This document shows positions 1 to 64,000 of a stretch of DNA of 64,000 nucleotides, in pieces. The notes beneath the pieces were generated by a model. It saw only the letters and a program-made list of their open reading frames with translations. It was not told the DNA's origin and ran no database searches. Every line of letters begins with the position of its first letter. Position 1 is the first letter of the stretch. Made by a program: the position numbers and the translations under genes. Source of the DNA: an uncultured Pelagibacteraceae bacterium. Lineage in GTDB: Bacteria; Pseudomonadota; Alphaproteobacteria; Pelagibacterales; Pelagibacteraceae. Location: positions 1 to 64,000 of the forward strand of contig CACDUV010000002.1 in the NCBI GenBank assembly GCA_902556065.1, in the 5' to 3' direction.

Positions 1-368
1 TCAAAAGCCATTTATGATTTTAATTCAAAGAATTTAGATGGTGCAATTCTCACTTTTGAGGCAATACATCCAAAATGGTCGTATGCTAAATGTGATGATC
101 AAGGGTTTGTAACTGAGGTTGCAGAAAAAAAAGTTATTTCAAAAAATGCAACTGTAGGCGTTTATTATTGGAAGCATGGATCAGACTACGTAAATTCTGC
201 AGAAAAAATGATTCAAAAAAATATTAGGGTCAACAATGAATTTTATGTGTGTCCAGTTTATAACGAGTTTTTATTAAAGAAAAAAAGGTTAAAATTTATA
301 ATGTTGATGAAATGCAAGGCTTAGGTACACCTGAAGATCTTAATAATTTTCTTAGAAAATTAAAATAA
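1..368 (+). CDS. Partial NTP_transferase-type sugar nucleotidyltransferase, C-terminal end, with an apparent -1 frame change at 280-286
   Basis: Frame 1 reads ...LDGAILTFEAIHPKWSYAKCDDQGFVTEVAEKKVISKNATVGVYYWKHGSDYVNSAEKMIQKNIRVNNEFYVCPVYNEFLLKKK and then stops at 322-324. The -1 frame continues KVKIYNVDEMQGLGTPEDLNNFLRKLK* and ends at TAA 366-368, overlapping the next ATG. Confidence 0.7.
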
Positions 369-1555
369 TGTTAAAAAAGTTTAAGAAAAGATTACTTGGA
401 GAAAATCATCACAAATTTAGATCAAAAAATATACTAAAAAAAATTTTTGGTGATACTTATTTAGATAAACAAAGAAGATGGAAATATTTTATTAAAAAAT
501 TTAATTTTATAAAAACAAAATTAAATAAAAAAAATGCAGGACAAAGTCTTATAAAGAATGAAAAGGGTTTTTTATTAGATTTAACATTTAACAATTATTT
601 AACCTACCACTTGAGACCAAAAATTTTCGAAGATTTTGAGCTAGAAAGTACGTGTGAAATTTTAGAAAAATTTGCTGTAATCATACAAGGTCCAATACAA
701 GAAAATAAAGAATTTTTAAAACAAACTATTAAAATTTATAAAAAAATATTTAAAAACTCTTTAATTATTCTTTCTACTTGGGAAAGTGAAGATAAACAAG
801 TAATTGAAGAATTAAGAAATGAAAATATTCACATTATATTAACCGATGATACAAAAATTAAAAAATCAAGGTCTAATATTAATAAACAAATTATATCTAC
901 AAATATTGCTTTAAATTTTGCTAAAGAACAAAATGTAAAATACTGTTTAAAAACCAGAACAGATCAAAGAGTTTATAATAATAATTTAGAAAGTTTTTTA
1001 ATTTCTTTACTAAAAACATTTCCAGTTAAAGAAAATAAATTAACAAAATCTAGAATATTTGTTCCACCAATGGGTACGTTTAAATTTTTTCTTTACCATT
1101 TAACTGATTTAATGATGTTTGGTGAAACGGAAGATCTCATAAACTATTGGGATAAAGAAAATTATGACATTGGTCTAAAAAAAATGGGCTTGGATGAGAA
1201 AAATTACTTTATTAACGATACACCATTGTGTCCTGAAACTTTTTTGTGTTCAAGATTTATTGCAAAAATTGAGGATAATGTAACTTGGGACTTAGAAAAT
1301 TGGTGGCGATGTTTAAAAGATTATTTTTGTATTATAGATAATTCCTCACTAGATTCTCTATGGCTAAAATATGAATGGGAAGTCGAATACAGATATCTAA
1401 AAACTTATTCAGACAAAACTACTAGGACAGTAGATTTTCATGAATGGTTATCACTATATAATAATTCTAAAAATAATTGGCATTTATATTCTAATGAACA
1501 TGAAAAGTTTGAAGAATTTAATGATAGTTATAGAGGTAAAAATCTATTTTTATAA
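368..1555 (+). CDS. WavE-like lipopolysaccharide/surface polysaccharide biosynthesis protein
   Basis: 395 aa ORF; motif FAVIIQGPIQENKEFLKQTIKIYKKIFKNSLIILSTWESE resembles the WavE family. Confidence 0.65.
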   Translation: MLKKFKKRLLGENHHKFRSKNILKKIFGDTYLDKQRRWKYFIKKFNFIKTKLNKKNAGQSLIKNEKGFLLDLTFNNYLTYHLRPKIFEDFELESTCEILEKFAVIIQGPIQENKEFLKQTIKIYKKIFKNSLIILSTWESEDKQVIEELRNENIHIILTDDTKIKKSRSNINKQIISTNIALNFAKEQNVKYCLKTRTDQRVYNNNLESFLISLLKTFPVKENKLTKSRIFVPPMGTFKFFLYHLTDLMMFGETEDLINYWDKENYDIGLKKMGLDEKNYFINDTPLCPETFLCSRFIAKIEDNVTWDLENWWRCLKDYFCIIDNSSLDSLWLKYEWEVEYRYLKTYSDKTTRTVDFHEWLSLYNNSKNNWHLYSNEHEKFEEFNDSYRGKNLFL

Positions 1556-1596
1556 ATTTCAAATTTAATTATCTTAGTATGTTATCAGTGTGAGGA

Positions 1597-3405
1597 TTAT
1601 TTTTCTTTTGAAATTTTAAGAACACCAATGAACGCCTCTTGTGGAATTTCTACTCTTCCAAATTGTTTTGACCTAGCTTTACCCTTTTTTTGTTTTTCTA
1701 ATAATTTTCTTTTTCGGTCAGTAGCTCCACCACCATGAATTTTTGTTAAAACATCTTTTTTGAAGCCTTTAATTGTCTCTCTTGCAATAATTTTTCCTCC
1801 AATTGCTGCTTGAACTGGAATCATAAAATTATGTCTCGGTATCAAGTCTTTTAATTTTTCACAAACTTCTCTTCCAGTTTTTTGAGCAAAATCTTTATGT
1901 ATCATCATGGCTAAAGCATCAACAGGTTCACCATTTACTAAAATACCAAGTTTTACTAGATCGCCTTCTCTATGCTCAATTATTTCATAATCAAAACTTG
2001 CATATCCACTTGTCATTGACTTAAGTCTGTCATTAAAATCAAACACAACTTCATTTAAGGGAAGTTCATAATTTACTACTGCTCTATTGCCAGAATAGCT
2101 AAGGTTGGTTTGTACTCCTCTTTTATCCTGACACATTTTAATTATGGAACCTAAGTATTGATCTGGAGTAATAATAGTTGCTTTAATCCAAGGTTCTTCA
2201 ATATATTTTATTAATGTCAGATCAGGTAAGCTTGATGGATTTTGTAAATCCATAGTATCACCATTATTCAAATGAACTTTATAAACTACCCCTGGGGTTG
2301 TTGTTAATAAATTAACATCAAATTCTCTTTCAAGTCTTTCTGTTACAATTTCTAGATGAAGCAAACCTAAAAACCCACATCTAAATCCTAACCCTAAAGC
2401 TGAAGATGACTCTTGTTCAAAAGAAAAGCTTGCATCATTTAATTGTAACTTTGCTAAACCATCTTTTAATTTTTGAAACTCTGAGCTATCTACAGGAAAT
2501 AATCCACAAAATACTACAGGTTTACTTGGTTTAAAACCTGGTAAAGCTTCTTTTAATGGTTTTGTTGCTTCACAAATTGTATCTCCAACTTTTGTCTCTG
2601 ATAACACTTTTATTCCTGTTGTGATAAATCCTATTTCTCCTGTTTTTAATTCAGTGATATCAACTGGCTTTGGTGTAAAAACACCAACTTTTTCAACGAC
2701 ATATTCTTGATTTGTAGACATCATTTTGATCTTCATATTTTTTGAAAGTTTCCCATCTATAACTCTAACTAATATTACAACACCTAAATAAGTATCGTAC
2801 CAACTATCAACTAACAAACATTTTAAATCCGATGAACTTTCTCCTTTTGGTGCTGGTAAAGTTGTTATAATTTGCTCTAAAATATCTCCTATTCCTTCAC
2901 CTGTTTTTCCAGAACACGGAATAGCATTCTCAGTATCTATCCCAATAACTTCCTCAATTTGCTTTTTTGTTCTTTCTAAATCAGAAGCTGGTAAATCTAC
3001 TTTATTTAATACTGGGACAATTTCATGATTTGTATCTAATGCTTGGTAAACATTTGCTAAAGTTTGAGCTTCAACTCCTTGCGTACTATCCACAATCAAA
3101 ATTGAACCTTCACAAGCATATAATGATCTACTTACCTCATAGCTAAAGTCTACATGGCCTGGGGTATCTATGATATTTAAAATATATTCTTTACCGTCTT
3201 TAGCTTTATAATTCAGCTTTACTGTTTGAGCTTTAATCGTGATACCTCTCTCTCGTTCAATATCCATTGAGTCTAAAACTTGGGCTTTCATCTCTCTTTC
3301 GGTCAAACCACCACAACTATGAATTAGTCTGTCAGCAATGGTAGATTTTCCATGATCAATATGGGCAATAATTGCAAAATTTCTTATATTATCGATTAAA
3401 CTCAT
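1597..3405 (-). CDS. lepA: Elongation factor 4 (LepA GTPase)
   Basis: 602 aa; [41 protein letters not shown] and a LepA-type C-terminus. Confidence 0.97.
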
Positions 3406-3410
3406 TGGCT

Positions 3411-5819
3411 TTAGGATCGAATTTTAGCGCCAGTTTTATTTTCGACTGTTTCTATAATTGATTTATTTATTTGATCTAAATCCGCTTCTTTAAGAGTTTT
3501 TTCTTGAGATTGAATTGTAACACTTATCGCAATTGATTTTTGGTTTTCAGGAATATTATCACCCTCATAAACATCAAAAACTTTAATGTTAGAAATCAAA
3601 TTTTTATCAACATTTGATATGACATTTACCAAATCTTGAACCTTAATTTTCTTATCAACTATAAAAGCAAAATCCCTTTCTGACTTTTGATAATCTGAAA
3701 CAGAATATTTTGTTTTTTGATCTTTTAATGATTTTTTTGGTAATTTTAAATTATCAAGAAATATTTCAAAACCTACTAAAGATTCAGTTTTCATATCAAT
3801 TTGCTTAATAATATTTGGGTGAATTTCACCAAAGTATGCAGCTACATTTTCTTTACCTCTATTCAAAAATAATCTTCCTGATTTACCTGGATGATAATAA
3901 TTAGGTGTTTCATCATCTATAAAAAATTTTTCTGAATCGTAACCTACTTCAACTAAAGTTTGAACTACATCTTTTTTAATATCAAAGACATCAACATTTC
4001 TCTCTTTTTCTAACCAAGAAAGACGAGATTTTTTTCCAGCTGCTAAGCCACAAACTATTATATTTTGTTCACCAGGTTGCTTTCCAAAAAATGTTGGTCC
4101 TATTTCAAAAATAGATAAATCTTTAAATCCTCTATCTATATTTTTACTCATATACATAATTAAATTTGAAAATATTGAATTTCTCAAAACTCCTAATTCT
4201 GAACTTATAGGATTCACAATTTTTAATTCATTATTTTGCCCTTTGAAATGATCATTATATTTTGCATCTGTGAAAGACCAAGTAATTGCTTCCAAATATC
4301 CTTTTGAGGCAACAGATCTTTGGAGGAAATGAAACAATTTTTGAGTTTGTGTCAGAGTAGATTTTTTTCTCTCTTTAATTGGTTCTTCCATTTTTATTTT
4401 ATCATAGCCAGCTATTCTTACCAATTCCTCAACAACATCTATTTCCTGAGTAATATCTGGTCTCCAGGAAGGGATAGTTAATTTAAAAATTTTTTTATCT
4501 TTTTTGCATGTAAAACCTAGGTTATCTAAAATTTTTAACATATCTTTTGTTAAAACTTTAAAACCTGTAACTTTTTCAAATGAATTTGGATCAAATTTAA
4601 TTATTTGATTTTTAAATGTACTAATTTTTTGGATATCAATCTTACTAATTTCACCACCACAAATTTCTTTAATTAAAAATGCTGCTTTATTTAAGCCTTC
4701 TTCAATTGATAATTGGTCTATTCCTCTTTCAAATCTAAATTTTGCATCTGTATCAATATTTAATTCTTTTGATGTTTTTCTGATTGATCTTGGATCAAAA
4801 TAAGCTGACTCGATTAAAACATTTTGTGTATCCATCTCTGTTCCTGATCTTGTGCCTCCGATGATGCCACCTAGTCCTAAAACACCTTTATCATCACTTA
4901 TAACGCACATGTCATCTTTAAGCTTATAATTTTTATTATCTAAGGCTGTAAACTCTTCGCCAAATTTTGAGTTTCTAACAATTATTCCTTTTGCAATTTT
5001 ATCTGCATCATATGCATGTAGTGGACGATTAATATCAATCATTACATAATTTGTTATATCAACAATTGCTGAAATAGGTTTTTGACCTATAGAAATTAAT
5101 TTATCCCTTAACCACTTTGGACTTTCAGTATTTTTTACATTTGTTACTAAACAGCTTCCAAAAGAAAAACATCCTTGATTTTTTTCATTTGTAATTTTTA
5201 CTTTAACTGTTTGAGATTTTTTTGATTTTATTTTTTGTTCTTTAATTTGTTTTAGTTTACCAAAACCTGAGGCTGCTAAATCTCTAGCTATTCCTCTAAC
5301 ACCAAGACAGTCCGGTCTGTTAGGTGTGATTGATAAATCAATCAAATTAGAACTAGATTGAGTAAAAAAACTTTTTCCAATACTTTTGTTGTATTTTGAG
5401 GATGAAAGCTCAGTAATTCCATCACTTTCCTCAGACAAATTGAGTTCAGATTCAGAACAAAGCATACCATAAGATGTAACATCTCTAATTTTTGCTATAA
5501 CTAATTTAGTTTTATTTTTTGGAATAACCGCACCAGGAGGAGCATAAACAGTGATTAAGCCTTCTCTAGCATTTGGTGCACCACATACGACCTTCTTAAT
5601 TTCTTTTTCACCTACATCAACATCGCAAACTTTTAAACGGTCTGCATTAGGATGTTTTTCGGTTTTTAAAATTTTTGCTACTTTGAATAAACCTAAACCT
5701 TCAGATAAATTTTCAACACTTTCAACTTCAAGTCCAATATCAGTTAATTTCTCAATTAACTTCTCTTCCTTAGCACTTACAGATAAATGATCTTTTAACC
5801 AATCAAAAGTTATCTTCAT
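3411..5819 (-). CDS. pheT: Phenylalanine--tRNA ligase beta subunit
   Basis: 802 aa; [13 protein letters not shown]-terminus, tRNA-binding domain and B3/B4/B5 core, adjacent to pheS. Confidence 0.96.
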
Positions 5820-6883
5820 CGACTTAGACCTCTATAATTTGTGGGTACATCAAGTGGATCAAATCCAAAGTGATTTAACCATCTATAATCACAGTCAAAG
5901 AAAGCTCTTAAATCATTAATACCGTATTTTAGCATAGCTAACCTGTCTATACCTATGCCAAATGCATATCCTTGGTATTTAGCAGGATCAACTTTAACGT
6001 TTTTTAAAACATTTGGATGAACCATTCCACATCCTAAAATTTCAAGCCACTGATCCCCTTCTCCTATAACAATTTTACCATCTTTAATTTCGTAACCAAT
6101 ATCTACTTCTGCAGATGGTTCTGTAAAAGGAAAATGACTTGGTCTAAATCTCATTTTGATTTTTTCCACTTCAAAGAACTCTTTAATGAAATAATTTAAA
6201 CATCCCTTTAAATGACCCATGTTAATATTTTTATCTATATGAAGGCCCTCAACCTGATGGAACATTGGCGCATGTGTTTGATCACTATCTGATCTATATG
6301 TTCTACCCGGAGCAATAATTTTAAACGGTGGTTTATCCTTTAACATAGTTCTAATTTGAACTGGTGAAGTGTGCGTTCTTAACAAAACTTCCTTATTTTC
6401 ATCCAAATAAAAAGTATCGTGCATATCACGAGCTGGGTGATTATCTGGAGTGTTTAGTGCAGTAAAATTATTATATTCGTTTTCTACATCTGGTCCTTCT
6501 TCAACACTAAAACCTATTTCTGAAAATATAGATGAAATCTCATCTATCGTTTGAGATACAGGGTGAATTTTTCCTCTAACAAAAGATCTTCCGGGTAAAG
6601 TTATATCAACTCTTTCTTTTTCAAGTTTTTGACTAATTTCTTTTGTCTCAATTTCTTTAATCTTTTCCGAAATCAATGATTGCAGTTCATCTTTTATTTT
6701 ATTTAAATCAGCTGCAAAACTTTTTCTATCAGACTCAGGTATAGATCCTACAGTTTTGAATAAAGATGAAATTTGACCATTTTTACCAAATAACTCTGTT
6801 TTGATTAAATTGATCTCATCTAAGCTTAATTCATTTTTAAGCTTTGATACAAATTGATCTCTAATATTTTTTATATCTGACAT
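5816..6883 (-). CDS. pheS: Phenylalanine--tRNA ligase alpha subunit
   Basis: 355 aa; [49 protein letters not shown]. Confidence 0.97.
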
Positions 6884-6923
6884 ATTAGTAGATTATTTCC
6901 TTAAGAAATAAAAACAATAGAGA

Positions 6924-7280
6924 TTAATTTAAAGCGGATTGAGCTTTTTGTACAATTGTTTTAAATGCTTCTGGACTATCGTAAGCAATTTCAGCTAAAA
7001 TTTTTCTATCTATTGCAACACCACATTTACTTAAACCATTGATGAATTTTGAATAAGTCATACCCTCTGCTCTTACACCAGCATTAATTCTTTGTATCCA
7101 TAATGATTTGAAATCTCTTTTTTTATTTCTTCTATCTCTGTAAGCATACTGCATGGATTTCTCCATAGCTTGTTTAGCAACTCTGATAGTATTTTTTCTT
7201 CTACCCCACTGACCTTTTACGGCTTTCAAAACTTTTTTATGTTTTGCTTTACTTGTTACGCCTCTTTTAACTCTTGCCAT
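6924..7280 (-). CDS. rplT: 50S ribosomal protein L20
   Basis: 118 aa [38 protein letters not shown]. Confidence 0.97.
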
Positions 7281-7282
7281 TG

Positions 7283-7489
7283 TTACCCTCTTAAACTGTA
7301 AGGCATGTATGATTTAACAATTTTGCCATCTTGTTTAGACAAAGTTGTAGTGCCTCTTAATTTTCTAATTTGTGAATTCGTTCGTTTAATCATACCATGT
7401 CTTTTACCTGCTTGAGCAGATATAACTTTACCCTTAGCTGATATTTTAAATCTTTTTTTTGCTGAGCTTTTTGTTTTTAATTTTGGCAT
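7283..7489 (-). CDS. rpmI: 50S ribosomal protein L35
   Basis: 68 aa [22 protein letters not shown], directly upstream of rplT. Confidence 0.97.
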
Positions 7490-7542
7490 AATTCTGCGGA
7501 CTTATACAAAGAATGTTTAAATTTTACAACCTCTATTAAGGC

Positions 7543-8088
7543 TTATAAAGGTTGAATTACCATAATCATTTGCTTCCCATCAAATTTAGGTTGCAACTCT
7601 ACTCTACCAATATCCTTCATATCCTCTTTAATTTTACCCATCAGTTCATTGCCTAAATGAGAGTGTTGGAGTTCTCGCCCTTTAAATCTGATAGTAAATT
7701 TAACTTTATCTCCTTTGGAGATAAATTTTTTTGCATTTTTGACCTTAAATTCATAATCATGAGTTTCAGTTACAGGTCTCATTTTAATTTCTTTTAATGA
7801 AATTATTTTTTGTTTCTTTTTTGCAAGATTTGCTTTTTTTTGAGCATCATATTTATACTTACCCATGTCCATAATTTTACATACAGGTGGGTTTGCATTA
7901 GGGGCAATTTCAATTAAATCCAAACCTTGGTTTTTTGCCATTGATATGGCTTCATTAGTGTTGATCACTCCAAGATTTTCACCATCGCTAGTAATAACTT
8001 GCACATCTGGTGAAGATATTCTGTTATTAGATCTTGGACCTCTATCCTTTGTTCTTCTTTGAAAGTAGTTTTGTTTGAAATCTGCCAC
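7543..8088 (-). CDS. infC: Translation initiation factor IF-3
   Basis: 181 aa; NNRISSPDVQVI, GLDLIEIAPNANPPVCKIMDMGKYKY. Confidence 0.96.
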   Translation of the reverse strand: MADFKQNYFQRRTKDRGPRSNNRISSPDVQVITSDGENLGVINTNEAISMAKNQGLDLIEIAPNANPPVCKIMDMGKYKYDAQKKANLAKKKQKIISLKEIKMRPVTETHDYEFKVKNAKKFISKGDKVKFTIRFKGRELQHSHLGNELMGKIKEDMKDIGRVELQPKFDGKQMIMVIQPL

Positions 8089-10005
8089 TTAGTTTGATGA
8101 TGCTTTGTTTAAAGCAGAGAAAGTTTTTAAAAATAAGTCTATTTCCATATTTTCTTGTTTATTAGAGTCTAACCTTCTAATCGTTACTGAATTGGAGTCA
8201 ACTTCTTTTTTACCACAAATTAATAAAAGAGGTATTTTTGCTAAAGAATGATCTCTAATTTTATAGTTTAAGTTATTATTTTTAATATCAACTGCAGAAC
8301 TTATGCCTGCATCTTTAATTTTTTTAGACACTTCTATTGCGTAATCATTAAATTCTTCTGAAATTGGAATTACCATTGTCTGTAAAGGTGAAATCCAAAA
8401 AGGAAATTTTCCAGCATAATTTTCAATCAATATTCCAATAAATCTCTCTAAAGAGCCAAACAACGCTCTATGAAGCATAACAGGAACTTTTTTTGTTCCG
8501 TCTTTATCAACATATGATGCATCTAGTCGTCCAGGTAAATTTAAATCAACTTGTAAAGTTCCACATTGCCAATCTCTTCCAATAGCATCTCTTAAAACAA
8601 ATTCAATTTTTGGTCCGTAGAAAGCACCTTCGCCTTTATTAATACTATATTCTAACTTAGAGGCTTTAACTGCTTCAAGAAGTGAAGCTTCTGCCTTATC
8701 CCAAACCTCATCATCTCCAACTCTAACCTCTGGTCGATCAGCATATTTTAAAATCACATTTTCAAAACCAAGATCTTTATAAATATCTAAGATTAAATTT
8801 GTTACATTTAAACACTCACTCGTAATTTGATCTTCCGCACAAAAAATATGTGCATCATCTTGTGTAAAAGCTCTTACTCTAAGTAAACCATGTAAAGCAC
8901 CTGATGGTTCGTAACGATGAACCTTACCAAATTCTGTGATACGTAATGGAAGATCTCTATAACTTTTTAAGCCCTGATTAAATACTTGTATATGACCAGG
9001 ACAATTCATTGGTTTTATCGCAAACACTTTTTCATCAGGAGTTTCTGATGTGTACATATTCTCTCCATATTTTTCCCAGTGACCAGATTTTTCCCATAAT
9101 TGTCGATCTAAAATTTCAGGAGTATTTACCTCTTTATATCCAGCAGCATCTTGTCTGCTTCTCATATAATTAATTAATTTTTGAAATAATGCCCATCCTC
9201 TCTCATGCCAAAAAACTGAGCCCGGACTTTCTTCTCTAAAATGAAACAAATCCATTTCTTTTCCTAATTTTCTATGATCTCTTTTTTCTGCCTCTTCTAT
9301 TCTTTTTAAATGCTCATCTAAATCTTTTTGAGAAGCCCAGCTAGTACCATAAATTCTTTGAAGCATTTCATTGTTTGAATCACCTCTCCAATAAGCTCCT
9401 GAAACTTTCATTAATTTAAAGTATTTTCCAATTTTACCTGTTGAAGAAAGATGCGGTCCTCTACAAAGATCATGCCAATCTCCATGAAAATAAATTGAAA
9501 CATCTTCATTCTCTGGTATTGCTTCGATTAACTCAGCTTTATAGATTTCACCTTTTTTTTTAAAATGATCTATGGCTTTATTTCTGTCCCAAACTTCTCT
9601 TTTGGTAATCTCGTCTCGATCAACAATTTCTTTCATTTTATTTTCAATCTTTGTTAAATCATCTTCTGTAAACGGATCTTTTCTAGCAAAATCATAATAA
9701 AATCCGTTTTCAATTACAGGGCCAATCGTAACTTGTGTTCCTGGAAACAATTCTTGCACTGCCATTGCTAATATGTGAGCAGTATCATGTCTAATGGTTT
9801 CTAGACCCTCAGGATTTTTAGATGTAAAAATTTTTACCGAACAGTCTTTCTCAATTAAATGTTCTAAGTCTTTTAACTCGCCATCTACACTTATTACCAT
9901 TGCTTGTTTAGCTAATGATTTGCTAATTTTTTCTGCTACTTCTAATCCAGTAACTTTATTTGGGAAATCAATATTATTTCCATCAGGTAATGTAATTATA
10001 GGCAT
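8089..10005 (-). CDS. thrS: Threonine--tRNA ligase
   Basis: 638 aa; TGS domain, AIKPMNCPGHIQVF, class II motifs; located before infC. Confidence 0.97.
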   Translation of the reverse strand: MPIITLPDGNNIDFPNKVTGLEVAEKISKSLAKQAMVISVDGELKDLEHLIEKDCSVKIFTSKNPEGLETIRHDTAHILAMAVQELFPGTQVTIGPVIENGFYYDFARKDPFTEDDLTKIENKMKEIVDRDEITKREVWDRNKAIDHFKKKGEIYKAELIEAIPENEDVSIYFHGDWHDLCRGPHLSSTGKIGKYFKLMKVSGAYWRGDSNNEMLQRIYGTSWASQKDLDEHLKRIEEAEKRDHRKLGKEMDLFHFREESPGSVFWHERGWALFQKLINYMRSRQDAAGYKEVNTPEILDRQLWEKSGHWEKYGENMYTSETPDEKVFAIKPMNCPGHIQVFNQGLKSYRDLPLRITEFGKVHRYEPSGALHGLLRVRAFTQDDAHIFCAEDQITSECLNVTNLILDIYKDLGFENVILKYADRPEVRVGDDEVWDKAEASLLEAVKASKLEYSINKGEGAFYGPKIEFVLRDAIGRDWQCGTLQVDLNLPGRLDASYVDKDGTKKVPVMLHRALFGSLERFIGILIENYAGKFPFWISPLQTMVIPISEEFNDYAIEVSKKIKDAGISSAVDIKNNNLNYKIRDHSLAKIPLLLICGKKEVDSNSVTIRRLDSNKQENMEIDLFLKTFSALNKASSN

Positions 10006-11160
10006 TTAATTTATTAATCTTTTATACTCTGAATAAGTAGAAAAGCACATTTTTTCAACATTAAATTTTTGAACTATATTTTTTCTTCCCTCAATACCAA
10101 TTAATTTTAATTGAGTTTCGTCAATTGTCAGAGTTTTTAAAATTTTCTTACTTAAAGACTTTGCGTCACCCGATTTAAATAAATAGCCTGTTTTTTCATC
10201 AACGACAGTCTCATTAGATCCACCAATATTACTCGCAATAATTGGTTTCTCCATAGATTGGGCCTCTACAGAAACTCTACCAAAAGCTTCTGGTTCAATA
10301 GAAGCTGAAACAATTATATCAGAAACTTTGTAAGCTAATGCCATATCTTTACAGTGATCGATAAATCTTAGCTGTTTAGTCAACCTATATTGTTCTGAAA
10401 GCCTTATTAGTTTTTTTTTATACAAATCTCTTCCCTGATCACTTCCAAGGATAACAGCATAAAATGCCTCATAACCTAATTCATTATTTACCAGATTGAT
10501 TGCTTCAATAAATACCTCTTGTCCCTTCCAGGTAGTTAATCTACCGGGCAAAAGTATAATCTTTTTATCTTTTTCTATTTCCCATAGTTTTAATAATTTT
10601 TTCTCTTCCGTTTCAAGTTTTGTGGTAGGGTCAAAATAATCAACATTAATTCCTCTAAATACTACTAATAATTTTTTTTTTTGATTTAAGTAATTTGAAT
10701 AATTTTCTTTGATGTGTGAAAAAATAAAATTTGATCCTGCAATAATTAAGTCAGATCGAACCATTACTGAATTATATAATTTTTTCAAATTACTTTTAAA
10801 ATTATAAGTTCCATGAAATGTAGTCACAAACTTTCTACTTGTTATCTTGGATGCTATTAAACAAGACCATGCAGGCGCTCTACTTCTGGCGTGTATGATC
10901 GTAATATTATTAAATAAAATAATAAAAGTTAAAATTATCGCATTAATTAAAATTAATATTGGATTTTTACTTTGAACTGGAAGTCTAAAAACTTTTACTT
11001 TATTTTTATCTACAAATTTAAGTAACTCACCACCACTAGTAACAATAAATGATTTGCAACCGTTTTCTGGCAAATAGTGAGCAATATCATAACAGCCGGT
11101 CTCTGCACCGCCATATCCAAGTTTTGGAATTACTTGCAAAACTTTTAAATTAGATGACAT
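10006..11160 (-). CDS. Glycosyltransferase family 4 / group 1
   Basis: 384 aa; KLGYGGAETGCYDIA, IILLPGRLTTWKGQEVFIEA, EAFGRVSVEAQSMEKPIIASNIGG. Confidence 0.88.
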   Translation of the reverse strand: MSSNLKVLQVIPKLGYGGAETGCYDIAHYLPENGCKSFIVTSGGELLKFVDKNKVKVFRLPVQSKNPILILINAIILTFIILFNNITIIHARSRAPAWSCLIASKITSRKFVTTFHGTYNFKSNLKKLYNSVMVRSDLIIAGSNFIFSHIKENYSNYLNQKKKLLVVFRGINVDYFDPTTKLETEEKKLLKLWEIEKDKKIILLPGRLTTWKGQEVFIEAINLVNNELGYEAFYAVILGSDQGRDLYKKKLIRLSEQYRLTKQLRFIDHCKDMALAYKVSDIIVSASIEPEAFGRVSVEAQSMEKPIIASNIGGSNETVVDEKTGYLFKSGDAKSLSKKILKTLTIDETQLKLIGIEGRKNIVQKFNVEKMCFSTYSEYKRLIN

Positions 11161-11196
11161 TTGATATGATTATATATTAATTAGCAATTCTTATAA

Positions 11197-11949
11197 ATGA
11201 TTATGGCAAATTTCAGATTCCATAAAATTTCAAAGACTAAGAAAATTAGACATATTTGTAAAATTTATAAAAATGCTCCATTCATTGTTTTCTTACATGG
11301 ATTTATGTCAGATCTTGAGGGAAAAAAGCCAGAAGCTTTTTTAAAGTTTGCAAGAAAAAATAAAATAAGTTTTCTTGCTTTAGAATATTCGGGTCATGGA
11401 AAATCTACAGGTAAATTCACAAATGGAAATATTTCAAAATGGAGTAAAGAAACTTCTACATTAATAAATAAATATATAAAAAATAATAATTTTTATGTCA
11501 TTGGTTCAAGTATGGGAGCTTGGATTGCTTTAAGACAATTCAAAATATTTAAAAAACAAATTATGGGATTTTTAGGTATTGGGTCGGCACCTGAGTTTTT
11601 AGAAAATTTGATGTGGAAAAAATTCTCCAAAAAAATAAAGCAAGAAACAATCCAAAAAGGTATATATCACCTAAAACATGGGAATTATGAGTATCCAATC
11701 ACTTATCAGCTTATAAAAGATGGAAGAAAAAATAGAGTTTTAAATAAAAAAATAAATTCAAAAATTAATGTTACCATGGTGCATGGTGAATATGATGAAG
11801 CTGTACCGGTAAGTTATTCTAGAAAAGTTTTAAAACTATTTCCAAAAGCAAAAAAGAAATTGATCATTGTAAAAAAGGGTGACCATAGCTTATCAAATAA
11901 GAAATGGCTTAATATAATCTTAAAAGAATTAAAATTATTAATTAACTAA
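11197..11949 (+). CDS. Alpha/beta hydrolase family protein
   Basis: 250 aa; FIVFLHGFMSDLEG, nucleophile elbow VIGSSMGAW, MVHGEYDEAVPV, late His in KKGDHSLS. Confidence 0.85.
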   Translation: MIMANFRFHKISKTKKIRHICKIYKNAPFIVFLHGFMSDLEGKKPEAFLKFARKNKISFLALEYSGHGKSTGKFTNGNISKWSKETSTLINKYIKNNNFYVIGSSMGAWIALRQFKIFKKQIMGFLGIGSAPEFLENLMWKKFSKKIKQETIQKGIYHLKHGNYEYPITYQLIKDGRKNRVLNKKINSKINVTMVHGEYDEAVPVSYSRKVLKLFPKAKKKLIIVKKGDHSLSNKKWLNIILKELKLLIN

Positions 11950-14647
11950 CTTCTTTTATAACTTTTTTTAAACTGATAGGATTTTTAAGTTTATCTAACA
12001 TTTCTTTAGGACAAACCTGAATGAAATTATTAATTTCATTATCATAATTTTCAATTATTTCTTTAGATAACAAAGATCCTGTCTCTTCATGGTGTTCTTT
12101 GATTAAATTTTTTAAATTCTCTTTCCAATAATCTGTTTCGACATTTTGCCAAACAACTGATTCTGGGTTTACTTTTTTTTCAAATTCTTGTGATTTGTCA
12201 TAGATAAATGCCATACCACCTGTCATACCAGCAGCAAAGTTATCTCCAACATCCCCTAGAATTACTACAGTTCCACCAGTCATATATTCACAGCCATTAG
12301 AGTCACATCCCTCAATAACCGTAACCGCACCTGAATTTCTTACAGAGAATCTTTCACCGGCTTGACCAGCTGCAAAAAGTTTTCCAGATGTTGCTCCGTA
12401 TAGAACTGTATTTCCTAAAATAGTATTTTCATTCGAAACTAAGTTACTTTCCTCTGGTAGTCTTATAGAAATTGTAGCTCCTGAAAGACCTTTGCCAACA
12501 TAATCGTTTGCATCACCTTTTAATACTAACTTCAAACCTTTAGATGAAAAGGCTCCAAAAGATTGGCCGGCTGATCCTTTAAAGTTTAATACTAAAAAAT
12601 TATCATCAAGTTTTTCATAACCATATTTTTTATATAAATGGTGAGATATTCTTGTTCCAACTGCTCTGTGAGTATTTTTAATTAAATATTCTTTTTCAAT
12701 TTTTTCAGAATTATCTAAAGCTTTTTCTATTTCAGGCCATATTTCTTGGTCTAGAGTATCTGGCACCGAATTAATTTCTTGGCTTTCACAGTATCTAGCA
12801 TTGTTTCCAGAATCTGCTTGAACAAACAAAGGATTTAAATCTAAATCATCTAAATTAGGTGAACCCTTACTAACTTGTCTAAGTAAGTCAGTTCTACCTA
12901 TAATGTCATTTAATGATTTAAAGCCTAATTTAGCTAAAATTTCTCTAACCTCAGTTGCTATAAACGTAAATAGATTAACAACCTTATCTGGTGTTCCGGT
13001 AAATTTTTCTCTTAATTTTTGATCTTGAGTACAGACACCAACGGGGCATGTGTTTGAATGACATTGTCTTACCATTATGCATCCCATTGCAACTAAAGCA
13101 GTTGTTGCAACTCCATACTCTTCTGCTCCCATCATGGCTGCTATAACAACATCTCTACCTGTTTTAATTCCTCCATCAGTTCTGAGTGTAACTTTGTGTC
13201 TAAGATTATTTAATGTTAAAACCTGATTAGCCTCTGTTAATCCCATCTCCCAAGGGATACCTACGTATTTTACACTTGTTTGCGGTGTAGCTCCAGTTCC
13301 GCCATTATGTCCTGAAATTAGTATTATGTCTGCTTTTGCTTTGGCAACTCCTGCAGCAATAGTCCCAACTCCTGAGGATGCAACCAGTTTTACTCCAACT
13401 CTTGCTTTTGGATTAATCTGTTTTAGATCATAAATAAGCTGCGCAAGATCTTCAATTGAATAAATATCGTGGTGTGGTGGAGGAGAAATTAGTGTTACTC
13501 CAGGTGTTGAGTGTCTTAACTTTGCTATTTCATCTGTTACTTTGAAGCCTGGAAGTTGTCCACCTTCTCCAGGCTTTGCACCTTGTGCAATTTTTATTTC
13601 AATCTCATTGCAATTGTTCAAATAATTAACTGTTACACCAAATCTTGCTGAGGCTATTTGTTTTACTCTTGAGTTTGCGCTATCTCCATTATCTAACACT
13701 TTAAATCTTTTTTCATCTTCACCACCTTCACCACTACAAGAAGCTCCTTTAATTCTATTCATACCTGTAGCCAAAGTTTCATGCGCCTCTTTAGATAAAG
13801 CACCATGAGACATGCTTCCGCTTCCAAATCTTTTTAAAATATTTTCTATTGGTTCTACTTCTGAAATATCTATAGATCCCCTTAATTTTTTTTCTCTAAA
13901 ATCAATTAAGTCCCTTAAATTTATTGGTGGTAAATTATAAATACCTTCTGCATATCTTTTATAAGCGTCATAAGAATTAGAACCAACTGCACTTTGGAGT
14001 AAATGTATAAGTTTCCCTTGGTATTGGTGTGTTTCTCCATTTTTTCTATATCTATAAATCCCTCCGATAGGAAGGATTGTATCAGTGCTTTCAAATGCTT
14101 CTTTATGAATTGCTCTTATTTTTTTTTCAATTCCAGTAAGTCCAATACCAGAAATTTTAGACACAACTCCTGGAAAATAATCCGAAACAATAGTTCTACT
14201 TAATCCAACAGTCTCGAAATTGCATCCACCTCTGTAAGAACTTAAAACAGAGATACCCATCTTAGACATGATTTTTAATAAGCCTGCATTGACAGATTTA
14301 ATGTATCTTTCAACGCATTCTTCAAAACTAAACTTTCCAAATAATTTTTTTTCAAATCTTTGATATAAGCTATCAAATGCCAAATAAGGATTGACCGTTG
14401 TTGCTCCAACACCAATTAAAGTTGCAAAAGAGTGTGTATCTAATGCTTCTCCAGATTGGACATTGATTGACACATAGCCTCTTAATTTTTTCTCAATTAA
14501 ATACGAGTTAATTGCACCAACTGCAAGAAGCATCGGAATTGGAAGTTTTGAGATTGACAAATCTTTATCGCTAAGAATTAATTGCGTAACACCCTGTCTA
14601 ACAGCAATTTCTGCATCTTTTTGAATTGTTTTAATAGCATCGTACAA
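11942..14647 (-). CDS. gltB: Glutamate synthase large subunit, C-terminal part (FMN-binding and GXGXG domains), separated from the N-terminal part by a frame change
   Basis: 901 aa; GEGGEDEKRF, KPGEGGQLPGFKVT, GGIKTGRDVVIAAMMGAEEYG, TCPVGVCTQ. The reading frame extends upstream of the listed ATG as GNNSAIIDCTFAENNSLYDAI. Confidence 0.95.
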   Translation of the reverse strand: MYDAIKTIQKDAEIAVRQGVTQLILSDKDLSISKLPIPMLLAVGAINSYLIEKKLRGYVSINVQSGEALDTHSFATLIGVGATTVNPYLAFDSLYQRFEKKLFGKFSFEECVERYIKSVNAGLLKIMSKMGISVLSSYRGGCNFETVGLSRTIVSDYFPGVVSKISGIGLTGIEKKIRAIHKEAFESTDTILPIGGIYRYRKNGETHQYQGKLIHLLQSAVGSNSYDAYKRYAEGIYNLPPINLRDLIDFREKKLRGSIDISEVEPIENILKRFGSGSMSHGALSKEAHETLATGMNRIKGASCSGEGGEDEKRFKVLDNGDSANSRVKQIASARFGVTVNYLNNCNEIEIKIAQGAKPGEGGQLPGFKVTDEIAKLRHSTPGVTLISPPPHHDIYSIEDLAQLIYDLKQINPKARVGVKLVASSGVGTIAAGVAKAKADIILISGHNGGTGATPQTSVKYVGIPWEMGLTEANQVLTLNNLRHKVTLRTDGGIKTGRDVVIAAMMGAEEYGVATTALVAMGCIMVRQCHSNTCPVGVCTQDQKLREKFTGTPDKVVNLFTFIATEVREILAKLGFKSLNDIIGRTDLLRQVSKGSPNLDDLDLNPLFVQADSGNNARYCESQEINSVPDTLDQEIWPEIEKALDNSEKIEKEYLIKNTHRAVGTRISHHLYKKYGYEKLDDNFLVLNFKGSAGQSFGAFSSKGLKLVLKGDANDYVGKGLSGATISIRLPEESNLVSNENTILGNTVLYGATSGKLFAAGQAGERFSVRNSGAVTVIEGCDSNGCEYMTGGTVVILGDVGDNFAAGMTGGMAFIYDKSQEFEKKVNPESVVWQNVETDYWKENLKNLIKEHHEETGSLLSKEIIENYDNEINNFIQVCPKEMLDKLKNPISLKKVIKEVS

Positions 14648-14676
14648 ACTATTATTTTCTGCAAAGGTACAATCAA

Positions 14677-16446
14677 TTATTGCTGAGTTGTTTCCAAAAA
14701 ATCAATGAATTTTTCAAACTGAGAATTAGATAAGATTGGGCTATTAAGAACATAAATATTCTGTTTTGTTAAATTATCAAAATCTAGAATATTGCCAAGA
14801 TTTCCAAATCTTGTTTTTAGACTCATCACTTTATTTTCTCTCAACGAGTCTATTGGTGGATTTGTAACTTGACTAAAATTTTGTCTAAAAAAATGATAAA
14901 GAGGTCTATATTTATCTGATAGCACAGCTAAAGGGGTATCATCACCCATAGACCCTGTTGCCTCTTTTGCATCCTCTGCCATAGGGTGTAAAATTAATTC
15001 AAGATCCTCTAAACTAATTCCAAAAGTATATTGTCTTCTTCTTAAATCATCACCTGAATAAGAATTTTTTTCATCCTCAATCGTTAGCTTGTCATCTAAA
15101 TCAATAATTTGTGAATTAAAATGCTTGTACTCTTTTGCTAAATAATCCTTAATTTGTTTATTAGTAAATACTTTTCCTTTTTCAATTCTTACTCCAATAA
15201 TTTCTCCAGGACCTAATCTTCCTTTTGATAAAATTCTTTTTTCATTTAGCTCAATCATCCCAGTTTCTGAGCCTGCAAATAATAATTTATCCTTTGTGAT
15301 TGCATATCTTAAAGGTCTTAGTCCATTTCTATCATTCGCAGCAATAACCCACTCGTTGTCAGTTCCAGCTATAGCAGCAGGTCCATCCCAAGGTTCCATC
15401 GTGCTATTTAAAAAGTTAAATAATTGCTGATGATCTTTTGGCAAAGTTTTATTTTTCTTGGACCATGCATCAGGAACTAACATTAGTTTAGCCAATGGTG
15501 CAGGTTGACCTGAAATATTTAATAATTCGAAAACATTATCTAGAGCTGCAGAATCTGAGGCTCCTTGTTGAATAACTGGCTTAAGATTTTCTATATCATC
15601 AAATAATGGGCTATTCATTTCTTGTTCATGAACTTTCATCCAATTTTTATTTCCCCTATAAGTATTAATTTCTCCATTATGCGCAATTGCTCTGAATGGT
15701 TGAGCAAGATTCCAACTTGGAGCTGTATTGGTTGAAAACCGCTGATGAAATATTGCGTATCTTGATACAAATCTTTCATCATTTAAATCTAGATAAAATT
15801 CTGAAATTGCTTCAGCTAAAAACATTCCTTTGTAAATAATTGACTTTGAACTTAACGAACAAATATAAAAATTATTCAATGATTTTTTGAAAGCTTCATT
15901 TTCGATTTTTCTTCTTGTCTCATAAATTTTTCTCTCCAAATCTTTATTTGTGAGTTCTTTATTATGAGATTTAAAAAGTACTTGAATAATCTCAGGCATA
16001 GTTTGAAAAGCTTTTTCACCTAAAACCTTTGGATTAACAGGAACTTGTCTCCAGCCATAAATATTAAAATCATTTTTCGTTAGTTCGCTTTCAACAATTG
16101 TTTTACAGCTCTCTTGTGCTGCATAGTCATTACGTGGAAGAAAAATCATTCCTATGCAGATGTCAGAACTATCATGCGTATGTCCTGTAACCTCAATTTT
16201 CTCAATAAAAAAATCTTTTGGAATTTCTACGTGAATTCCTGCTCCATCTCCTGTTTTGCCATCGGCATCTACTGCACCCCTATGCCAAACTGCTTTTAAA
16301 GCTTCAATTCCATATTCAACTACATTTCTAGATTTTTTTCCCTCTGTTGAAGCTATTAAACCTACTCCACAAGCATCATGTTCCATATCCTCAGAATAGA
16401 CATTGTTTTTCTTAAGTAGATCAAAATTTTTTTTATAGGTTTTCAT
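14677..16446 (-). CDS. gltB: Glutamate synthase large subunit, N-terminal part (class II glutaminase domain)
   Basis: 589 aa; MEHDACGVGLIAS and AIFHQRFSTNTAPSWNLAQPFRAIAHNGEINT; stops 30 nt before the C-terminal ORF. Confidence 0.95.
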   Translation of the reverse strand: MKTYKKNFDLLKKNNVYSEDMEHDACGVGLIASTEGKKSRNVVEYGIEALKAVWHRGAVDADGKTGDGAGIHVEIPKDFFIEKIEVTGHTHDSSDICIGMIFLPRNDYAAQESCKTIVESELTKNDFNIYGWRQVPVNPKVLGEKAFQTMPEIIQVLFKSHNKELTNKDLERKIYETRRKIENEAFKKSLNNFYICSLSSKSIIYKGMFLAEAISEFYLDLNDERFVSRYAIFHQRFSTNTAPSWNLAQPFRAIAHNGEINTYRGNKNWMKVHEQEMNSPLFDDIENLKPVIQQGASDSAALDNVFELLNISGQPAPLAKLMLVPDAWSKKNKTLPKDHQQLFNFLNSTMEPWDGPAAIAGTDNEWVIAANDRNGLRPLRYAITKDKLLFAGSETGMIELNEKRILSKGRLGPGEIIGVRIEKGKVFTNKQIKDYLAKEYKHFNSQIIDLDDKLTIEDEKNSYSGDDLRRRQYTFGISLEDLELILHPMAEDAKEATGSMGDDTPLAVLSDKYRPLYHFFRQNFSQVTNPPIDSLRENKVMSLKTRFGNLGNILDFDNLTKQNIYVLNSPILSNSQFEKFIDFLETTQQ

Positions 16447-17885
16447 TAAGCTACTTTTTTTTCATTTTTGGATTTGGTTTCTAAATGATTTTTTATGGAA
16501 TTCGCTGCGTCTCTCCCATCTTTAATTGCCCAAACAACTAATGAAGCTCCTCTAACTATATCCCCAGCAGCAAAAACACCACTTAGATTAGTTTCCATAG
16601 TATCGAAATCAGTCTTTATTGTTCCCCATTTTGTAACTTGAAGTTCATTGCTATCAAATAAATTAGGTAAATCCTCAGGATCAAATCCAAGAGCTTTAAT
16701 AACCATATCTGCTTTTATTTCATAGCTTGATCCTTCTTGAACTTCAGGTTTTCTTCTTCCAGTTTCATCTGGTTCACCTAACTTTATTTCATCTACAACT
16801 AAATTTTCTACCTTATTAGTTCCTTTAAATTCTTTAGGACTAGATAACCAAACAAATTCAACACCTTCTTCTTCTGCATTTGCAACTTCTCTTGCTGAAC
16901 CAGGCATATTTTCTTTATCTCTTCTGTACAAGCATTTTACTGATTTTGCTTTTTGTCTTACTGAAGTTCTCACACAATCCATTGCTGTATCACCTCCACC
17001 AATTACAACAACATCTTTTCCTTCTGCATTTAAAATTCCCTTGTCAAATAATTCAACCTCATCACCCAATCCTTTCTTGTTTGATGCTGTAAGAAAATCC
17101 ATTGCTGGAAAAATATTATCTAAATCATTACCTGGTAAATTAACTTCTCTTGCTTTGTAAACTCCTGTTGCAATTAATACTGCATCATGTTTTTTTCTTA
17201 ATTGCTCTAAACTTGCATCCTTGCCAACTTCGAAATTTTGTATGAATTCTATTCCACCGTCTTTTAAAAGTTTTGTTCGTCTTTCAACTATTTCTTTTTC
17301 TAATTTAAAATTTGGAATTCCATATATTAACAATCCTCCAGCTCTATCATAACGATCGTAAACTGTAATTTTATACCCATTTTTTCTTAACTGTTCTGCC
17401 GCCGCTAATCCAGCAGGACCAGCTCCTATAATTCCAACACTTTGATTTTTTTCATTTGTAACTTCAATTGGTTTAACCCAACCTTGTTCCCAGGCGTTAT
17501 CTGTTATATATTTTTCTACAGAGCCAATTGTAACTGTTCCATGACCAGACTGTTCAATTACACAATTACCCTCACACAATCTATCTTGCGGACAGATTCT
17601 TCCACAAACCTCAGGCATATTGTTAGTGCTTTGGGAAAGCTCGTATGCTTCTTTTAATCTTCCCTCAGCAGTTAACTTTAGCCAATCAGGAATATTATTA
17701 CTTAAAGGACAATGAACCTGACAGAAAGGAACACCACACTGAGAACATCTACTTGATTGCTCTTTAGCTTTTTCATTGATATATTCATCATAAATCTCTT
17801 TAAAATCCTTTTTTCTTTGATCAACTTCCCTTTTAGGTGGAGTTTGTTGACCTATTTTTACAAATTTTAACATTTTGTCAGTCAT
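16446..17885 (-). CDS. gltD: Glutamate synthase small subunit
   Basis: 479 aa; CSQCGVPFCQVHCPLSNNIPDWL, VGIIGAGPAGLAAAEQLRKNGY, VIGGGDTAMDC. Confidence 0.96.
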   Translation of the reverse strand: MTDKMLKFVKIGQQTPPKREVDQRKKDFKEIYDEYINEKAKEQSSRCSQCGVPFCQVHCPLSNNIPDWLKLTAEGRLKEAYELSQSTNNMPEVCGRICPQDRLCEGNCVIEQSGHGTVTIGSVEKYITDNAWEQGWVKPIEVTNEKNQSVGIIGAGPAGLAAAEQLRKNGYKITVYDRYDRAGGLLIYGIPNFKLEKEIVERRTKLLKDGGIEFIQNFEVGKDASLEQLRKKHDAVLIATGVYKAREVNLPGNDLDNIFPAMDFLTASNKKGLGDEVELFDKGILNAEGKDVVVIGGGDTAMDCVRTSVRQKAKSVKCLYRRDKENMPGSAREVANAEEEGVEFVWLSSPKEFKGTNKVENLVVDEIKLGEPDETGRRKPEVQEGSSYEIKADMVIKALGFDPEDLPNLFDSNELQVTKWGTIKTDFDTMETNLSGVFAAGDIVRGASLVVWAIKDGRDAANSIKNHLETKSKNEKKVA

Positions 17886-18068
17886 AAAAAATACAATTTT
17901 TCGGCAAATTATATAATGATTTTATTTAATAAAGCATTAAATAGGTCATATTTATTGACTTTTAATCTCTCATTTTTGTTATAAATAAACAGGTTTCTAA
18001 TAAATGCATAGCTACTATGATCAAATCGTATTGTTTGAAATATAAACTTTATAAGCTACGAAGAAATT

Positions 18069-18833
18069 ATGTTTCAGAATATTATAGAAGTTTTAATCCT
18101 TTCAGCAATTCAAGGGATCTCGGAATTTGTTCCAATAAGTTCTTCTGCACATTTAATTCTAGTTTCAAGTTTATATGAATTTAAATCTAGCTCATTACTA
18201 ATTGATATTAGTCTTCATTTAGGATCTCTTTTTGCAATAATTTATTATTTCAAAGAAGAGCTATTAAACATCAATAAAAATAAGAGATTGATAAGTTTAA
18301 TTATTATTGGATCTATTCCATTAATAATCTTTGGATATATTTTATATACCACAGGATTAATTTACAGCTTACGAAACATTGAAACTATTGCATGGACAAC
18401 TTTAATATTTGCAATTGTTTTATATATTTCAGACAAAAGTCGCTTTGATAAAAAAATTTCTTCAAATTTAAATATTCAATCAATTCTATTTATAGGAATA
18501 ATGCAAATTTTATCTTTAATACCAGGGGTAAGCAGAGCAGGTGTTACAATAACAGCTGCGAGGATTTTGAAATTTAATAGAGTGGATTCGAGTAAAATAT
18601 CTTTTTTACTATCTATCCCAGCATTAGCTGGTGCAAGTGTACTTAGTTTAAAAGATATTTTTAATCAACCAACTGAATTTAATTATTTGGTAATAATTGC
18701 AATTATATCTTCTTTTATTTTTTCTTTTTTAACAGTTAAATATTTTTTAATTTTTATAAATAAGTTTTCTATGAATGTATTTGTGATTTATAGAATAATA
18801 ATTGCTTTAGTATTGTTTAGTTTAATTTATTAA
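18069..18833 (+). CDS. uppP: Undecaprenyl-diphosphatase
   Basis: 254 aa; AIQGISEFVPISSSAHLIL and PGVSRAGVTITAAR motifs of the BacA/UppP family. Confidence 0.92.
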   Translation: MFQNIIEVLILSAIQGISEFVPISSSAHLILVSSLYEFKSSSLLIDISLHLGSLFAIIYYFKEELLNINKNKRLISLIIIGSIPLIIFGYILYTTGLIYSLRNIETIAWTTLIFAIVLYISDKSRFDKKISSNLNIQSILFIGIMQILSLIPGVSRAGVTITAARILKFNRVDSSKISFLLSIPALAGASVLSLKDIFNQPTEFNYLVIIAIISSFIFSFLTVKYFLIFINKFSMNVFVIYRIIIALVLFSLIY

Positions 18834-19723
18834 ATTTTTTTTCTTTTTATTAGAGGGAGTAATTGTGATAATAAAACTCCACACAAAATAAAAAAACATC
18901 CAAGTATATTATTTATATCTAATACTTGATTTAAAATAAACCATGCCGCTACAGTTGCAAATACACCCTCAAGGGAGAAAATAATTGCTGCTGGTGCAGG
19001 TGTAATATTTTTTTGTGCATAAATTTGTAATACAAATGCAAATCCTCCGGATAATATTCCAGCATATAATATAGAATATATTTCCATTATAATGTTGTTC
19101 CAAACAAATTCTTCGTAAAGAATTCCAATTAAAAAAGATAAAATAGCTACGATTAAAGTTTGAATTGCTCCAATTGTAAGTGGAAGATTATATTTAAAAA
19201 TAATGATACCGGTAAATATAATATGTGTACTCCAAAATAGAGCTCCAAGTACAACTAAAGTGTCGCCCAACCTGACAGTTGCATCATAAAAATTTGTTAA
19301 TAAATATCCTCCAATTAAACACAAAATTACTGAAGGCCAAACACTCCAGTGAATTGATTTTTTTCCAAACAGATAAATTATGATAGGCACCATAGGCACA
19401 TAAAAGATTGTAAAAAAGGCTGCATTTGCAACATCTGTATAGAGCAAAGCAACCTGTTGTAATGCAGAACCTAAAAATAAGGATAGTCCTATTAAAGACA
19501 CATAAATTATAAATGTTTTTTTATCTGTTTTTAATTCTGATTTAAAATTTTTTAACTCAAATAAAATTACGAGTGGGGTAATAGCTAAAAAACCAACAAA
19601 GAATCTGACTGCATTAAATGTAAAAGGACCAATATTGTCCATCCCAGTATCTTGAGCAATAAAAGTTGTGCCCCATATAAAAGTGCATAACAAAGCACTA
19701 AATAGGGAAATGGACTTAGACAT
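18830..19723 (-). CDS. DMT/EamA family transporter
   Basis: 297 aa, about 10 TM; CTFIWGTTFIAQ and FSLEGVFATVAAWFILNQ, EamA-like. Confidence 0.85.
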   Translation of the reverse strand: MSKSISLFSALLCTFIWGTTFIAQDTGMDNIGPFTFNAVRFFVGFLAITPLVILFELKNFKSELKTDKKTFIIYVSLIGLSLFLGSALQQVALLYTDVANAAFFTIFYVPMVPIIIYLFGKKSIHWSVWPSVILCLIGGYLLTNFYDATVRLGDTLVVLGALFWSTHIIFTGIIIFKYNLPLTIGAIQTLIVAILSFLIGILYEEFVWNNIIMEIYSILYAGILSGGFAFVLQIYAQKNITPAPAAIIFSLEGVFATVAAWFILNQVLDINNILGCFFILCGVLLSQLLPLIKRKKI

Positions 19724-19729
19724 TTTTGA

Positions 19730-20992
19730 TTATACAGCTAGCTTATAGGCAAAATTTTTGCCTAAGTTTTCTTTAAGGTCATTGTTAAATCTTGCAGCCT
19801 CAGCACCGTCAATGATTCTATGATCATAAGACAAAGAAATCGGCAGCATTGTTCTAATTTGAAACTTTCCATTTATATAAATTTGTTTTTTCTCTGACCT
19901 ACCTACTCCTAAAATTGCTACTTCAGGATAATTTATTATTGGTGTAAAAAATGAACCACCTATTCCTCCTAGGCTAGTAATAGTCATTGAACCACCAAAC
20001 AATTCCTTTTTATCTATTTTTAAATTTCTACAAAGCTCGCTCACCTCCCTTAACTCTCTACTAATATGTGAAATTTTTTTATTATTAGCATTTCTAATTT
20101 TTGGAACCATTAATCCGTTTGGAGTGTCTACAGCTATACCTACATGGTAATATTTTTTCATTGTCATTTTACCTGTTTCAATTTCATCAATAGAAGAATT
20201 AAAACTTGGAAATTTTTTTAACGAGGCAACTAAAGCTTTTACAATAAATGCTAAAGGAGTAATTTTAATTTTTTCTCCTGTATAAATATCAGTCAAAGAA
20301 TTTCTAAAGCTTTCCATTTCTGTAATATCAGCCTCATCATGATTTGTAACATGAGGTATAGTAGTCCATGAATTTGTTAAATACTTTGATGATAATTTTT
20401 TTACTCTTGGTATATCTTTGATCTCTATTTCACCAAAATCTGAATGCTCAAATTCATTTTTAATTTTATTTGGTTTTTTTTCCTCAACGACTTCAGCGTT
20501 ATGGTTTGATCTTAATGCTACAAATTGTTTTATATCGTCTTCAACTACTCTTCCATCTCTCTCACTTCCTAAAACTTTATTTATATCTACACCAAGTTCT
20601 CTAGCAAATTTTCTGGCTTTTGGGCTTGCTGATGAAATGTTAGACACATTATTTAAAACTTTAGTTTGTTGTTGAATTTCAGGTTTTGTTACTTCAATTT
20701 TTTTAAACTCTTTTTCTATTATTGGTTTCTCTTCATCTTTTTGATTTATCTCTGATGATTTTTCTAAAGTTAAAATTAAATCTCCTTCGGATACTTTATC
20801 TCCAACTTTTATATTTAAGTTAGAAATTTTACCTTCAAAACTAGATGGTATTTCTACGCTAGACTTATCACTTTCTATTGTAATTAAAGGGTCATTTTTT
20901 TTAATTGATTGGCCTTTATTTACTAATACCTCAATAACCTCAACATCTTTAAAATCTCCTATATTTGGTACCTTAATTTCAATATCTGACAT
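19730..20992 (-). CDS. aceF: Pyruvate dehydrogenase E2 (dihydrolipoamide acetyltransferase), single N-terminal lipoyl domain
   Basis: 420 aa; lipoyl motif TIESDKSSVEIPS, E3-binding domain SPKARKFARELGVDINKV, catalytic SLSYDHRIIDGAEAARF. Confidence 0.92.
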   Translation of the reverse strand: MSDIEIKVPNIGDFKDVEVIEVLVNKGQSIKKNDPLITIESDKSSVEIPSSFEGKISNLNIKVGDKVSEGDLILTLEKSSEINQKDEEKPIIEKEFKKIEVTKPEIQQQTKVLNNVSNISSASPKARKFARELGVDINKVLGSERDGRVVEDDIKQFVALRSNHNAEVVEEKKPNKIKNEFEHSDFGEIEIKDIPRVKKLSSKYLTNSWTTIPHVTNHDEADITEMESFRNSLTDIYTGEKIKITPLAFIVKALVASLKKFPSFNSSIDEIETGKMTMKKYYHVGIAVDTPNGLMVPKIRNANNKKISHISRELREVSELCRNLKIDKKELFGGSMTITSLGGIGGSFFTPIINYPEVAILGVGRSEKKQIYINGKFQIRTMLPISLSYDHRIIDGAEAARFNNDLKENLGKNFAYKLAV

Positions 20993-23900
20993 TATAATTT
21001 TGTTGGCATAGGTTTATCGCCATCAATTTTGTATTTTTTCATAGCATCTTTAGCATATTTTGAAGCTATCAATTGTTCTTTCGCTAAAATGCTTAATCCA
21101 TAAGCAACTAAATGTTCTTTATCTACCTCAAAGAATTTTCTTAAATTTTTTCTAGTATCACTTCTTCCAAAACCATCCGCACCTAACGAATAAAAGCTCT
21201 TATTGTTTGTGTAAGGTCTTATTTGATCAGAATTCATTCTCATATAATCAGATGCTGCCATAATTGGACCTTCAGTACTTCCAAGACATTGCTCTACATA
21301 TGATTTTTTAGGAGTTTTGTCTGGATTTAAAAGATTATACCTTTCAACTTCCATTCCATCTTTTCTTAACTCATTAAAACTTGTAACGCTCCATATTTCA
21401 CTATCAATTTGATAGTCGTTTTGTAAAATTTCAGCCGCTGACATCATCTCTCTTAATATTGTTCCTGAGCCTAAAAGTTGAAGTTTTGTTTTTTTATATT
21501 TGTTAAATTCCTTTATCTTATACATTCCTTTAAGAATTCCTTCTTCGCAATTTTTATCCTTAGGCATTTCAGGATGTGAATAATTTTCGTTCATTGTTGT
21601 AATATAATAAAAAACATTTTCTTTCTTCTCATGCATTCTTCTTAGACCCTCTCTAAAAATAGTTGCTAGTTCATAATGAAATGTAGGATCATAGGTTACA
21701 CAATTAGGAATTGTTGATGCAATCAAATGACTATGTCCATCTTGATGTTGTAATCCTTCACCTGCTAATGTTGTTCTTCCAGCTGTTGCACCAACTAAAA
21801 AACCTCTAGCCTGGCTATCACCAGCAGCCCAAGCTAAATCTCCAATTCTTTGAAATCCAAACATAGAATAAAAAATGTATATTGGAATCATTTCAATATC
21901 ATGATTTGTGTAAGCAGTTGCAGCTGCTATCCAAGAAGACATCGCTCCTGCCTCATTAATTCCTTCTTCAAGTACCTGTCCACTTTTATCTTCTCTATAA
22001 GAGCTTAGTTGTGCAGCATCTTCGGGCTCATATTTCTGTCCTTCATGAGCGTATATTCCGATTTTTTGAAAAAATCCTTCCATACCGAATGTTCTTGCTT
22101 CATCTGGGATAATTGGAACTAATCTAGGCGAAATATTTTTATCTCTTAACAAATTAGTTAACATTCTTACCAGAGCCATTGTGGTAGACATTTCTTTTTC
22201 ACCAGTTGAAACTTTCATAAAATCAAAAATATCTTTTGATGGCGCTTTAATAGGTTTTGCAAAGGTTGATCTCTCTGGCAAATAACCTCCCAATTTAAGT
22301 CTTCTCTCTTTTATGTATTTAATCTCTGGAGATTTCTCATCAGGCCTAAAGTATTCTATGTTTCTAACTTGTTCATCAGTTAGAGGAACATCAAAACGAT
22401 CTCTATAATACAAAAGATCATCCACATCTAATTTTTTGGTTTGGTGGGTAGTGTTTACACTTTCACCTGTTTTTCCCATTCCATATCCTTTGATTGTTTT
22501 TGCAATAATAACTGTTGGACTTCCTTGGTTTTTAATTGCTTTATCATAAGCTGCATATACCTTATGGGGATCATGTCCTCCTCGATTTAATCTCCAAATA
22601 TCTTTATCTGACATAGATGAAACCATCTCCAAAGTATCTGGGTTTTTTCCAAAAAACTTTGTTCGCACATATGCACCATCTCTTGCTTTCATAGCCTGGT
22701 ATTCACCATCTACAGTTTCATTCATAATTTTTACTAATTGACCAGTTTTGTCATTAGCTAACAATGAGTCCCAGTATGAACCCCAAATAACTTTTATTAC
22801 ATTCCATCCAGCACCTCTAAAGCTACCTTCAAGTTCTTGAATAATTTTTCCATTTCCTCTTACAGGGCCATCAAGTCTTTGGAGATTACAGTTAATTACA
22901 AAAATTAAATTATCTAATTTTTCTCTGGCCGCTAATCCAATTGCACCCATGGATTCTGGTTCATCCATTTCACCGTCTCCTAAAAAGGCCCAGACCTTTC
23001 GTCCCTCATCTTTAATCAATCCTCTATTGATTAAATATTTCATGTATCTTGCTTGATAAATTGCAAGCATTGGTCCTAACCCCATCGAAACAGTCGGAAA
23101 TTGCCAAAAATTTGGCATTAGCCAAGGGTGAGGGTATGAAGATAATCCTCCAGGTTTTACTTCCTGTCTAAAACTATCTAATTGTTTCTCACTCAATCTG
23201 CCCTCTAAAAATGCTCTAGCATACATTCCTGGTGCGCTGTGCCCTTGAAAATATACCAGATCACCTCCAAATTTATTATTTTTTGCTCTCCAAAAATGAT
23301 TCATTCCAACATCATATAAAGTTGCAGCCGATGCAAAGGTTCCTATGTGTCCACCTAATTCTGGAAATTTTTTATTAGCTCTTACTACCATTGCAGCTGC
23401 ATTCCATCTGATCAGAGATCTTATTCTTCTCTCAATATTTTGATCTCCATTTGATTTTATTTCAGCCTCAGGGGGAATGGTATTTATATACGGAGTATTT
23501 TGGGTGTAAGGGATATTTGCTCCTTCACGATAGGCTTTGTTAATTAATTCCTTAATTAAAAAATGAGCTCTTTGATTTCCATCTTTTGAAATTACTGCAG
23601 ATAAAGATTCTAGCCAATCTTGAGTTTCTAAAGGATCTGTATCTAATCCATTTGTAACTTGAATTATAGATTGTTTTTTTTCTTTAGCTGGCTCTGGAAC
23701 ATTCACCAGCTCCTCTTTATTCACAACCATAGCTTCTTCGGCTTGTTTAATAATATTTTCTGTATCTTTAGGAAGATTGCTCTCTTTAAGACTTTTGGTT
23801 GAATTGCTTAAACTTAAAAGTAAATCACCTTTTGAAACTTTATCGCCTACTTTAACACTAATGGTATCAATTTTTCCTGAAATAGTTGATGGGATTTCAA

Positions 23901-24033
23901 CACTAGATTTATCACTTTCAATTGTAACTATTGGATCATTTTCCTTGATTGTATCTCCAGGTTTTACCAATAATTCTATTACCTCAACATTCTCAAAATC
24001 ACCAATGTCAGGAACAAGTAGTTTTTCGCTCAT
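20992..24033 (-). CDS. aceE: Pyruvate dehydrogenase E1, homodimeric AceE type, with a fused N-terminal lipoyl domain
   Basis: 1013 aa; residues about 1-78 are a lipoyl domain (TIESDKSSVEIPSTISGKI) followed by a full AceE (DTDPLETQDWLESL... YFQGHSAPGMYARAFLEGRL... FLGDGEMDEPES). Confidence 0.94.
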   Translation of the reverse strand: MSEKLLVPDIGDFENVEVIELLVKPGDTIKENDPIVTIESDKSSVEIPSTISGKIDTISVKVGDKVSKGDLLLSLSNSTKSLKESNLPKDTENIIKQAEEAMVVNKEELVNVPEPAKEKKQSIIQVTNGLDTDPLETQDWLESLSAVISKDGNQRAHFLIKELINKAYREGANIPYTQNTPYINTIPPEAEIKSNGDQNIERRIRSLIRWNAAAMVVRANKKFPELGGHIGTFASAATLYDVGMNHFWRAKNNKFGGDLVYFQGHSAPGMYARAFLEGRLSEKQLDSFRQEVKPGGLSSYPHPWLMPNFWQFPTVSMGLGPMLAIYQARYMKYLINRGLIKDEGRKVWAFLGDGEMDEPESMGAIGLAAREKLDNLIFVINCNLQRLDGPVRGNGKIIQELEGSFRGAGWNVIKVIWGSYWDSLLANDKTGQLVKIMNETVDGEYQAMKARDGAYVRTKFFGKNPDTLEMVSSMSDKDIWRLNRGGHDPHKVYAAYDKAIKNQGSPTVIIAKTIKGYGMGKTGESVNTTHQTKKLDVDDLLYYRDRFDVPLTDEQVRNIEYFRPDEKSPEIKYIKERRLKLGGYLPERSTFAKPIKAPSKDIFDFMKVSTGEKEMSTTMALVRMLTNLLRDKNISPRLVPIIPDEARTFGMEGFFQKIGIYAHEGQKYEPEDAAQLSSYREDKSGQVLEEGINEAGAMSSWIAAATAYTNHDIEMIPIYIFYSMFGFQRIGDLAWAAGDSQARGFLVGATAGRTTLAGEGLQHQDGHSHLIASTIPNCVTYDPTFHYELATIFREGLRRMHEKKENVFYYITTMNENYSHPEMPKDKNCEEGILKGMYKIKEFNKYKKTKLQLLGSGTILREMMSAAEILQNDYQIDSEIWSVTSFNELRKDGMEVERYNLLNPDKTPKKSYVEQCLGSTEGPIMAASDYMRMNSDQIRPYTNNKSFYSLGADGFGRSDTRKNLRKFFEVDKEHLVAYGLSILAKEQLIASKYAKDAMKKYKIDGDKPMPTKL

Positions 24034-24180
24034 TTATTAAAAGGCTTATACACTCAAATAAAATATATTTTTATGCTATTTTATCACATTAATTAATCTT
24101 TTTATGCAAAGCTGTGTTTTAATTGAACAAAATTTGTTAATAAAACCATAAAATACAGTATCTTTAATAAAATTAATTTT

Positions 24181-24257
24181 GGACCGCTGGCCAAATTGGA
24201 TAAGGCGCTCGGCTACGAACCGGGAGATTCCAGATTCGAGTTCTGGGCGGTCCACCA
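24181..24257 (+). tRNA. tRNA-Arg (anticodon ACG), CCA encoded
   Basis: Acceptor GGACCGC/GCGGTCC, anticodon stem CTCGG-CTACGAA-CCGGG, T arm CCAGA-TTCGAGT-TCTGG, then A + CCA. Confidence 0.95.
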
Positions 24258-24270
24258 TAAAAGGATAAAA

Positions 24271-24369
24271 ATGATTGATTGGCTTTTAAAAGCATCTTTA
24301 CAAAAATCAGTAATTTACTTTTTTATAATTATTACATTTTTATTATTGTTGTTAACAATTGTATTGTAA
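24271..24369 (+). CDS. Putative 32-aa single-TM small membrane protein
   Basis: ATG...TAA reads MIDWLLKASLQKSVIYFFIIITFLLLLLTIVL; AAAGGA about 6 nt upstream of the ATG; sits between tRNA-Arg and the thioesterase gene. Confidence 0.45.
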   Translation: MIDWLLKASLQKSVIYFFIIITFLLLLLTIVL

Positions 24370-24374
24370 ATTTT

Positions 24375-24800
24375 ATGAGTAATGAATTTAAACAAATAAG
24401 TTTGACCCCAGGGTTCATGAAACATAATGGAGGTGTTTTGTTTAGAAACATTTCTGAAACTGAATATGAATTTAAATCAACTATAAATGAAAATCACTTA
24501 AATGCTGCTGGAATAACTCATGGGGGCTATCTATCAGCATTAATAGATGCTGGCGCTGGAACTGCAGCCCACAGATCTGCTGGTAATGCTCCATGTGTAA
24601 CTATTTCGTTAGACATTAAATTTATTGGTGCCTCAAAAGTTGGCGATGAAATTATTGGGCATACAAAAATTTTAAAAAAAACAAATACATTAATTTTTTT
24701 ATTTTGTGAGCTAAAATGTAACAACAAAATTATTACATCAGCAACAGGGGTTTGGAAAATTTTAAAAGTTAAACCTTCAAATTTAGGTCCAGGTGGTTAA
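24375..24800 (+). CDS. PaaI-like hotdog-fold thioesterase
   Basis: MSNEFKQISLTPGFMKHNGG... NAAGITHGGYLSALIDAGAGTAAHRSAG. The ORF track starts at 24279, but the ATG at 24375 fits the family better. Confidence 0.8.
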   Translation: MSNEFKQISLTPGFMKHNGGVLFRNISETEYEFKSTINENHLNAAGITHGGYLSALIDAGAGTAAHRSAGNAPCVTISLDIKFIGASKVGDEIIGHTKILKKTNTLIFLFCELKCNNKIITSATGVWKILKVKPSNLGPGG

Positions 24801-24801
24801 T

Positions 24802-27123
24802 TTATTCTTTTCTTCTGATATTAAAATATCCACAAATAACCAATAAAATTAAAGCAATTGGATAAACTATATTTTTCGATGGTCTATCTGAATTTTCAAT
24901 TTTGAATTCAATGATATAGTCGCCCATTTCAAAACCATTTTTTTTTGCTTCTCCATTCCATTTTAAATTATCAACTATTATTTTTTTATCCTGCGCTAAT
25001 AAAGTAATTCCATAATCCTCTAGAGTAAAATGATCTTCAAAAGTATTTTTTGATATTACAAAAAGTTTATATCTTTCTCCATACAAACTAGGTCTTGTTA
25101 CTTTAATTTGAATTTCTTTTTCTGAATCTAATTTTAACGAGTTTATTTTACTAATTTCTTCATAATTATATTTTGGATAAAATTTATTTAAAATAAAATC
25201 TGGAGACAATAAAGAAATAGAAATGATTAAAAAAATAATTATCTCATACCATTTAAGCTTATTTACAAACCAACCTTGAGTTGCTGATGTAAAAACTAAA
25301 ATTCCGATTAATGATGTTGCAATAACAACAAACCCATGCCAAATATTCTCAATACCAATAAGTAAAATTTCATGATTAAACAAAAAGACTATTGGCAATA
25401 TTCCTGTTCTTAAACTATACCAAAAGGCTTGAACTCCAGTCCTTAATGGATCTCCTCCAGATATTCCAGCAGCTGCATAAGAAGCTAGACCTACTGGTGG
25501 TGTTACATCTGCCATCAGTCCAAAGTAAAAAACAAATAAATGAACTGCTATCAATGGAAAAATAAATCCAGATGCATTACCAACATCTACTAAAACAGTT
25601 GCCATCAAAGATGCAACCACAACATAATTTGCTGTAGTTGGTAAACCCATTCCCAATAGTAAGCATAAAATTATTGTTAAAAATAATAATATTGTGACGT
25701 TATCTTTAGCAATAGATTCGATAACAATAATTAAGTTTGTACTTAAGCCTGTTGAACCAACTGCACCTACTATGATACCAGCTGTGGCAATTGCAATCCC
25801 GACTGCTACCATATTTAATGCTCCTTTTTCAAAACCAATGATTGTTTGATTAAACCATTCTTTAAAAGAGTCTTTGGAATAATTATTTTTAATAATTAAG
25901 TTAATTAAATTGACTAAAATCAAAGTAATTGTTGCATAAAAAATTGAATACGAAGCAGTAAACCTTAAATAAACAAGAGTATAAATTAAAACAAAAATTG
26001 GAATTAAAAAGTGAATTCCAGATAAAAATGTTTTTCTCAAATTAGGAACATCAGCATCGTCCATTCCTTTCAGATTTAATTTTAGAGCTTCTAAGTGAGA
26101 TATATAAAATAGAGCAATATATGAAATAATTGCGGGTAAAAAAGCATGTTTAACTATTTCAAAATAAGTAACTCCAATAAAACTTGCCATTACAAATGCT
26201 GCAGCACCCATCACTGGAGGCATTATTTGTCCATTTACAGATGATGAAACTTCGATTGCCCCTGCCTTTTCTTTAGAAAAACCTGTTTTTTTCATTATTG
26301 GAATAGTAAATGTTCCAGTGGTTACAGTATTAGCAATTGATGATCCTGAAATTAAACCAGTCATTCCCGAACCTAAAATTGCAGCTTTGGCTGGTCCTCC
26401 CCTCATTTTGCCAACCATTGCGAAAGCTAAATCTAAAAAATATTTACCACCACCTGCTGTTTCAAGTAAGGCACCAAATAAAACGAACAGAAAAATAAAA
26501 TCTACAGAAACTCCAATAGGAATTCCAAATATTGCCTCTTGATCCAACCATTGAAATCCTATCAATCTATTTAAAGACAAGCCTCCATGAGAAATTATCT
26601 CTGGTGCATACCTTCCAAAATATGAAAATAATAAAAAACAAGTTGCAATGATAACTAAAGGTAATCCAATTGCTCTTCTTGTGGCTTCTAAAAGAATTAA
26701 AATACCACATCCTCCTAAAATTAATTCTACTGGAAAATTAAATGTATCATTGATTTTCAAACTTAGAAGGACACCACCCCTCTCTACTAATTGATCATAA
26801 AAAAAATAAATATAGAGACAAGAAAAAGCACCCACAAAACTTATGATAACATCAAAAAATGAAATCTTTTTTCCTTTTGCTACTGGGTAAATTAAAAATG
26901 CAAGAGTCAATGCAAATCCTAAATGTATTGCTCTCGCGGGTAAACCTTTGAACATTCCAAAATTCAGCATAAATGGAAATGGTGAAGCGTACCAAAGTTG
27001 AAATAAGGACCAAATGATAGCTATTGCGGAAACTATCTTTAAATGAAATCCAGTAATGTTTCTAGTTGGTGATAAATCTTCGCTTATTTTATTTTTTATA
27101 TTGGCGCTAATTGAATCACTCAT
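24802..27123 (-). CDS. TAXI-type TRAP transporter, fused 4TM/12TM permease with C-terminal extension
   Basis: 773 aa, many TM; GLISGSSIANTVTTGTFTIPIMKKTGFSKEKAGAIEVSSSVNGQIMPPVMGAAAF is characteristic of fused TRAP permeases. Confidence 0.92.
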   Translation of the reverse strand: MSDSISANIKNKISEDLSPTRNITGFHLKIVSAIAIIWSLFQLWYASPFPFMLNFGMFKGLPARAIHLGFALTLAFLIYPVAKGKKISFFDVIISFVGAFSCLYIYFFYDQLVERGGVLLSLKINDTFNFPVELILGGCGILILLEATRRAIGLPLVIIATCFLLFSYFGRYAPEIISHGGLSLNRLIGFQWLDQEAIFGIPIGVSVDFIFLFVLFGALLETAGGGKYFLDLAFAMVGKMRGGPAKAAILGSGMTGLISGSSIANTVTTGTFTIPIMKKTGFSKEKAGAIEVSSSVNGQIMPPVMGAAAFVMASFIGVTYFEIVKHAFLPAIISYIALFYISHLEALKLNLKGMDDADVPNLRKTFLSGIHFLIPIFVLIYTLVYLRFTASYSIFYATITLILVNLINLIIKNNYSKDSFKEWFNQTIIGFEKGALNMVAVGIAIATAGIIVGAVGSTGLSTNLIIVIESIAKDNVTILLFLTIILCLLLGMGLPTTANYVVVASLMATVLVDVGNASGFIFPLIAVHLFVFYFGLMADVTPPVGLASYAAAGISGGDPLRTGVQAFWYSLRTGILPIVFLFNHEILLIGIENIWHGFVVIATSLIGILVFTSATQGWFVNKLKWYEIIIFLIISISLLSPDFILNKFYPKYNYEEISKINSLKLDSEKEIQIKVTRPSLYGERYKLFVISKNTFEDHFTLEDYGITLLAQDKKIIVDNLKWNGEAKKNGFEMGDYIIEFKIENSDRPSKNIVYPIALILLVICGYFNIRRKE

Positions 27124-27145
27124 AAGAAATATTCATACCATAAAA

Positions 27146-27176
27146 AAAAGGCCCGGTAAAAATTACCAGGCCTTTT
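27146..27176 (-). terminator. Strong intergenic hairpin between the TAXI binding-protein gene and the permease gene
   Basis: AAAAGGCC-C-GGTAA-AAA-TTACC-A-GGCCTTTT; nearly perfect stem with a U-tract. Confidence 0.8.
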
Positions 27177-27195
27177 AAAAAGTAAAAAACTTGGA

Positions 27196-28200
27196 TTACA
27201 TTAATCCAGCTTCTTTATAATATTTAATTGCACCAGGATGTAGTGGAGCAGATAAACCATCTTTAATCATGTTTTTCTTTTCCAAAAATCCAAATGCTGG
27301 ATGTTGTTTTTTGAAATCATCAAAGTTTTCAAAAACTGCTTTTGTGACTAAGTACACCAATTCTTCGGAAACATCTGCCGAAGTTACCACAGTTGCTTTA
27401 ACGCCAAATGTAGTAGCATCTTTTTTCTGTTTAGTATAAGTGCCTTTAGGGATTACAGCTTGTGCATAATAATCAGCACCATCAATTAAACCTTGAACTT
27501 CTGGTCCAGTCAAATTGATCGGAGATGCTTTCGCGGCACAAGTTGCTGCTTGTTCCATTGCACCATTTGGAAATCCAACTGAATAACCAAATGCATCAAT
27601 TTTACCATCACATAAAGCTTTCACTTGCTCTGAAGAAGTTAGCTCTGTAGTTGATTTAAAGAAACTATTATCAACACCCATAGCTTTCATTAATTCTTCC
27701 ATAGTTCCTCTCTGACCAGAACCAGGGTTACCAATGTTAACTACTTTACCTTCTAAGTCAGCAAAATCTTTAATTCTTGCTTTTTTTCTAGCCCAAATTT
27801 GAAAAGGTTCGTTGTGAACTGAAAACACAGCTCTCAAATCACTAAACTGTTTTCCTTCCCATTTGCTTGAACCATTCACTGCGTGATATTGCCAGTCAGA
27901 TTGAGCTACGCCAAACTGAAATTCTCCAGCTGCTATTTGTCCAATATTATAGTTTGAACCACCTGTTGATGGAGCTGTACATCTATACGCTTTAGCTGTA
28001 CCTTTTTTTCTTCCATGCTCAGCACTAATTGCTGATTTGTGAAGCATTTTACATATAGCGTTACCTGTTTGGAAATATACTCCAGTAGGTCCACCAGTTC
28101 CTATCGTAAAGAACTCGGCTGATTTAGCAACTGTAGTTAATGACAGTGATGCAAATAAAATCAGTAAAGCACTTGATAGAGATGTAATTATTTTTTTCAT
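27196..28200 (-). CDS. TAXI family TRAP transporter solute-binding protein
   Basis: 334 aa; signal peptide, FFTIGTGGPTGVYFQTGNAICKML. Confidence 0.92.
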   Translation of the reverse strand: MKKIITSLSSALLILFASLSLTTVAKSAEFFTIGTGGPTGVYFQTGNAICKMLHKSAISAEHGRKKGTAKAYRCTAPSTGGSNYNIGQIAAGEFQFGVAQSDWQYHAVNGSSKWEGKQFSDLRAVFSVHNEPFQIWARKKARIKDFADLEGKVVNIGNPGSGQRGTMEELMKAMGVDNSFFKSTTELTSSEQVKALCDGKIDAFGYSVGFPNGAMEQAATCAAKASPINLTGPEVQGLIDGADYYAQAVIPKGTYTKQKKDATTFGVKATVVTSADVSEELVYLVTKAVFENFDDFKKQHPAFGFLEKKNMIKDGLSAPLHPGAIKYYKEAGLM

Positions 28201-28284
28201 TATTTTCCCCTCTCTATAATTGTATGTCGTTATTTTTTATAAATTAATCTTACCAAAAAATTATAATGGATGTACAGGCTGATT

Positions 28285-29511
28285 TTAAAGATTTTCTGAC
28301 CATTTTTTTAAATTATCAACACCTTCTACAATCTTTGGTGCTAACTTTATAATTATGTCAAAATCAATAGACTGATCTTCTTCAATACTATTCATAAATT
28401 TTTCTCCATCAAAATCAGTAAAGCTTAATCTTGCCAGCATTTTACTTTCATAAAATCCAAAATCAGATCCAGGTAATAATGCAACACCTGTTTCTTTTAG
28501 AATATTTTCACACATTTCTGATGAAGTTTTAAATTTAGAATTTAAAAATTCAGGCATTAAGTAGAAACCTCCTTGAGCCTCATTAATTAAAATTTTGTTT
28601 GATTTTAAATTTAGATAAACATAATTGCCAACAGCCTTTAAAATATTTTTAGATTTATTAATGTATTTACTATGATTATTTTCATAAGCTTTTATTGCAG
28701 CATATTGAATAGGCGCACTTACTGCTGAAAAAGTTTCACTAGCTAAAACATTAATCATTTTTTTTATGTTATTTAAACCCTCTGGAACAATAAAATACCC
28801 TAATCTCCAACCTCCAGCTCCACACCACTTACTCAGACCAGTGCTAATAATTGTTTTTTCAGGGCAAAAGTTTGAAATAGACTTGTAATTGTTTGTAAAA
28901 GTTAGTTCTGAATATATCTCATCAGATAAAATTATAAGATTATATTTATTAGCAACATTAGAAATTTCTTCCAAATTTTCACAAACTTGCCCTGAAGGAT
29001 TATTGGGGGAATTTAAAAATAATAAATAATTTTTATTTTTATCTTTTAATATTACTTCTTCTATTTCTTGAGCTGTAGGGAACCAATTATTTTCTCTTTT
29101 TGTTTGTAATATTTTAATTTTGTTTCTTCCTAATATTGCTTGTGGCGCGTAAGAAACCCAACTAGGTGCAGGTAATATAATTTCACCATCGAATATTACA
29201 TGAAGTAAAAACATCAACTCTTTAGAACCTGGTCCTATGATGACATTTTCAGAATTATATTCATAATTTTTTTTCTTTGATGTATATTTTGCAACAGACT
29301 TTCTTAGATCGGAAAGACCCTGCATGGGTAAATATTTGTTTTGATATGCATTATTTTTAAGCTCCTCTATAACATCTTGTGGAACTTTAAATGGTGATTG
29401 CCCAAAACCAAATTTAAATATTTTTTTTCCTTCATCTTCAAGTTTTTTTGAAGCTTCATTAATTGTTAGTGTAGAAGATGGTTTTAAATCTTTAACTATA
29501 TTTTTTAACAT
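28285..29511 (-). CDS. Class I/II pyridoxal-phosphate aminotransferase
   Basis: 408 aa; NSPNNPSGQV, ILSDEIYSELTF, STGLSKWCGAGGWRLGY. Confidence 0.9.
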   Translation of the reverse strand: MLKNIVKDLKPSSTLTINEASKKLEDEGKKIFKFGFGQSPFKVPQDVIEELKNNAYQNKYLPMQGLSDLRKSVAKYTSKKKNYEYNSENVIIGPGSKELMFLLHVIFDGEIILPAPSWVSYAPQAILGRNKIKILQTKRENNWFPTAQEIEEVILKDKNKNYLLFLNSPNNPSGQVCENLEEISNVANKYNLIILSDEIYSELTFTNNYKSISNFCPEKTIISTGLSKWCGAGGWRLGYFIVPEGLNNIKKMINVLASETFSAVSAPIQYAAIKAYENNHSKYINKSKNILKAVGNYVYLNLKSNKILINEAQGGFYLMPEFLNSKFKTSSEMCENILKETGVALLPGSDFGFYESKMLARLSFTDFDGEKFMNSIEEDQSIDFDIIIKLAPKIVEGVDNLKKWSENL

Positions 29512-31473
29512 TTAATAACTTAACTGTTTCAAATTTTTGTATTGTTTTAAAACTTCTGGGTTTGCTAAAGCCTCTCTGTTTTTAACAATGCTTCCTTCTA
29601 TAGTACTTTTAACTGCAAGCTCAACAATTTTACCACTTTTAGTTCTCGGAATATCTTTTACAACAATTACTTTACTAGGCACATGGCGAGGTGATGTATT
29701 AGTTTTTATTTGAGTTTTTATTCTATTAAGTAAAGTATCATTAAGTGCGTATCCATTAGTCATTACAACGAAAAGAATTATTCTTATATCGTTATCCCAA
29801 GATTGACCAACTACGAGTGCTTCTTTAATTTCTTCAAACTTTTCAACCTCTGAATATATTTCAGCAGTACCAAGCCTTACACCTCCTGGATTAAGGGTAG
29901 TATCAGATCTTCCATGTATAATAAAACCGTCGGTATTTTTTCTTTCAGCATAATCACCATGATGCCAAGTATTTTTATATCTATTGAAGTAAGCTTTTTT
30001 AAATTTTACATCATTTTTATCATTCCAAAATTTAAGAGGCATTGATGGAAATGGATTTTTACAAACAAGTTCACCTTTATAATTTTTTAAAGATTTACCT
30101 CTATCATTAAAGACATCAACGTCTAAACCTAACCCCGAATTCTGTATTTCACCAATATTTACTGGCTGGTATATATTTCCTAAAACAAAACAAGACACAA
30201 TATCTGTACCTCCTGAAATAGATGAGAGATGAACTTTCTTTTTAATATTTTTATAAACATATTTAAAACCTTCATTTGATAAAGGAGAACCTGTTGAACA
30301 GATTGTTTTTAGTTTTTGAAGTTTATATTTAAATTTAAGATTAGGTTCTAATTTTCTTAGAGCATCAATATATTTAGCACTAATTCCAAACAGAGTAATT
30401 TTTTCTCTTTGTGCTATTTTTAAAAGTAAATCATTTGTTTTATACATTGGAGAACCATCAAAAAGTACTATTGATGCCTTTGAAGCTAACGAACTAACTA
30501 ACCAATTCCACATCATCCAACCACAAGTGGTAAAATAAAATACATTATCATTCTCTTTTATATCACAATGTAATTGGTGTTCTTTTTTATGCTGAAGAAG
30601 AACTCCACCAGCTCTGTGACAAATACACTTTGGTTTTCCAGTTGTTCCACTTGAATATAAAATAGCTAACTCATTTTCAAAATCATACTTTTTGAAATTT
30701 ATTTTTTCAGATCGATTTTGAATAATTTCACGCCATTTTATTAATTTTATTTTCTTATATTTACTATGATTAGTGACATATTTTTTTCCAGGATAATTAA
30801 CAATCACAACATTTCTAATTGATGGAATTGATTTTAAAATTTCAGACAATCTCTCTAATACATTAATTTTTTTACCATTATAAAAATACTGATCTGTAAT
30901 GAATAAAACTCTTGGATTGATTTGAGAAAATCTTTCAACAACACCTTTAATACCAAAGTCAGGACTACATGATGACCAAATACTTCCTATAGCACTTGCT
31001 GCTATAAAAGCTTCAACTGTCTCGATAGTATTAGGCATATAGGCTGCAACTCTATCTCCTTTTTTAATTTTAATTTGTTTTAAAAAATTTACAATTTTGC
31101 CTGTGGTTAAATTTAATTCTCTCCAAGATTTTTCTTCTCTAAAGCCATTTTCACTTACAAAAGTAACTGCCTTATCATCATTATTTTTCGATAATAAATT
31201 CTCACCAAAATTTAACTTACTACCTGGTAGGAATAAATTTTTATAAAATATTTTAGATTTTTTAATGTTTTTTTTACTTTTCAATCCCTTAATTTCTGAA
31301 AATTCCCAGAAATAATTCCAAAACTCAGGTGAATTTTTAACAGTCCAATTTAAAAAAGTTTTGTAATTTAAATTAAATTTTTTTTTAATTTTTTTTGAAA
31401 TAAGTTTCTCAAAAGCATAAAGATTTGAATTTTTTTTCTCTTTTAAAGATGCTTCCCAAAGTTTATTGGTCAT
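29512..31473 (-). CDS. Acetoacetate--CoA ligase
   Basis: 653 aa AMP-forming ligase; LYSSGTTGKPKCICHRAGG, FTTCGWMMWNWLVS, SDTTLNPGGVRLGTAEIY; acetoacetyl-CoA synthetase-like organisation. Confidence 0.85.
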   Translation of the reverse strand: MTNKLWEASLKEKKNSNLYAFEKLISKKIKKKFNLNYKTFLNWTVKNSPEFWNYFWEFSEIKGLKSKKNIKKSKIFYKNLFLPGSKLNFGENLLSKNNDDKAVTFVSENGFREEKSWRELNLTTGKIVNFLKQIKIKKGDRVAAYMPNTIETVEAFIAASAIGSIWSSCSPDFGIKGVVERFSQINPRVLFITDQYFYNGKKINVLERLSEILKSIPSIRNVVIVNYPGKKYVTNHSKYKKIKLIKWREIIQNRSEKINFKKYDFENELAILYSSGTTGKPKCICHRAGGVLLQHKKEHQLHCDIKENDNVFYFTTCGWMMWNWLVSSLASKASIVLFDGSPMYKTNDLLLKIAQREKITLFGISAKYIDALRKLEPNLKFKYKLQKLKTICSTGSPLSNEGFKYVYKNIKKKVHLSSISGGTDIVSCFVLGNIYQPVNIGEIQNSGLGLDVDVFNDRGKSLKNYKGELVCKNPFPSMPLKFWNDKNDVKFKKAYFNRYKNTWHHGDYAERKNTDGFIIHGRSDTTLNPGGVRLGTAEIYSEVEKFEEIKEALVVGQSWDNDIRIILFVVMTNGYALNDTLLNRIKTQIKTNTSPRHVPSKVIVVKDIPRTKSGKIVELAVKSTIEGSIVKNREALANPEVLKQYKNLKQLSY

Positions 31474-31647
31474 TTTTATTTTATTAATTTACTATTATAG
31501 AATTAATCTCAATTATGATATTCTCATTAATATTAATATAAAAATGAGAACTTTTTACCCTCCGATTCGGTCATGTTTTAGTCTATTTTTGTTCTTTAAC
31601 ACTAACAATATCTGGTAGGTAAAAAAAAATATACACCAAAGATAGAA

Positions 31648-34125
31648 ATGCCTAAAAATAAAATTACAGCTGTTCTTGGTCCAACAAACACAGGTAAAAC
31701 TCATCTTGCAATTGATACAATGCTATCTTTTGACAGTGGAATGATTGGGTTCCCATTAAGATTATTAGCAAGAGAGGTTTACGATAAAGTAATAAAAAAA
31801 ATAAGTATAGACAAAGTTGCTTTAATAACTGGTGAAGAAAAAATAATTCCTACGAATGCAAAATATTATTTATGCACAGTAGAATCAATGCCTATGGAAA
31901 AGCATTTGGATTTTGTGGGCGTAGATGAAATCCAAATGTGTGCAGATCATGAAAGAGGTCACATATTTACAGATAGACTATTAAATTTAAGAGGTGAAAA
32001 ACTTACGATGTTAATGGGTTCTAGCACTATTAAAAATATTATATCTAAATTAAACGAAGATATAGAATTTATTAATAGAGATAGATTATCAAAACTCACC
32101 TACGCTGGACATAAAAAAATATCAAGAATAAATAGAAAAACTGCAATCATAGCTTTTTCAGCGGAGGAAGTTTACGCAATAGCAGAATTAATAAGAAGAC
32201 AAAAGGGTGGGGCAGCTATAGTTATGGGTTCATTAAGTCCCAAAACAAGGAATGCTCAAGTAGAGCTTTATCAATCTGGAGATGTTGACTTTTTAGTGGC
32301 CACTGACGCTATTGGAATGGGAATAAATATGGATCTAGATTATGTATATTTTTCAAACCTTAAAAAATTTGATGGAAAAAAATTAAGAAAATTAAATTTA
32401 TCAGAAATAGGTCAAATAGCAGGAAGGGCTGGAAGATATTTAAACGATGGTGGTTTTGGAATTACTGGTGATTGCAAAGAAATTTCCCCTGAAGAAGTAG
32501 AATTAATTGAAGGACATAAATTTGAGGAGATAAGAACTTTATTCTGGAGAAACTCTGATCTAAATTTTAATAACCCAAATTCACTTATTAGAAGTCTTGA
32601 AGAAAGACCTCAGATGGAGTGGTTAAGAAAAGTTCATGAATGTGAAGATGAAAGAGCGTTAAAGTATTTTTTAAAAAATGAAAAAAATAATCTAGAATTT
32701 AACGAAAGAACACTTAAATCATTATGGGAATGTTGTCAGATACCTGATTTTGTTAAAAAAACCTACGGCAATCATTATGAAGTGATCAGAAATGTTTTTA
32801 AATTTTTAAATAGTGAAAAAGGTCTAATTTCAGACGATTATATGAGAATACAGCTCATGAAACTAGATAAATTAGATGGAAATGTAGATTCTTTATCAAA
32901 TAGAATTGCAAATGTGAGAACTTGGTCTTATGTTTCTAATAAAAATAATTGGGTAGAAAATCAAAATTACTGGATAGAAAAAACAAAACATTTAGAAGAT
33001 AGACTCTCAGACAGACTTCATGAAGAACTTACCAAGACTTTCATTGATAAAAGAGCAAGTATACTTGCAAGAGGTTTAAAACAAGATATGGAATTTAAAA
33101 CTGAAATACTACAGAACAATGATGTTAAAATTGACGAGCAGTTTATTGGTAAGATCAAAGGGTTAAAATTAGAATTAGATTTAAAAAAAGGCTCTCTGGA
33201 AACTGATATCAAATCATTAAAAAAAGCTGCTAGACAATCTATTGGGCCTGAGTTTGATAAAAGAATTCAATCAATTATAGACACAGGATTAATAGATTTG
33301 AAAGAAGACTTTAAAATCTATTGGAATGAATTTCCAATCGCTAAACTATTACCAGGTAATGATTATTTAAGTCCTAATTTTAGTTTAGTTGTTGATGATA
33401 TTATTGAACAAAATCCAAAACGAAAACTAAGTGATTTTATTCAAAAATGGCTAAACTCAAAAATAAGTAATACCTTAAAAAGTTTAATCGATTTAAAAAA
33501 TATTAAAGAGGATAAGTCATCAATTAAAGCTTTAGCTTATCAGCTTTATGAAAATAATGGTGTTTTAAAAAGAGAGCAAGTTTCTGATTATCTAAAAAAT
33601 CTTGAACAAATTGATAGAAAAGTACTTAGAGAATTAGGTGTAAAATTTGGAAGATACCACGTATTCCTTTATCAACTTATAAAACCAGATGCTGTATCTT
33701 TGAGAACTGTATTGTGGAAAAATTTCCATCAAAAATTCTATAATTTAAAACCGCCAACTTTTGGATTAAATTTTCTAGAAGATAAAGATTCTAAAAATAA
33801 AAACTTTATGCTTTTGTGTGGATTTGAAAAATTTGACAATCTTTTTGTAAGAATAGATATTCTTGAAAGACTCTTTGTACAAATAATTAACGCTACTTCA
33901 AAAGAAAATAACGAAATAAAAATGATACCTGAGATGTTAAATCTCTTAGGTTGCAGCAAAGAGAAATTTAAAAAATTATTACAAAAAATGGGTTATAAAA
34001 CTTATGAGAAAGACCAAGATATGTTTTTCAAATACAATCCTGTTAAAAAATTTAAAAAGATACAGAACATAAAAGTTTCAAATGAAAATCCATTTAAAGT
34101 TCTTAAAAATCTAAAGTTGGGTTAA
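31648..34125 (+). CDS. SUV3-like superfamily 2 RNA helicase
   Basis: 825 aa; AVLGPTNTGKTHLAID (Walker A), VDEIQM, IGQIAGRAGRY; matches alphaproteobacterial/mitochondrial SUV3-like helicases. Confidence 0.88.
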   Translation: MPKNKITAVLGPTNTGKTHLAIDTMLSFDSGMIGFPLRLLAREVYDKVIKKISIDKVALITGEEKIIPTNAKYYLCTVESMPMEKHLDFVGVDEIQMCADHERGHIFTDRLLNLRGEKLTMLMGSSTIKNIISKLNEDIEFINRDRLSKLTYAGHKKISRINRKTAIIAFSAEEVYAIAELIRRQKGGAAIVMGSLSPKTRNAQVELYQSGDVDFLVATDAIGMGINMDLDYVYFSNLKKFDGKKLRKLNLSEIGQIAGRAGRYLNDGGFGITGDCKEISPEEVELIEGHKFEEIRTLFWRNSDLNFNNPNSLIRSLEERPQMEWLRKVHECEDERALKYFLKNEKNNLEFNERTLKSLWECCQIPDFVKKTYGNHYEVIRNVFKFLNSEKGLISDDYMRIQLMKLDKLDGNVDSLSNRIANVRTWSYVSNKNNWVENQNYWIEKTKHLEDRLSDRLHEELTKTFIDKRASILARGLKQDMEFKTEILQNNDVKIDEQFIGKIKGLKLELDLKKGSLETDIKSLKKAARQSIGPEFDKRIQSIIDTGLIDLKEDFKIYWNEFPIAKLLPGNDYLSPNFSLVVDDIIEQNPKRKLSDFIQKWLNSKISNTLKSLIDLKNIKEDKSSIKALAYQLYENNGVLKREQVSDYLKNLEQIDRKVLRELGVKFGRYHVFLYQLIKPDAVSLRTVLWKNFHQKFYNLKPPTFGLNFLEDKDSKNKNFMLLCGFEKFDNLFVRIDILERLFVQIINATSKENNEIKMIPEMLNLLGCSKEKFKKLLQKMGYKTYEKDQDMFFKYNPVKKFKKIQNIKVSNENPFKVLKNLKLG

Positions 34126-34129
34126 TTTA

Positions 34130-34546
34130 ATGTTTTTTAAAAATACAGATCAAAAAGAAGAGAATAATTTTATAATAAAAGTTTGTGCTTTATTAATCCA
34201 TGCAGCAAAAATAGATGAAAATTATACAGATAAGGAAGAAGACATAATTAAAAAAACACTTTTAGAGTTGGGACTAGAAAATGAAAAAATCATAAAAACT
34301 ATCCAAAATGCAAAAATTATTGAGGAAAATTCAAACCAGATTTTGGACTTCACCAAGGAAATTAAAAATCTACCTGAAACCGATAAAATTAAAATTGTAG
34401 AAGCTCTTTGGTCAATTATTTACTCTAATGAAGATGCTGATATGTATGAAACAAATCTCATGAGAAGGTTGGCGGGACTTTTATACATTGACAGTAAAAC
34501 TATGGGAGATATTAAGCATAGAATAAAAACGGAAAGTAAAGAGTGA
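34130..34546 (+). CDS. TerB-like tellurite-resistance family domain protein
   Basis: 138 aa helical protein; [33 protein letters not shown], TerB-like pattern. Confidence 0.65.
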
Positions 34547-34869
34547 CTTATATTGTAAACGATAATTGTATTAAGTGTAAACTTACTGATTGTGTAGATG
34601 TTTGTCCGGTTGATTGTTTTTACGAAGGTAAAAATATGCTTGTAATTAAACCGGATGAGTGTATAGATTGTGGCGTTTGTGAACCAGAGTGCCCAGTTGA
34701 TGCTATAAAAGCTGATACTGAACCTGGAAGCGAAAAATGGTTAGAAATTAATAAAAAATATTCAGAAATCTGGCCAAACATAAGTGAGAAAAAAGATCCT
34801 CCTGCGGATCATGAAAAATTTAAAAATGAGAAAAATAAGTACGAAAAGTATTTTAAAGAAAATCTTTAA
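34543..34869 (+). CDS. fdxA: Ferredoxin (FdxA-type 3Fe-4S/4Fe-4S)
   Basis: 108 aa, GTG start; [21 protein letters not shown] ... [16 protein letters not shown]. Confidence 0.94.
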
Positions 34870-34888
34870 AGGTAAATCAGAAAAAGAA

Positions 34889-35734
34889 ATGAAAAAAAAA
34901 GTTAAAAAGAAAAAAGTAACTAAAGTTAAAAAAGTTGCAAAACCAAAAACAAAAAAAGTTAAAAAAGTTTCAGTAAAAAAAAATAAAAAAGTCCTAAAAA
35001 AAATTCCAAATAAATCAGCTAAATTAAAAAAAGTTGAAAAAACTACTCAAAGATCAGATGAAACAAAAGTAGATAATTTAAGAATATCAAAAACTAACGA
35101 GATTAAACCTGAGATAAAAAAGGTTAAAAAACAAGAAACTGAAAAAAGAGAATTTAAAATTAAAGATTACGTTGTTTATCCAAAACACGGTGTTGGTCAA
35201 ATTACAGAATATAAAAAGATAAATATTGGTGGAATTGATGTCGAAACATACGTAATAAAATTTGAAAAGGATAAAGCTAATGGTATGGTACCTGTAAACA
35301 AGCAGTCCCACTTAAGACCTTTAGCGACAATTAATCAAGTGAATAAATGTATCTCTATATTAAAAAGCAAACCAAAGATCAAAAGATCAATGTGGAGCAG
35401 AAGAGCACAAGAATACGAAGCAAAAATTTCATCAGGCAAAATCTACGAATTAGCTGAAGTTGTAAGAGATCTTAACAAAGGAGATGATCTTATGGTTGAT
35501 CAATCTTATAGTGAAAGACAATTATTCGAAAAAGCTTATGAGAGAATGCAGTCAGAATTTCAGATAATTTTAAATTTATCTCCAGATGACACTCAAAAAA
35601 AATTAGACAAAGCATTAAAGAGAAATATTGCTGGACAAGTACAAACAAGTAGTAGTAGCACTCCTAAAACTCCAACTACTGATTTACCTGTCGAAGAACC
35701 TATTTCTGACACTGACGAACCTATAGACGAATAA
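34889..35734 (+). CDS. CarD/CdnL family transcriptional regulator with a long Lys-rich N-terminal extension
   Basis: ATG at 34889 gives MKKKVKKKKVTKVKKVAKPKTKKVKKVSVKK..., then the CarD domain FKIKDYVVYPKHGVGQITEYKKINIGGIDVETYVIKF. The track start at 34784 overlaps fdxA and is unlikely. Confidence 0.9.
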   Translation: MKKKVKKKKVTKVKKVAKPKTKKVKKVSVKKNKKVLKKIPNKSAKLKKVEKTTQRSDETKVDNLRISKTNEIKPEIKKVKKQETEKREFKIKDYVVYPKHGVGQITEYKKINIGGIDVETYVIKFEKDKANGMVPVNKQSHLRPLATINQVNKCISILKSKPKIKRSMWSRRAQEYEAKISSGKIYELAEVVRDLNKGDDLMVDQSYSERQLFEKAYERMQSEFQIILNLSPDDTQKKLDKALKRNIAGQVQTSSSSTPKTPTTDLPVEEPISDTDEPIDE

Positions 35735-35777
35735 AAAAAAACGCCTCTCACAAAAAAGTTATGAGAAGCGTTTTTTG
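35735..35777. terminator. Bidirectional Rho-independent terminator between carD and the convergent Lys-rich mini-gene
   Basis: AAAAAACGC-C-TCTCA...TGAGA-A-GCGTTTTTT. Confidence 0.85.
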
Positions 35778-35794
35778 TAAAGAATACTAAGTTC

Positions 35795-35893
35795 TTATTT
35801 TCTTCTTCTTTTTTTAGCTTTCTTAGCTTTCTTTGCTTTTTTCTTAGCTTTTTTCTTAGTTTTCTTTGCCGCTTTTTTTCTTTTCTTAGGCAT
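35795..35893 (-). CDS. 32-aa Lys/Arg/Ala-rich basic mini-protein, histone-H1-tail-like
   Basis: ATG...TAA translates MPKKRKKAAKKTKKKAKKKAKKAKKAKKRRRK; strong Shine-Dalgarno AGGGAG upstream (aaaaaGGGAGctaaagATG). Below the length cutoff of the supplied ORF track. Confidence 0.8.
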   Translation of the reverse strand: MPKKRKKAAKKTKKKAKKKAKKAKKAKKRRRK

Positions 35894-35916
35894 CTTTAGC
35901 TCCCTTTTTAGTTTAA

Positions 35917-35933
35917 CGAATCAAATTGATTCG
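35917..35933. promoter_or_regulatory. Perfect palindrome CGAATCAA-A-TTGATTCG upstream of the Lys-rich mini-gene
   Basis: 8-bp perfect arms with a 1-nt centre, 24 bp upstream of the start codon; contains two GANTC sites. Confidence 0.6.
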
Positions 35934-36092
35934 CTATTAACTTATTTTTATTTTTTTATACAACTTATGTCAAATCATTAATTAAAAGGGAATTTTTTAA
36001 AAAATTATTTTTTATTTTTATTTTTTTATAAAAAATTTTTTATTAATTTAGTTAATGTTTATGCGGTAAATAAACTATTAATTTAAAGTTAT

Positions 36093-37790
36093 TTAATAAA
36101 GATTTTCTATTTCACTTTTATACTTTTGAATAATTTTATATCTTTTTAACTTTAAAGTTGGTGTCATTAATCCATTTTCAATTGTAAATTGATCTTTAGT
36201 TACAAAATATTTTTTTATTTTTTCTATCTTAGATAAATTTTTATTTATTATTTCTATTTCTTTTAAAATATTTTCATCAGAAAAATTACTTGAATCTTTA
36301 TTTAAAACTAAAATAGCTACTAAGTAAGGTTTATTATCTCCATAAACTAATGCTTGCTCAACAAATTCAATTTTAAGCAAATCATTTTCAACTTTTACAG
36401 GAGAAATATTATCACCACCTGGTGTAATTAAGATATCTTTCTTTCTATCAGTAATTTTCAAATAACCATTTTCAAAATGCCCTATATCTCCAGTATATAA
36501 CCAGCCGTCCTTTAAAACTTTTTCGGTTTCTTCTTTTTTATTCCAATAACCTATCATGACATTTTCACCTTTAACCAGAATTTCACCATCATCAGCAATT
36601 TTTACTTCATTGCCACTAAACGCAGGACCTACTGTATCAATCCTTATATCTTTTATTGGATTGCAACTAACAACTGGAGAAGTTTCAGTCAAACCATACC
36701 CTTGCAAAGTTGGTAGCCCTATCGAATTTAAAAAAACACCTACTTCTTTATCCAATGCACCCCCTCCAGAAATAAATGCTTTTAACGAACCTCCAAATTG
36801 AGCCTTTATTTTCTTTCTAACTATTTTTTCACAAATCGTATTTTGCACTTTTTCGAAAAAAGTAAGTTTTTGTTTAGATAGTACTTTTTCTCCAAGATAA
36901 AGCATTTTGTTTATTAAAGATTTTTTAAAACCAGTGGCTTTATTAAAAGTTGAATTAATTTTTTGATAAAGATTCTGGTAAAATCTTGGAACTGCTGTCA
37001 TGATATCAGGGCTACATTCTCCCATATTTTTTATTAACTTGTCTATACTTTCTGCATAATAAACTTCGGCACCTATTGCTATCTGAACAAACTGAACAGT
37101 ATGTTCATAAGAATGAGATAATGGTAACCAAGTTAGGAATTTTGGTTTGTAGGATATTATTTCTTTTAAAAGTGAAATAGATCCTTCACAATTATTTAGA
37201 ATTCCTCCGTGGCTCAGCATTACTCCCTTAGGGTTACCTTGAGTTCCTGATGTATAAATAATACAAGCTATATCTTTCCTTGAAATTTTTAGTTTTAAAA
37301 AATCAATCTCCTCATAATTAGTCTTCAAAAAAATATCTTTTATATATCTAGTATCTGATTGACTGTCTATTTGATCAAAAGAAATAATTTTTTTTATAAA
37401 TGATTTTGTTGAAATTATATTTTTAATTTTATTATATTGAACTTGATCTGAAACAATTATTACTGAAGGATTACAATCATCAATTAAATATTCATAATCT
37501 CTCTCAGTGTAAGTAGTATATGCAGGAACTGTAATTCCACCTGCTAACATTATTGCTAAATCAGATATCATCCATTCAGGTCTATTTTCTGAAATTAATA
37601 AACATCTATCTTGTTTTTGAATTAAAGATTTTAATTCATCACTTACTTTTAAAATATTCAAATAAGTATCTTTCCATGAAAACTTTTCATTTGGATATTT
37701 TAAAGATTTAAGAAAAATCTGATCTGTTTTCTCTTTTTTATACTGATTATAAAATAGTTCTAAAAGATTATTTTGGTTTTTTATATTCAT
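36093..37790 (-). CDS. AMP-dependent long-chain acyl-CoA synthetase
   Basis: IIYTSGTQGNPKGVMLSHGGIL, LQGYGLTETSPVVS, DGWLYTGDIG. The start is moved to MNIKNQ because the listed N-terminus lies in tRNA-Leu. Confidence 0.9.
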   Translation of the reverse strand: MNIKNQNNLLELFYNQYKKEKTDQIFLKSLKYPNEKFSWKDTYLNILKVSDELKSLIQKQDRCLLISENRPEWMISDLAIMLAGGITVPAYTTYTERDYEYLIDDCNPSVIIVSDQVQYNKIKNIISTKSFIKKIISFDQIDSQSDTRYIKDIFLKTNYEEIDFLKLKISRKDIACIIYTSGTQGNPKGVMLSHGGILNNCEGSISLLKEIISYKPKFLTWLPLSHSYEHTVQFVQIAIGAEVYYAESIDKLIKNMGECSPDIMTAVPRFYQNLYQKINSTFNKATGFKKSLINKMLYLGEKVLSKQKLTFFEKVQNTICEKIVRKKIKAQFGGSLKAFISGGGALDKEVGVFLNSIGLPTLQGYGLTETSPVVSCNPIKDIRIDTVGPAFSGNEVKIADDGEILVKGENVMIGYWNKKEETEKVLKDGWLYTGDIGHFENGYLKITDRKKDILITPGGDNISPVKVENDLLKIEFVEQALVYGDNKPYLVAILVLNKDSSNFSDENILKEIEIINKNLSKIEKIKKYFVTKDQFTIENGLMTPTLKLKRYKIIQKYKSEIENLY

Positions 37791-37796
37791 AAACTT

Positions 37797-37881
37797 TGGT
37801 GGGCGAAGAGAGAATCGAACTCTCACTTCTTGCGAAACACGATTTTGAGTCGTGCGCGTCTACCAGTTCCGCCATTCGCCC
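37797..37881 (-). tRNA. tRNA-Leu (anticodon CAA), CCA encoded
   Basis: Minus strand GGGCGAATGGCGGAACTGGTAGACGCGCACGACTCAAAATCGTG...GAGAGTTCGATTCTCTCTTCGCCCACCA; long variable arm; anticodon loop CTCAAAA. Confidence 0.95.
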
Positions 37882-37938
37882 AATAAATTAAATTATATTT
37901 AAATAGTATAAGAACTAAAATTATATTAAAACCAAAAA

Positions 37939-38544
37939 ATGTTCCAAAGTCTTTACAAAAAGTGTTTAAATTTAGCTGCTCACAAAAGTTCAAATTTATA
38001 CCTAGGTATAGTTTCCTTCATTGAAAGTTCATTTTTTCCTATACCACCAGATGTAATGATAATTCCAATGGTGATTGCAAAAAAAAAAGAATATTTTAAA
38101 ATATTTTTAATCGCTTCTATATTTTCAGTTTTGGGAGGAATTTTTGGATATTTGATAGGTTATTTGTTTTATGATTTAGCTATTCATGTGATTGAATTTT
38201 ATAGTTATGAAAATAAATTAGAAAGTTTAAAAATAAGTTTGTCTGAAGGATCAGGTTTTTTTGCCTGGCTAAGTATACTTTTTCTAGCTGGATTTACTCC
38301 ACTTCCCTATAAAGCATTCACGATTGCAAGCGGTATTGTTACTTTTAATTTCCCTGTATTTATTATTGTAAGTTTAATCTCTAGAAGTTTGAGGTTTTTT
38401 ATAGTTTCTTATTTATCTTATAAATTTGGTGATTTATTTACTGAATTCATGGAAAAGCATGGATCAAAATGGTTCACTATAATTGGAATTTTAATAGTTA
38501 TAGTATTAGGAATTATATTTTTAATTTTTAAATTTAATGCTTAA
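37939..38544 (+). CDS. YqaA/DedA family membrane protein
   Basis: 201 aa; SFIESSFFPIPPDVMIIPMVIAKKKEYFKIFLIASIFSVLGGIFGYLIGY. Confidence 0.85.
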   Translation: MFQSLYKKCLNLAAHKSSNLYLGIVSFIESSFFPIPPDVMIIPMVIAKKKEYFKIFLIASIFSVLGGIFGYLIGYLFYDLAIHVIEFYSYENKLESLKISLSEGSGFFAWLSILFLAGFTPLPYKAFTIASGIVTFNFPVFIIVSLISRSLRFFIVSYLSYKFGDLFTEFMEKHGSKWFTIIGILIVIVLGIIFLIFKFNA

Positions 38545-39019
38545 TAACAAATCATTGTTGCTTAACCTAATTTTATTTGTCAGTTTTGTTGCTTTGATAT
38601 CAGCATTCTTTATTGAGTATGTTTTAGGTCATCAACCATGCAATCTGTGTATTTTAGAAAGAATTCCATATGTAGTTGCAATAATAATTATACTTTTGAA
38701 TTATAAATTTTCTCATTTTGAAAAACTATTTTTGGTTTTATTAATAGTAGTTTTTTTAACAGCTACCATCTTATCAGCTTATCATTTTGGTATTGAACAA
38801 GGATTTATTGAGGAATCTCTAGTTTGTGACCTTAAAAATGGCTCAGGAGTAACTTCAAAAGAAGAAATTTTAAAACAATTGCGAGAACAAAAAGTAAGCT
38901 GCAAAGATGTAACATTTAAAATTTTTGGATTATCTCTTACAACTTATAATATTGTAATTTCTATATTAATTACAATCAATACATTAAAGATTTATTTAAA
39001 CTATGCCAAAAGTAAGTAA
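38537..39019 (+). CDS. DsbB-type disulfide bond formation protein
   Basis: 160 aa, 4 TM; CNLCILERIPY motif and a downstream Cys pair. Confidence 0.88.
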   Translation: MLNNKSLLLNLILFVSFVALISAFFIEYVLGHQPCNLCILERIPYVVAIIIILLNYKFSHFEKLFLVLLIVVFLTATILSAYHFGIEQGFIEESLVCDLKNGSGVTSKEEILKQLREQKVSCKDVTFKIFGLSLTTYNIVISILITINTLKIYLNYAKSK

Positions 39020-39536
39020 AAAAAAAATTGAAGAATTTATAAGGGTAGATCATGCTGGTGAGCGTGGGGCAGTTAAAATATATGAAGGTCAATTATTAGC
39101 TTTAAATACATTTGTAAAAGATGAAAATTTGAAAAAAATCATAGAGGATATGAGAATTCATGAAAAGGAACATAGTGAATTCTTTGAAAATGAAATTAAA
39201 AAAAGAAATATTACTCCTACAAAACTTTTACCACTATGGGATTTGCTTGGTGTTGGTTTAGGATTTGGTTCTACTTTGTTAGGCAAGAAAGCAGCTATGT
39301 TATGCACAGCATCTGTAGAAGAAGTAATTGATGAACACTACTTAAATCAAATTAATCAATTAGATGAAGGTGAAAAATTTCTCAAAAACAAAATTACAAA
39401 ATTTAGAGAAGATGAGCTTAATCATAAAGACATCGCTTATGAAAAAGGAGCAACTAAAAAAGGACCTTATAGTATTTTAGATAAAATAATTAAAACTGGT
39501 TCTAAAATTGCTATAAATATTTCTGAAAAAATTTAG
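39003..39536 (+). CDS. Coq7 family demethoxyubiquinone hydroxylase
   Basis: 177 aa; IRVDHAGERGAVKIYEGQL, EKEHSEFFE, CTASVEEVIDEHY, ELNHKDIAYE (di-iron ligands). Confidence 0.93.
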   Translation: MPKVSKKKIEEFIRVDHAGERGAVKIYEGQLLALNTFVKDENLKKIIEDMRIHEKEHSEFFENEIKKRNITPTKLLPLWDLLGVGLGFGSTLLGKKAAMLCTASVEEVIDEHYLNQINQLDEGEKFLKNKITKFREDELNHKDIAYEKGATKKGPYSILDKIIKTGSKIAINISEKI

Positions 39537-40102
39537 GTTTCTAATTCAACATCCCAATACAAATAATCCATCCAACTTTTATGTAAAAAATTAGGAGGGA
39601 AGTTCTTACCATTTTTATGCAAATCTTCTGTTGAAGGTCTAAAAGGATATTGATTTAATTTCATTCCTGAATATTTTAATAATTTTCCACCTTTTTTTAC
39701 GTTGCAATCTGAACAAGCTGTAACAACATTATCCCAATTTGTTTCTCCACCTTTGGATCTTGGAAGCAAATGATCAAAAGTAAGTTCCTCATTACTTCCA
39801 CAATATTGACAAGAGAATTTATCTCTTAAAAAAACGTTAAATCTAGTAAAACTTGGTTTAGTTTGAGGAACAATGTAGTCTTTTAAAGCTATAACGCTTG
39901 GTAACTTCATATTAAATGAAGGACTTCTGATAGTTCTATCATAATGACTTACAATAATAACTCTATCGAGAAAAACTGATTTGACTGTATCTTGCCATGA
40001 CCACAACGATAGTGGGTAATAACTAAGAGGTCTATAATCAGCGTTTAGAACTAATGCAGGACATTTTTCTAATGACACATCTTGTTCAATAATATTATTC
40101 AC
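39533..40102 (-). CDS. HNH endonuclease family protein
   Basis: 189 aa; CQYCGS...LTFDHLLPRSKGGETNWDNVVTACSDCN. Confidence 0.9.
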   Translation of the reverse strand: MNNIIEQDVSLEKCPALVLNADYRPLSYYPLSLWSWQDTVKSVFLDRVIIVSHYDRTIRSPSFNMKLPSVIALKDYIVPQTKPSFTRFNVFLRDKFSCQYCGSNEELTFDHLLPRSKGGETNWDNVVTACSDCNVKKGGKLLKYSGMKLNQYPFRPSTEDLHKNGKNFPPNFLHKSWMDYLYWDVELET

Positions 40103-40149
40103 ATTTAAATATTAACTTAGTTTAACGTCATAATCAATATGATCAAATG

Positions 40150-40800
40150 TTAAATTTTTTTTAAAATATAATTTAATGCTGTACTTGATGCTTCAATAGG
40201 AATGTGATGATCACAATTTTTCATTAATAAAGTTTCAACTGGAATATTATTTCGAATTAAAAAATCTTTAGTTTCAAGTAAATGTGTTGATGGAACAATT
40301 TGATCGGAATCACCGTGTATTAATAATATATTTGTGCTATTTTTGATTCTATTTTTTAAATTAATTTGATCTATTATCTTTCCAGAAAATCCTACAACAC
40401 ATAAAAATTTTTCGTTTGAGGTAAGGCCGACATTCAAGGACATCATGCAACCCTGGCTAAAGCCTGATAAACAAATCTGTTGACTCGATAGCTTGAATTC
40501 TTTTTTAACCTCCTCAATAAACTTTTTAATAACATTTTCAGCTTTAATAGACTCTTCAAGGATATAAGAAGAATCTTCTTTGGTTAAATCAAACCATTGA
40601 TATCCTGATGGATTGATTGCACACTTTTCATGTCCATCAGGACAAATAAATACTGTATTTGGTAGATGCCTTTTCCAATTTAAAGTTAACATGCTTATGT
40701 CTTTTCCATCTCCACCATAACCATGAAGTAAAATTATTGCATTCTTAATCACTGTTCCATTTTCTGGTTTGATTATTATTGAGTTAAGGCAAAATGTCAT
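40150..40800 (-). CDS. Phospholipase/carboxylesterase-type alpha/beta hydrolase
   Basis: 216 aa; AIILLHGYGGDGKD, LSGFSQGCMMS, LLIHGDSDQIVP. Confidence 0.88.
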   Translation of the reverse strand: MTFCLNSIIIKPENGTVIKNAIILLHGYGGDGKDISMLTLNWKRHLPNTVFICPDGHEKCAINPSGYQWFDLTKEDSSYILEESIKAENVIKKFIEEVKKEFKLSSQQICLSGFSQGCMMSLNVGLTSNEKFLCVVGFSGKIIDQINLKNRIKNSTNILLIHGDSDQIVPSTHLLETKDFLIRNNIPVETLLMKNCDHHIPIEASSTALNYILKKI

Positions 40801-40849
40801 AGATGATTTATTATGTTTTTTATTTTTAAAAACACACTACAATAACTTA

Positions 40850-41053
40850 ATGATTTCTGGAATATTAGTTAAAATCTTATCTATTGCTCTCTTAATAGCA
40901 GTTGGAATAGTGCTAGTTTTAGGTATTGGAACTTTATTTAAAGGCGGGGAAACAAGTAAAAAATATTCAAATAAATTGATGCAACTTAGAGTTCTCCTGC
41001 AATTTGTGGCTATACTTGTTTTAGTAGCTTTTGCTTATTTTTTTAAGAACTAA
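40850..41053 (+). CDS. HIG1 domain (hypoxia-induced) small membrane protein
   Basis: Start at 40850 gives 67 aa MISGILVKILSIALLIAVGIVLVLGIGTLFKGGETSKKYSNKLMQLRVLLQFVAILVLVAFAYFFKN; HIG1 pattern. Confidence 0.85.
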   Translation: MISGILVKILSIALLIAVGIVLVLGIGTLFKGGETSKKYSNKLMQLRVLLQFVAILVLVAFAYFFKN

Positions 41054-41559
41054 TTATAATTCTCAATCCACTTCAAAAAATCTTTATCATTAAAATCTAT
41101 ATCGCCAAGAATCCTTGCAAATTCCTTACCTTCTTTATTTATAAATATTGATGTTGGAACCCCTCTCAGTGAAAAAGTTTTAGCTAAAGTTACTTCTGGA
41201 TCAAAAAAAGGTTCTAAATTTTTTAAGTTTAATTTTACAAAAAAATCTTCAACTTTATTTAGCTTTTCTCTACCAATATTAATTGGAAAAACTTTTAAAT
41301 TATTAAGTGACGGATTTACTTGCATATTGTCTAATGAAGGCATCTCTTCTTTACAAGGGGGACACCAAGTAGCCCAAAAATTTAAAACTAACAATTTTCC
41401 TTTGAAATCGTTAATTTTAATTTTTTCATTTTTTTTATTTAAAAAAAATACGTTTTCATACGTTTTTGGAACTTTATGAATAACAATATTTTTAATGTTT
41501 GGTAAATCACTAGCTTCTACTGTTGTAATTAAAAAAATAAATAATGCTAAAATTCTCAT
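41050..41559 (-). CDS. TlpA-like thioredoxin family protein
   Basis: 169 aa; signal peptide, LLVLNFWATWCPPCKEEMPSL, RGVPTSIFI. Confidence 0.9.
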   Translation of the reverse strand: MRILALFIFLITTVEASDLPNIKNIVIHKVPKTYENVFFLNKKNEKIKINDFKGKLLVLNFWATWCPPCKEEMPSLDNMQVNPSLNNLKVFPINIGREKLNKVEDFFVKLNLKNLEPFFDPEVTLAKTFSLRGVPTSIFINKEGKEFARILGDIDFNDKDFLKWIENYN

Positions 41560-41583
41560 ATTAAATAGGTATAACTAAATATC

Positions 41584-42975
41584 ATGACAAAAAATAAAAA
41601 CAACCAAGCAATATGGAACACTCGGATACAAAAGGAATCCTCAAACTTGTTTCAAAAAGTTGGTAATTCTATCGATATAGACAAGAGACTTTACAAAGAA
41701 GATATTCAAGGATCTATCGCACACGTTGAAATGCTTTTTAGACAAAAGATAATTTCTTTTAAAATAAAAAACAAAATTATTTATGGTCTAAATAAAATTT
41801 ATAAAGAAATAACTTACAAAAAATTTGAATTTAATAAGAAATATGAAGACATTCACATGAATATAGAGAATAGATTATTTCAAATAATTGGTGAAGAGGC
41901 TGGATACATTCATACAGCTAGATCAAGAAATGATCAGGTAATAACTGATTTTAAAATTTGGATTAAAACTGCAACAAAAGATATTAATAATAATATAGAT
42001 AAAGTAATCAAAAGCACAATTAAACTGGCTGAGAAAAATGTTGAGACTATCATGCCAGGATTTACTCATCTTAGAAATGCTCAAGCTATATCATTTGCAC
42101 ATTATTTAATGGCTTATGTGGAAATGTTTACTAGAGATAAAAAAAGATTTTTAAATAATTTAGATAATTTAGATGAAAGTCCTTTGGGTGTAGCGGCTCT
42201 ATCAGGCACTTCGTTTAATATAGATAGAAATTTTACGTCTAAAAAACTTGGATTTAGAAGACCAACTAATAATTCAATAGATACAATTTCGGATAGAGAC
42301 TTTGTACTAGATTTTCTTTATGCTGTTTCAGTATGTTCAATGCATATTTCTAGAATTGCAGAGGAATTAATTATATGGAATTCAGATGGATTTAACTTAA
42401 TCAACTTGTCAGATAAAGTTGTTACAGGCTCTTCGATTATGCCTCAAAAAAAGAATCCTGATCTCCTAGAATATTTAAGAGGAAAAACCGGTGCTTCTTA
42501 TGGAAATTTTTTTTCTATGCTAACTATACTTAAGGGCTTGCCACTATCTTACTTTAAAGATTTACAGGATGATAAGGAATTGGTTTTTAATTCTAACGAC
42601 ACTCTAATTAACTGCTTAAAAATATTTGATGAAGTTTTAAAAAATTGCAGTGCGAATAAAAAGAACATGCTTGAACTTGCAAATATAGGTCATATTACGG
42701 CAACAGATTTAGCTGATTACTTAGTTAGAAAACACAACATGTCATTTAGAAAGGCATATCAAAAAACAGCTGCTATTGTTAACATGGCTGAAAAAAGAAA
42801 GAAAAATTTAAACGAATTAACTTTAAATGAACTTAAAAAAATTGAACCAAAGTTAACAGAAGAGGTTTTGGAAATTTTCAATTTAAAAAACTCTGTAAAT
42901 TCAAAAAAATCATTTGGGGGAACTTCTTTTGAAAATATTAAAAAAATGATAACTAAATATAAGAAGATAAAATGA
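41584..42975 (+). CDS. argH: Argininosuccinate lyase
   Basis: 463 aa; HTARSRNDQV, GSSIMPQKKNPDLLEYLRGK signature. Confidence 0.95.
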   Translation: MTKNKNNQAIWNTRIQKESSNLFQKVGNSIDIDKRLYKEDIQGSIAHVEMLFRQKIISFKIKNKIIYGLNKIYKEITYKKFEFNKKYEDIHMNIENRLFQIIGEEAGYIHTARSRNDQVITDFKIWIKTATKDINNNIDKVIKSTIKLAEKNVETIMPGFTHLRNAQAISFAHYLMAYVEMFTRDKKRFLNNLDNLDESPLGVAALSGTSFNIDRNFTSKKLGFRRPTNNSIDTISDRDFVLDFLYAVSVCSMHISRIAEELIIWNSDGFNLINLSDKVVTGSSIMPQKKNPDLLEYLRGKTGASYGNFFSMLTILKGLPLSYFKDLQDDKELVFNSNDTLINCLKIFDEVLKNCSANKKNMLELANIGHITATDLADYLVRKHNMSFRKAYQKTAAIVNMAEKRKKNLNELTLNELKKIEPKLTEEVLEIFNLKNSVNSKKSFGGTSFENIKKMITKYKKIK

Positions 42976-43103
42976 TAAAAAAAACTACATTTACATTAGT
43001 TATGTTGCTACTGTTATTTTCATGTGGCAAGAAAGGTGACCCTGTATACAAAGAGGAAAAAAACCAAGTTTATCTCAATCTATTCTCTAAATATAGAGTG
43101 TAA
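42972..43103 (+). CDS. 43-aa LptM/YifL-like small lipoprotein
   Basis: MIKKTTFTLVMLLLLFSCGKKGDPVYKEEKNQVYLNLFSKYRV; lipobox LLFSC followed by GKKGDP; ATGA overlap with argH and TAATG overlap with lysA. Confidence 0.85.
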   Translation: MIKKTTFTLVMLLLLFSCGKKGDPVYKEEKNQVYLNLFSKYRV

Positions 43104-44317
43104 TGAAATACATAAATAAAAAATTATCTATTGATAAAGTTAACTTTCTAAAGATTGCGAAAAAATATGGTACACCAACCTATTGCTACTCATATTCAAA
43201 ATTAAAAGAAAATATATTAAATTTCAAAAAAAATTTTAAATCAATATCACCATTGATATGTTTCGCGGTAAAATCAAATACTAATGTAAATTTAATTAAT
43301 GAGATTTCAAAATTTGGTTTTGGAGCCGATGTTGTATCTGTTGGTGAAATGATGATGGCTCTTAAAGCAGGTATAAGTCCGAAAAAAATTGTATTTTCAG
43401 GAGTTGGAAAAACTACAAATGAAATAAGTTACGCAATAGATAAAAAAATTTTATTAATAAATGCAGAATCTAAAAGTGAAGTAGCAGAAATAAATAGAGT
43501 TGCTAGACAGAAAAATAAAATTGTAAAAATAGGTTTAAGATTAAACCCTAACACTGATGCAAAAACACTGAGCCAAATTTCGACTGGTAAAAAAGAGAAT
43601 AAATTTGGTGTAAATGAAAAAACATTTTATGAAATAATTGATTATTGCAAAAATTCACAAAATATAAATCTTAATTGCCTAAGCGTTCATATTGGAAGCC
43701 AAATTTTAGATCATAAGCCATATGAAAAGATGCTTAAAGTAGTCGATAATATTTTAAAGAAAACATCTCATGAATTTGAACATATCGATTTAGGTGGTGG
43801 TATGGGTATTTCTTACACAGATAAAAATAAAAAACTAAATTATAAAAAATATAATTTAGCTATTAAAAAATTTTTAAAAAATAAAAAATGTAAAATTATA
43901 TTTGAACCAGGAAGATCTATAATAGCAAATTCTGGAACATTACTCACAAAAGTTATTTATATAAAAGACAGTGAAAGTAAAAAATTTATAATATTAGATG
44001 CGGCAATGAATGATTTAATGAGACCAGCACTATATGGTGCAATTCATAAAACTTTACCTGTTATTAAATCTGGAAAAGTTTCTAAAAAAACTTATGAATT
44101 TGTAGGACCTATTTGTGAAAGTACAGACAAATTTGTGGTAATTAAAAATTTTCAAGAACTTCAAGAAAAGGACTATATCGCAATATGTGATGTGGGTGCT
44201 TACGGAATGTCACTAAGTTCAAATTATAATTTGAGAACAAAACCACTAGAAATATTAATTAAAAACAACAAAATAAAAATAATTAGAAAAAGACAAAAGC
44301 ATAAAGATTTAATTTAG
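43103..44317 (+). CDS. lysA: Diaminopimelate decarboxylase
   Basis: 404 aa; CFAVKSNTNVNLI, LGGGMGISYTD, FEPGRSIIANSG, CDVGAYGMSLSSNYN. Confidence 0.95.
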   Translation: MKYINKKLSIDKVNFLKIAKKYGTPTYCYSYSKLKENILNFKKNFKSISPLICFAVKSNTNVNLINEISKFGFGADVVSVGEMMMALKAGISPKKIVFSGVGKTTNEISYAIDKKILLINAESKSEVAEINRVARQKNKIVKIGLRLNPNTDAKTLSQISTGKKENKFGVNEKTFYEIIDYCKNSQNINLNCLSVHIGSQILDHKPYEKMLKVVDNILKKTSHEFEHIDLGGGMGISYTDKNKKLNYKKYNLAIKKFLKNKKCKIIFEPGRSIIANSGTLLTKVIYIKDSESKKFIILDAAMNDLMRPALYGAIHKTLPVIKSGKVSKKTYEFVGPICESTDKFVVIKNFQELQEKDYIAICDVGAYGMSLSSNYNLRTKPLEILIKNNKIKIIRKRQKHKDLI

Positions 44318-44328
44318 CTTTTGAAAAA

Positions 44329-45030
44329 ATGACAAGAAACATTTTATTTTCAATAATCTTTTTTACTGGAATTATTATTATTTCTATAATTTTTTTACCT
44401 TCTTTTTTTCTACCAAGAAAAATTGTTTTAGTTGGTGGTAAATTAATGGGTTATTGGACTAGTATTTGCTTAAGGTTTATCCTTTCAGTAAAAATCCTTA
44501 TCAAAGGTGAGGAAAATATAATTAAAGAGGATAAATTTTTTATTGCTGCTTCTCATCAATCAATGTTTGAAACCTTTTATTTGCAAACTATTTTTAATTC
44601 ACCAGTTTTTATTTTAAAGAAAGAGCTTCTACAAATTCCAATATTTGGTTGGTATTTAAAAAAAATAGGATCAATTTCAATAAATAGAAATAAAACAACT
44701 AAAGATAATTTAGGTTTTTTTAATGATATTGCAAAAACAATATCACAATCAAATCGTCCATTAATTATTTTTCCTCAAGGTACAAGAGTATTACCTGACG
44801 ATAGAACTCCATTTAAAAAAGGAGCAGCAAGAATATACGAAGAATTAAAGATAAATTGTCTACCAGTAGCCATAAATTCTGGCTACGTGTGGCCAAAAAA
44901 AGGTAGCAAAAATAGTGATAGAACAATTACTATATCAATATTGAAACCTATTTCTGCTGGCCTAGAAAAAAATGAATTTTTAAAAACTCTAGAAAAAAAT
45001 ATCTATCAAGAATTAGATTTGATAAACTAA
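44329..45030 (+). CDS. plsC: 1-acyl-sn-glycerol-3-phosphate acyltransferase
   Basis: 233 aa; AASHQSMFET (HX4D-like block), FPQGTRVLPD. Confidence 0.88.
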   Translation: MTRNILFSIIFFTGIIIISIIFLPSFFLPRKIVLVGGKLMGYWTSICLRFILSVKILIKGEENIIKEDKFFIAASHQSMFETFYLQTIFNSPVFILKKELLQIPIFGWYLKKIGSISINRNKTTKDNLGFFNDIAKTISQSNRPLIIFPQGTRVLPDDRTPFKKGAARIYEELKINCLPVAINSGYVWPKKGSKNSDRTITISILKPISAGLEKNEFLKTLEKNIYQELDLIN

Positions 45031-46139
45031 CCCTTCATTGGCATCACGACATAAATACTATCAAAATCACCTGGATCTTTTATTAAAGCTGGTGAGCCAG
45101 TATCATTAAAGAAAATTTCAACTCTATCTCCGTCTAATTGCGAAGCTACATCAATCAAATATCTGGAGTTAAAACTTATTTCTAAATCGTGATCAAATTT
45201 AACATTTAATGTTTCTTTTCCGTCTCCGCTATTAGTATTATTTACTGAAAGATTAAGAGTATCATTTGATAAATTAAATTTTACACCATCTTTTTTATCC
45301 AGAGATACAGAAGCGACTCTATCAACTGAGTTTAAAAAAAGTTTTAAATCAATTTCTAATTTTTTTTGATTATTTTTAGGAATTACCTGAATGTAATTTG
45401 GAAATTTTCCATCGATAAGTTTTGAAATCAAAATACTATTATTTAGCTCAAACTTAATTTTTGACTTTAGGTTTGATACTTTTACATCACCATCATAACT
45501 ATCTAGCAGTGAACAAAGTTGAAAAATTGTTTTTTTAGGAAGTATAATAGGATCAAATTCAATTTTTTCATCTAGCCTGATTTTTGAAATCGACATTCTA
45601 TGACTGTCAGTAGCAACAGCTGTTAAATAATTTTTATCTTCAACTTCGCTTTGGTGAAAATAGATACCGCTCAAATAATGTCGAGTTTCATCATTTGAAA
45701 CAGAAAATTTACATTTATTAAGAAGCTTTAATAATTGTTTTGATTTTATAATAAATTCATTTTCATTAAAATTTTCATCAGTTAGTGGAAACTCAGTAGC
45801 ACTGATACAATTTAAATTAAAAATAGATTTTTCTGACTCTACTTGTAATTTACTTACATCGGTAAGGGTAAGATTAATTTTTTTTCCCGATGTTAATTTT
45901 CTGATTATATCATACATAATTGATGAGGTTGTTGTCGTTTTTCCTTCGTCTAGTATTTCAACATTATTAAGCTTATGAATAAAAATCAAATCAAGATCTG
46001 TAGCAGTAATTGTTAATTTAGAATTACTGGCATCTAATAAAATATTAGATAAAATTGGCAACGTACTTCTCTTTTCTATTACACCCTGACAATAATTAAG
46101 TGCTTGCTGAAGGTCTTGTTGATTTACGTTAAATTTCAT
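45027..46139 (-). CDS. dnaN: DNA polymerase III beta sliding clamp
   Basis: 370 aa; MKFNVNQQDL, KRSTLPILSNILLDA, C-terminal IYVVMPMKG. Confidence 0.96.
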   Translation of the reverse strand: MKFNVNQQDLQQALNYCQGVIEKRSTLPILSNILLDASNSKLTITATDLDLIFIHKLNNVEILDEGKTTTTSSIMYDIIRKLTSGKKINLTLTDVSKLQVESEKSIFNLNCISATEFPLTDENFNENEFIIKSKQLLKLLNKCKFSVSNDETRHYLSGIYFHQSEVEDKNYLTAVATDSHRMSISKIRLDEKIEFDPIILPKKTIFQLCSLLDSYDGDVKVSNLKSKIKFELNNSILISKLIDGKFPNYIQVIPKNNQKKLEIDLKLFLNSVDRVASVSLDKKDGVKFNLSNDTLNLSVNNTNSGDGKETLNVKFDHDLEISFNSRYLIDVASQLDGDRVEIFFNDTGSPALIKDPGDFDSIYVVMPMKG

Positions 46140-47547
46140 TTTCTTTGTTATTGTATAATATTTGATTTTTAAGTTTATTGATATTATCTACCATTTCTGG
46201 ATTCTTTTCTTTAATTTTCTCAATTGTTTTTACTGAATGAATAATTGTAGTATGATCTCTATTTGAGAACTCTCTTCCTATTTCTGGTAACGATTTTGAA
46301 GTTAAAACTTTAGTTAAGTAAATTGCAGTCTGTCGTGGTCTTACAAGATATCTTGATCTTCTTGAAGAAAGCATTTCATTTTTGCTTATCTTGAAAAACT
46401 TACACACAATAGTCTGTATTAAATCAATTGTAACTTTGTTTTCTGAGATATTCAAAAGATCTTTTAATACCACTTTAGTTTCAGGTAAATTAAGAACTTT
46501 ATTATATATTCTTGAAAATGAAACAATTCTATTAACCGCACCAACTAACTCTCTAACACTTCCAGAAATCTCATTGCTAATAAAATCTTGTATCTCTTTT
46601 GAAACTTGTAGCTGATCCGAATATAAATTATTTAACTCATCTGTTTTTTTTTGAACTATTTTTTTTCGTAATTCTAAATCGGGTTTTTGAATATCAACTA
46701 CCAAACCTCCTGAAAATCTAGATTTAATTCTCTCTTGAATACGCATTAGTTTATTGGGTGCTCTATCAGCAGATACAATTATTTGTGATCCTTTGTCTAA
46801 TAAAGCATTGAAAGTATGAAAAAATTCTTCCTGCATTGCCTCTTTACCGCTAATAAACTGGATATCATCTATTAATAAAATATCAGTATTTCTAAAATAT
46901 TCTTTAAACTTAACCATATCATTTGACTTGATTGATTTTACAAACTGATACATGAAACGTTCAGCTGAGATAAACATTACTTTATTTTTTTTCTTCATCT
47001 CAAAACCTATAGAATTTAATAAATGAGTTTTTCCCATTCCTACACCACCATAAATATAAAGTGGGTTGTAATGAGAAATAGTTTCAGTAACTTTTAAAGA
47101 TGCTTCGTAAGCAAGTCTGTTGCTTGATCCATTTATAAAATTATCAAATCGTTTATTTGGATCTATTCGATTATATTGAAGATAAGAATCTTTAATAAAA
47201 GAAACTTTTTCATTTTGGGTGTTTTCAATATTTATTGAGTCTTTTAACTCTTTGTCTATTTTTTGATCAATAATCTTGAATTCAATTCTAATTATATCTT
47301 TTTTATACAATTTAATTATTTTTAAAATTTGGTCTAAATACCTTGAAGTTATCCAGTCTCTAATAAATCTTGTAGGAACAGATAATAATAAATAATTATT
47401 ATGTTCCTCAATAAATGATATTTTTTTTAACCAACTTTCATAAACTTCAGAACCTAATTTGTTCTTCATTTCAGATTGGATTATTTTCCAATCAAGCTCT
47501 TTTGAAGTAAAATTATCAATGTTATTGTTTGTAAAAGTTTTGTTCAT
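46129..47547 (-). CDS. dnaA: Chromosomal replication initiator DnaA
   Basis: 472 aa; NPLYIYGGVGMGKTHLLNSIG, DILLIDDIQFISGKEAMQEEFFHTFN, C-terminal LPEIGREFSNRDHTTIIHSVK. Confidence 0.97.
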   Translation of the reverse strand: MNKTFTNNNIDNFTSKELDWKIIQSEMKNKLGSEVYESWLKKISFIEEHNNYLLLSVPTRFIRDWITSRYLDQILKIIKLYKKDIIRIEFKIIDQKIDKELKDSINIENTQNEKVSFIKDSYLQYNRIDPNKRFDNFINGSSNRLAYEASLKVTETISHYNPLYIYGGVGMGKTHLLNSIGFEMKKKNKVMFISAERFMYQFVKSIKSNDMVKFKEYFRNTDILLIDDIQFISGKEAMQEEFFHTFNALLDKGSQIIVSADRAPNKLMRIQERIKSRFSGGLVVDIQKPDLELRKKIVQKKTDELNNLYSDQLQVSKEIQDFISNEISGSVRELVGAVNRIVSFSRIYNKVLNLPETKVVLKDLLNISENKVTIDLIQTIVCKFFKISKNEMLSSRRSRYLVRPRQTAIYLTKVLTSKSLPEIGREFSNRDHTTIIHSVKTIEKIKEKNPEMVDNINKLKNQILYNNKENEI

Positions 47548-47718
47548 AACTTAAGGGAGAATCTCAGTTAGAACTATTTAAAAAATTTTGCAACAAGTAT
47601 CGAATTCAAAATTAAAAAAATATTAAATCTGAAATTGTAAATTTTTTTTGTCGAGAAATTTTTTAAATGCTTTAAATTTTAAAAATATTAAAAATATTTT
47701 GTGAAAATAAAATTATTA

Positions 47719-47766
47719 ATTGAATCAAATACAGATTGAATCAAACACTAATTGTATCGCTTGAGA
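47719..47766. repeat. Three 16-bp tandem units upstream of dnaA, the third degenerate
   Basis: ATTGAATCAAATACAG / ATTGAATCAAACACTA / ATTGTATCGCTTGAGA. Confidence 0.65.
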
Positions 47767-47861
47767 CCAAAAATTTACTAAATCTAAATATAGTAATTTA
47801 AAAACTTAAACTCTTATATAATGTGTTGCTAAAATTTATCTTAGAAAAAAATTAAGCAGTA

Positions 47862-48122
47862 TTAAATTGCTGCAATCTTTTTTGTTATTCTTGAAACGTT
47901 TCTTGATGCATTTTGTTTTTTAATTACACCAGTCTTTGCAATTTTCATCAACTCAGAGTTTAATTTAGGTAGAAATTTTAATGCTTCCTCTTTCTTTTTT
48001 GTGTCAATTAAAGCATTCATTTTCTTTATTGCGTTTTTAAATCTACTTTTTCTAGCTTTGTTTACTACTGTTTGCTTAGAAATTCGTCTTATACGTTTAA
48101 TAGCTGATTTTGTATTTGCCAT
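47862..48122 (-). CDS. rpsT: 30S ribosomal protein S20
   Basis: MANTKSAIKRIRRISKQTVVNKARKSRFKNAIKK; start placed at MANTKSA rather than the track's MTVFSS. Confidence 0.95.
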   Translation of the reverse strand: MANTKSAIKRIRRISKQTVVNKARKSRFKNAIKKMNALIDTKKKEEALKFLPKLNSELMKIAKTGVIKKQNASRNVSRITKKIAAI

Positions 48123-48170
48123 GCGCAGGGGTATAGCTTGAGAACTGAAAACGGTCAACTAAATATTTAT

Positions 48171-49034
48171 CTAATTTTGACAAGAATTACAAAAGAAAGT
48201 GGATCTATTTGATACAATTTTTTTCTTTATAGTATCTCTGCATCCTCTGGTTTTACATCTTAATCCTTGCTGCTGATAAACTTTAAATTCTTTTTGATAA
48301 TTTCCAGAAGATCCCAATGTATCTTTAAAATCTCTAATACTCGATCCACCTTTTTTAATTGCTCTTGATAATATTTTTTTTGAATTATAAATAATTTTTT
48401 TACAATCATCTCTAGACAATAAACTTGCTTTTTTAAATGGATAAATTTTACTTATAAATAAAATTTCACTTGCATAAATATTTCCAATTCCAGAGACAAA
48501 TTTTTGATCTAATAAAAAAGCTTTTATATTTTTGTGCTTTCCTTTGAAGTAATTAACAACATAATTCAGATTAAAATTTAAATTAAATGGTTCTGGTCCT
48601 AAATTTTTAAATCTATTTTTTAAATTTTTGTCATTTTCTACTAATTCAAAAAAACCAAATCTTCTTGGATCATTATAAACTACTTTTAAAGAATTAAATA
48701 TTAACTCAATATGATTATGTTTTTTTGGTAATCCTGGGGAATGATAAAAACTAGCATTAGTAAATTTTAAATCTTTTTTATTATCAATGATGTGGATAGT
48801 TCCAGACATTCCTAAATGTATCAAACAGAAATCTCCATTTTTAAAATTCAATATTAAATACTTAGAAAATCTATCAACTTTAGTAATTTTTTTATTCTTT
48901 AAATAAGAGCTAAAATTTTTTGGAATTGGAAATCTAAGATTTTTATTTCTAATAATTACTTTTTTAATACTTTTTTGTTTAATTTTTTTATCTAAAGATT
49001 GTCTAATAATTTCTACTTCTGGTAATTCTGGCAT
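48171..49034 (-). CDS. mutM: Formamidopyrimidine-DNA glycosylase
   Basis: 287 aa; MPELPEVEIIRQSL, C-terminal zinc finger CKTRGC...FFCNSCQ. Confidence 0.95.
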   Translation of the reverse strand: MPELPEVEIIRQSLDKKIKQKSIKKVIIRNKNLRFPIPKNFSSYLKNKKITKVDRFSKYLILNFKNGDFCLIHLGMSGTIHIIDNKKDLKFTNASFYHSPGLPKKHNHIELIFNSLKVVYNDPRRFGFFELVENDKNLKNRFKNLGPEPFNLNFNLNYVVNYFKGKHKNIKAFLLDQKFVSGIGNIYASEILFISKIYPFKKASLLSRDDCKKIIYNSKKILSRAIKKGGSSIRDFKDTLGSSGNYQKEFKVYQQQGLRCKTRGCRDTIKKKIVSNRSTFFCNSCQN

Positions 49035-49063
49035 TTCTAACTATATTCAATATATATTTTTAT

Positions 49064-49768
49064 ATGCAACAATATCTTCAAAATAAAAAAGGCCTTGTAG
49101 AGGGTGTTTTTGATCAGGTTTATAGTAAATACGATTTGATGAATGATTTCATGTCACTTGGCATTCATCGATTTTGGAAAAAGAGTCTGATCAATATTAT
49201 GAAACCATCTCCAAACAAAAAGTTAATAGATGTTGCTTGTGGAACTGGAGATGTTGGTAAATTATTTTTGGATAATACAAATCAAATGTCGGAAGTCACT
49301 TGTATAGATCCAAATAAAGGCATGATTACTCAAGGCAAGCAAAAATTATCTAACTATAAAAATATAAAATGGATTAATGCATCTGCTGAAAAACTTCCGC
49401 TTCAAGGTAATCTGTTTGATTATTATACAATAAGCTTTGGACTGAGAAATACAAAGAATTTAGATAAAGCTTTATCAGAAGCATATAGAGTATTAAAACC
49501 TGGAGGAATATTTCTGTGTTTAGAATTTTCAAAAATTCAAAATTCTAACTTAGATTTTATTTATAAAAATTATTCAAAAATAATTCCTCACATTGGCCAA
49601 CTCATTGTTGGTGATAAAAAACCATACGAATATTTGGTAAAAAGTATTGAGGAATTTATTAATCAAGAAGAATTGATTGATTTAATGAAGGTAAATAACT
49701 TTACTAAATGCAAATATAGAAATTTTTCTGGAGGTATAGTTTCTATACATAGTGGTTGGAAGATATAA
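49064..49768 (+). CDS. ubiE: Ubiquinone biosynthesis methyltransferase UbiE
   Basis: 234 aa; VFDQVYSKYDLMNDFMSLGIHRFWKK, DVACGTGDVG, GLRNTKNLDKAL. Confidence 0.95.
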   Translation: MQQYLQNKKGLVEGVFDQVYSKYDLMNDFMSLGIHRFWKKSLINIMKPSPNKKLIDVACGTGDVGKLFLDNTNQMSEVTCIDPNKGMITQGKQKLSNYKNIKWINASAEKLPLQGNLFDYYTISFGLRNTKNLDKALSEAYRVLKPGGIFLCLEFSKIQNSNLDFIYKNYSKIIPHIGQLIVGDKKPYEYLVKSIEEFINQEELIDLMKVNNFTKCKYRNFSGGIVSIHSGWKI

Positions 49769-51336
49769 TGCTAAAAAAATTAATTACTTTATTTAAATTA
49801 GGAAGAAAAATTGCAAAATCTGATATCCTAGATATCGCATCAAAATTTAAAAAACCACCAGTAGCAATCACAATTCTATTTCAGCTGCTAGCTATCTCTT
49901 TTGAAAAAAAAGAATTAAATCAACATGTGCAAGACGACGGCGAAAGACTTTCAAAATCATTAGAGTCGATGGGTACAACTTTTATAAAATTAGGTCAATT
50001 TTTAGCTACCAGGCCAGATATTATAGGAGAGGAACTTTCTTCAAAACTGGAAAAATTACAAGATCGTGTACCAGCGTTTTCTATTAATCAAGCAAGAGAA
50101 ATAATTAAGACTGATTTAGGTAATAATGCATATAATTCTATTATAGATTTAAGCGAACCAGTTGCAGCTGCATCAATAGCACAGGTTCATAAAGCTAAAA
50201 TAAATGACAATGGTACGATTAAAGACGTAGCAATAAAAATTATAAGACCAGACATTAAAAAAATATTTAATGAGGAAATTGATGCAATGATGCTATTTGC
50301 TTTTATTGTTGAATCATTTTTAAAAAAAACAAAAAGATTAAAACTTGTAGAAGTTGTTTTTTTATTGAAAGAAATAACTAACCTAGAAATGGATTTAAGA
50401 TTTGAGGCAGCTGCTGCAAATGAATATGCAGAAAATACAAAAAATGATGCTGGATTTAAAGTTCCTGAAATATATTGGAATTTTACTAGTGAAAATGTGA
50501 TGACATTAGATTGGATAGATGGTGTTTCTATTCGTGAAACAGAGGAGCTGAAAAAAAGAAATCTAAATACCAGTAAAATTGCTGAAGATATTATCCAACA
50601 TTTTTTAAGACATGCTGTTAGGGATGGTTTTTTTCATGCTGATATGCACCAAGGAAATATATTTATTGATGAGAGTGGTCAAATAGCTCCAATAGATTTT
50701 GGCATTATGGGTAGATTAGACAAAATGAGCAAACGTTTTTTAGCTGAAATTTTATTTGGATTTATTCAAAGAGATTACAAAAAAGTAGCTGAAGTTCACT
50801 TAGTAGCAGGATTGGTCCCTAAAAATGTCCCAATAGATGACCTTGCCCAGGCATTAAGGTCAATAGGGGAACCTATATTTGGCCAAGAAGTTAAAGATAT
50901 TTCGGGTGGAAAATTATTAAAACAACTTTTTGATGTTACAGAAAAATTCAATATGCAAACTCAGCCCCAGTTATTAATGTTACAAAAAACAATGGTTGTA
51001 GTTGAAGGGGTTGCTAGAAAATTAAACCCTAAAACCAATATTTGGACAACTTCTAAGCCAGTTCTTGAAAATTGGTTAAGAGAAACAAAAGATCCTATAA
51101 ATAATTTTAACGAAACACTAAAAAATAGCACTGAAGTAATTAAAAGATTACCTGAGTTACCTGAAATCATGGACAAAGCAAATCAAGCACTAACATTTTT
51201 AGCTAGTGGACAAATTCCACAAAACTCTAATTCTTATACAGCTTTAAACGATAAAAAATCTGAAATGATAGCATTTAGAAACCAATCTATTATTGGCTTA
51301 TTACTCCTTGTAATTCTCGGTCTTATAGTATTTTAA
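49768..51336 (+). CDS. ubiB: UbiB atypical kinase-like protein for ubiquinone biosynthesis
   Basis: SLESMGTTFIKLGQFLATRPDIIG, AAASIAQVHKA, DGFFHADMHQGNIFID. Confidence 0.94.
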   Translation: MLKKLITLFKLGRKIAKSDILDIASKFKKPPVAITILFQLLAISFEKKELNQHVQDDGERLSKSLESMGTTFIKLGQFLATRPDIIGEELSSKLEKLQDRVPAFSINQAREIIKTDLGNNAYNSIIDLSEPVAAASIAQVHKAKINDNGTIKDVAIKIIRPDIKKIFNEEIDAMMLFAFIVESFLKKTKRLKLVEVVFLLKEITNLEMDLRFEAAAANEYAENTKNDAGFKVPEIYWNFTSENVMTLDWIDGVSIRETEELKKRNLNTSKIAEDIIQHFLRHAVRDGFFHADMHQGNIFIDESGQIAPIDFGIMGRLDKMSKRFLAEILFGFIQRDYKKVAEVHLVAGLVPKNVPIDDLAQALRSIGEPIFGQEVKDISGGKLLKQLFDVTEKFNMQTQPQLLMLQKTMVVVEGVARKLNPKTNIWTTSKPVLENWLRETKDPINNFNETLKNSTEVIKRLPELPEIMDKANQALTFLASGQIPQNSNSYTALNDKKSEMIAFRNQSIIGLLLLVILGLIVF

Positions 51337-51344
51337 TTCTGCAA

Positions 51345-52550
51345 ATGAAAAAACTTAGTAGCAAAAAAATTCTGTTTATTATTTGTGGTGGTATTTCAGC
51401 TTATAAAAGTCTTGAAACTATAAGATTATTAAAAAAAAATGGTGCAGAAATAAAAACAATACTTACATCTAGTGCTAAAGAATTTGTAACTCCATTATCA
51501 GTAGCATCATTATCTCAAGGTAAAGTTTATAGTGATTTGTTTAGCTTAGAAAATGAAACTGAAATGGATCATATATCACTTTCTAGATGGGCAGACGTAA
51601 TTGTAGTTGCTCCAACAACTGCGAATACAATTTCAAAATTAGCGCAAGGTACTACTGATGATTTGGCTTCTACTGTTATACTGGCTTCAAATAAACAAAT
51701 TTATTTAGCTCCAGCAATGAATGTTAGAATGTGGCAACATAATTCTACAATAATTAATTTAAAAAAATTGAAAGATTTTGGTTATAAATTTATTGGTCCA
51801 GAAATAGGAGATATGGCATGTGGAGAATACGGTGAAGGTAAAATGTCCGAACCATTAAAAATTGCAGATGAATTAAACCAATTTTTTTTAAACCAAAGTC
51901 AAAATAAAAAATTTAAAGCTTTAGTTACCGCAGGACCAACAAATGAATATATCGATCCTGTGAGATTTATAACAAATAAATCAAGTGGTAAACAAGGATA
52001 TGAGTTAGCCAAATGTCTATCAAAAAAAGGTTTTGATACAACCTTGATTTCAGGACCAACTAATCTAGAGGTAGAAAAAGATATTAAACTTATCGAAGTT
52101 GAAACAGCAGATGAAATGTTTGCTGCTACTCAAAATAATTTACCTGTAGATGTAGCAATTTTTTCAGCAGCAGTATCAGACTTTAAAGTAAAAAATAAAT
52201 CTTTAAATAAAATAAAAAAAAAAGAAGCATTAAATTTAAATTTAGAAAAAAATGTTGATATTTTAAATTATATATCAAATCATAATTCTATGAGGCCTGA
52301 AATTGTCATTGGTTTTGCAGCAGAAACAAATAATGTTTTAAAAAATGCAGATGAGAAATTAAATAAAAAAAATTGTGACTGGATAATTTCCAACGATGTT
52401 TCTAAAAAAAATATTGGATTTAATTCTGATTATAATGAAGTTACGATCCATTATAAAAATAAGTCTTTAAAAAGTGAAGTGCTACCATACAAACGAAAAT
52501 CTGAAATTTCTGAAGAAATAGTTGATAGAATAATTGATCAATTAAATTGA
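51345..52550 (+). CDS. coaBC: Bifunctional phosphopantothenoylcysteine decarboxylase / phosphopantothenate--cysteine ligase
   Basis: 401 aa; ICGGISAYKSLETIRLLKKNGAEI, APAMNVRMW, TAGPTNEYIDPVRFITNKSSGKQGY. Confidence 0.95.
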   Translation: MKKLSSKKILFIICGGISAYKSLETIRLLKKNGAEIKTILTSSAKEFVTPLSVASLSQGKVYSDLFSLENETEMDHISLSRWADVIVVAPTTANTISKLAQGTTDDLASTVILASNKQIYLAPAMNVRMWQHNSTIINLKKLKDFGYKFIGPEIGDMACGEYGEGKMSEPLKIADELNQFFLNQSQNKKFKALVTAGPTNEYIDPVRFITNKSSGKQGYELAKCLSKKGFDTTLISGPTNLEVEKDIKLIEVETADEMFAATQNNLPVDVAIFSAAVSDFKVKNKSLNKIKKKEALNLNLEKNVDILNYISNHNSMRPEIVIGFAAETNNVLKNADEKLNKKNCDWIISNDVSKKNIGFNSDYNEVTIHYKNKSLKSEVLPYKRKSEISEEIVDRIIDQLN

Positions 52551-52987
52551 TGGCAAAAATCCTTGTAAAAAAATTAGATCCTTCAATAGAGTTACCTGAT
52601 TATAAATCAGAAGGAGCTTCAGGAATGGACCTTATGGCATTTATAAAGGAACCTATTCTACTTAAATCTCAAAATTCATGTTTAGTCCCAACTGGAATTG
52701 CTGTTGCTTTTTCAAATGAATTTGAAATTCAAATAAGACCGCGATCAGGTTTGGCTGCAAAAAATAAAATTAGTGTTTTAAATACACCTGGAACAATAGA
52801 TAGTGATTACAGAGGCGAGATAAAAGTGATACTTTATAATCATGGAAAAGAAGATTTTTTAATAAACAATAAAGACAGAATAGCTCAAATGGTTCTTGCA
52901 CCAGTAATAAAAATGAATTTTGAAGAAACAAAAGAGCTTCCAGAAACAATAAGAGGCGAAGGCGGGTTTGGCTCAACAGGAAAATGA
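52550..52987 (+). CDS. dut: dUTP diphosphatase
   Basis: About 145 aa; GASGMDLMA, RPRSGLAAK, GTIDSDYRGEIKV, RGEGGFGSTG. Confidence 0.95.
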   Translation: MAKILVKKLDPSIELPDYKSEGASGMDLMAFIKEPILLKSQNSCLVPTGIAVAFSNEFEIQIRPRSGLAAKNKISVLNTPGTIDSDYRGEIKVILYNHGKEDFLINNKDRIAQMVLAPVIKMNFEETKELPETIRGEGGFGSTGK

Positions 52988-53739
52988 GCAAAAAATTAAA
53001 CAAAAAACAAATCGAACGTTTTTCAAGACAAATCATACTAAAAAATGTTGGTATTTTAGGCCAAAATAAAATTACAAATTCAAAAGTATTGATAATAGGT
53101 ATGGGAGGACTCGGATGTCCTGTGGCAGAATTCTTGACTAGGTCAGGAATTGGCTCATTAGGAATTGTAGATCATGATCGAATTAGCCTTTCAAATATTC
53201 ATAGGCAAAGTTTATTTAATGAAAAAGATTTAAATCAATCAAAAGTTAAAATTGCTAAAAAAAAGTTAAACGAGATTAATTCTTTAACAAAAATAATAAT
53301 TTTTAATTACAAATTAAATAAATCTAATTTTCAAAAAATTATTAAAGATTATGATTATATTGTTGATGGAACTGATAATTTTGAAAGTAAATTTCTAATT
53401 AATGACTTGAGTTTGAAGCATAAAAAGTTTTTAGTAACTGGTGCCATAAGTAAGTTTGATGGTCATATTTTTACATTTAATTTTAAAAATAAAAATCAAC
53501 CATGTCTTCGATGTTTTTATCAAGAGGAAAATATATCAGATGAAATACTCAATTGTGAATATGAGGGGATCTTAGGAACTGTTGCTGGAATTGTTGGCAC
53601 AATGCAAGCAAATGAGATTTTAAAAAATATTTTGAATATAGGCCAAAATTTAAATAACTATATTTTAATTATTGATTTATTAAATTTAAATTTTAGAAAA
53701 GCAAGAATTAAAAAAAGAAAAAACTGTCTATGCGATTAA
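52984..53739 (+). CDS. MoeB/ThiF family adenylyltransferase
   Basis: 251 aa; RFSRQIILKNVGILGQNKI, VLIIGMGGLGCPVAEFL, DGTDNFESKFLIND. Confidence 0.9.
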   Translation: MSKKLNKKQIERFSRQIILKNVGILGQNKITNSKVLIIGMGGLGCPVAEFLTRSGIGSLGIVDHDRISLSNIHRQSLFNEKDLNQSKVKIAKKKLNEINSLTKIIIFNYKLNKSNFQKIIKDYDYIVDGTDNFESKFLINDLSLKHKKFLVTGAISKFDGHIFTFNFKNKNQPCLRCFYQEENISDEILNCEYEGILGTVAGIVGTMQANEILKNILNIGQNLNNYILIIDLLNLNFRKARIKKRKNCLCD

Positions 53740-54170
53740 TTATTAGAACAATTTTAATTTTTATTTTATCAATATCAATAAGCTTAGCAAATGAGATATT
53801 TGTCTCTTTAAAAAAAAATAAAGTAAACGTTAGATACGGTCCAAGTTTTGATTCAGATGTGAAATATGTTTATAAAAAAATTAATCTTCCTTTAAAACAA
53901 ATTGATAAAAAAGAAAACTTTAGAAGAATTATAGACTTTAAAAATAATGGTGGGTGGATACATACATCTCAGTTAAAAAAAAATAATTCTGTAATAGCAG
54001 CCAAAGATAAAATTTTATTTAAAAGCCCTACATCTTTTGCAAAACCAATTGCTCTTATTAAGAAAGGGAGGTTATTAATATTAGAAAAATGTGAGCAAGA
54101 ATGGTGTGAAATAACCTCTGGAGAATTTCAAGGTTGGATTAAAACAGATAATATCTGGGGATTTAATTAA
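53730..54170 (+). CDS. Secreted SH3-domain protein
   Basis: 146 aa; signal peptide, VNVRYGPSFDSDVKYVYKK, WIHTSQLKK, bacterial SH3 repeats. Confidence 0.8.
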   Translation: MRLIIRTILIFILSISISLANEIFVSLKKNKVNVRYGPSFDSDVKYVYKKINLPLKQIDKKENFRRIIDFKNNGGWIHTSQLKKNNSVIAAKDKILFKSPTSFAKPIALIKKGRLLILEKCEQEWCEITSGEFQGWIKTDNIWGFN

Positions 54171-54766
54171 CTAAAATCAGCTGAAAGTGACTTTTTATTT
54201 TCAGTAGAGAGTTTAGTGGTATGGGAATATTCTTTATGATCTATTCCAATTTCAACTTCAGTTTCTTCAGACTTAAATTTGGCTATTTGGTCATCAGTAA
54301 AATTAAAATGAATAAATTGAACTGAAGAGGCTTTCCCTTTAGCTGATGTTCTATCAACATCTTCCTCTGGTATGGCTTTTATTTTTTCACCATTAATTTT
54401 CATAAACACTGTTTCTTCTATTCCACCTACTTTTCCTAGAAAAGCTGAACGTGATATAGGGTTGTCTATTTCAAACATCAGTGTAGCTGTTAATTCTTTA
54501 CCATTTGGTATTAGAGGATTATATGCTGATAACTCATCTTTAAGTTGCTCGTCTCCACCTTTTTCAATGTATAGCATTTCTTGGACCTGTGCTAACATAG
54601 TTTCAAAACTCTCAAAATAAAAAGTCGCGTAGGGACCTAAAGCTATTCTTCTATTTTTTTTAAAATCAACAATATTTTTTCTTAGTTCTCTTCTGTTCTC
54701 AATATAAACATCTAAAGGCATGATGTCTTCTTTTAGAATTTTTCTTTTTTCTCTAGGCATGATCAT
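54167..54766 (-). CDS. DUF3501 family protein
   Basis: 199 aa; IENRRELRKNIVDFKKNRRIALGPYATFYFESFETMLAQVQEML, located with a rubrerythrin/Fe-S operon. Confidence 0.75.
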   Translation of the reverse strand: MIMPREKRKILKEDIMPLDVYIENRRELRKNIVDFKKNRRIALGPYATFYFESFETMLAQVQEMLYIEKGGDEQLKDELSAYNPLIPNGKELTATLMFEIDNPISRSAFLGKVGGIEETVFMKINGEKIKAIPEEDVDRTSAKGKASSVQFIHFNFTDDQIAKFKSEETEVEIGIDHKEYSHTTKLSTENKKSLSADFS

Positions 54767-56094
54767 AATTTATAACTTTTTGCCATTAATTCGATAGGGT
54801 GTAGTGCCTCATCGTTAGAAATATTTGTATCTACCTCAAGCTGTTTTAAATGTTTACCTGCCAAAGGACAGTCTGATGCCATATATTTATTATTTTTATT
54901 TTTAATTTGTCTCGCTGTAGGTCTACCAACTTTATTTGCTAGATCGTGTGTTTCTTTCATCACACCAAAAGTTCCTCCGTGACCCGCACATCTTTCAACT
55001 ACATCAATTTTTATATTTGGTATTAGTTTTAACATGTCTCTTGCTTTAATACCCATATTCTGAGCTCTAGCATGACATGCATGATGTACAGTCACACCAC
55101 CATCAATTTCTTTAAGCCCTTCAACTAATCCCTCATTGTTTGCTATATCAACAACATACTCATCCACATCCAAAACATTTGCAGACAATTTTTTAATTTT
55201 TTCATCATTTGGTAACAGCAAAGGCCACTCAAATTTTAACATCAATCCGCAACTTGCAGTCAAAGTTACCACTTTATAACCTTTATCAATCCATTCTATT
55301 AGATCTTTTGAAACTTTCTTGGCTTGTTCAACAACTTTTGGAAGATCTGCTTGCTCTAGAAATGGCATTCCACAGCAACCAGGATAAGCCTCCTGAACCT
55401 CTACACCATTTTTTTTCAAAACTTTTAAAGCAGCAACACCAGTATTTTTTTTATTAAAATTTACAAAACAAGTTGAATAGATAACAACTTTTCTATCTTT
55501 TAAAGGTGTCTCATAGTTTATTTTATCTTTATTTTTTTTAAAGAAGTTTGAAAAAGTTTCTGAGTTGTACTTTGGCAACTGAACTCTTTTATCTATTCCA
55601 GCAATAATTTCTAAGATTTTTCTAATTAATTTATTTTTAATATTTGATGCCCAGTTAACTATTTTAGAGAACATGACGCCAATTTTAGCATTTCGATCTA
55701 TTTGAGCTAATTGTGTTGGTACGCTTGGCAATTTACCTAATTTTTTTTGAGCTGTTCTATACCTCAGCATTAAGTGTGGAAAGTCTAGATCAAAATCATG
55801 TGGAGGAACATATGGACACTTAGTCATAAAACACATATCACACAAAGTACAAGAATCTACAACAGGTGCAAATTGATCACTTGATAAACTATCCACATCC
55901 TCGTTTTTAGAATCATCAATCATGTCAAATAATTTTGGGAAAGAATCACAAAGATTAAAGCACCTTCTACATCCATGGCAGATCTCAAAGACTCTTCTCA
56001 TTTCAGCATCTAATTTTTCAGGATTTAAAAAATCAGAATTTTCAAAATCTATTGGATGTCTAATAGGTGCACTTAAACTTCCTTCTTTACTCAT
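54763..56094 (-). CDS. HdrD/GlpC-like (Fe-S)-binding oxidoreductase
   Basis: 443 aa; CHGCRRCFNLCDSFP, CTLCDMCFMTKCPYVPP, CCG domains (YPGCCGMPFLE, CAGHGGTFG). Confidence 0.88.
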   Translation of the reverse strand: MSKEGSLSAPIRHPIDFENSDFLNPEKLDAEMRRVFEICHGCRRCFNLCDSFPKLFDMIDDSKNEDVDSLSSDQFAPVVDSCTLCDMCFMTKCPYVPPHDFDLDFPHLMLRYRTAQKKLGKLPSVPTQLAQIDRNAKIGVMFSKIVNWASNIKNKLIRKILEIIAGIDKRVQLPKYNSETFSNFFKKNKDKINYETPLKDRKVVIYSTCFVNFNKKNTGVAALKVLKKNGVEVQEAYPGCCGMPFLEQADLPKVVEQAKKVSKDLIEWIDKGYKVVTLTASCGLMLKFEWPLLLPNDEKIKKLSANVLDVDEYVVDIANNEGLVEGLKEIDGGVTVHHACHARAQNMGIKARDMLKLIPNIKIDVVERCAGHGGTFGVMKETHDLANKVGRPTARQIKNKNNKYMASDCPLAGKHLKQLEVDTNISNDEALHPIELMAKSYKL

Positions 56095-56124
56095 GTAATT
56101 AATTTTTTGAAATTTGAATTGTTT

Positions 56125-56148
56125 TTAGTGGGCAATTAAGCCCACTAA
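56125..56148. terminator. Perfect 9-bp hairpin between rubrerythrin and the HdrD-like gene
   Basis: TTAGTGGGC-AATTAA-GCCCACTAA; no U-run on the minus-strand 3' side, so possibly a processing or stability hairpin. Confidence 0.55.
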
Positions 56149-56157
56149 GAAATTTGA

Positions 56158-56574
56158 TTAGCTGATAGACTCTAAAGTTTTTTGAAATTTACCAGCATGT
56201 GATTTTTCAGCTTTTGCTAAAGTTTCAAACCAGTCAGCAATTTCTTCAAAACCTTCTTCTCTTGCCGTTTTAGCCATACCTGGGTACATATCAGTGTATT
56301 CATGCGTCTCACCTTGTACCGCAGAAGCTAGGTTAGCCTTTGTTTCACCAATTGGCATACCAGTTCCTGGATCACCAACTTCTTCTAGATACTCCAAATG
56401 ACCATGTGCGTGACCGGTTTCACCTTCAGCTGTTGATCTAAAAACTGCAGCTACATCATTGTAACCTTCTATGTCAGCCTTTTGTGCAAAATAAAGATAT
56501 CTTCTGTTTGCTTGACTTTCACCAGCAAACGCTTCTTTTAAATTTTCTTCTGTTTTACTTCCTTTTAAAGACAT
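56158..56574 (-). CDS. Rubrerythrin
   Basis: 138 aa; [40 protein letters not shown], ferritin-like di-iron motifs. Confidence 0.93.
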
Positions 56575-56633
56575 TATTTCTCCTTTTTATGATTATTAAA
56601 TCATATAATGCATCTTAAAGGTATGTCAATAGT

Positions 56634-56648
56634 TTAGAATTATTATAA
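56634..56648. promoter_or_regulatory. Irr/PerR-type inverted repeat upstream of rubrerythrin
   Basis: TTAGAAT-T-ATTATAA (minus strand TTATAATAATTCTAA), 60 bp upstream of the rubrerythrin ATG. Confidence 0.6.
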
Positions 56649-56678
56649 TGTAGTTTTTAAGTGTATGATTTAATTAAA

Positions 56679-57107
56679 TTATTTTTGATTTTGATTATCA
56701 CTCGCAACTCTAACCAAAACTTCAACGGAATTTATTTTTTTTCCTGTAATATTTTTTCTAATATTTATTTTGTCTATATCACTTTCATTTAAATCGATTA
56801 GCTCATGCGTGTCTTCATCAAAAAAATGATGATGTGCTAATGTGTTTGTATCAAAATAACTTTTATGACTATCAATTGATATTTCTTTTAAATATCCTTT
56901 TTTTTCCAATGCGTGAACCGTGTTGTAAACTGTAGCCAGAGATATTTTCTCATTCATTTTTTCAGATATCATTTTTACAAGATCGTTAATTGTGAAATGA
57001 AAAGTTTTTTCTCTATTAAACAAAACTTCGCACATGTTTACTCTTTGCTTGGTAGGTCTAAGACCCACTTCTCTTAATTTTTCAATAAAATTGCAGTTTT
57101 TTGGCAT
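56679..57107 (-). CDS. Fur superfamily regulator, Irr-like
   Basis: 142 aa; GLRPTKQRVNMCEVLF, SLATVYNTVHALEKKGYLKEI, SHKSYFDTNTLAHHHFFDEDTHELIDL is strongly Irr-like. Confidence 0.88.
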   Translation of the reverse strand: MPKNCNFIEKLREVGLRPTKQRVNMCEVLFNREKTFHFTINDLVKMISEKMNEKISLATVYNTVHALEKKGYLKEISIDSHKSYFDTNTLAHHHFFDEDTHELIDLNESDIDKINIRKNITGKKINSVEVLVRVASDNQNQK

Positions 57108-57113
57108 TGTTTT

Positions 57114-57128
57114 TTATAATTATTCTAA
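57114..57128. promoter_or_regulatory. Irr/PerR-type inverted repeat in the irr-like/fabA divergent promoter
   Basis: TTATAAT-T-ATTCTAA; same arms as the copy at 56634-56648, 7 bp upstream of the regulator ATG. Confidence 0.6.
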
Positions 57129-57201
57129 ACTATGAATAAAAATATAGTGTTTTATTATATTATATTAGGATTAAATCAAGTAATAAGGGAGCTCAAATTT
57201 T

Positions 57202-57702
57202 ATGAAAAAAAACTCATACTCCTATAATGATCTCATAACTTGTGGAAATGGTGAACTTTTTGGTCCTGGTAACGCTAAATTACCTCTTCCACCAATGCTT
57301 ATGTTTGACAGAATAACAGAAATCAATGAAAATAACGGTGCATTTAATAAAGGCTCTTTAAAAGCTGAATTAGATATTAAAAATGATCTTTGGTTTTTTG
57401 ATTGTCATTTTAAAAAAGATCCAGTTATGCCAGGATGTTTAGGTTTAGATGCTATGTGGCAACTGGTAGGGTTTTTTCTAGGTTGGCTAGGAAATCCTGG
57501 AAAAGGAAGAGCTTTAGGGGTAGGTACTGTAAAATTTACAGGTGAAGTTTTACAGAGTGTAAAAAATGTAAGATATGAAATAGATATGAAAAAAATTATG
57601 TCTCCTGGTGGAACAACCGTGGGTCTTGCTAATGGAATTGTACTTGCAGATGACAAAAAAATATATTCAGCAGAAAGTTTGAAAGTGGGGTTATTTAAAT
57701 AA
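57202..57702 (+). CDS. fabA: 3-hydroxydecanoyl-ACP dehydratase
   Basis: 166 aa; [34 protein letters not shown]. Confidence 0.95.
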
Positions 57703-58913
57703 TGAGAAGAGTGGTGATTACAGGTTTAGGAATTGTTTCTTGTTTAGGAAATAACCAAGAAGAGGTTCATCAATCATTAGTTAACTCAAAATCAGGTATT
57801 TCTTATGCTGAAGAATATAAAGAACATAATCTTAAAAGTCATGTTCATGGCAAACCAAATATAAAATTAGAAGATCATATCGATCGAAAAACAATCAGAT
57901 TTATGGGTTCAGGTTCAGCTTATAATTATATTGCAATGAAAGAAGCAATTAAAGACTCTGGATTAGAGGAAAGTGAAGTAAGCAATTTTAAAACCGGAAT
58001 TGTAATGGGTTCTGGTGGCCCATCAATTGAAAACGTAATTCTAGCAGCTGACAAAACAAGAGCCAAAACTCCAAAACTCATGGGACCTTTTATAGTTCCA
58101 AGAACAATGGCAAGTACAGCTTCTGCAACACTTGCTGTTCCATTTAAAATTAAAGGAACCAACTACACAATGAGTTCCGCATGTGCAACAAGTGGACACT
58201 GTATTGGTAATTCAATGGAATTAATTCAAATGGGCAAGCAAGATGTTGTTTTTGCAGGTGGAAGTGAAGAAGTTCACTGGGCAATGACAGCAATGTTTGA
58301 TGCAATGACTGCTTTATCATCAAAATATAATGATGCTCCTGAAACAGCATCAAGAGCATATGACAAAACAAGAGATGGTTTTGTAATTGCAGGTGGTGCA
58401 GGTGTGCTAGTACTTGAGGAATATGAGCATGCTAAAGCGAGAGGTGCTAAAATATACGCAGAATTAACTGGTTATGGAGCAACTTCAGATGGATACGATA
58501 TGGTAGCTCCATCTGGTGAAGGCGCTGTTAGATGTATGCAAATGGCAATGTCTACAACTAAAAATAAAATTGATTATATCAATACTCATGGAACTTCGAC
58601 TCCAGTTGGAGATATCACGGAGTTAAATGCGATTAAAAATACTTTTGGAGAGGACATTCCAAAAATAAGTTCAACAAAATCTTTATCAGGTCATCCATTA
58701 GGGGCTGCTTCAGTTCATGAAGCAATTTATTGTTTGATAATGATGAAAAATAATTTCATAACAGGATCAGCAAATATTACAGATATGGATGATGATGCTA
58801 AAAAATTTCCTATAGTTTCAAAAACTGAAACGGGAGCAACTTTAAATACAGTAATGTCAAATAGCTTTGGTTTTGGTGGAACTAATGCAGCTTTAATTTT
58901 TGAAAAGGTTTAA
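57702..58913 (+). CDS. fabB: 3-oxoacyl-ACP synthase I
   Basis: 403 aa; [42 protein letters not shown]; paired with fabA. Confidence 0.95.
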
Positions 58914-58916
58914 TTT

Positions 58917-59702
58917 ATGAGTTTAATGAAAGGTAAAAAAGGATTAATCATGGGTGTCGCTAATGAAAGATCTATTGCCTGGGGTATATCTCAAAAACTT
59001 GCTGAAGCAGGAGCTGAACTAGCATTTACATATTTAGGTGACGCTTTGAAAAAAAGAGTGGTTCCTTTAGCGGAAAAATTAAATTCAAAAGTTACATTTA
59101 GTTGCGATGTTGAAAAAAAAGAAGAAGTTGTAAAATTATTTGAAGATATAAAATCTCAATGGGGTGAAATTGATTTTGTAGTTCATGCAGTTGCTTTCTC
59201 TGATAAATCAGAGTTATCAGGTGAATATTTAAATACGACTAGAGAAAACTTTTTAAGAAGTATGTTAATCTCATGCTTTTCATTCACTGAAGTAGCAAAA
59301 GAAGCTTCAAAGGTAATGAAACAAGGTGGAAGTTTATTAACTTTAACTTACGAGTCTACTAAAGCAATTCCAAATTATAACGTAATGGGTGTTTGTAAAT
59401 CAGCTTTAGAGGCCAGTGTTAAATATTTAGCTAGAGATTTAGGAGCAAAAGGTATGAGAGTAAATGCTATAAGTGCAGGACCAATTAAGACATTAGCAGC
59501 TTCAGCTATCGGAGATGCAAAATTCCTATATAAATGGAACGAAGACCATTCTTTTTTAAAGAGAAATGTAGATATCAATGATGTTGGAAATTCAGCTTTA
59601 TATTTACTAAGTGAACTTGCAAACGGAGTTACCGGTGAAATTCACTACGTGGATGCTGGATATAACAAAGTTGGAATGCCCGATCCAAAAAATATTACCT
59701 AA
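58917..59702 (+). CDS. fabI: Enoyl-ACP reductase (NADH)
   Basis: 261 aa; KGLIMGVANERSIAWGIS, LTYESTKAIPNYNVMGVCKSALEASVKYLA. Confidence 0.95.
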   Translation: MSLMKGKKGLIMGVANERSIAWGISQKLAEAGAELAFTYLGDALKKRVVPLAEKLNSKVTFSCDVEKKEEVVKLFEDIKSQWGEIDFVVHAVAFSDKSELSGEYLNTTRENFLRSMLISCFSFTEVAKEASKVMKQGGSLLTLTYESTKAIPNYNVMGVCKSALEASVKYLARDLGAKGMRVNAISAGPIKTLAASAIGDAKFLYKWNEDHSFLKRNVDINDVGNSALYLLSELANGVTGEIHYVDAGYNKVGMPDPKNIT

Positions 59703-59720
59703 ATTTAGTCAATTTTAGTT

Positions 59721-59758
59721 AAAAAACTCCCCAGAACTCACATTCCAGGGGGTTTAAA
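59721..59758. terminator. Hairpin terminator between convergent fabI and pnp
   Basis: AAACTCCCC...GGGGGTTTAAAA stem. Confidence 0.75.
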
Positions 59759-59778
59759 ATTCAAATTTCTGATATTAA

Positions 59779-61851
59779 TTATTCAATAGCTTGTTTTATA
59801 GAAAGTTTAACTTTACCTCTATCGAAACCAATTACTTTAACTTTTACCTCATCACCTTCTTTGACAACATCAGTGACTTTAGCAACTCTTTTATCTGCAA
59901 GTTCCGAGATATGAACCAGTCCATCTTGTTTTCCTAAGAAATTAACAAATGCACCAAACTCCATGATCTTCATTACTTTTCCTGAATAAATTTTATTCAA
60001 TTCAGCTTTTGCAGTAATGTCTTTGATCATTTGCATTGCGATGTTTCTAGACTCTTCATCTGGCGCAGCAACTGTTACTACACCTTCGTCATTTACATCT
60101 ACTTTTGCACCTGATTTTTCAACTATCTCTCTGATTGTTGCACCACCTTTTCCAATTACAGCTGCAATGTCTTTTTTATCGACATTAACTTGTTCCATTT
60201 TTGGAGTATGTTTTCCAACATCAGATCTTGAAGCTGATAATGCTTTATTCATTTCTCCTAATATATGAACTCTTCCATCTTTAGCTTGGCTTAATGCTTG
60301 CTCCATGATTTCAAACGTAATACCTGTAATTTTGATATCCATTTGAAGAGAAGTAATTCCATCTTTAGTTCCAGCAACTTTAAAGTCCATATCACCTAAG
60401 TGATCTTCATCACCTAAAATGTCTGACAAGACACTAAAATCATCACCTTCTTTTATTAATCCCATTGCAATACCTGCAACTGGCTCTTTAATTGGTACTC
60501 CTGCATCCATTAATGCTAAAGAAGTTCCACAAACAGTAGCCATTGAAGAAGAACCATTTGACTCAGTAATCTCTGAAACTACTCTAAAAGTATATGGAAA
60601 TGCCTCTTTCGTTGGTAATGAAGAGTTAATAGCTCTCCATGCTAATTTACCATGTCCGATTTCTCTTCTACCAGTTCCAATTCTTCCAGTTTCTCCAACT
60701 GAAAAAGGAGGAAAATTATAGTGAAGCATAAACCGTTCTCTTTGAAGACCATCTAAACTTTCAATTCTTTGTTCATCATCTGAAGTTCCTAGAGTTGCAA
60801 CAACAATTGCTTGAGTTTCACCTCTTGTAAACAACGCAGAACCATGTGCTCTTGGTAAAACACCCACTTCACATTCGATAGGTCTTACATCGGATAAACC
60901 TCTACCATCAATTCTATTTTTGTTTTTTAGAATGTCAGTTCTTACAATTGATTTTTCAAGATTTTTTAACTGACTATTTACATCTAGATCAGTATAATTT
61001 TCATCTTCCTCATAAAGCTTTTTAGCTTTATCAGTAATCTCTGAAATCTGATTTGATCTATCTTGTTTATCTCTAGTTGCAAAAGCTTTTTTAAGATCTT
61101 CTGTAAAAGTTTCTTCAAGTTTTTTCTTAACTTCTGATAGATCTTTCTTTTCAACAGTCCACTCAGGTTTTCTACATTCTTTTGCAAGCTCTTCAATCAT
61201 GTCGATAACTGGAACAAATCCTTCATGTCCAAATTTTACTGCATTTAACATTTCTTCTTCTGTTAAACCACTTGCTTCAGACTCAACCATAAGCACAGCA
61301 TCTTTTGTACCTGCTACTACTAAATCTAATTTCGATTTTTCTAACTCTGCTTTAGATGGGTTTAAAACATATTTTCCATCAATAAATCCTACCCTTGAAG
61401 CTCCTACTGGACCCATAAATGGCATTCCTGATATAGCCAATGCTGCTGAAGATGCAGTGATTGATAAAATATCTGGTTCGTTTTCTTTATCGTATGAAAT
61501 TACAGTTGGTAATAACTGTACTTCATTTTTAAATTCATCAGGAAACAAAGGTCTGATTGGTCTATCAATTAATCTAGAGATTAATGTTTCGCTCTCAGTT
61601 GGTCTTGCTTCTCTTTTAAAATATCCACCTGGAATTTTTCCAGCTGCATAATATTTCTCTTGGTAATTTACAGATAATGGAAAGTAATCCATGTCAGGAT
61701 TAACTTTTTTTGCTCCTACTACTGTCGCTAGTACGACTGTCTCTCCACATGTTGCGATTATTGCACCGTCTGCCTGTCTTGCTACTTTACCTGTTTCTAA
61801 ACTTATCTTCTTTCCTGCTACTTCAATTTCCTTCTTATATACTTTAAACAT
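59779..61851 (-). CDS. pnp: Polyribonucleotide nucleotidyltransferase
   Basis: 690 aa; [32 protein letters not shown] and S1 domains at the C-terminus. Confidence 0.97.
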
Positions 61852-61898
61852 TTCATTTCCATTTCGTTTCGTTCGTTTCGTTCCATTCCGTTCCGTTC
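61852..61898 (-). repeat. Pentameric short tandem repeat in the pnp leader
   Basis: Minus strand GAACGGAACGGAATGGAACGAAACGAACGAAACGAAATGGAAATGAA, directly before the pnp ATG. Confidence 0.8.
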
Positions 61899-61913
61899 TA
61901 TCTATGTTGATTT

Positions 61914-62162
61914 CTATTTTCTTAAATTCAATTTCGACAGTACATTTTTGTAAGAATCCATTTTATTTTTCTTTAGGTATTCTAACAATTTCTTTCTTCT
62001 ATTTACCGCTCTCAACAATCCAACAGATGAATGTTTATCCTTTTTGAATTGCTTAATATGCTTAGAGAGAGTTTCAATTTTCTCTGTTAGCAAAGCGATT
62101 TGGATTTCTGAAGATCCAGTATCTTTATCATGCATTGCTAACTCTTGTGCCTTTTTGTTCAT
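61914..62162 (-). CDS. rpsO: 30S ribosomal protein S15
   Basis: 82 aa; [52 protein letters not shown]. Confidence 0.95.
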
Positions 62163-62174
62163 GCCTCTTTTTTC

Positions 62175-62543
62175 CTATTTATTTGTTTGTTTTATTAAGT
62201 TTTCTATTTTTTCCGCATACTCAAAAGATTCATCTTTTCTAAAAAGTAATTTTGGTAAAAATTTCATAACCACTTTTTGTGATAAAATTTTTCTTATTAA
62301 AAACGAATATTCTTTTAAAATATTAATTGTTTCCTCAGCATCTTTTCCTCCTAGTGGAAGAACATACGCTTTAGCAATTTTTAAATCAGGACTCATTCTA
62401 ACCTCAGTAACTGTTATAGTATTTGTTTCTAAATTTGGCACCTTAGCCTCATTTCTTATAAAAATCATGCTCAAAGACTGCTTAATCATCTCTCCAACTC
62501 TAAGCTGTCTTTGTGATACTGGTTTTCCTATTCTATCAGCCAT
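62175..62543 (-). CDS. rbfA: Ribosome-binding factor A
   Basis: 122 aa; SQRQLRVGEMIKQSLSMIF, TITVTEVRMSPDLKIAKAYV. Confidence 0.92.
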   Translation of the reverse strand: MADRIGKPVSQRQLRVGEMIKQSLSMIFIRNEAKVPNLETNTITVTEVRMSPDLKIAKAYVLPLGGKDAEETINILKEYSFLIRKILSQKVVMKFLPKLLFRKDESFEYAEKIENLIKQTNK

Positions 62544-64000
62544 TAAATCGATCTCTCTGTAGATGTAACACTAAATGCCTCTATTGTGTCGTTTTTTTGG
62601 AAATCCATATAATCTTTAACAGCAATTCCACATTCTTGACCATGACTGACCTGTTTTACTTGGTTTTTTTCTCGGAAAATTGTTGAAACTTTTCCTGTGT
62701 AAATAATTGCACCATCTCTAATAATTCTTACATCAGAATTACTATTTATTTCACCTTCTGTAATTTTCGATCCAGCAACTTTTCCAGCACCTGAAACTTT
62801 AAATATCTCAAGAATTTGTGCAATTCCAGTTATTGTCTCTTGAACGTCTGGAGATAATAATCCAGACATTTTTTTCTTAACATAATCCAGAACCTCATAA
62901 ATTATATTATAAGAAGAGATTTTTATTTTTTCATTTTCAGCAAGTTTTTTAGCCTCTTTGCTAGGTTTAACATTAAAGGCTATAAGAACTGCGTTAGATG
63001 CCTTCGCTAATGTAACATCAGTTTCGGTTACCATTCCAATATCTGCTAAAATTATTTTTGGTTTCACTTCTTCATGTTTAATTTGAGCAATTGCATTTTT
63101 GATAGCCTCTGAAGATCCTTGTACGTCTGATTTTATAATTAAATTCAATTCTTCAGAAGATTTATCTGAAAAAGCAGAATCTTGTGTCGCAAAAGTTAAT
63201 GGGTTCTTTCCATCTTTGCTCTCTTGAGCTCTATTTTCACTCAAAGTTTTAGCTTCTTTTTCAGTGTCTAAAACAATAAAATCATCTCCAGCTTTAGCAG
63301 CACCATTTATACCTAAAACTTCTACAGGAGTTGACGGTGGAGCCTCACTAATGTTTTGACTTTTATCATTAATAATTGCTCTAACCTTTCCCCATTTTAA
63401 ACCACTTACAAAAAAGTCACCCTTTTTAAGAGTACCTGTTGTCACAATAATATTTGCAACCGGTCCTCTTCCAACATCTATTTTTGACTCTAATACGATC
63501 CCTGTAGCTTTAGATTCATAATCAGTCTTAAGATCTAAAATTTCAGCTTGTAAAATAATAGACTCAACTAACTTATCTAAATTTTGTTTAGTTTTTGTAG
63601 AAACCTCAACCATCAAGGTATCTCCAGACAGGTCTTCTGCTATCAATTCATGTTCAAGTAATTGGTTTTTAATTTTCTGTGGATCAGCTTCAGGAAGATC
63701 ACACTTATTTATCGCAACTACGATTGGAACATTCGCAGCTTTTGCATGTTTTATCGACTCAACTGTTTGTGGCTTTACTCCATCATCAGCTGCAACAACC
63801 AAAACAACTACATCTGTTAATTTTGATCCTCTAGCTCTCATTTCAGTAAAAGCTGCGTGGCCTGGAGTATCTATAAAAGTTAATTTATTATTTTGACTTT
63901 CAATTTGGTATGCTCCTATATGCTGAGTAATTCCACCAAACTCTCCTGAAACAACATTTGCACTTCTCAAAACATCTAAAACAGAAGTTTTACCATGATC
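62543..64000 (-). CDS. infB: Translation initiation factor IF-2, C-terminal part, truncated by window edge
   Basis: The frame continues through 64000 as DHGKTSVLDVLRSANVVSGEFGGITQHIGAYQ; FIDTPGHAAFTEMRARGS, VVAINKCDLP. Confidence 0.95.
   Translation of the reverse strand, partial: DHGKTSVLDVLRSANVVSGEFGGITQHIGAYQIESQNNKLTFIDTPGHAAFTEMRARGSKLTDVVVLVVAADDGVKPQTVESIKHAKAANVPIVVAINKCDLPEADPQKIKNQLLEHELIAEDLSGDTLMVEVSTKTKQNLDKLVESIILQAEILDLKTDYESKATGIVLESKIDVGRGPVANIIVTTGTLKKGDFFVSGLKWGKVRAIINDKSQNISEAPPSTPVEVLGINGAAKAGDDFIVLDTEKEAKTLSENRAQESKDGKNPLTFATQDSAFSDKSSEELNLIIKSDVQGSSEAIKNAIAQIKHEEVKPKIILADIGMVTETDVTLAKASNAVLIAFNVKPSKEAKKLAENEKIKISSYNIIYEVLDYVKKKMSGLLSPDVQETITGIAQILEIFKVSGAGKVAGSKITEGEINSNSDVRIIRDGAIIYTGKVSTIFREKNQVKQVSHGQECGIAVKDYMDFQKNDTIEAFSVTSTERSI

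Follow-up and report, generated by a model that had tools for sequence, protein, structure and literature searches.

The window, the whole stretch of 64,000 nucleotides from an uncultured Pelagibacteraceae bacterium that was analysed here, contains a real gene for a mini-protein, mini-H1, that is conserved throughout the order Pelagibacterales and has a composition like that of histone H1 tails. The most fitting description is that of a novel, free-standing and very short form of bacterial H1-like polycation, one that cannot be placed in any curated family. The protein probably acts as a stand-alone H1-tail-like or protamine-like peptide that binds the chromosome and compacts the nucleoid alongside HU. 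SAR11 bacteria (Pelagibacterales) have very small cells and streamlined genomes, and are among the most abundant bacteria of the ocean. Present in all 11 sampled genera and unmodelled in Pfam, NCBIfam and PHROGs, mini-H1 is a candidate core component of SAR11. It lies under common length cut-offs, and existing gene sets and trypsin-based proteomics would miss it.

Of the 32 residues of the window protein, 23 are Lys or Arg, giving a net charge of +23. The K+R fraction is 0.72, against 0.38 for the runner-up among 590 window ORFs of at least 20 aa; the highest value across 20 random first-order Markov windows is 0.45, and none of the 20 reaches 0.7. The first-pass annotation of this DNA had described a 32-aa Lys/Arg/Ala mini-protein on the minus strand and likened its composition to histone H1; the translation agrees exactly, and the K/R/A make-up does resemble that of an H1 tail. 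The only periodicity in this short form is AKK/AKKK. The features of the locus are collected in Table 1.

Table 1. Features of the mini-H1 locus in window coordinates.
Feature	Position	Strand	Description
carD, convergent neighbour	34889..35734	+	CarD_TRCF_RID and CarD_C domains; start codon assigned by inspection
Terminator stem-loop	35736..35776		separates the mini-H1 stop from the convergent carD stop
mini-H1 ORF	35795..35893	-	32 codons plus stop: MPKKRKKAAKKTKKKAKKKAKKAKKAKKRRRK; based on translation and orthologues
Shine-Dalgarno AGGGAG	35900..35905	-	six bases 5' of ATG
Leader stem-loop UAGCGAAUCA-AUU-UGAUUCGUUA	35914..35936	-	10 pairs, -10.1 kcal/mol, z = -3.3
CGAATCA element	35927..35933	-	invariant; predicted mRNA 5' end
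-10-like TAAAAA	35945..35950	-	17 nt past the -35; weak consensus, putative
-35 element TTGACA	35968..35973	-	perfect; TTGAC(A/T) kept across the order

Because searches with low-complexity peptides are unreliable, the neighbouring CarD protein served as the anchor for locating mini-H1 loci. The gene is found in 79 of the 80 named Pelagibacteraceae carD loci, the remaining one ending at a contig edge; in these 79 it starts with GGGAGCTAAAG-ATG and lies, convergent, 61-67 bp past the end of carD. Thirty genomes, drawn from all 11 sampled genera (g1-g11, g1 being the window's own genus and g8-g11 the second family) and from both Pelagibacterales families, have been found to carry a K/R/A-rich ORF that is convergent to carD and preceded by a strong RBS (30/30), and mini-H1 is present in every relative with a readable carD 3' region. 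Length differences across loci are multiples of three, which keeps the frame. A broken frame or a missing RBS beside carD in relatives had been named beforehand as evidence that would speak against the gene, and both frame and RBS are intact in all of them. A peptide profile search across the order gave matches in 46 of 297 genomes, all in g1 and each with a single copy, and is a poor census, its sensitivity failing on low complexity, since several unmatched genomes do carry the gene by synteny. Outside the order, no mini-H1-like gene occurs beside carD in 42 readable loci of other alphaproteobacterial families (27 of 28 and 15 of 20, those in which carD could be located; only the region beside carD is covered). 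A class-wide alphaproteobacterial search with the long form, run without a positive control, gave zero matches, and in viral contigs no mini-H1 candidate was borne out by tblastn.

The protein measures 21-38 aa in most genera, while the full range is 21-91 aa (composition and length were counted over 139 loci, with some genomes entered twice). K+R lies between 0.53 and 0.86, and short forms have little or no proline. The g4 proteins, of 50-58 aa, contain AAKKKAPAKKRKP repeats. Those of the second family have 76-91 aa (MEELKVIFAKARKKAKKKAAPKKK...) and are built from AAPKKK, KPAKKK and KRKPAKKK repeats like those of the histone H1 C-terminal tail, and only MEELKVIFAKA stands ahead of the tail-like part. 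Across the order the net charge spans +17 to +50: most genera fall within +17 to +27, a single genus has +31 to +35, and the second family reaches about +44 to +50.

Mini-H1 is apparently a transcription unit of its own. Within the genus, AGGGAGCTAAAG-ATG is near-invariant among the mini-H1 starts compared, and the AGGGAG reported upstream of the ATG by the first-pass annotation was located. Of the promoter proposed there (TTGACA-17-TAAAAT-like), the TTGACA and the 17-nt spacing hold, but the second hexamer reads TAAAAA and the -10 is ill-defined: a promoter scanner favours an 18-nt spacer with AAAAAT as the -10, and across genera the -35 is kept whereas the -10 is poorly defined. The bidirectional terminator that had been proposed as common to mini-H1 and carD was recovered as a stem-loop with an A-tract on one flank and a T-tract on the other, and can therefore be used by both genes. 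A related hairpin is seen in the 14 loci displayed. The second family has an additional terminator-like palindrome 3' of the mini-H1 stop, ahead of the terminator shared with carD (GCATTGATTAATCAATGC followed by a T-tract in locus L134, and a similar one in L135).

Upstream of mini-H1, TTGAC(A/T) is followed by CGAATCA at 39-42 nt from its first base in all 11 genomes that were pattern-searched, and both elements are also visible in the remaining lineages examined. Given the usual promoter spacing, (A)CGAATCA would mark the 5' end of the mRNA. Folding predicts a leader hairpin for each of the 11 genera, with a 3' arm that varies. Changes in the stem are one-sided only, with no double-sided compensatory ones, so the RNA hairpin is argued for by fold energy and recurrence. 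A DNA operator was considered in its place: the g1 palindrome is perfect, yet the other genera retain just its 5' half-site, a pattern that points to RNA without being decisive. The leaders of g2, g4 and the second family include a CUCC/CCUC stretch able to pair with the Shine-Dalgarno sequence, which suggests that translation may be controlled by such pairing in these groups.

The leader element is shared with another gene. HU-type genes of g2-g4 and g8-g11 have ACGA(A/T)TC(A/G) shortly 5' of the start codon (HU loci compared: L172, L173, L179, L180, L212-L215, L218 and L220-L227), and in pattern-matched cases its spacing from a TTGA-type -35 is that seen in mini-H1. The HU leaders of g1, g5 and g6 contain no ACGA(A/T)TC(A/G). 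The pattern TTGAN{29,36}WACGAATC has 13 matches in five genomes: five lie within large ORFs and one in tRNA-Arg(ACG), and all seven that fall in leaders precede mini-H1 (4) or HU (3); as the reversed control also has 13 matches, only their placement is specific. Since the pattern was designed from mini-H1 and HU leaders, the search is a uniqueness test and not an unbiased discovery. UUACGAAUC is also contained within the anticodon arm of tRNA-Arg(ACG) (L245:1465-1541), and this likeness to the leader element may be due to chance. The leader element common to both genes suggests that mini-H1 and HU are probably under joint control through their mRNA 5' ends, a regulatory link that can be tested. 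HU- and IHF-type genes are present in 11 of 11 genomes checked, so the peptide is not the sole candidate nucleoid protein.

Synonymous sites of mini-H1 vary very little. Across 70 loci with distinct carD sequences, the synonymous difference in codons 2-16 is 3.1% for mini-H1 versus 32.8% for carD, and in Lys codons 1.2% versus 22.7%; this block test includes only loci sharing the MPKKRKKAAKKTKKKA start, and its figures hold for the genus and do not amount to a formal dN/dS. Compared with fdxA, terB, suv3 and the acyl-CoA synthetase gene at the same loci, mini-H1 shows 5-7% and its neighbours 21-35%. An identical 93-nt coding sequence occurs in 58 loci, which hold 44 distinct carD core sequences with about 30% of same-residue codons differing. 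Such low variation would be expected under high expression, under constraint at the RNA level or under a combination of the two.

A free basic peptide that condenses DNA together with HU is the most economical explanation, given the H1-tail composition, the order-wide conservation, the strong expression signals and the element shared with HU. In the proposed mechanism, the gene's own strong promoter and RBS would serve a short, monocistronic transcript that stops at the terminator it has in common with carD, and expression would be constitutive. The peptide, presumably disordered, would bind chromosomal DNA, and perhaps RNA, through charge and with no sequence preference; by neutralising phosphate it would compact the nucleoid together with HU. 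The mini-H1 mRNA is predicted to open with the conserved (A)CGAAUC and the hairpin, and the HU mRNAs of several genera with the element but no hairpin; the two may be co-regulated via these 5' ends. More tentatively, SAR11 could use a free H1-tail peptide as a constitutive nucleoid polycation, co-expressed with HU via a common 5' RNA element, the two genes forming a new regulon; we regard this fuller picture as possible rather than probable. A nucleoid- or RNA-compacting peptide had been suggested on first inspection, and the long orthologues with H1-tail repeats and the HU-shared 5' element speak for the nucleoid role, the binding itself being predicted. The K/A(P)-repeat proteins with which it can be compared do bind DNA, as described for peptides of the AlgP tail (PMC9239181) and for Hc2 (PMC2848022), and by analogy mini-H1 probably works like the Lys-rich tails of Hc2 (PMC2848022) and AlgP (PMC9239181). 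If the peptide packs DNA, it would be the bacterial equivalent of a histone H1 tail at the size of a protamine, and its natural variants of 21-91 aa would provide a test of how many charges and repeats are needed for compaction.

Binding to RNA, ribosomes or polyphosphate would likewise be expected of a poly-Lys/Arg peptide. The main rival to a role in the nucleoid, which we consider unlikely, is that mini-H1 is a basic mini-protein associated with ribosomes or RNA (bTHX/bL36-like) that stabilises rRNA and binds its own leader to regulate its synthesis. The tiny size and strong basicity of mini-H1 would be in keeping with this, as would its invariant leader element with a hairpin, the CUCC/Shine-Dalgarno pairing in several leaders (as in translationally autoregulated genes) and the scarcity of synonymous changes (as seen where expression is high); moreover, Hc2 is reported to repress translation and to have a higher affinity for RNA than Hc1 has (PMC2848022). 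However, mini-H1 has no fixed motif past K/R/A and varies in length from 21 to 91 aa, unlike a ribosomal protein held in a defined pocket. Neither its short nor its long forms match any Pfam or NCBIfam model, small ribosomal proteins included, the only PDB match (long form) is at chance level (E = 0.52), and the 5' element occurs on HU mRNA and not on ribosomal-protein genes. That the locus is chiefly a small RNA, with a 5' hairpin, a frozen sequence and a terminator, and an ORF that is secondary or part of a dual function, appears improbable. Synonymous sites are near-frozen within the genus, as the 58 identical coding sequences illustrate, the leader is structured and the terminator strong; yet nucleotides and length diverge across genera while the K/R/A frame, the ATG and the RBS are always retained, indels preserve the frame, and Rfam returns sub-threshold matches only, the best one falling under its gathering score. 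Even less credible is a polycation bound to polyphosphate or storage granules in the manner of AlgP and PhaF. AlgP, with its KPAA-repeat tail, is found with polyphosphate granules (PMC9239181), but PPK1, the polyphosphate kinase searched for, was found in just 2 of 12 Pelagibacterales genomes, which makes a polyphosphate role unlikely, whereas mini-H1 occurs in every lineage examined. A functionless chance or degenerate A-rich ORF, whose Lys runs could be encoded by A/G-rich DNA in an AT-rich genome, is refuted, since neither the other window ORFs nor the random windows yield anything similar to its K+R of 0.72 and RBS, promoter and ORF are kept in all 11 genera.

Mini-H1 may be compared with the eukaryotic sperm protamines and sperm-type H1-like tails, which are very short, overwhelmingly basic, disordered and DNA-condensing. 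It differs from them in being Lys-rich rather than Arg-rich, bacterial and probably constitutive, and homology is not claimed. Among bacterial proteins, Hc2 (HctB, Chlamydia) and BpH1 (Bordetella) consist of short K/R/A(P/T/V) repeats whose number sets the length, and the AAPKKK-repeat forms of the second family look closest to them; the K/R/A-rich tandem repeats with length polymorphism that characterise these proteins are found in the second family and in g4. Hc2 has 165-237 aa and is a late product of the developmental cycle (PMC2848022), whereas mini-H1 has only 21-91 aa, lies next to carD, has a leader element in common with HU and gives no sequence-family match. As low-complexity families score poorly, the missing match to the Hc2/BpH1 family models lowers the case for membership but not the resemblance. 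The C-terminal tails of AlgP and PhaF (Pseudomonas) share with mini-H1 a Lys/Ala/Pro composition like that of H1 tails. However, these tails are joined to an N-terminal helical domain, while mini-H1 is a free peptide whose whole ORF is tail-like; the combination of such a domain with a KPAA-repeat tail is absent from it. The HU/IHF family (PF00216) shapes the nucleoid, a task that mini-H1 likely shares, and HU mRNAs have the ACGAAUC 5' element in common with mini-H1 in several genera; a Pfam search finds no PF00216 domain in mini-H1, which has neither the fold nor the sequence of HU, and the genuine HU/IHF genes are located at other genomic sites. PHROGs contains no model that matches it. The open SAR11/Pelagibacter literature searched on histone-like, nucleoid and small proteins holds no description of mini-H1; the main text of a structured-RNA survey of P. 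ubique names neither carD nor histone (PMC2704228), and a proteome paper (PMC5069961) leaves histone, CarD and nucleoid all unmentioned. Mini-H1 is thus unlisted as regards the family libraries and open papers searched.

The first-pass annotation had also tentatively linked the peptide to CarD, whose N-terminus it described as similarly Lys-rich. A Lys-rich tail is indeed present at the N-terminus of the window CarD, but the link is weaker than proposed: the genes are convergent with the terminator alone in common, and no functional connection was found. Their association is one of conserved synteny and a common terminator, not an operon. The Lys-rich N-terminal tail of alphaproteobacterial CarD has KKxAKK-type sequence, like mini-H1; unlike that tail, mini-H1 is a gene of its own on the opposite strand, and nothing indicates descent of either from the other. 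Long H1-like AKKPAAKK N-terminal tails are seen on CarD in several other alphaproteobacterial families (L144, L145, L148, L154, L155 and L160). On the plus strand of the window, positions 31648-35734 hold a cluster of genes for a Suv3-like helicase, a TerB-domain protein, a ferredoxin (DUF3470) and CarD. In the 36093-37881 region, the GTG start at 37826 of the listed 577-aa acyl-CoA synthetase ORF falls inside a tRNA gene (37800-37881, minus strand), and translation probably begins at a more downstream codon.
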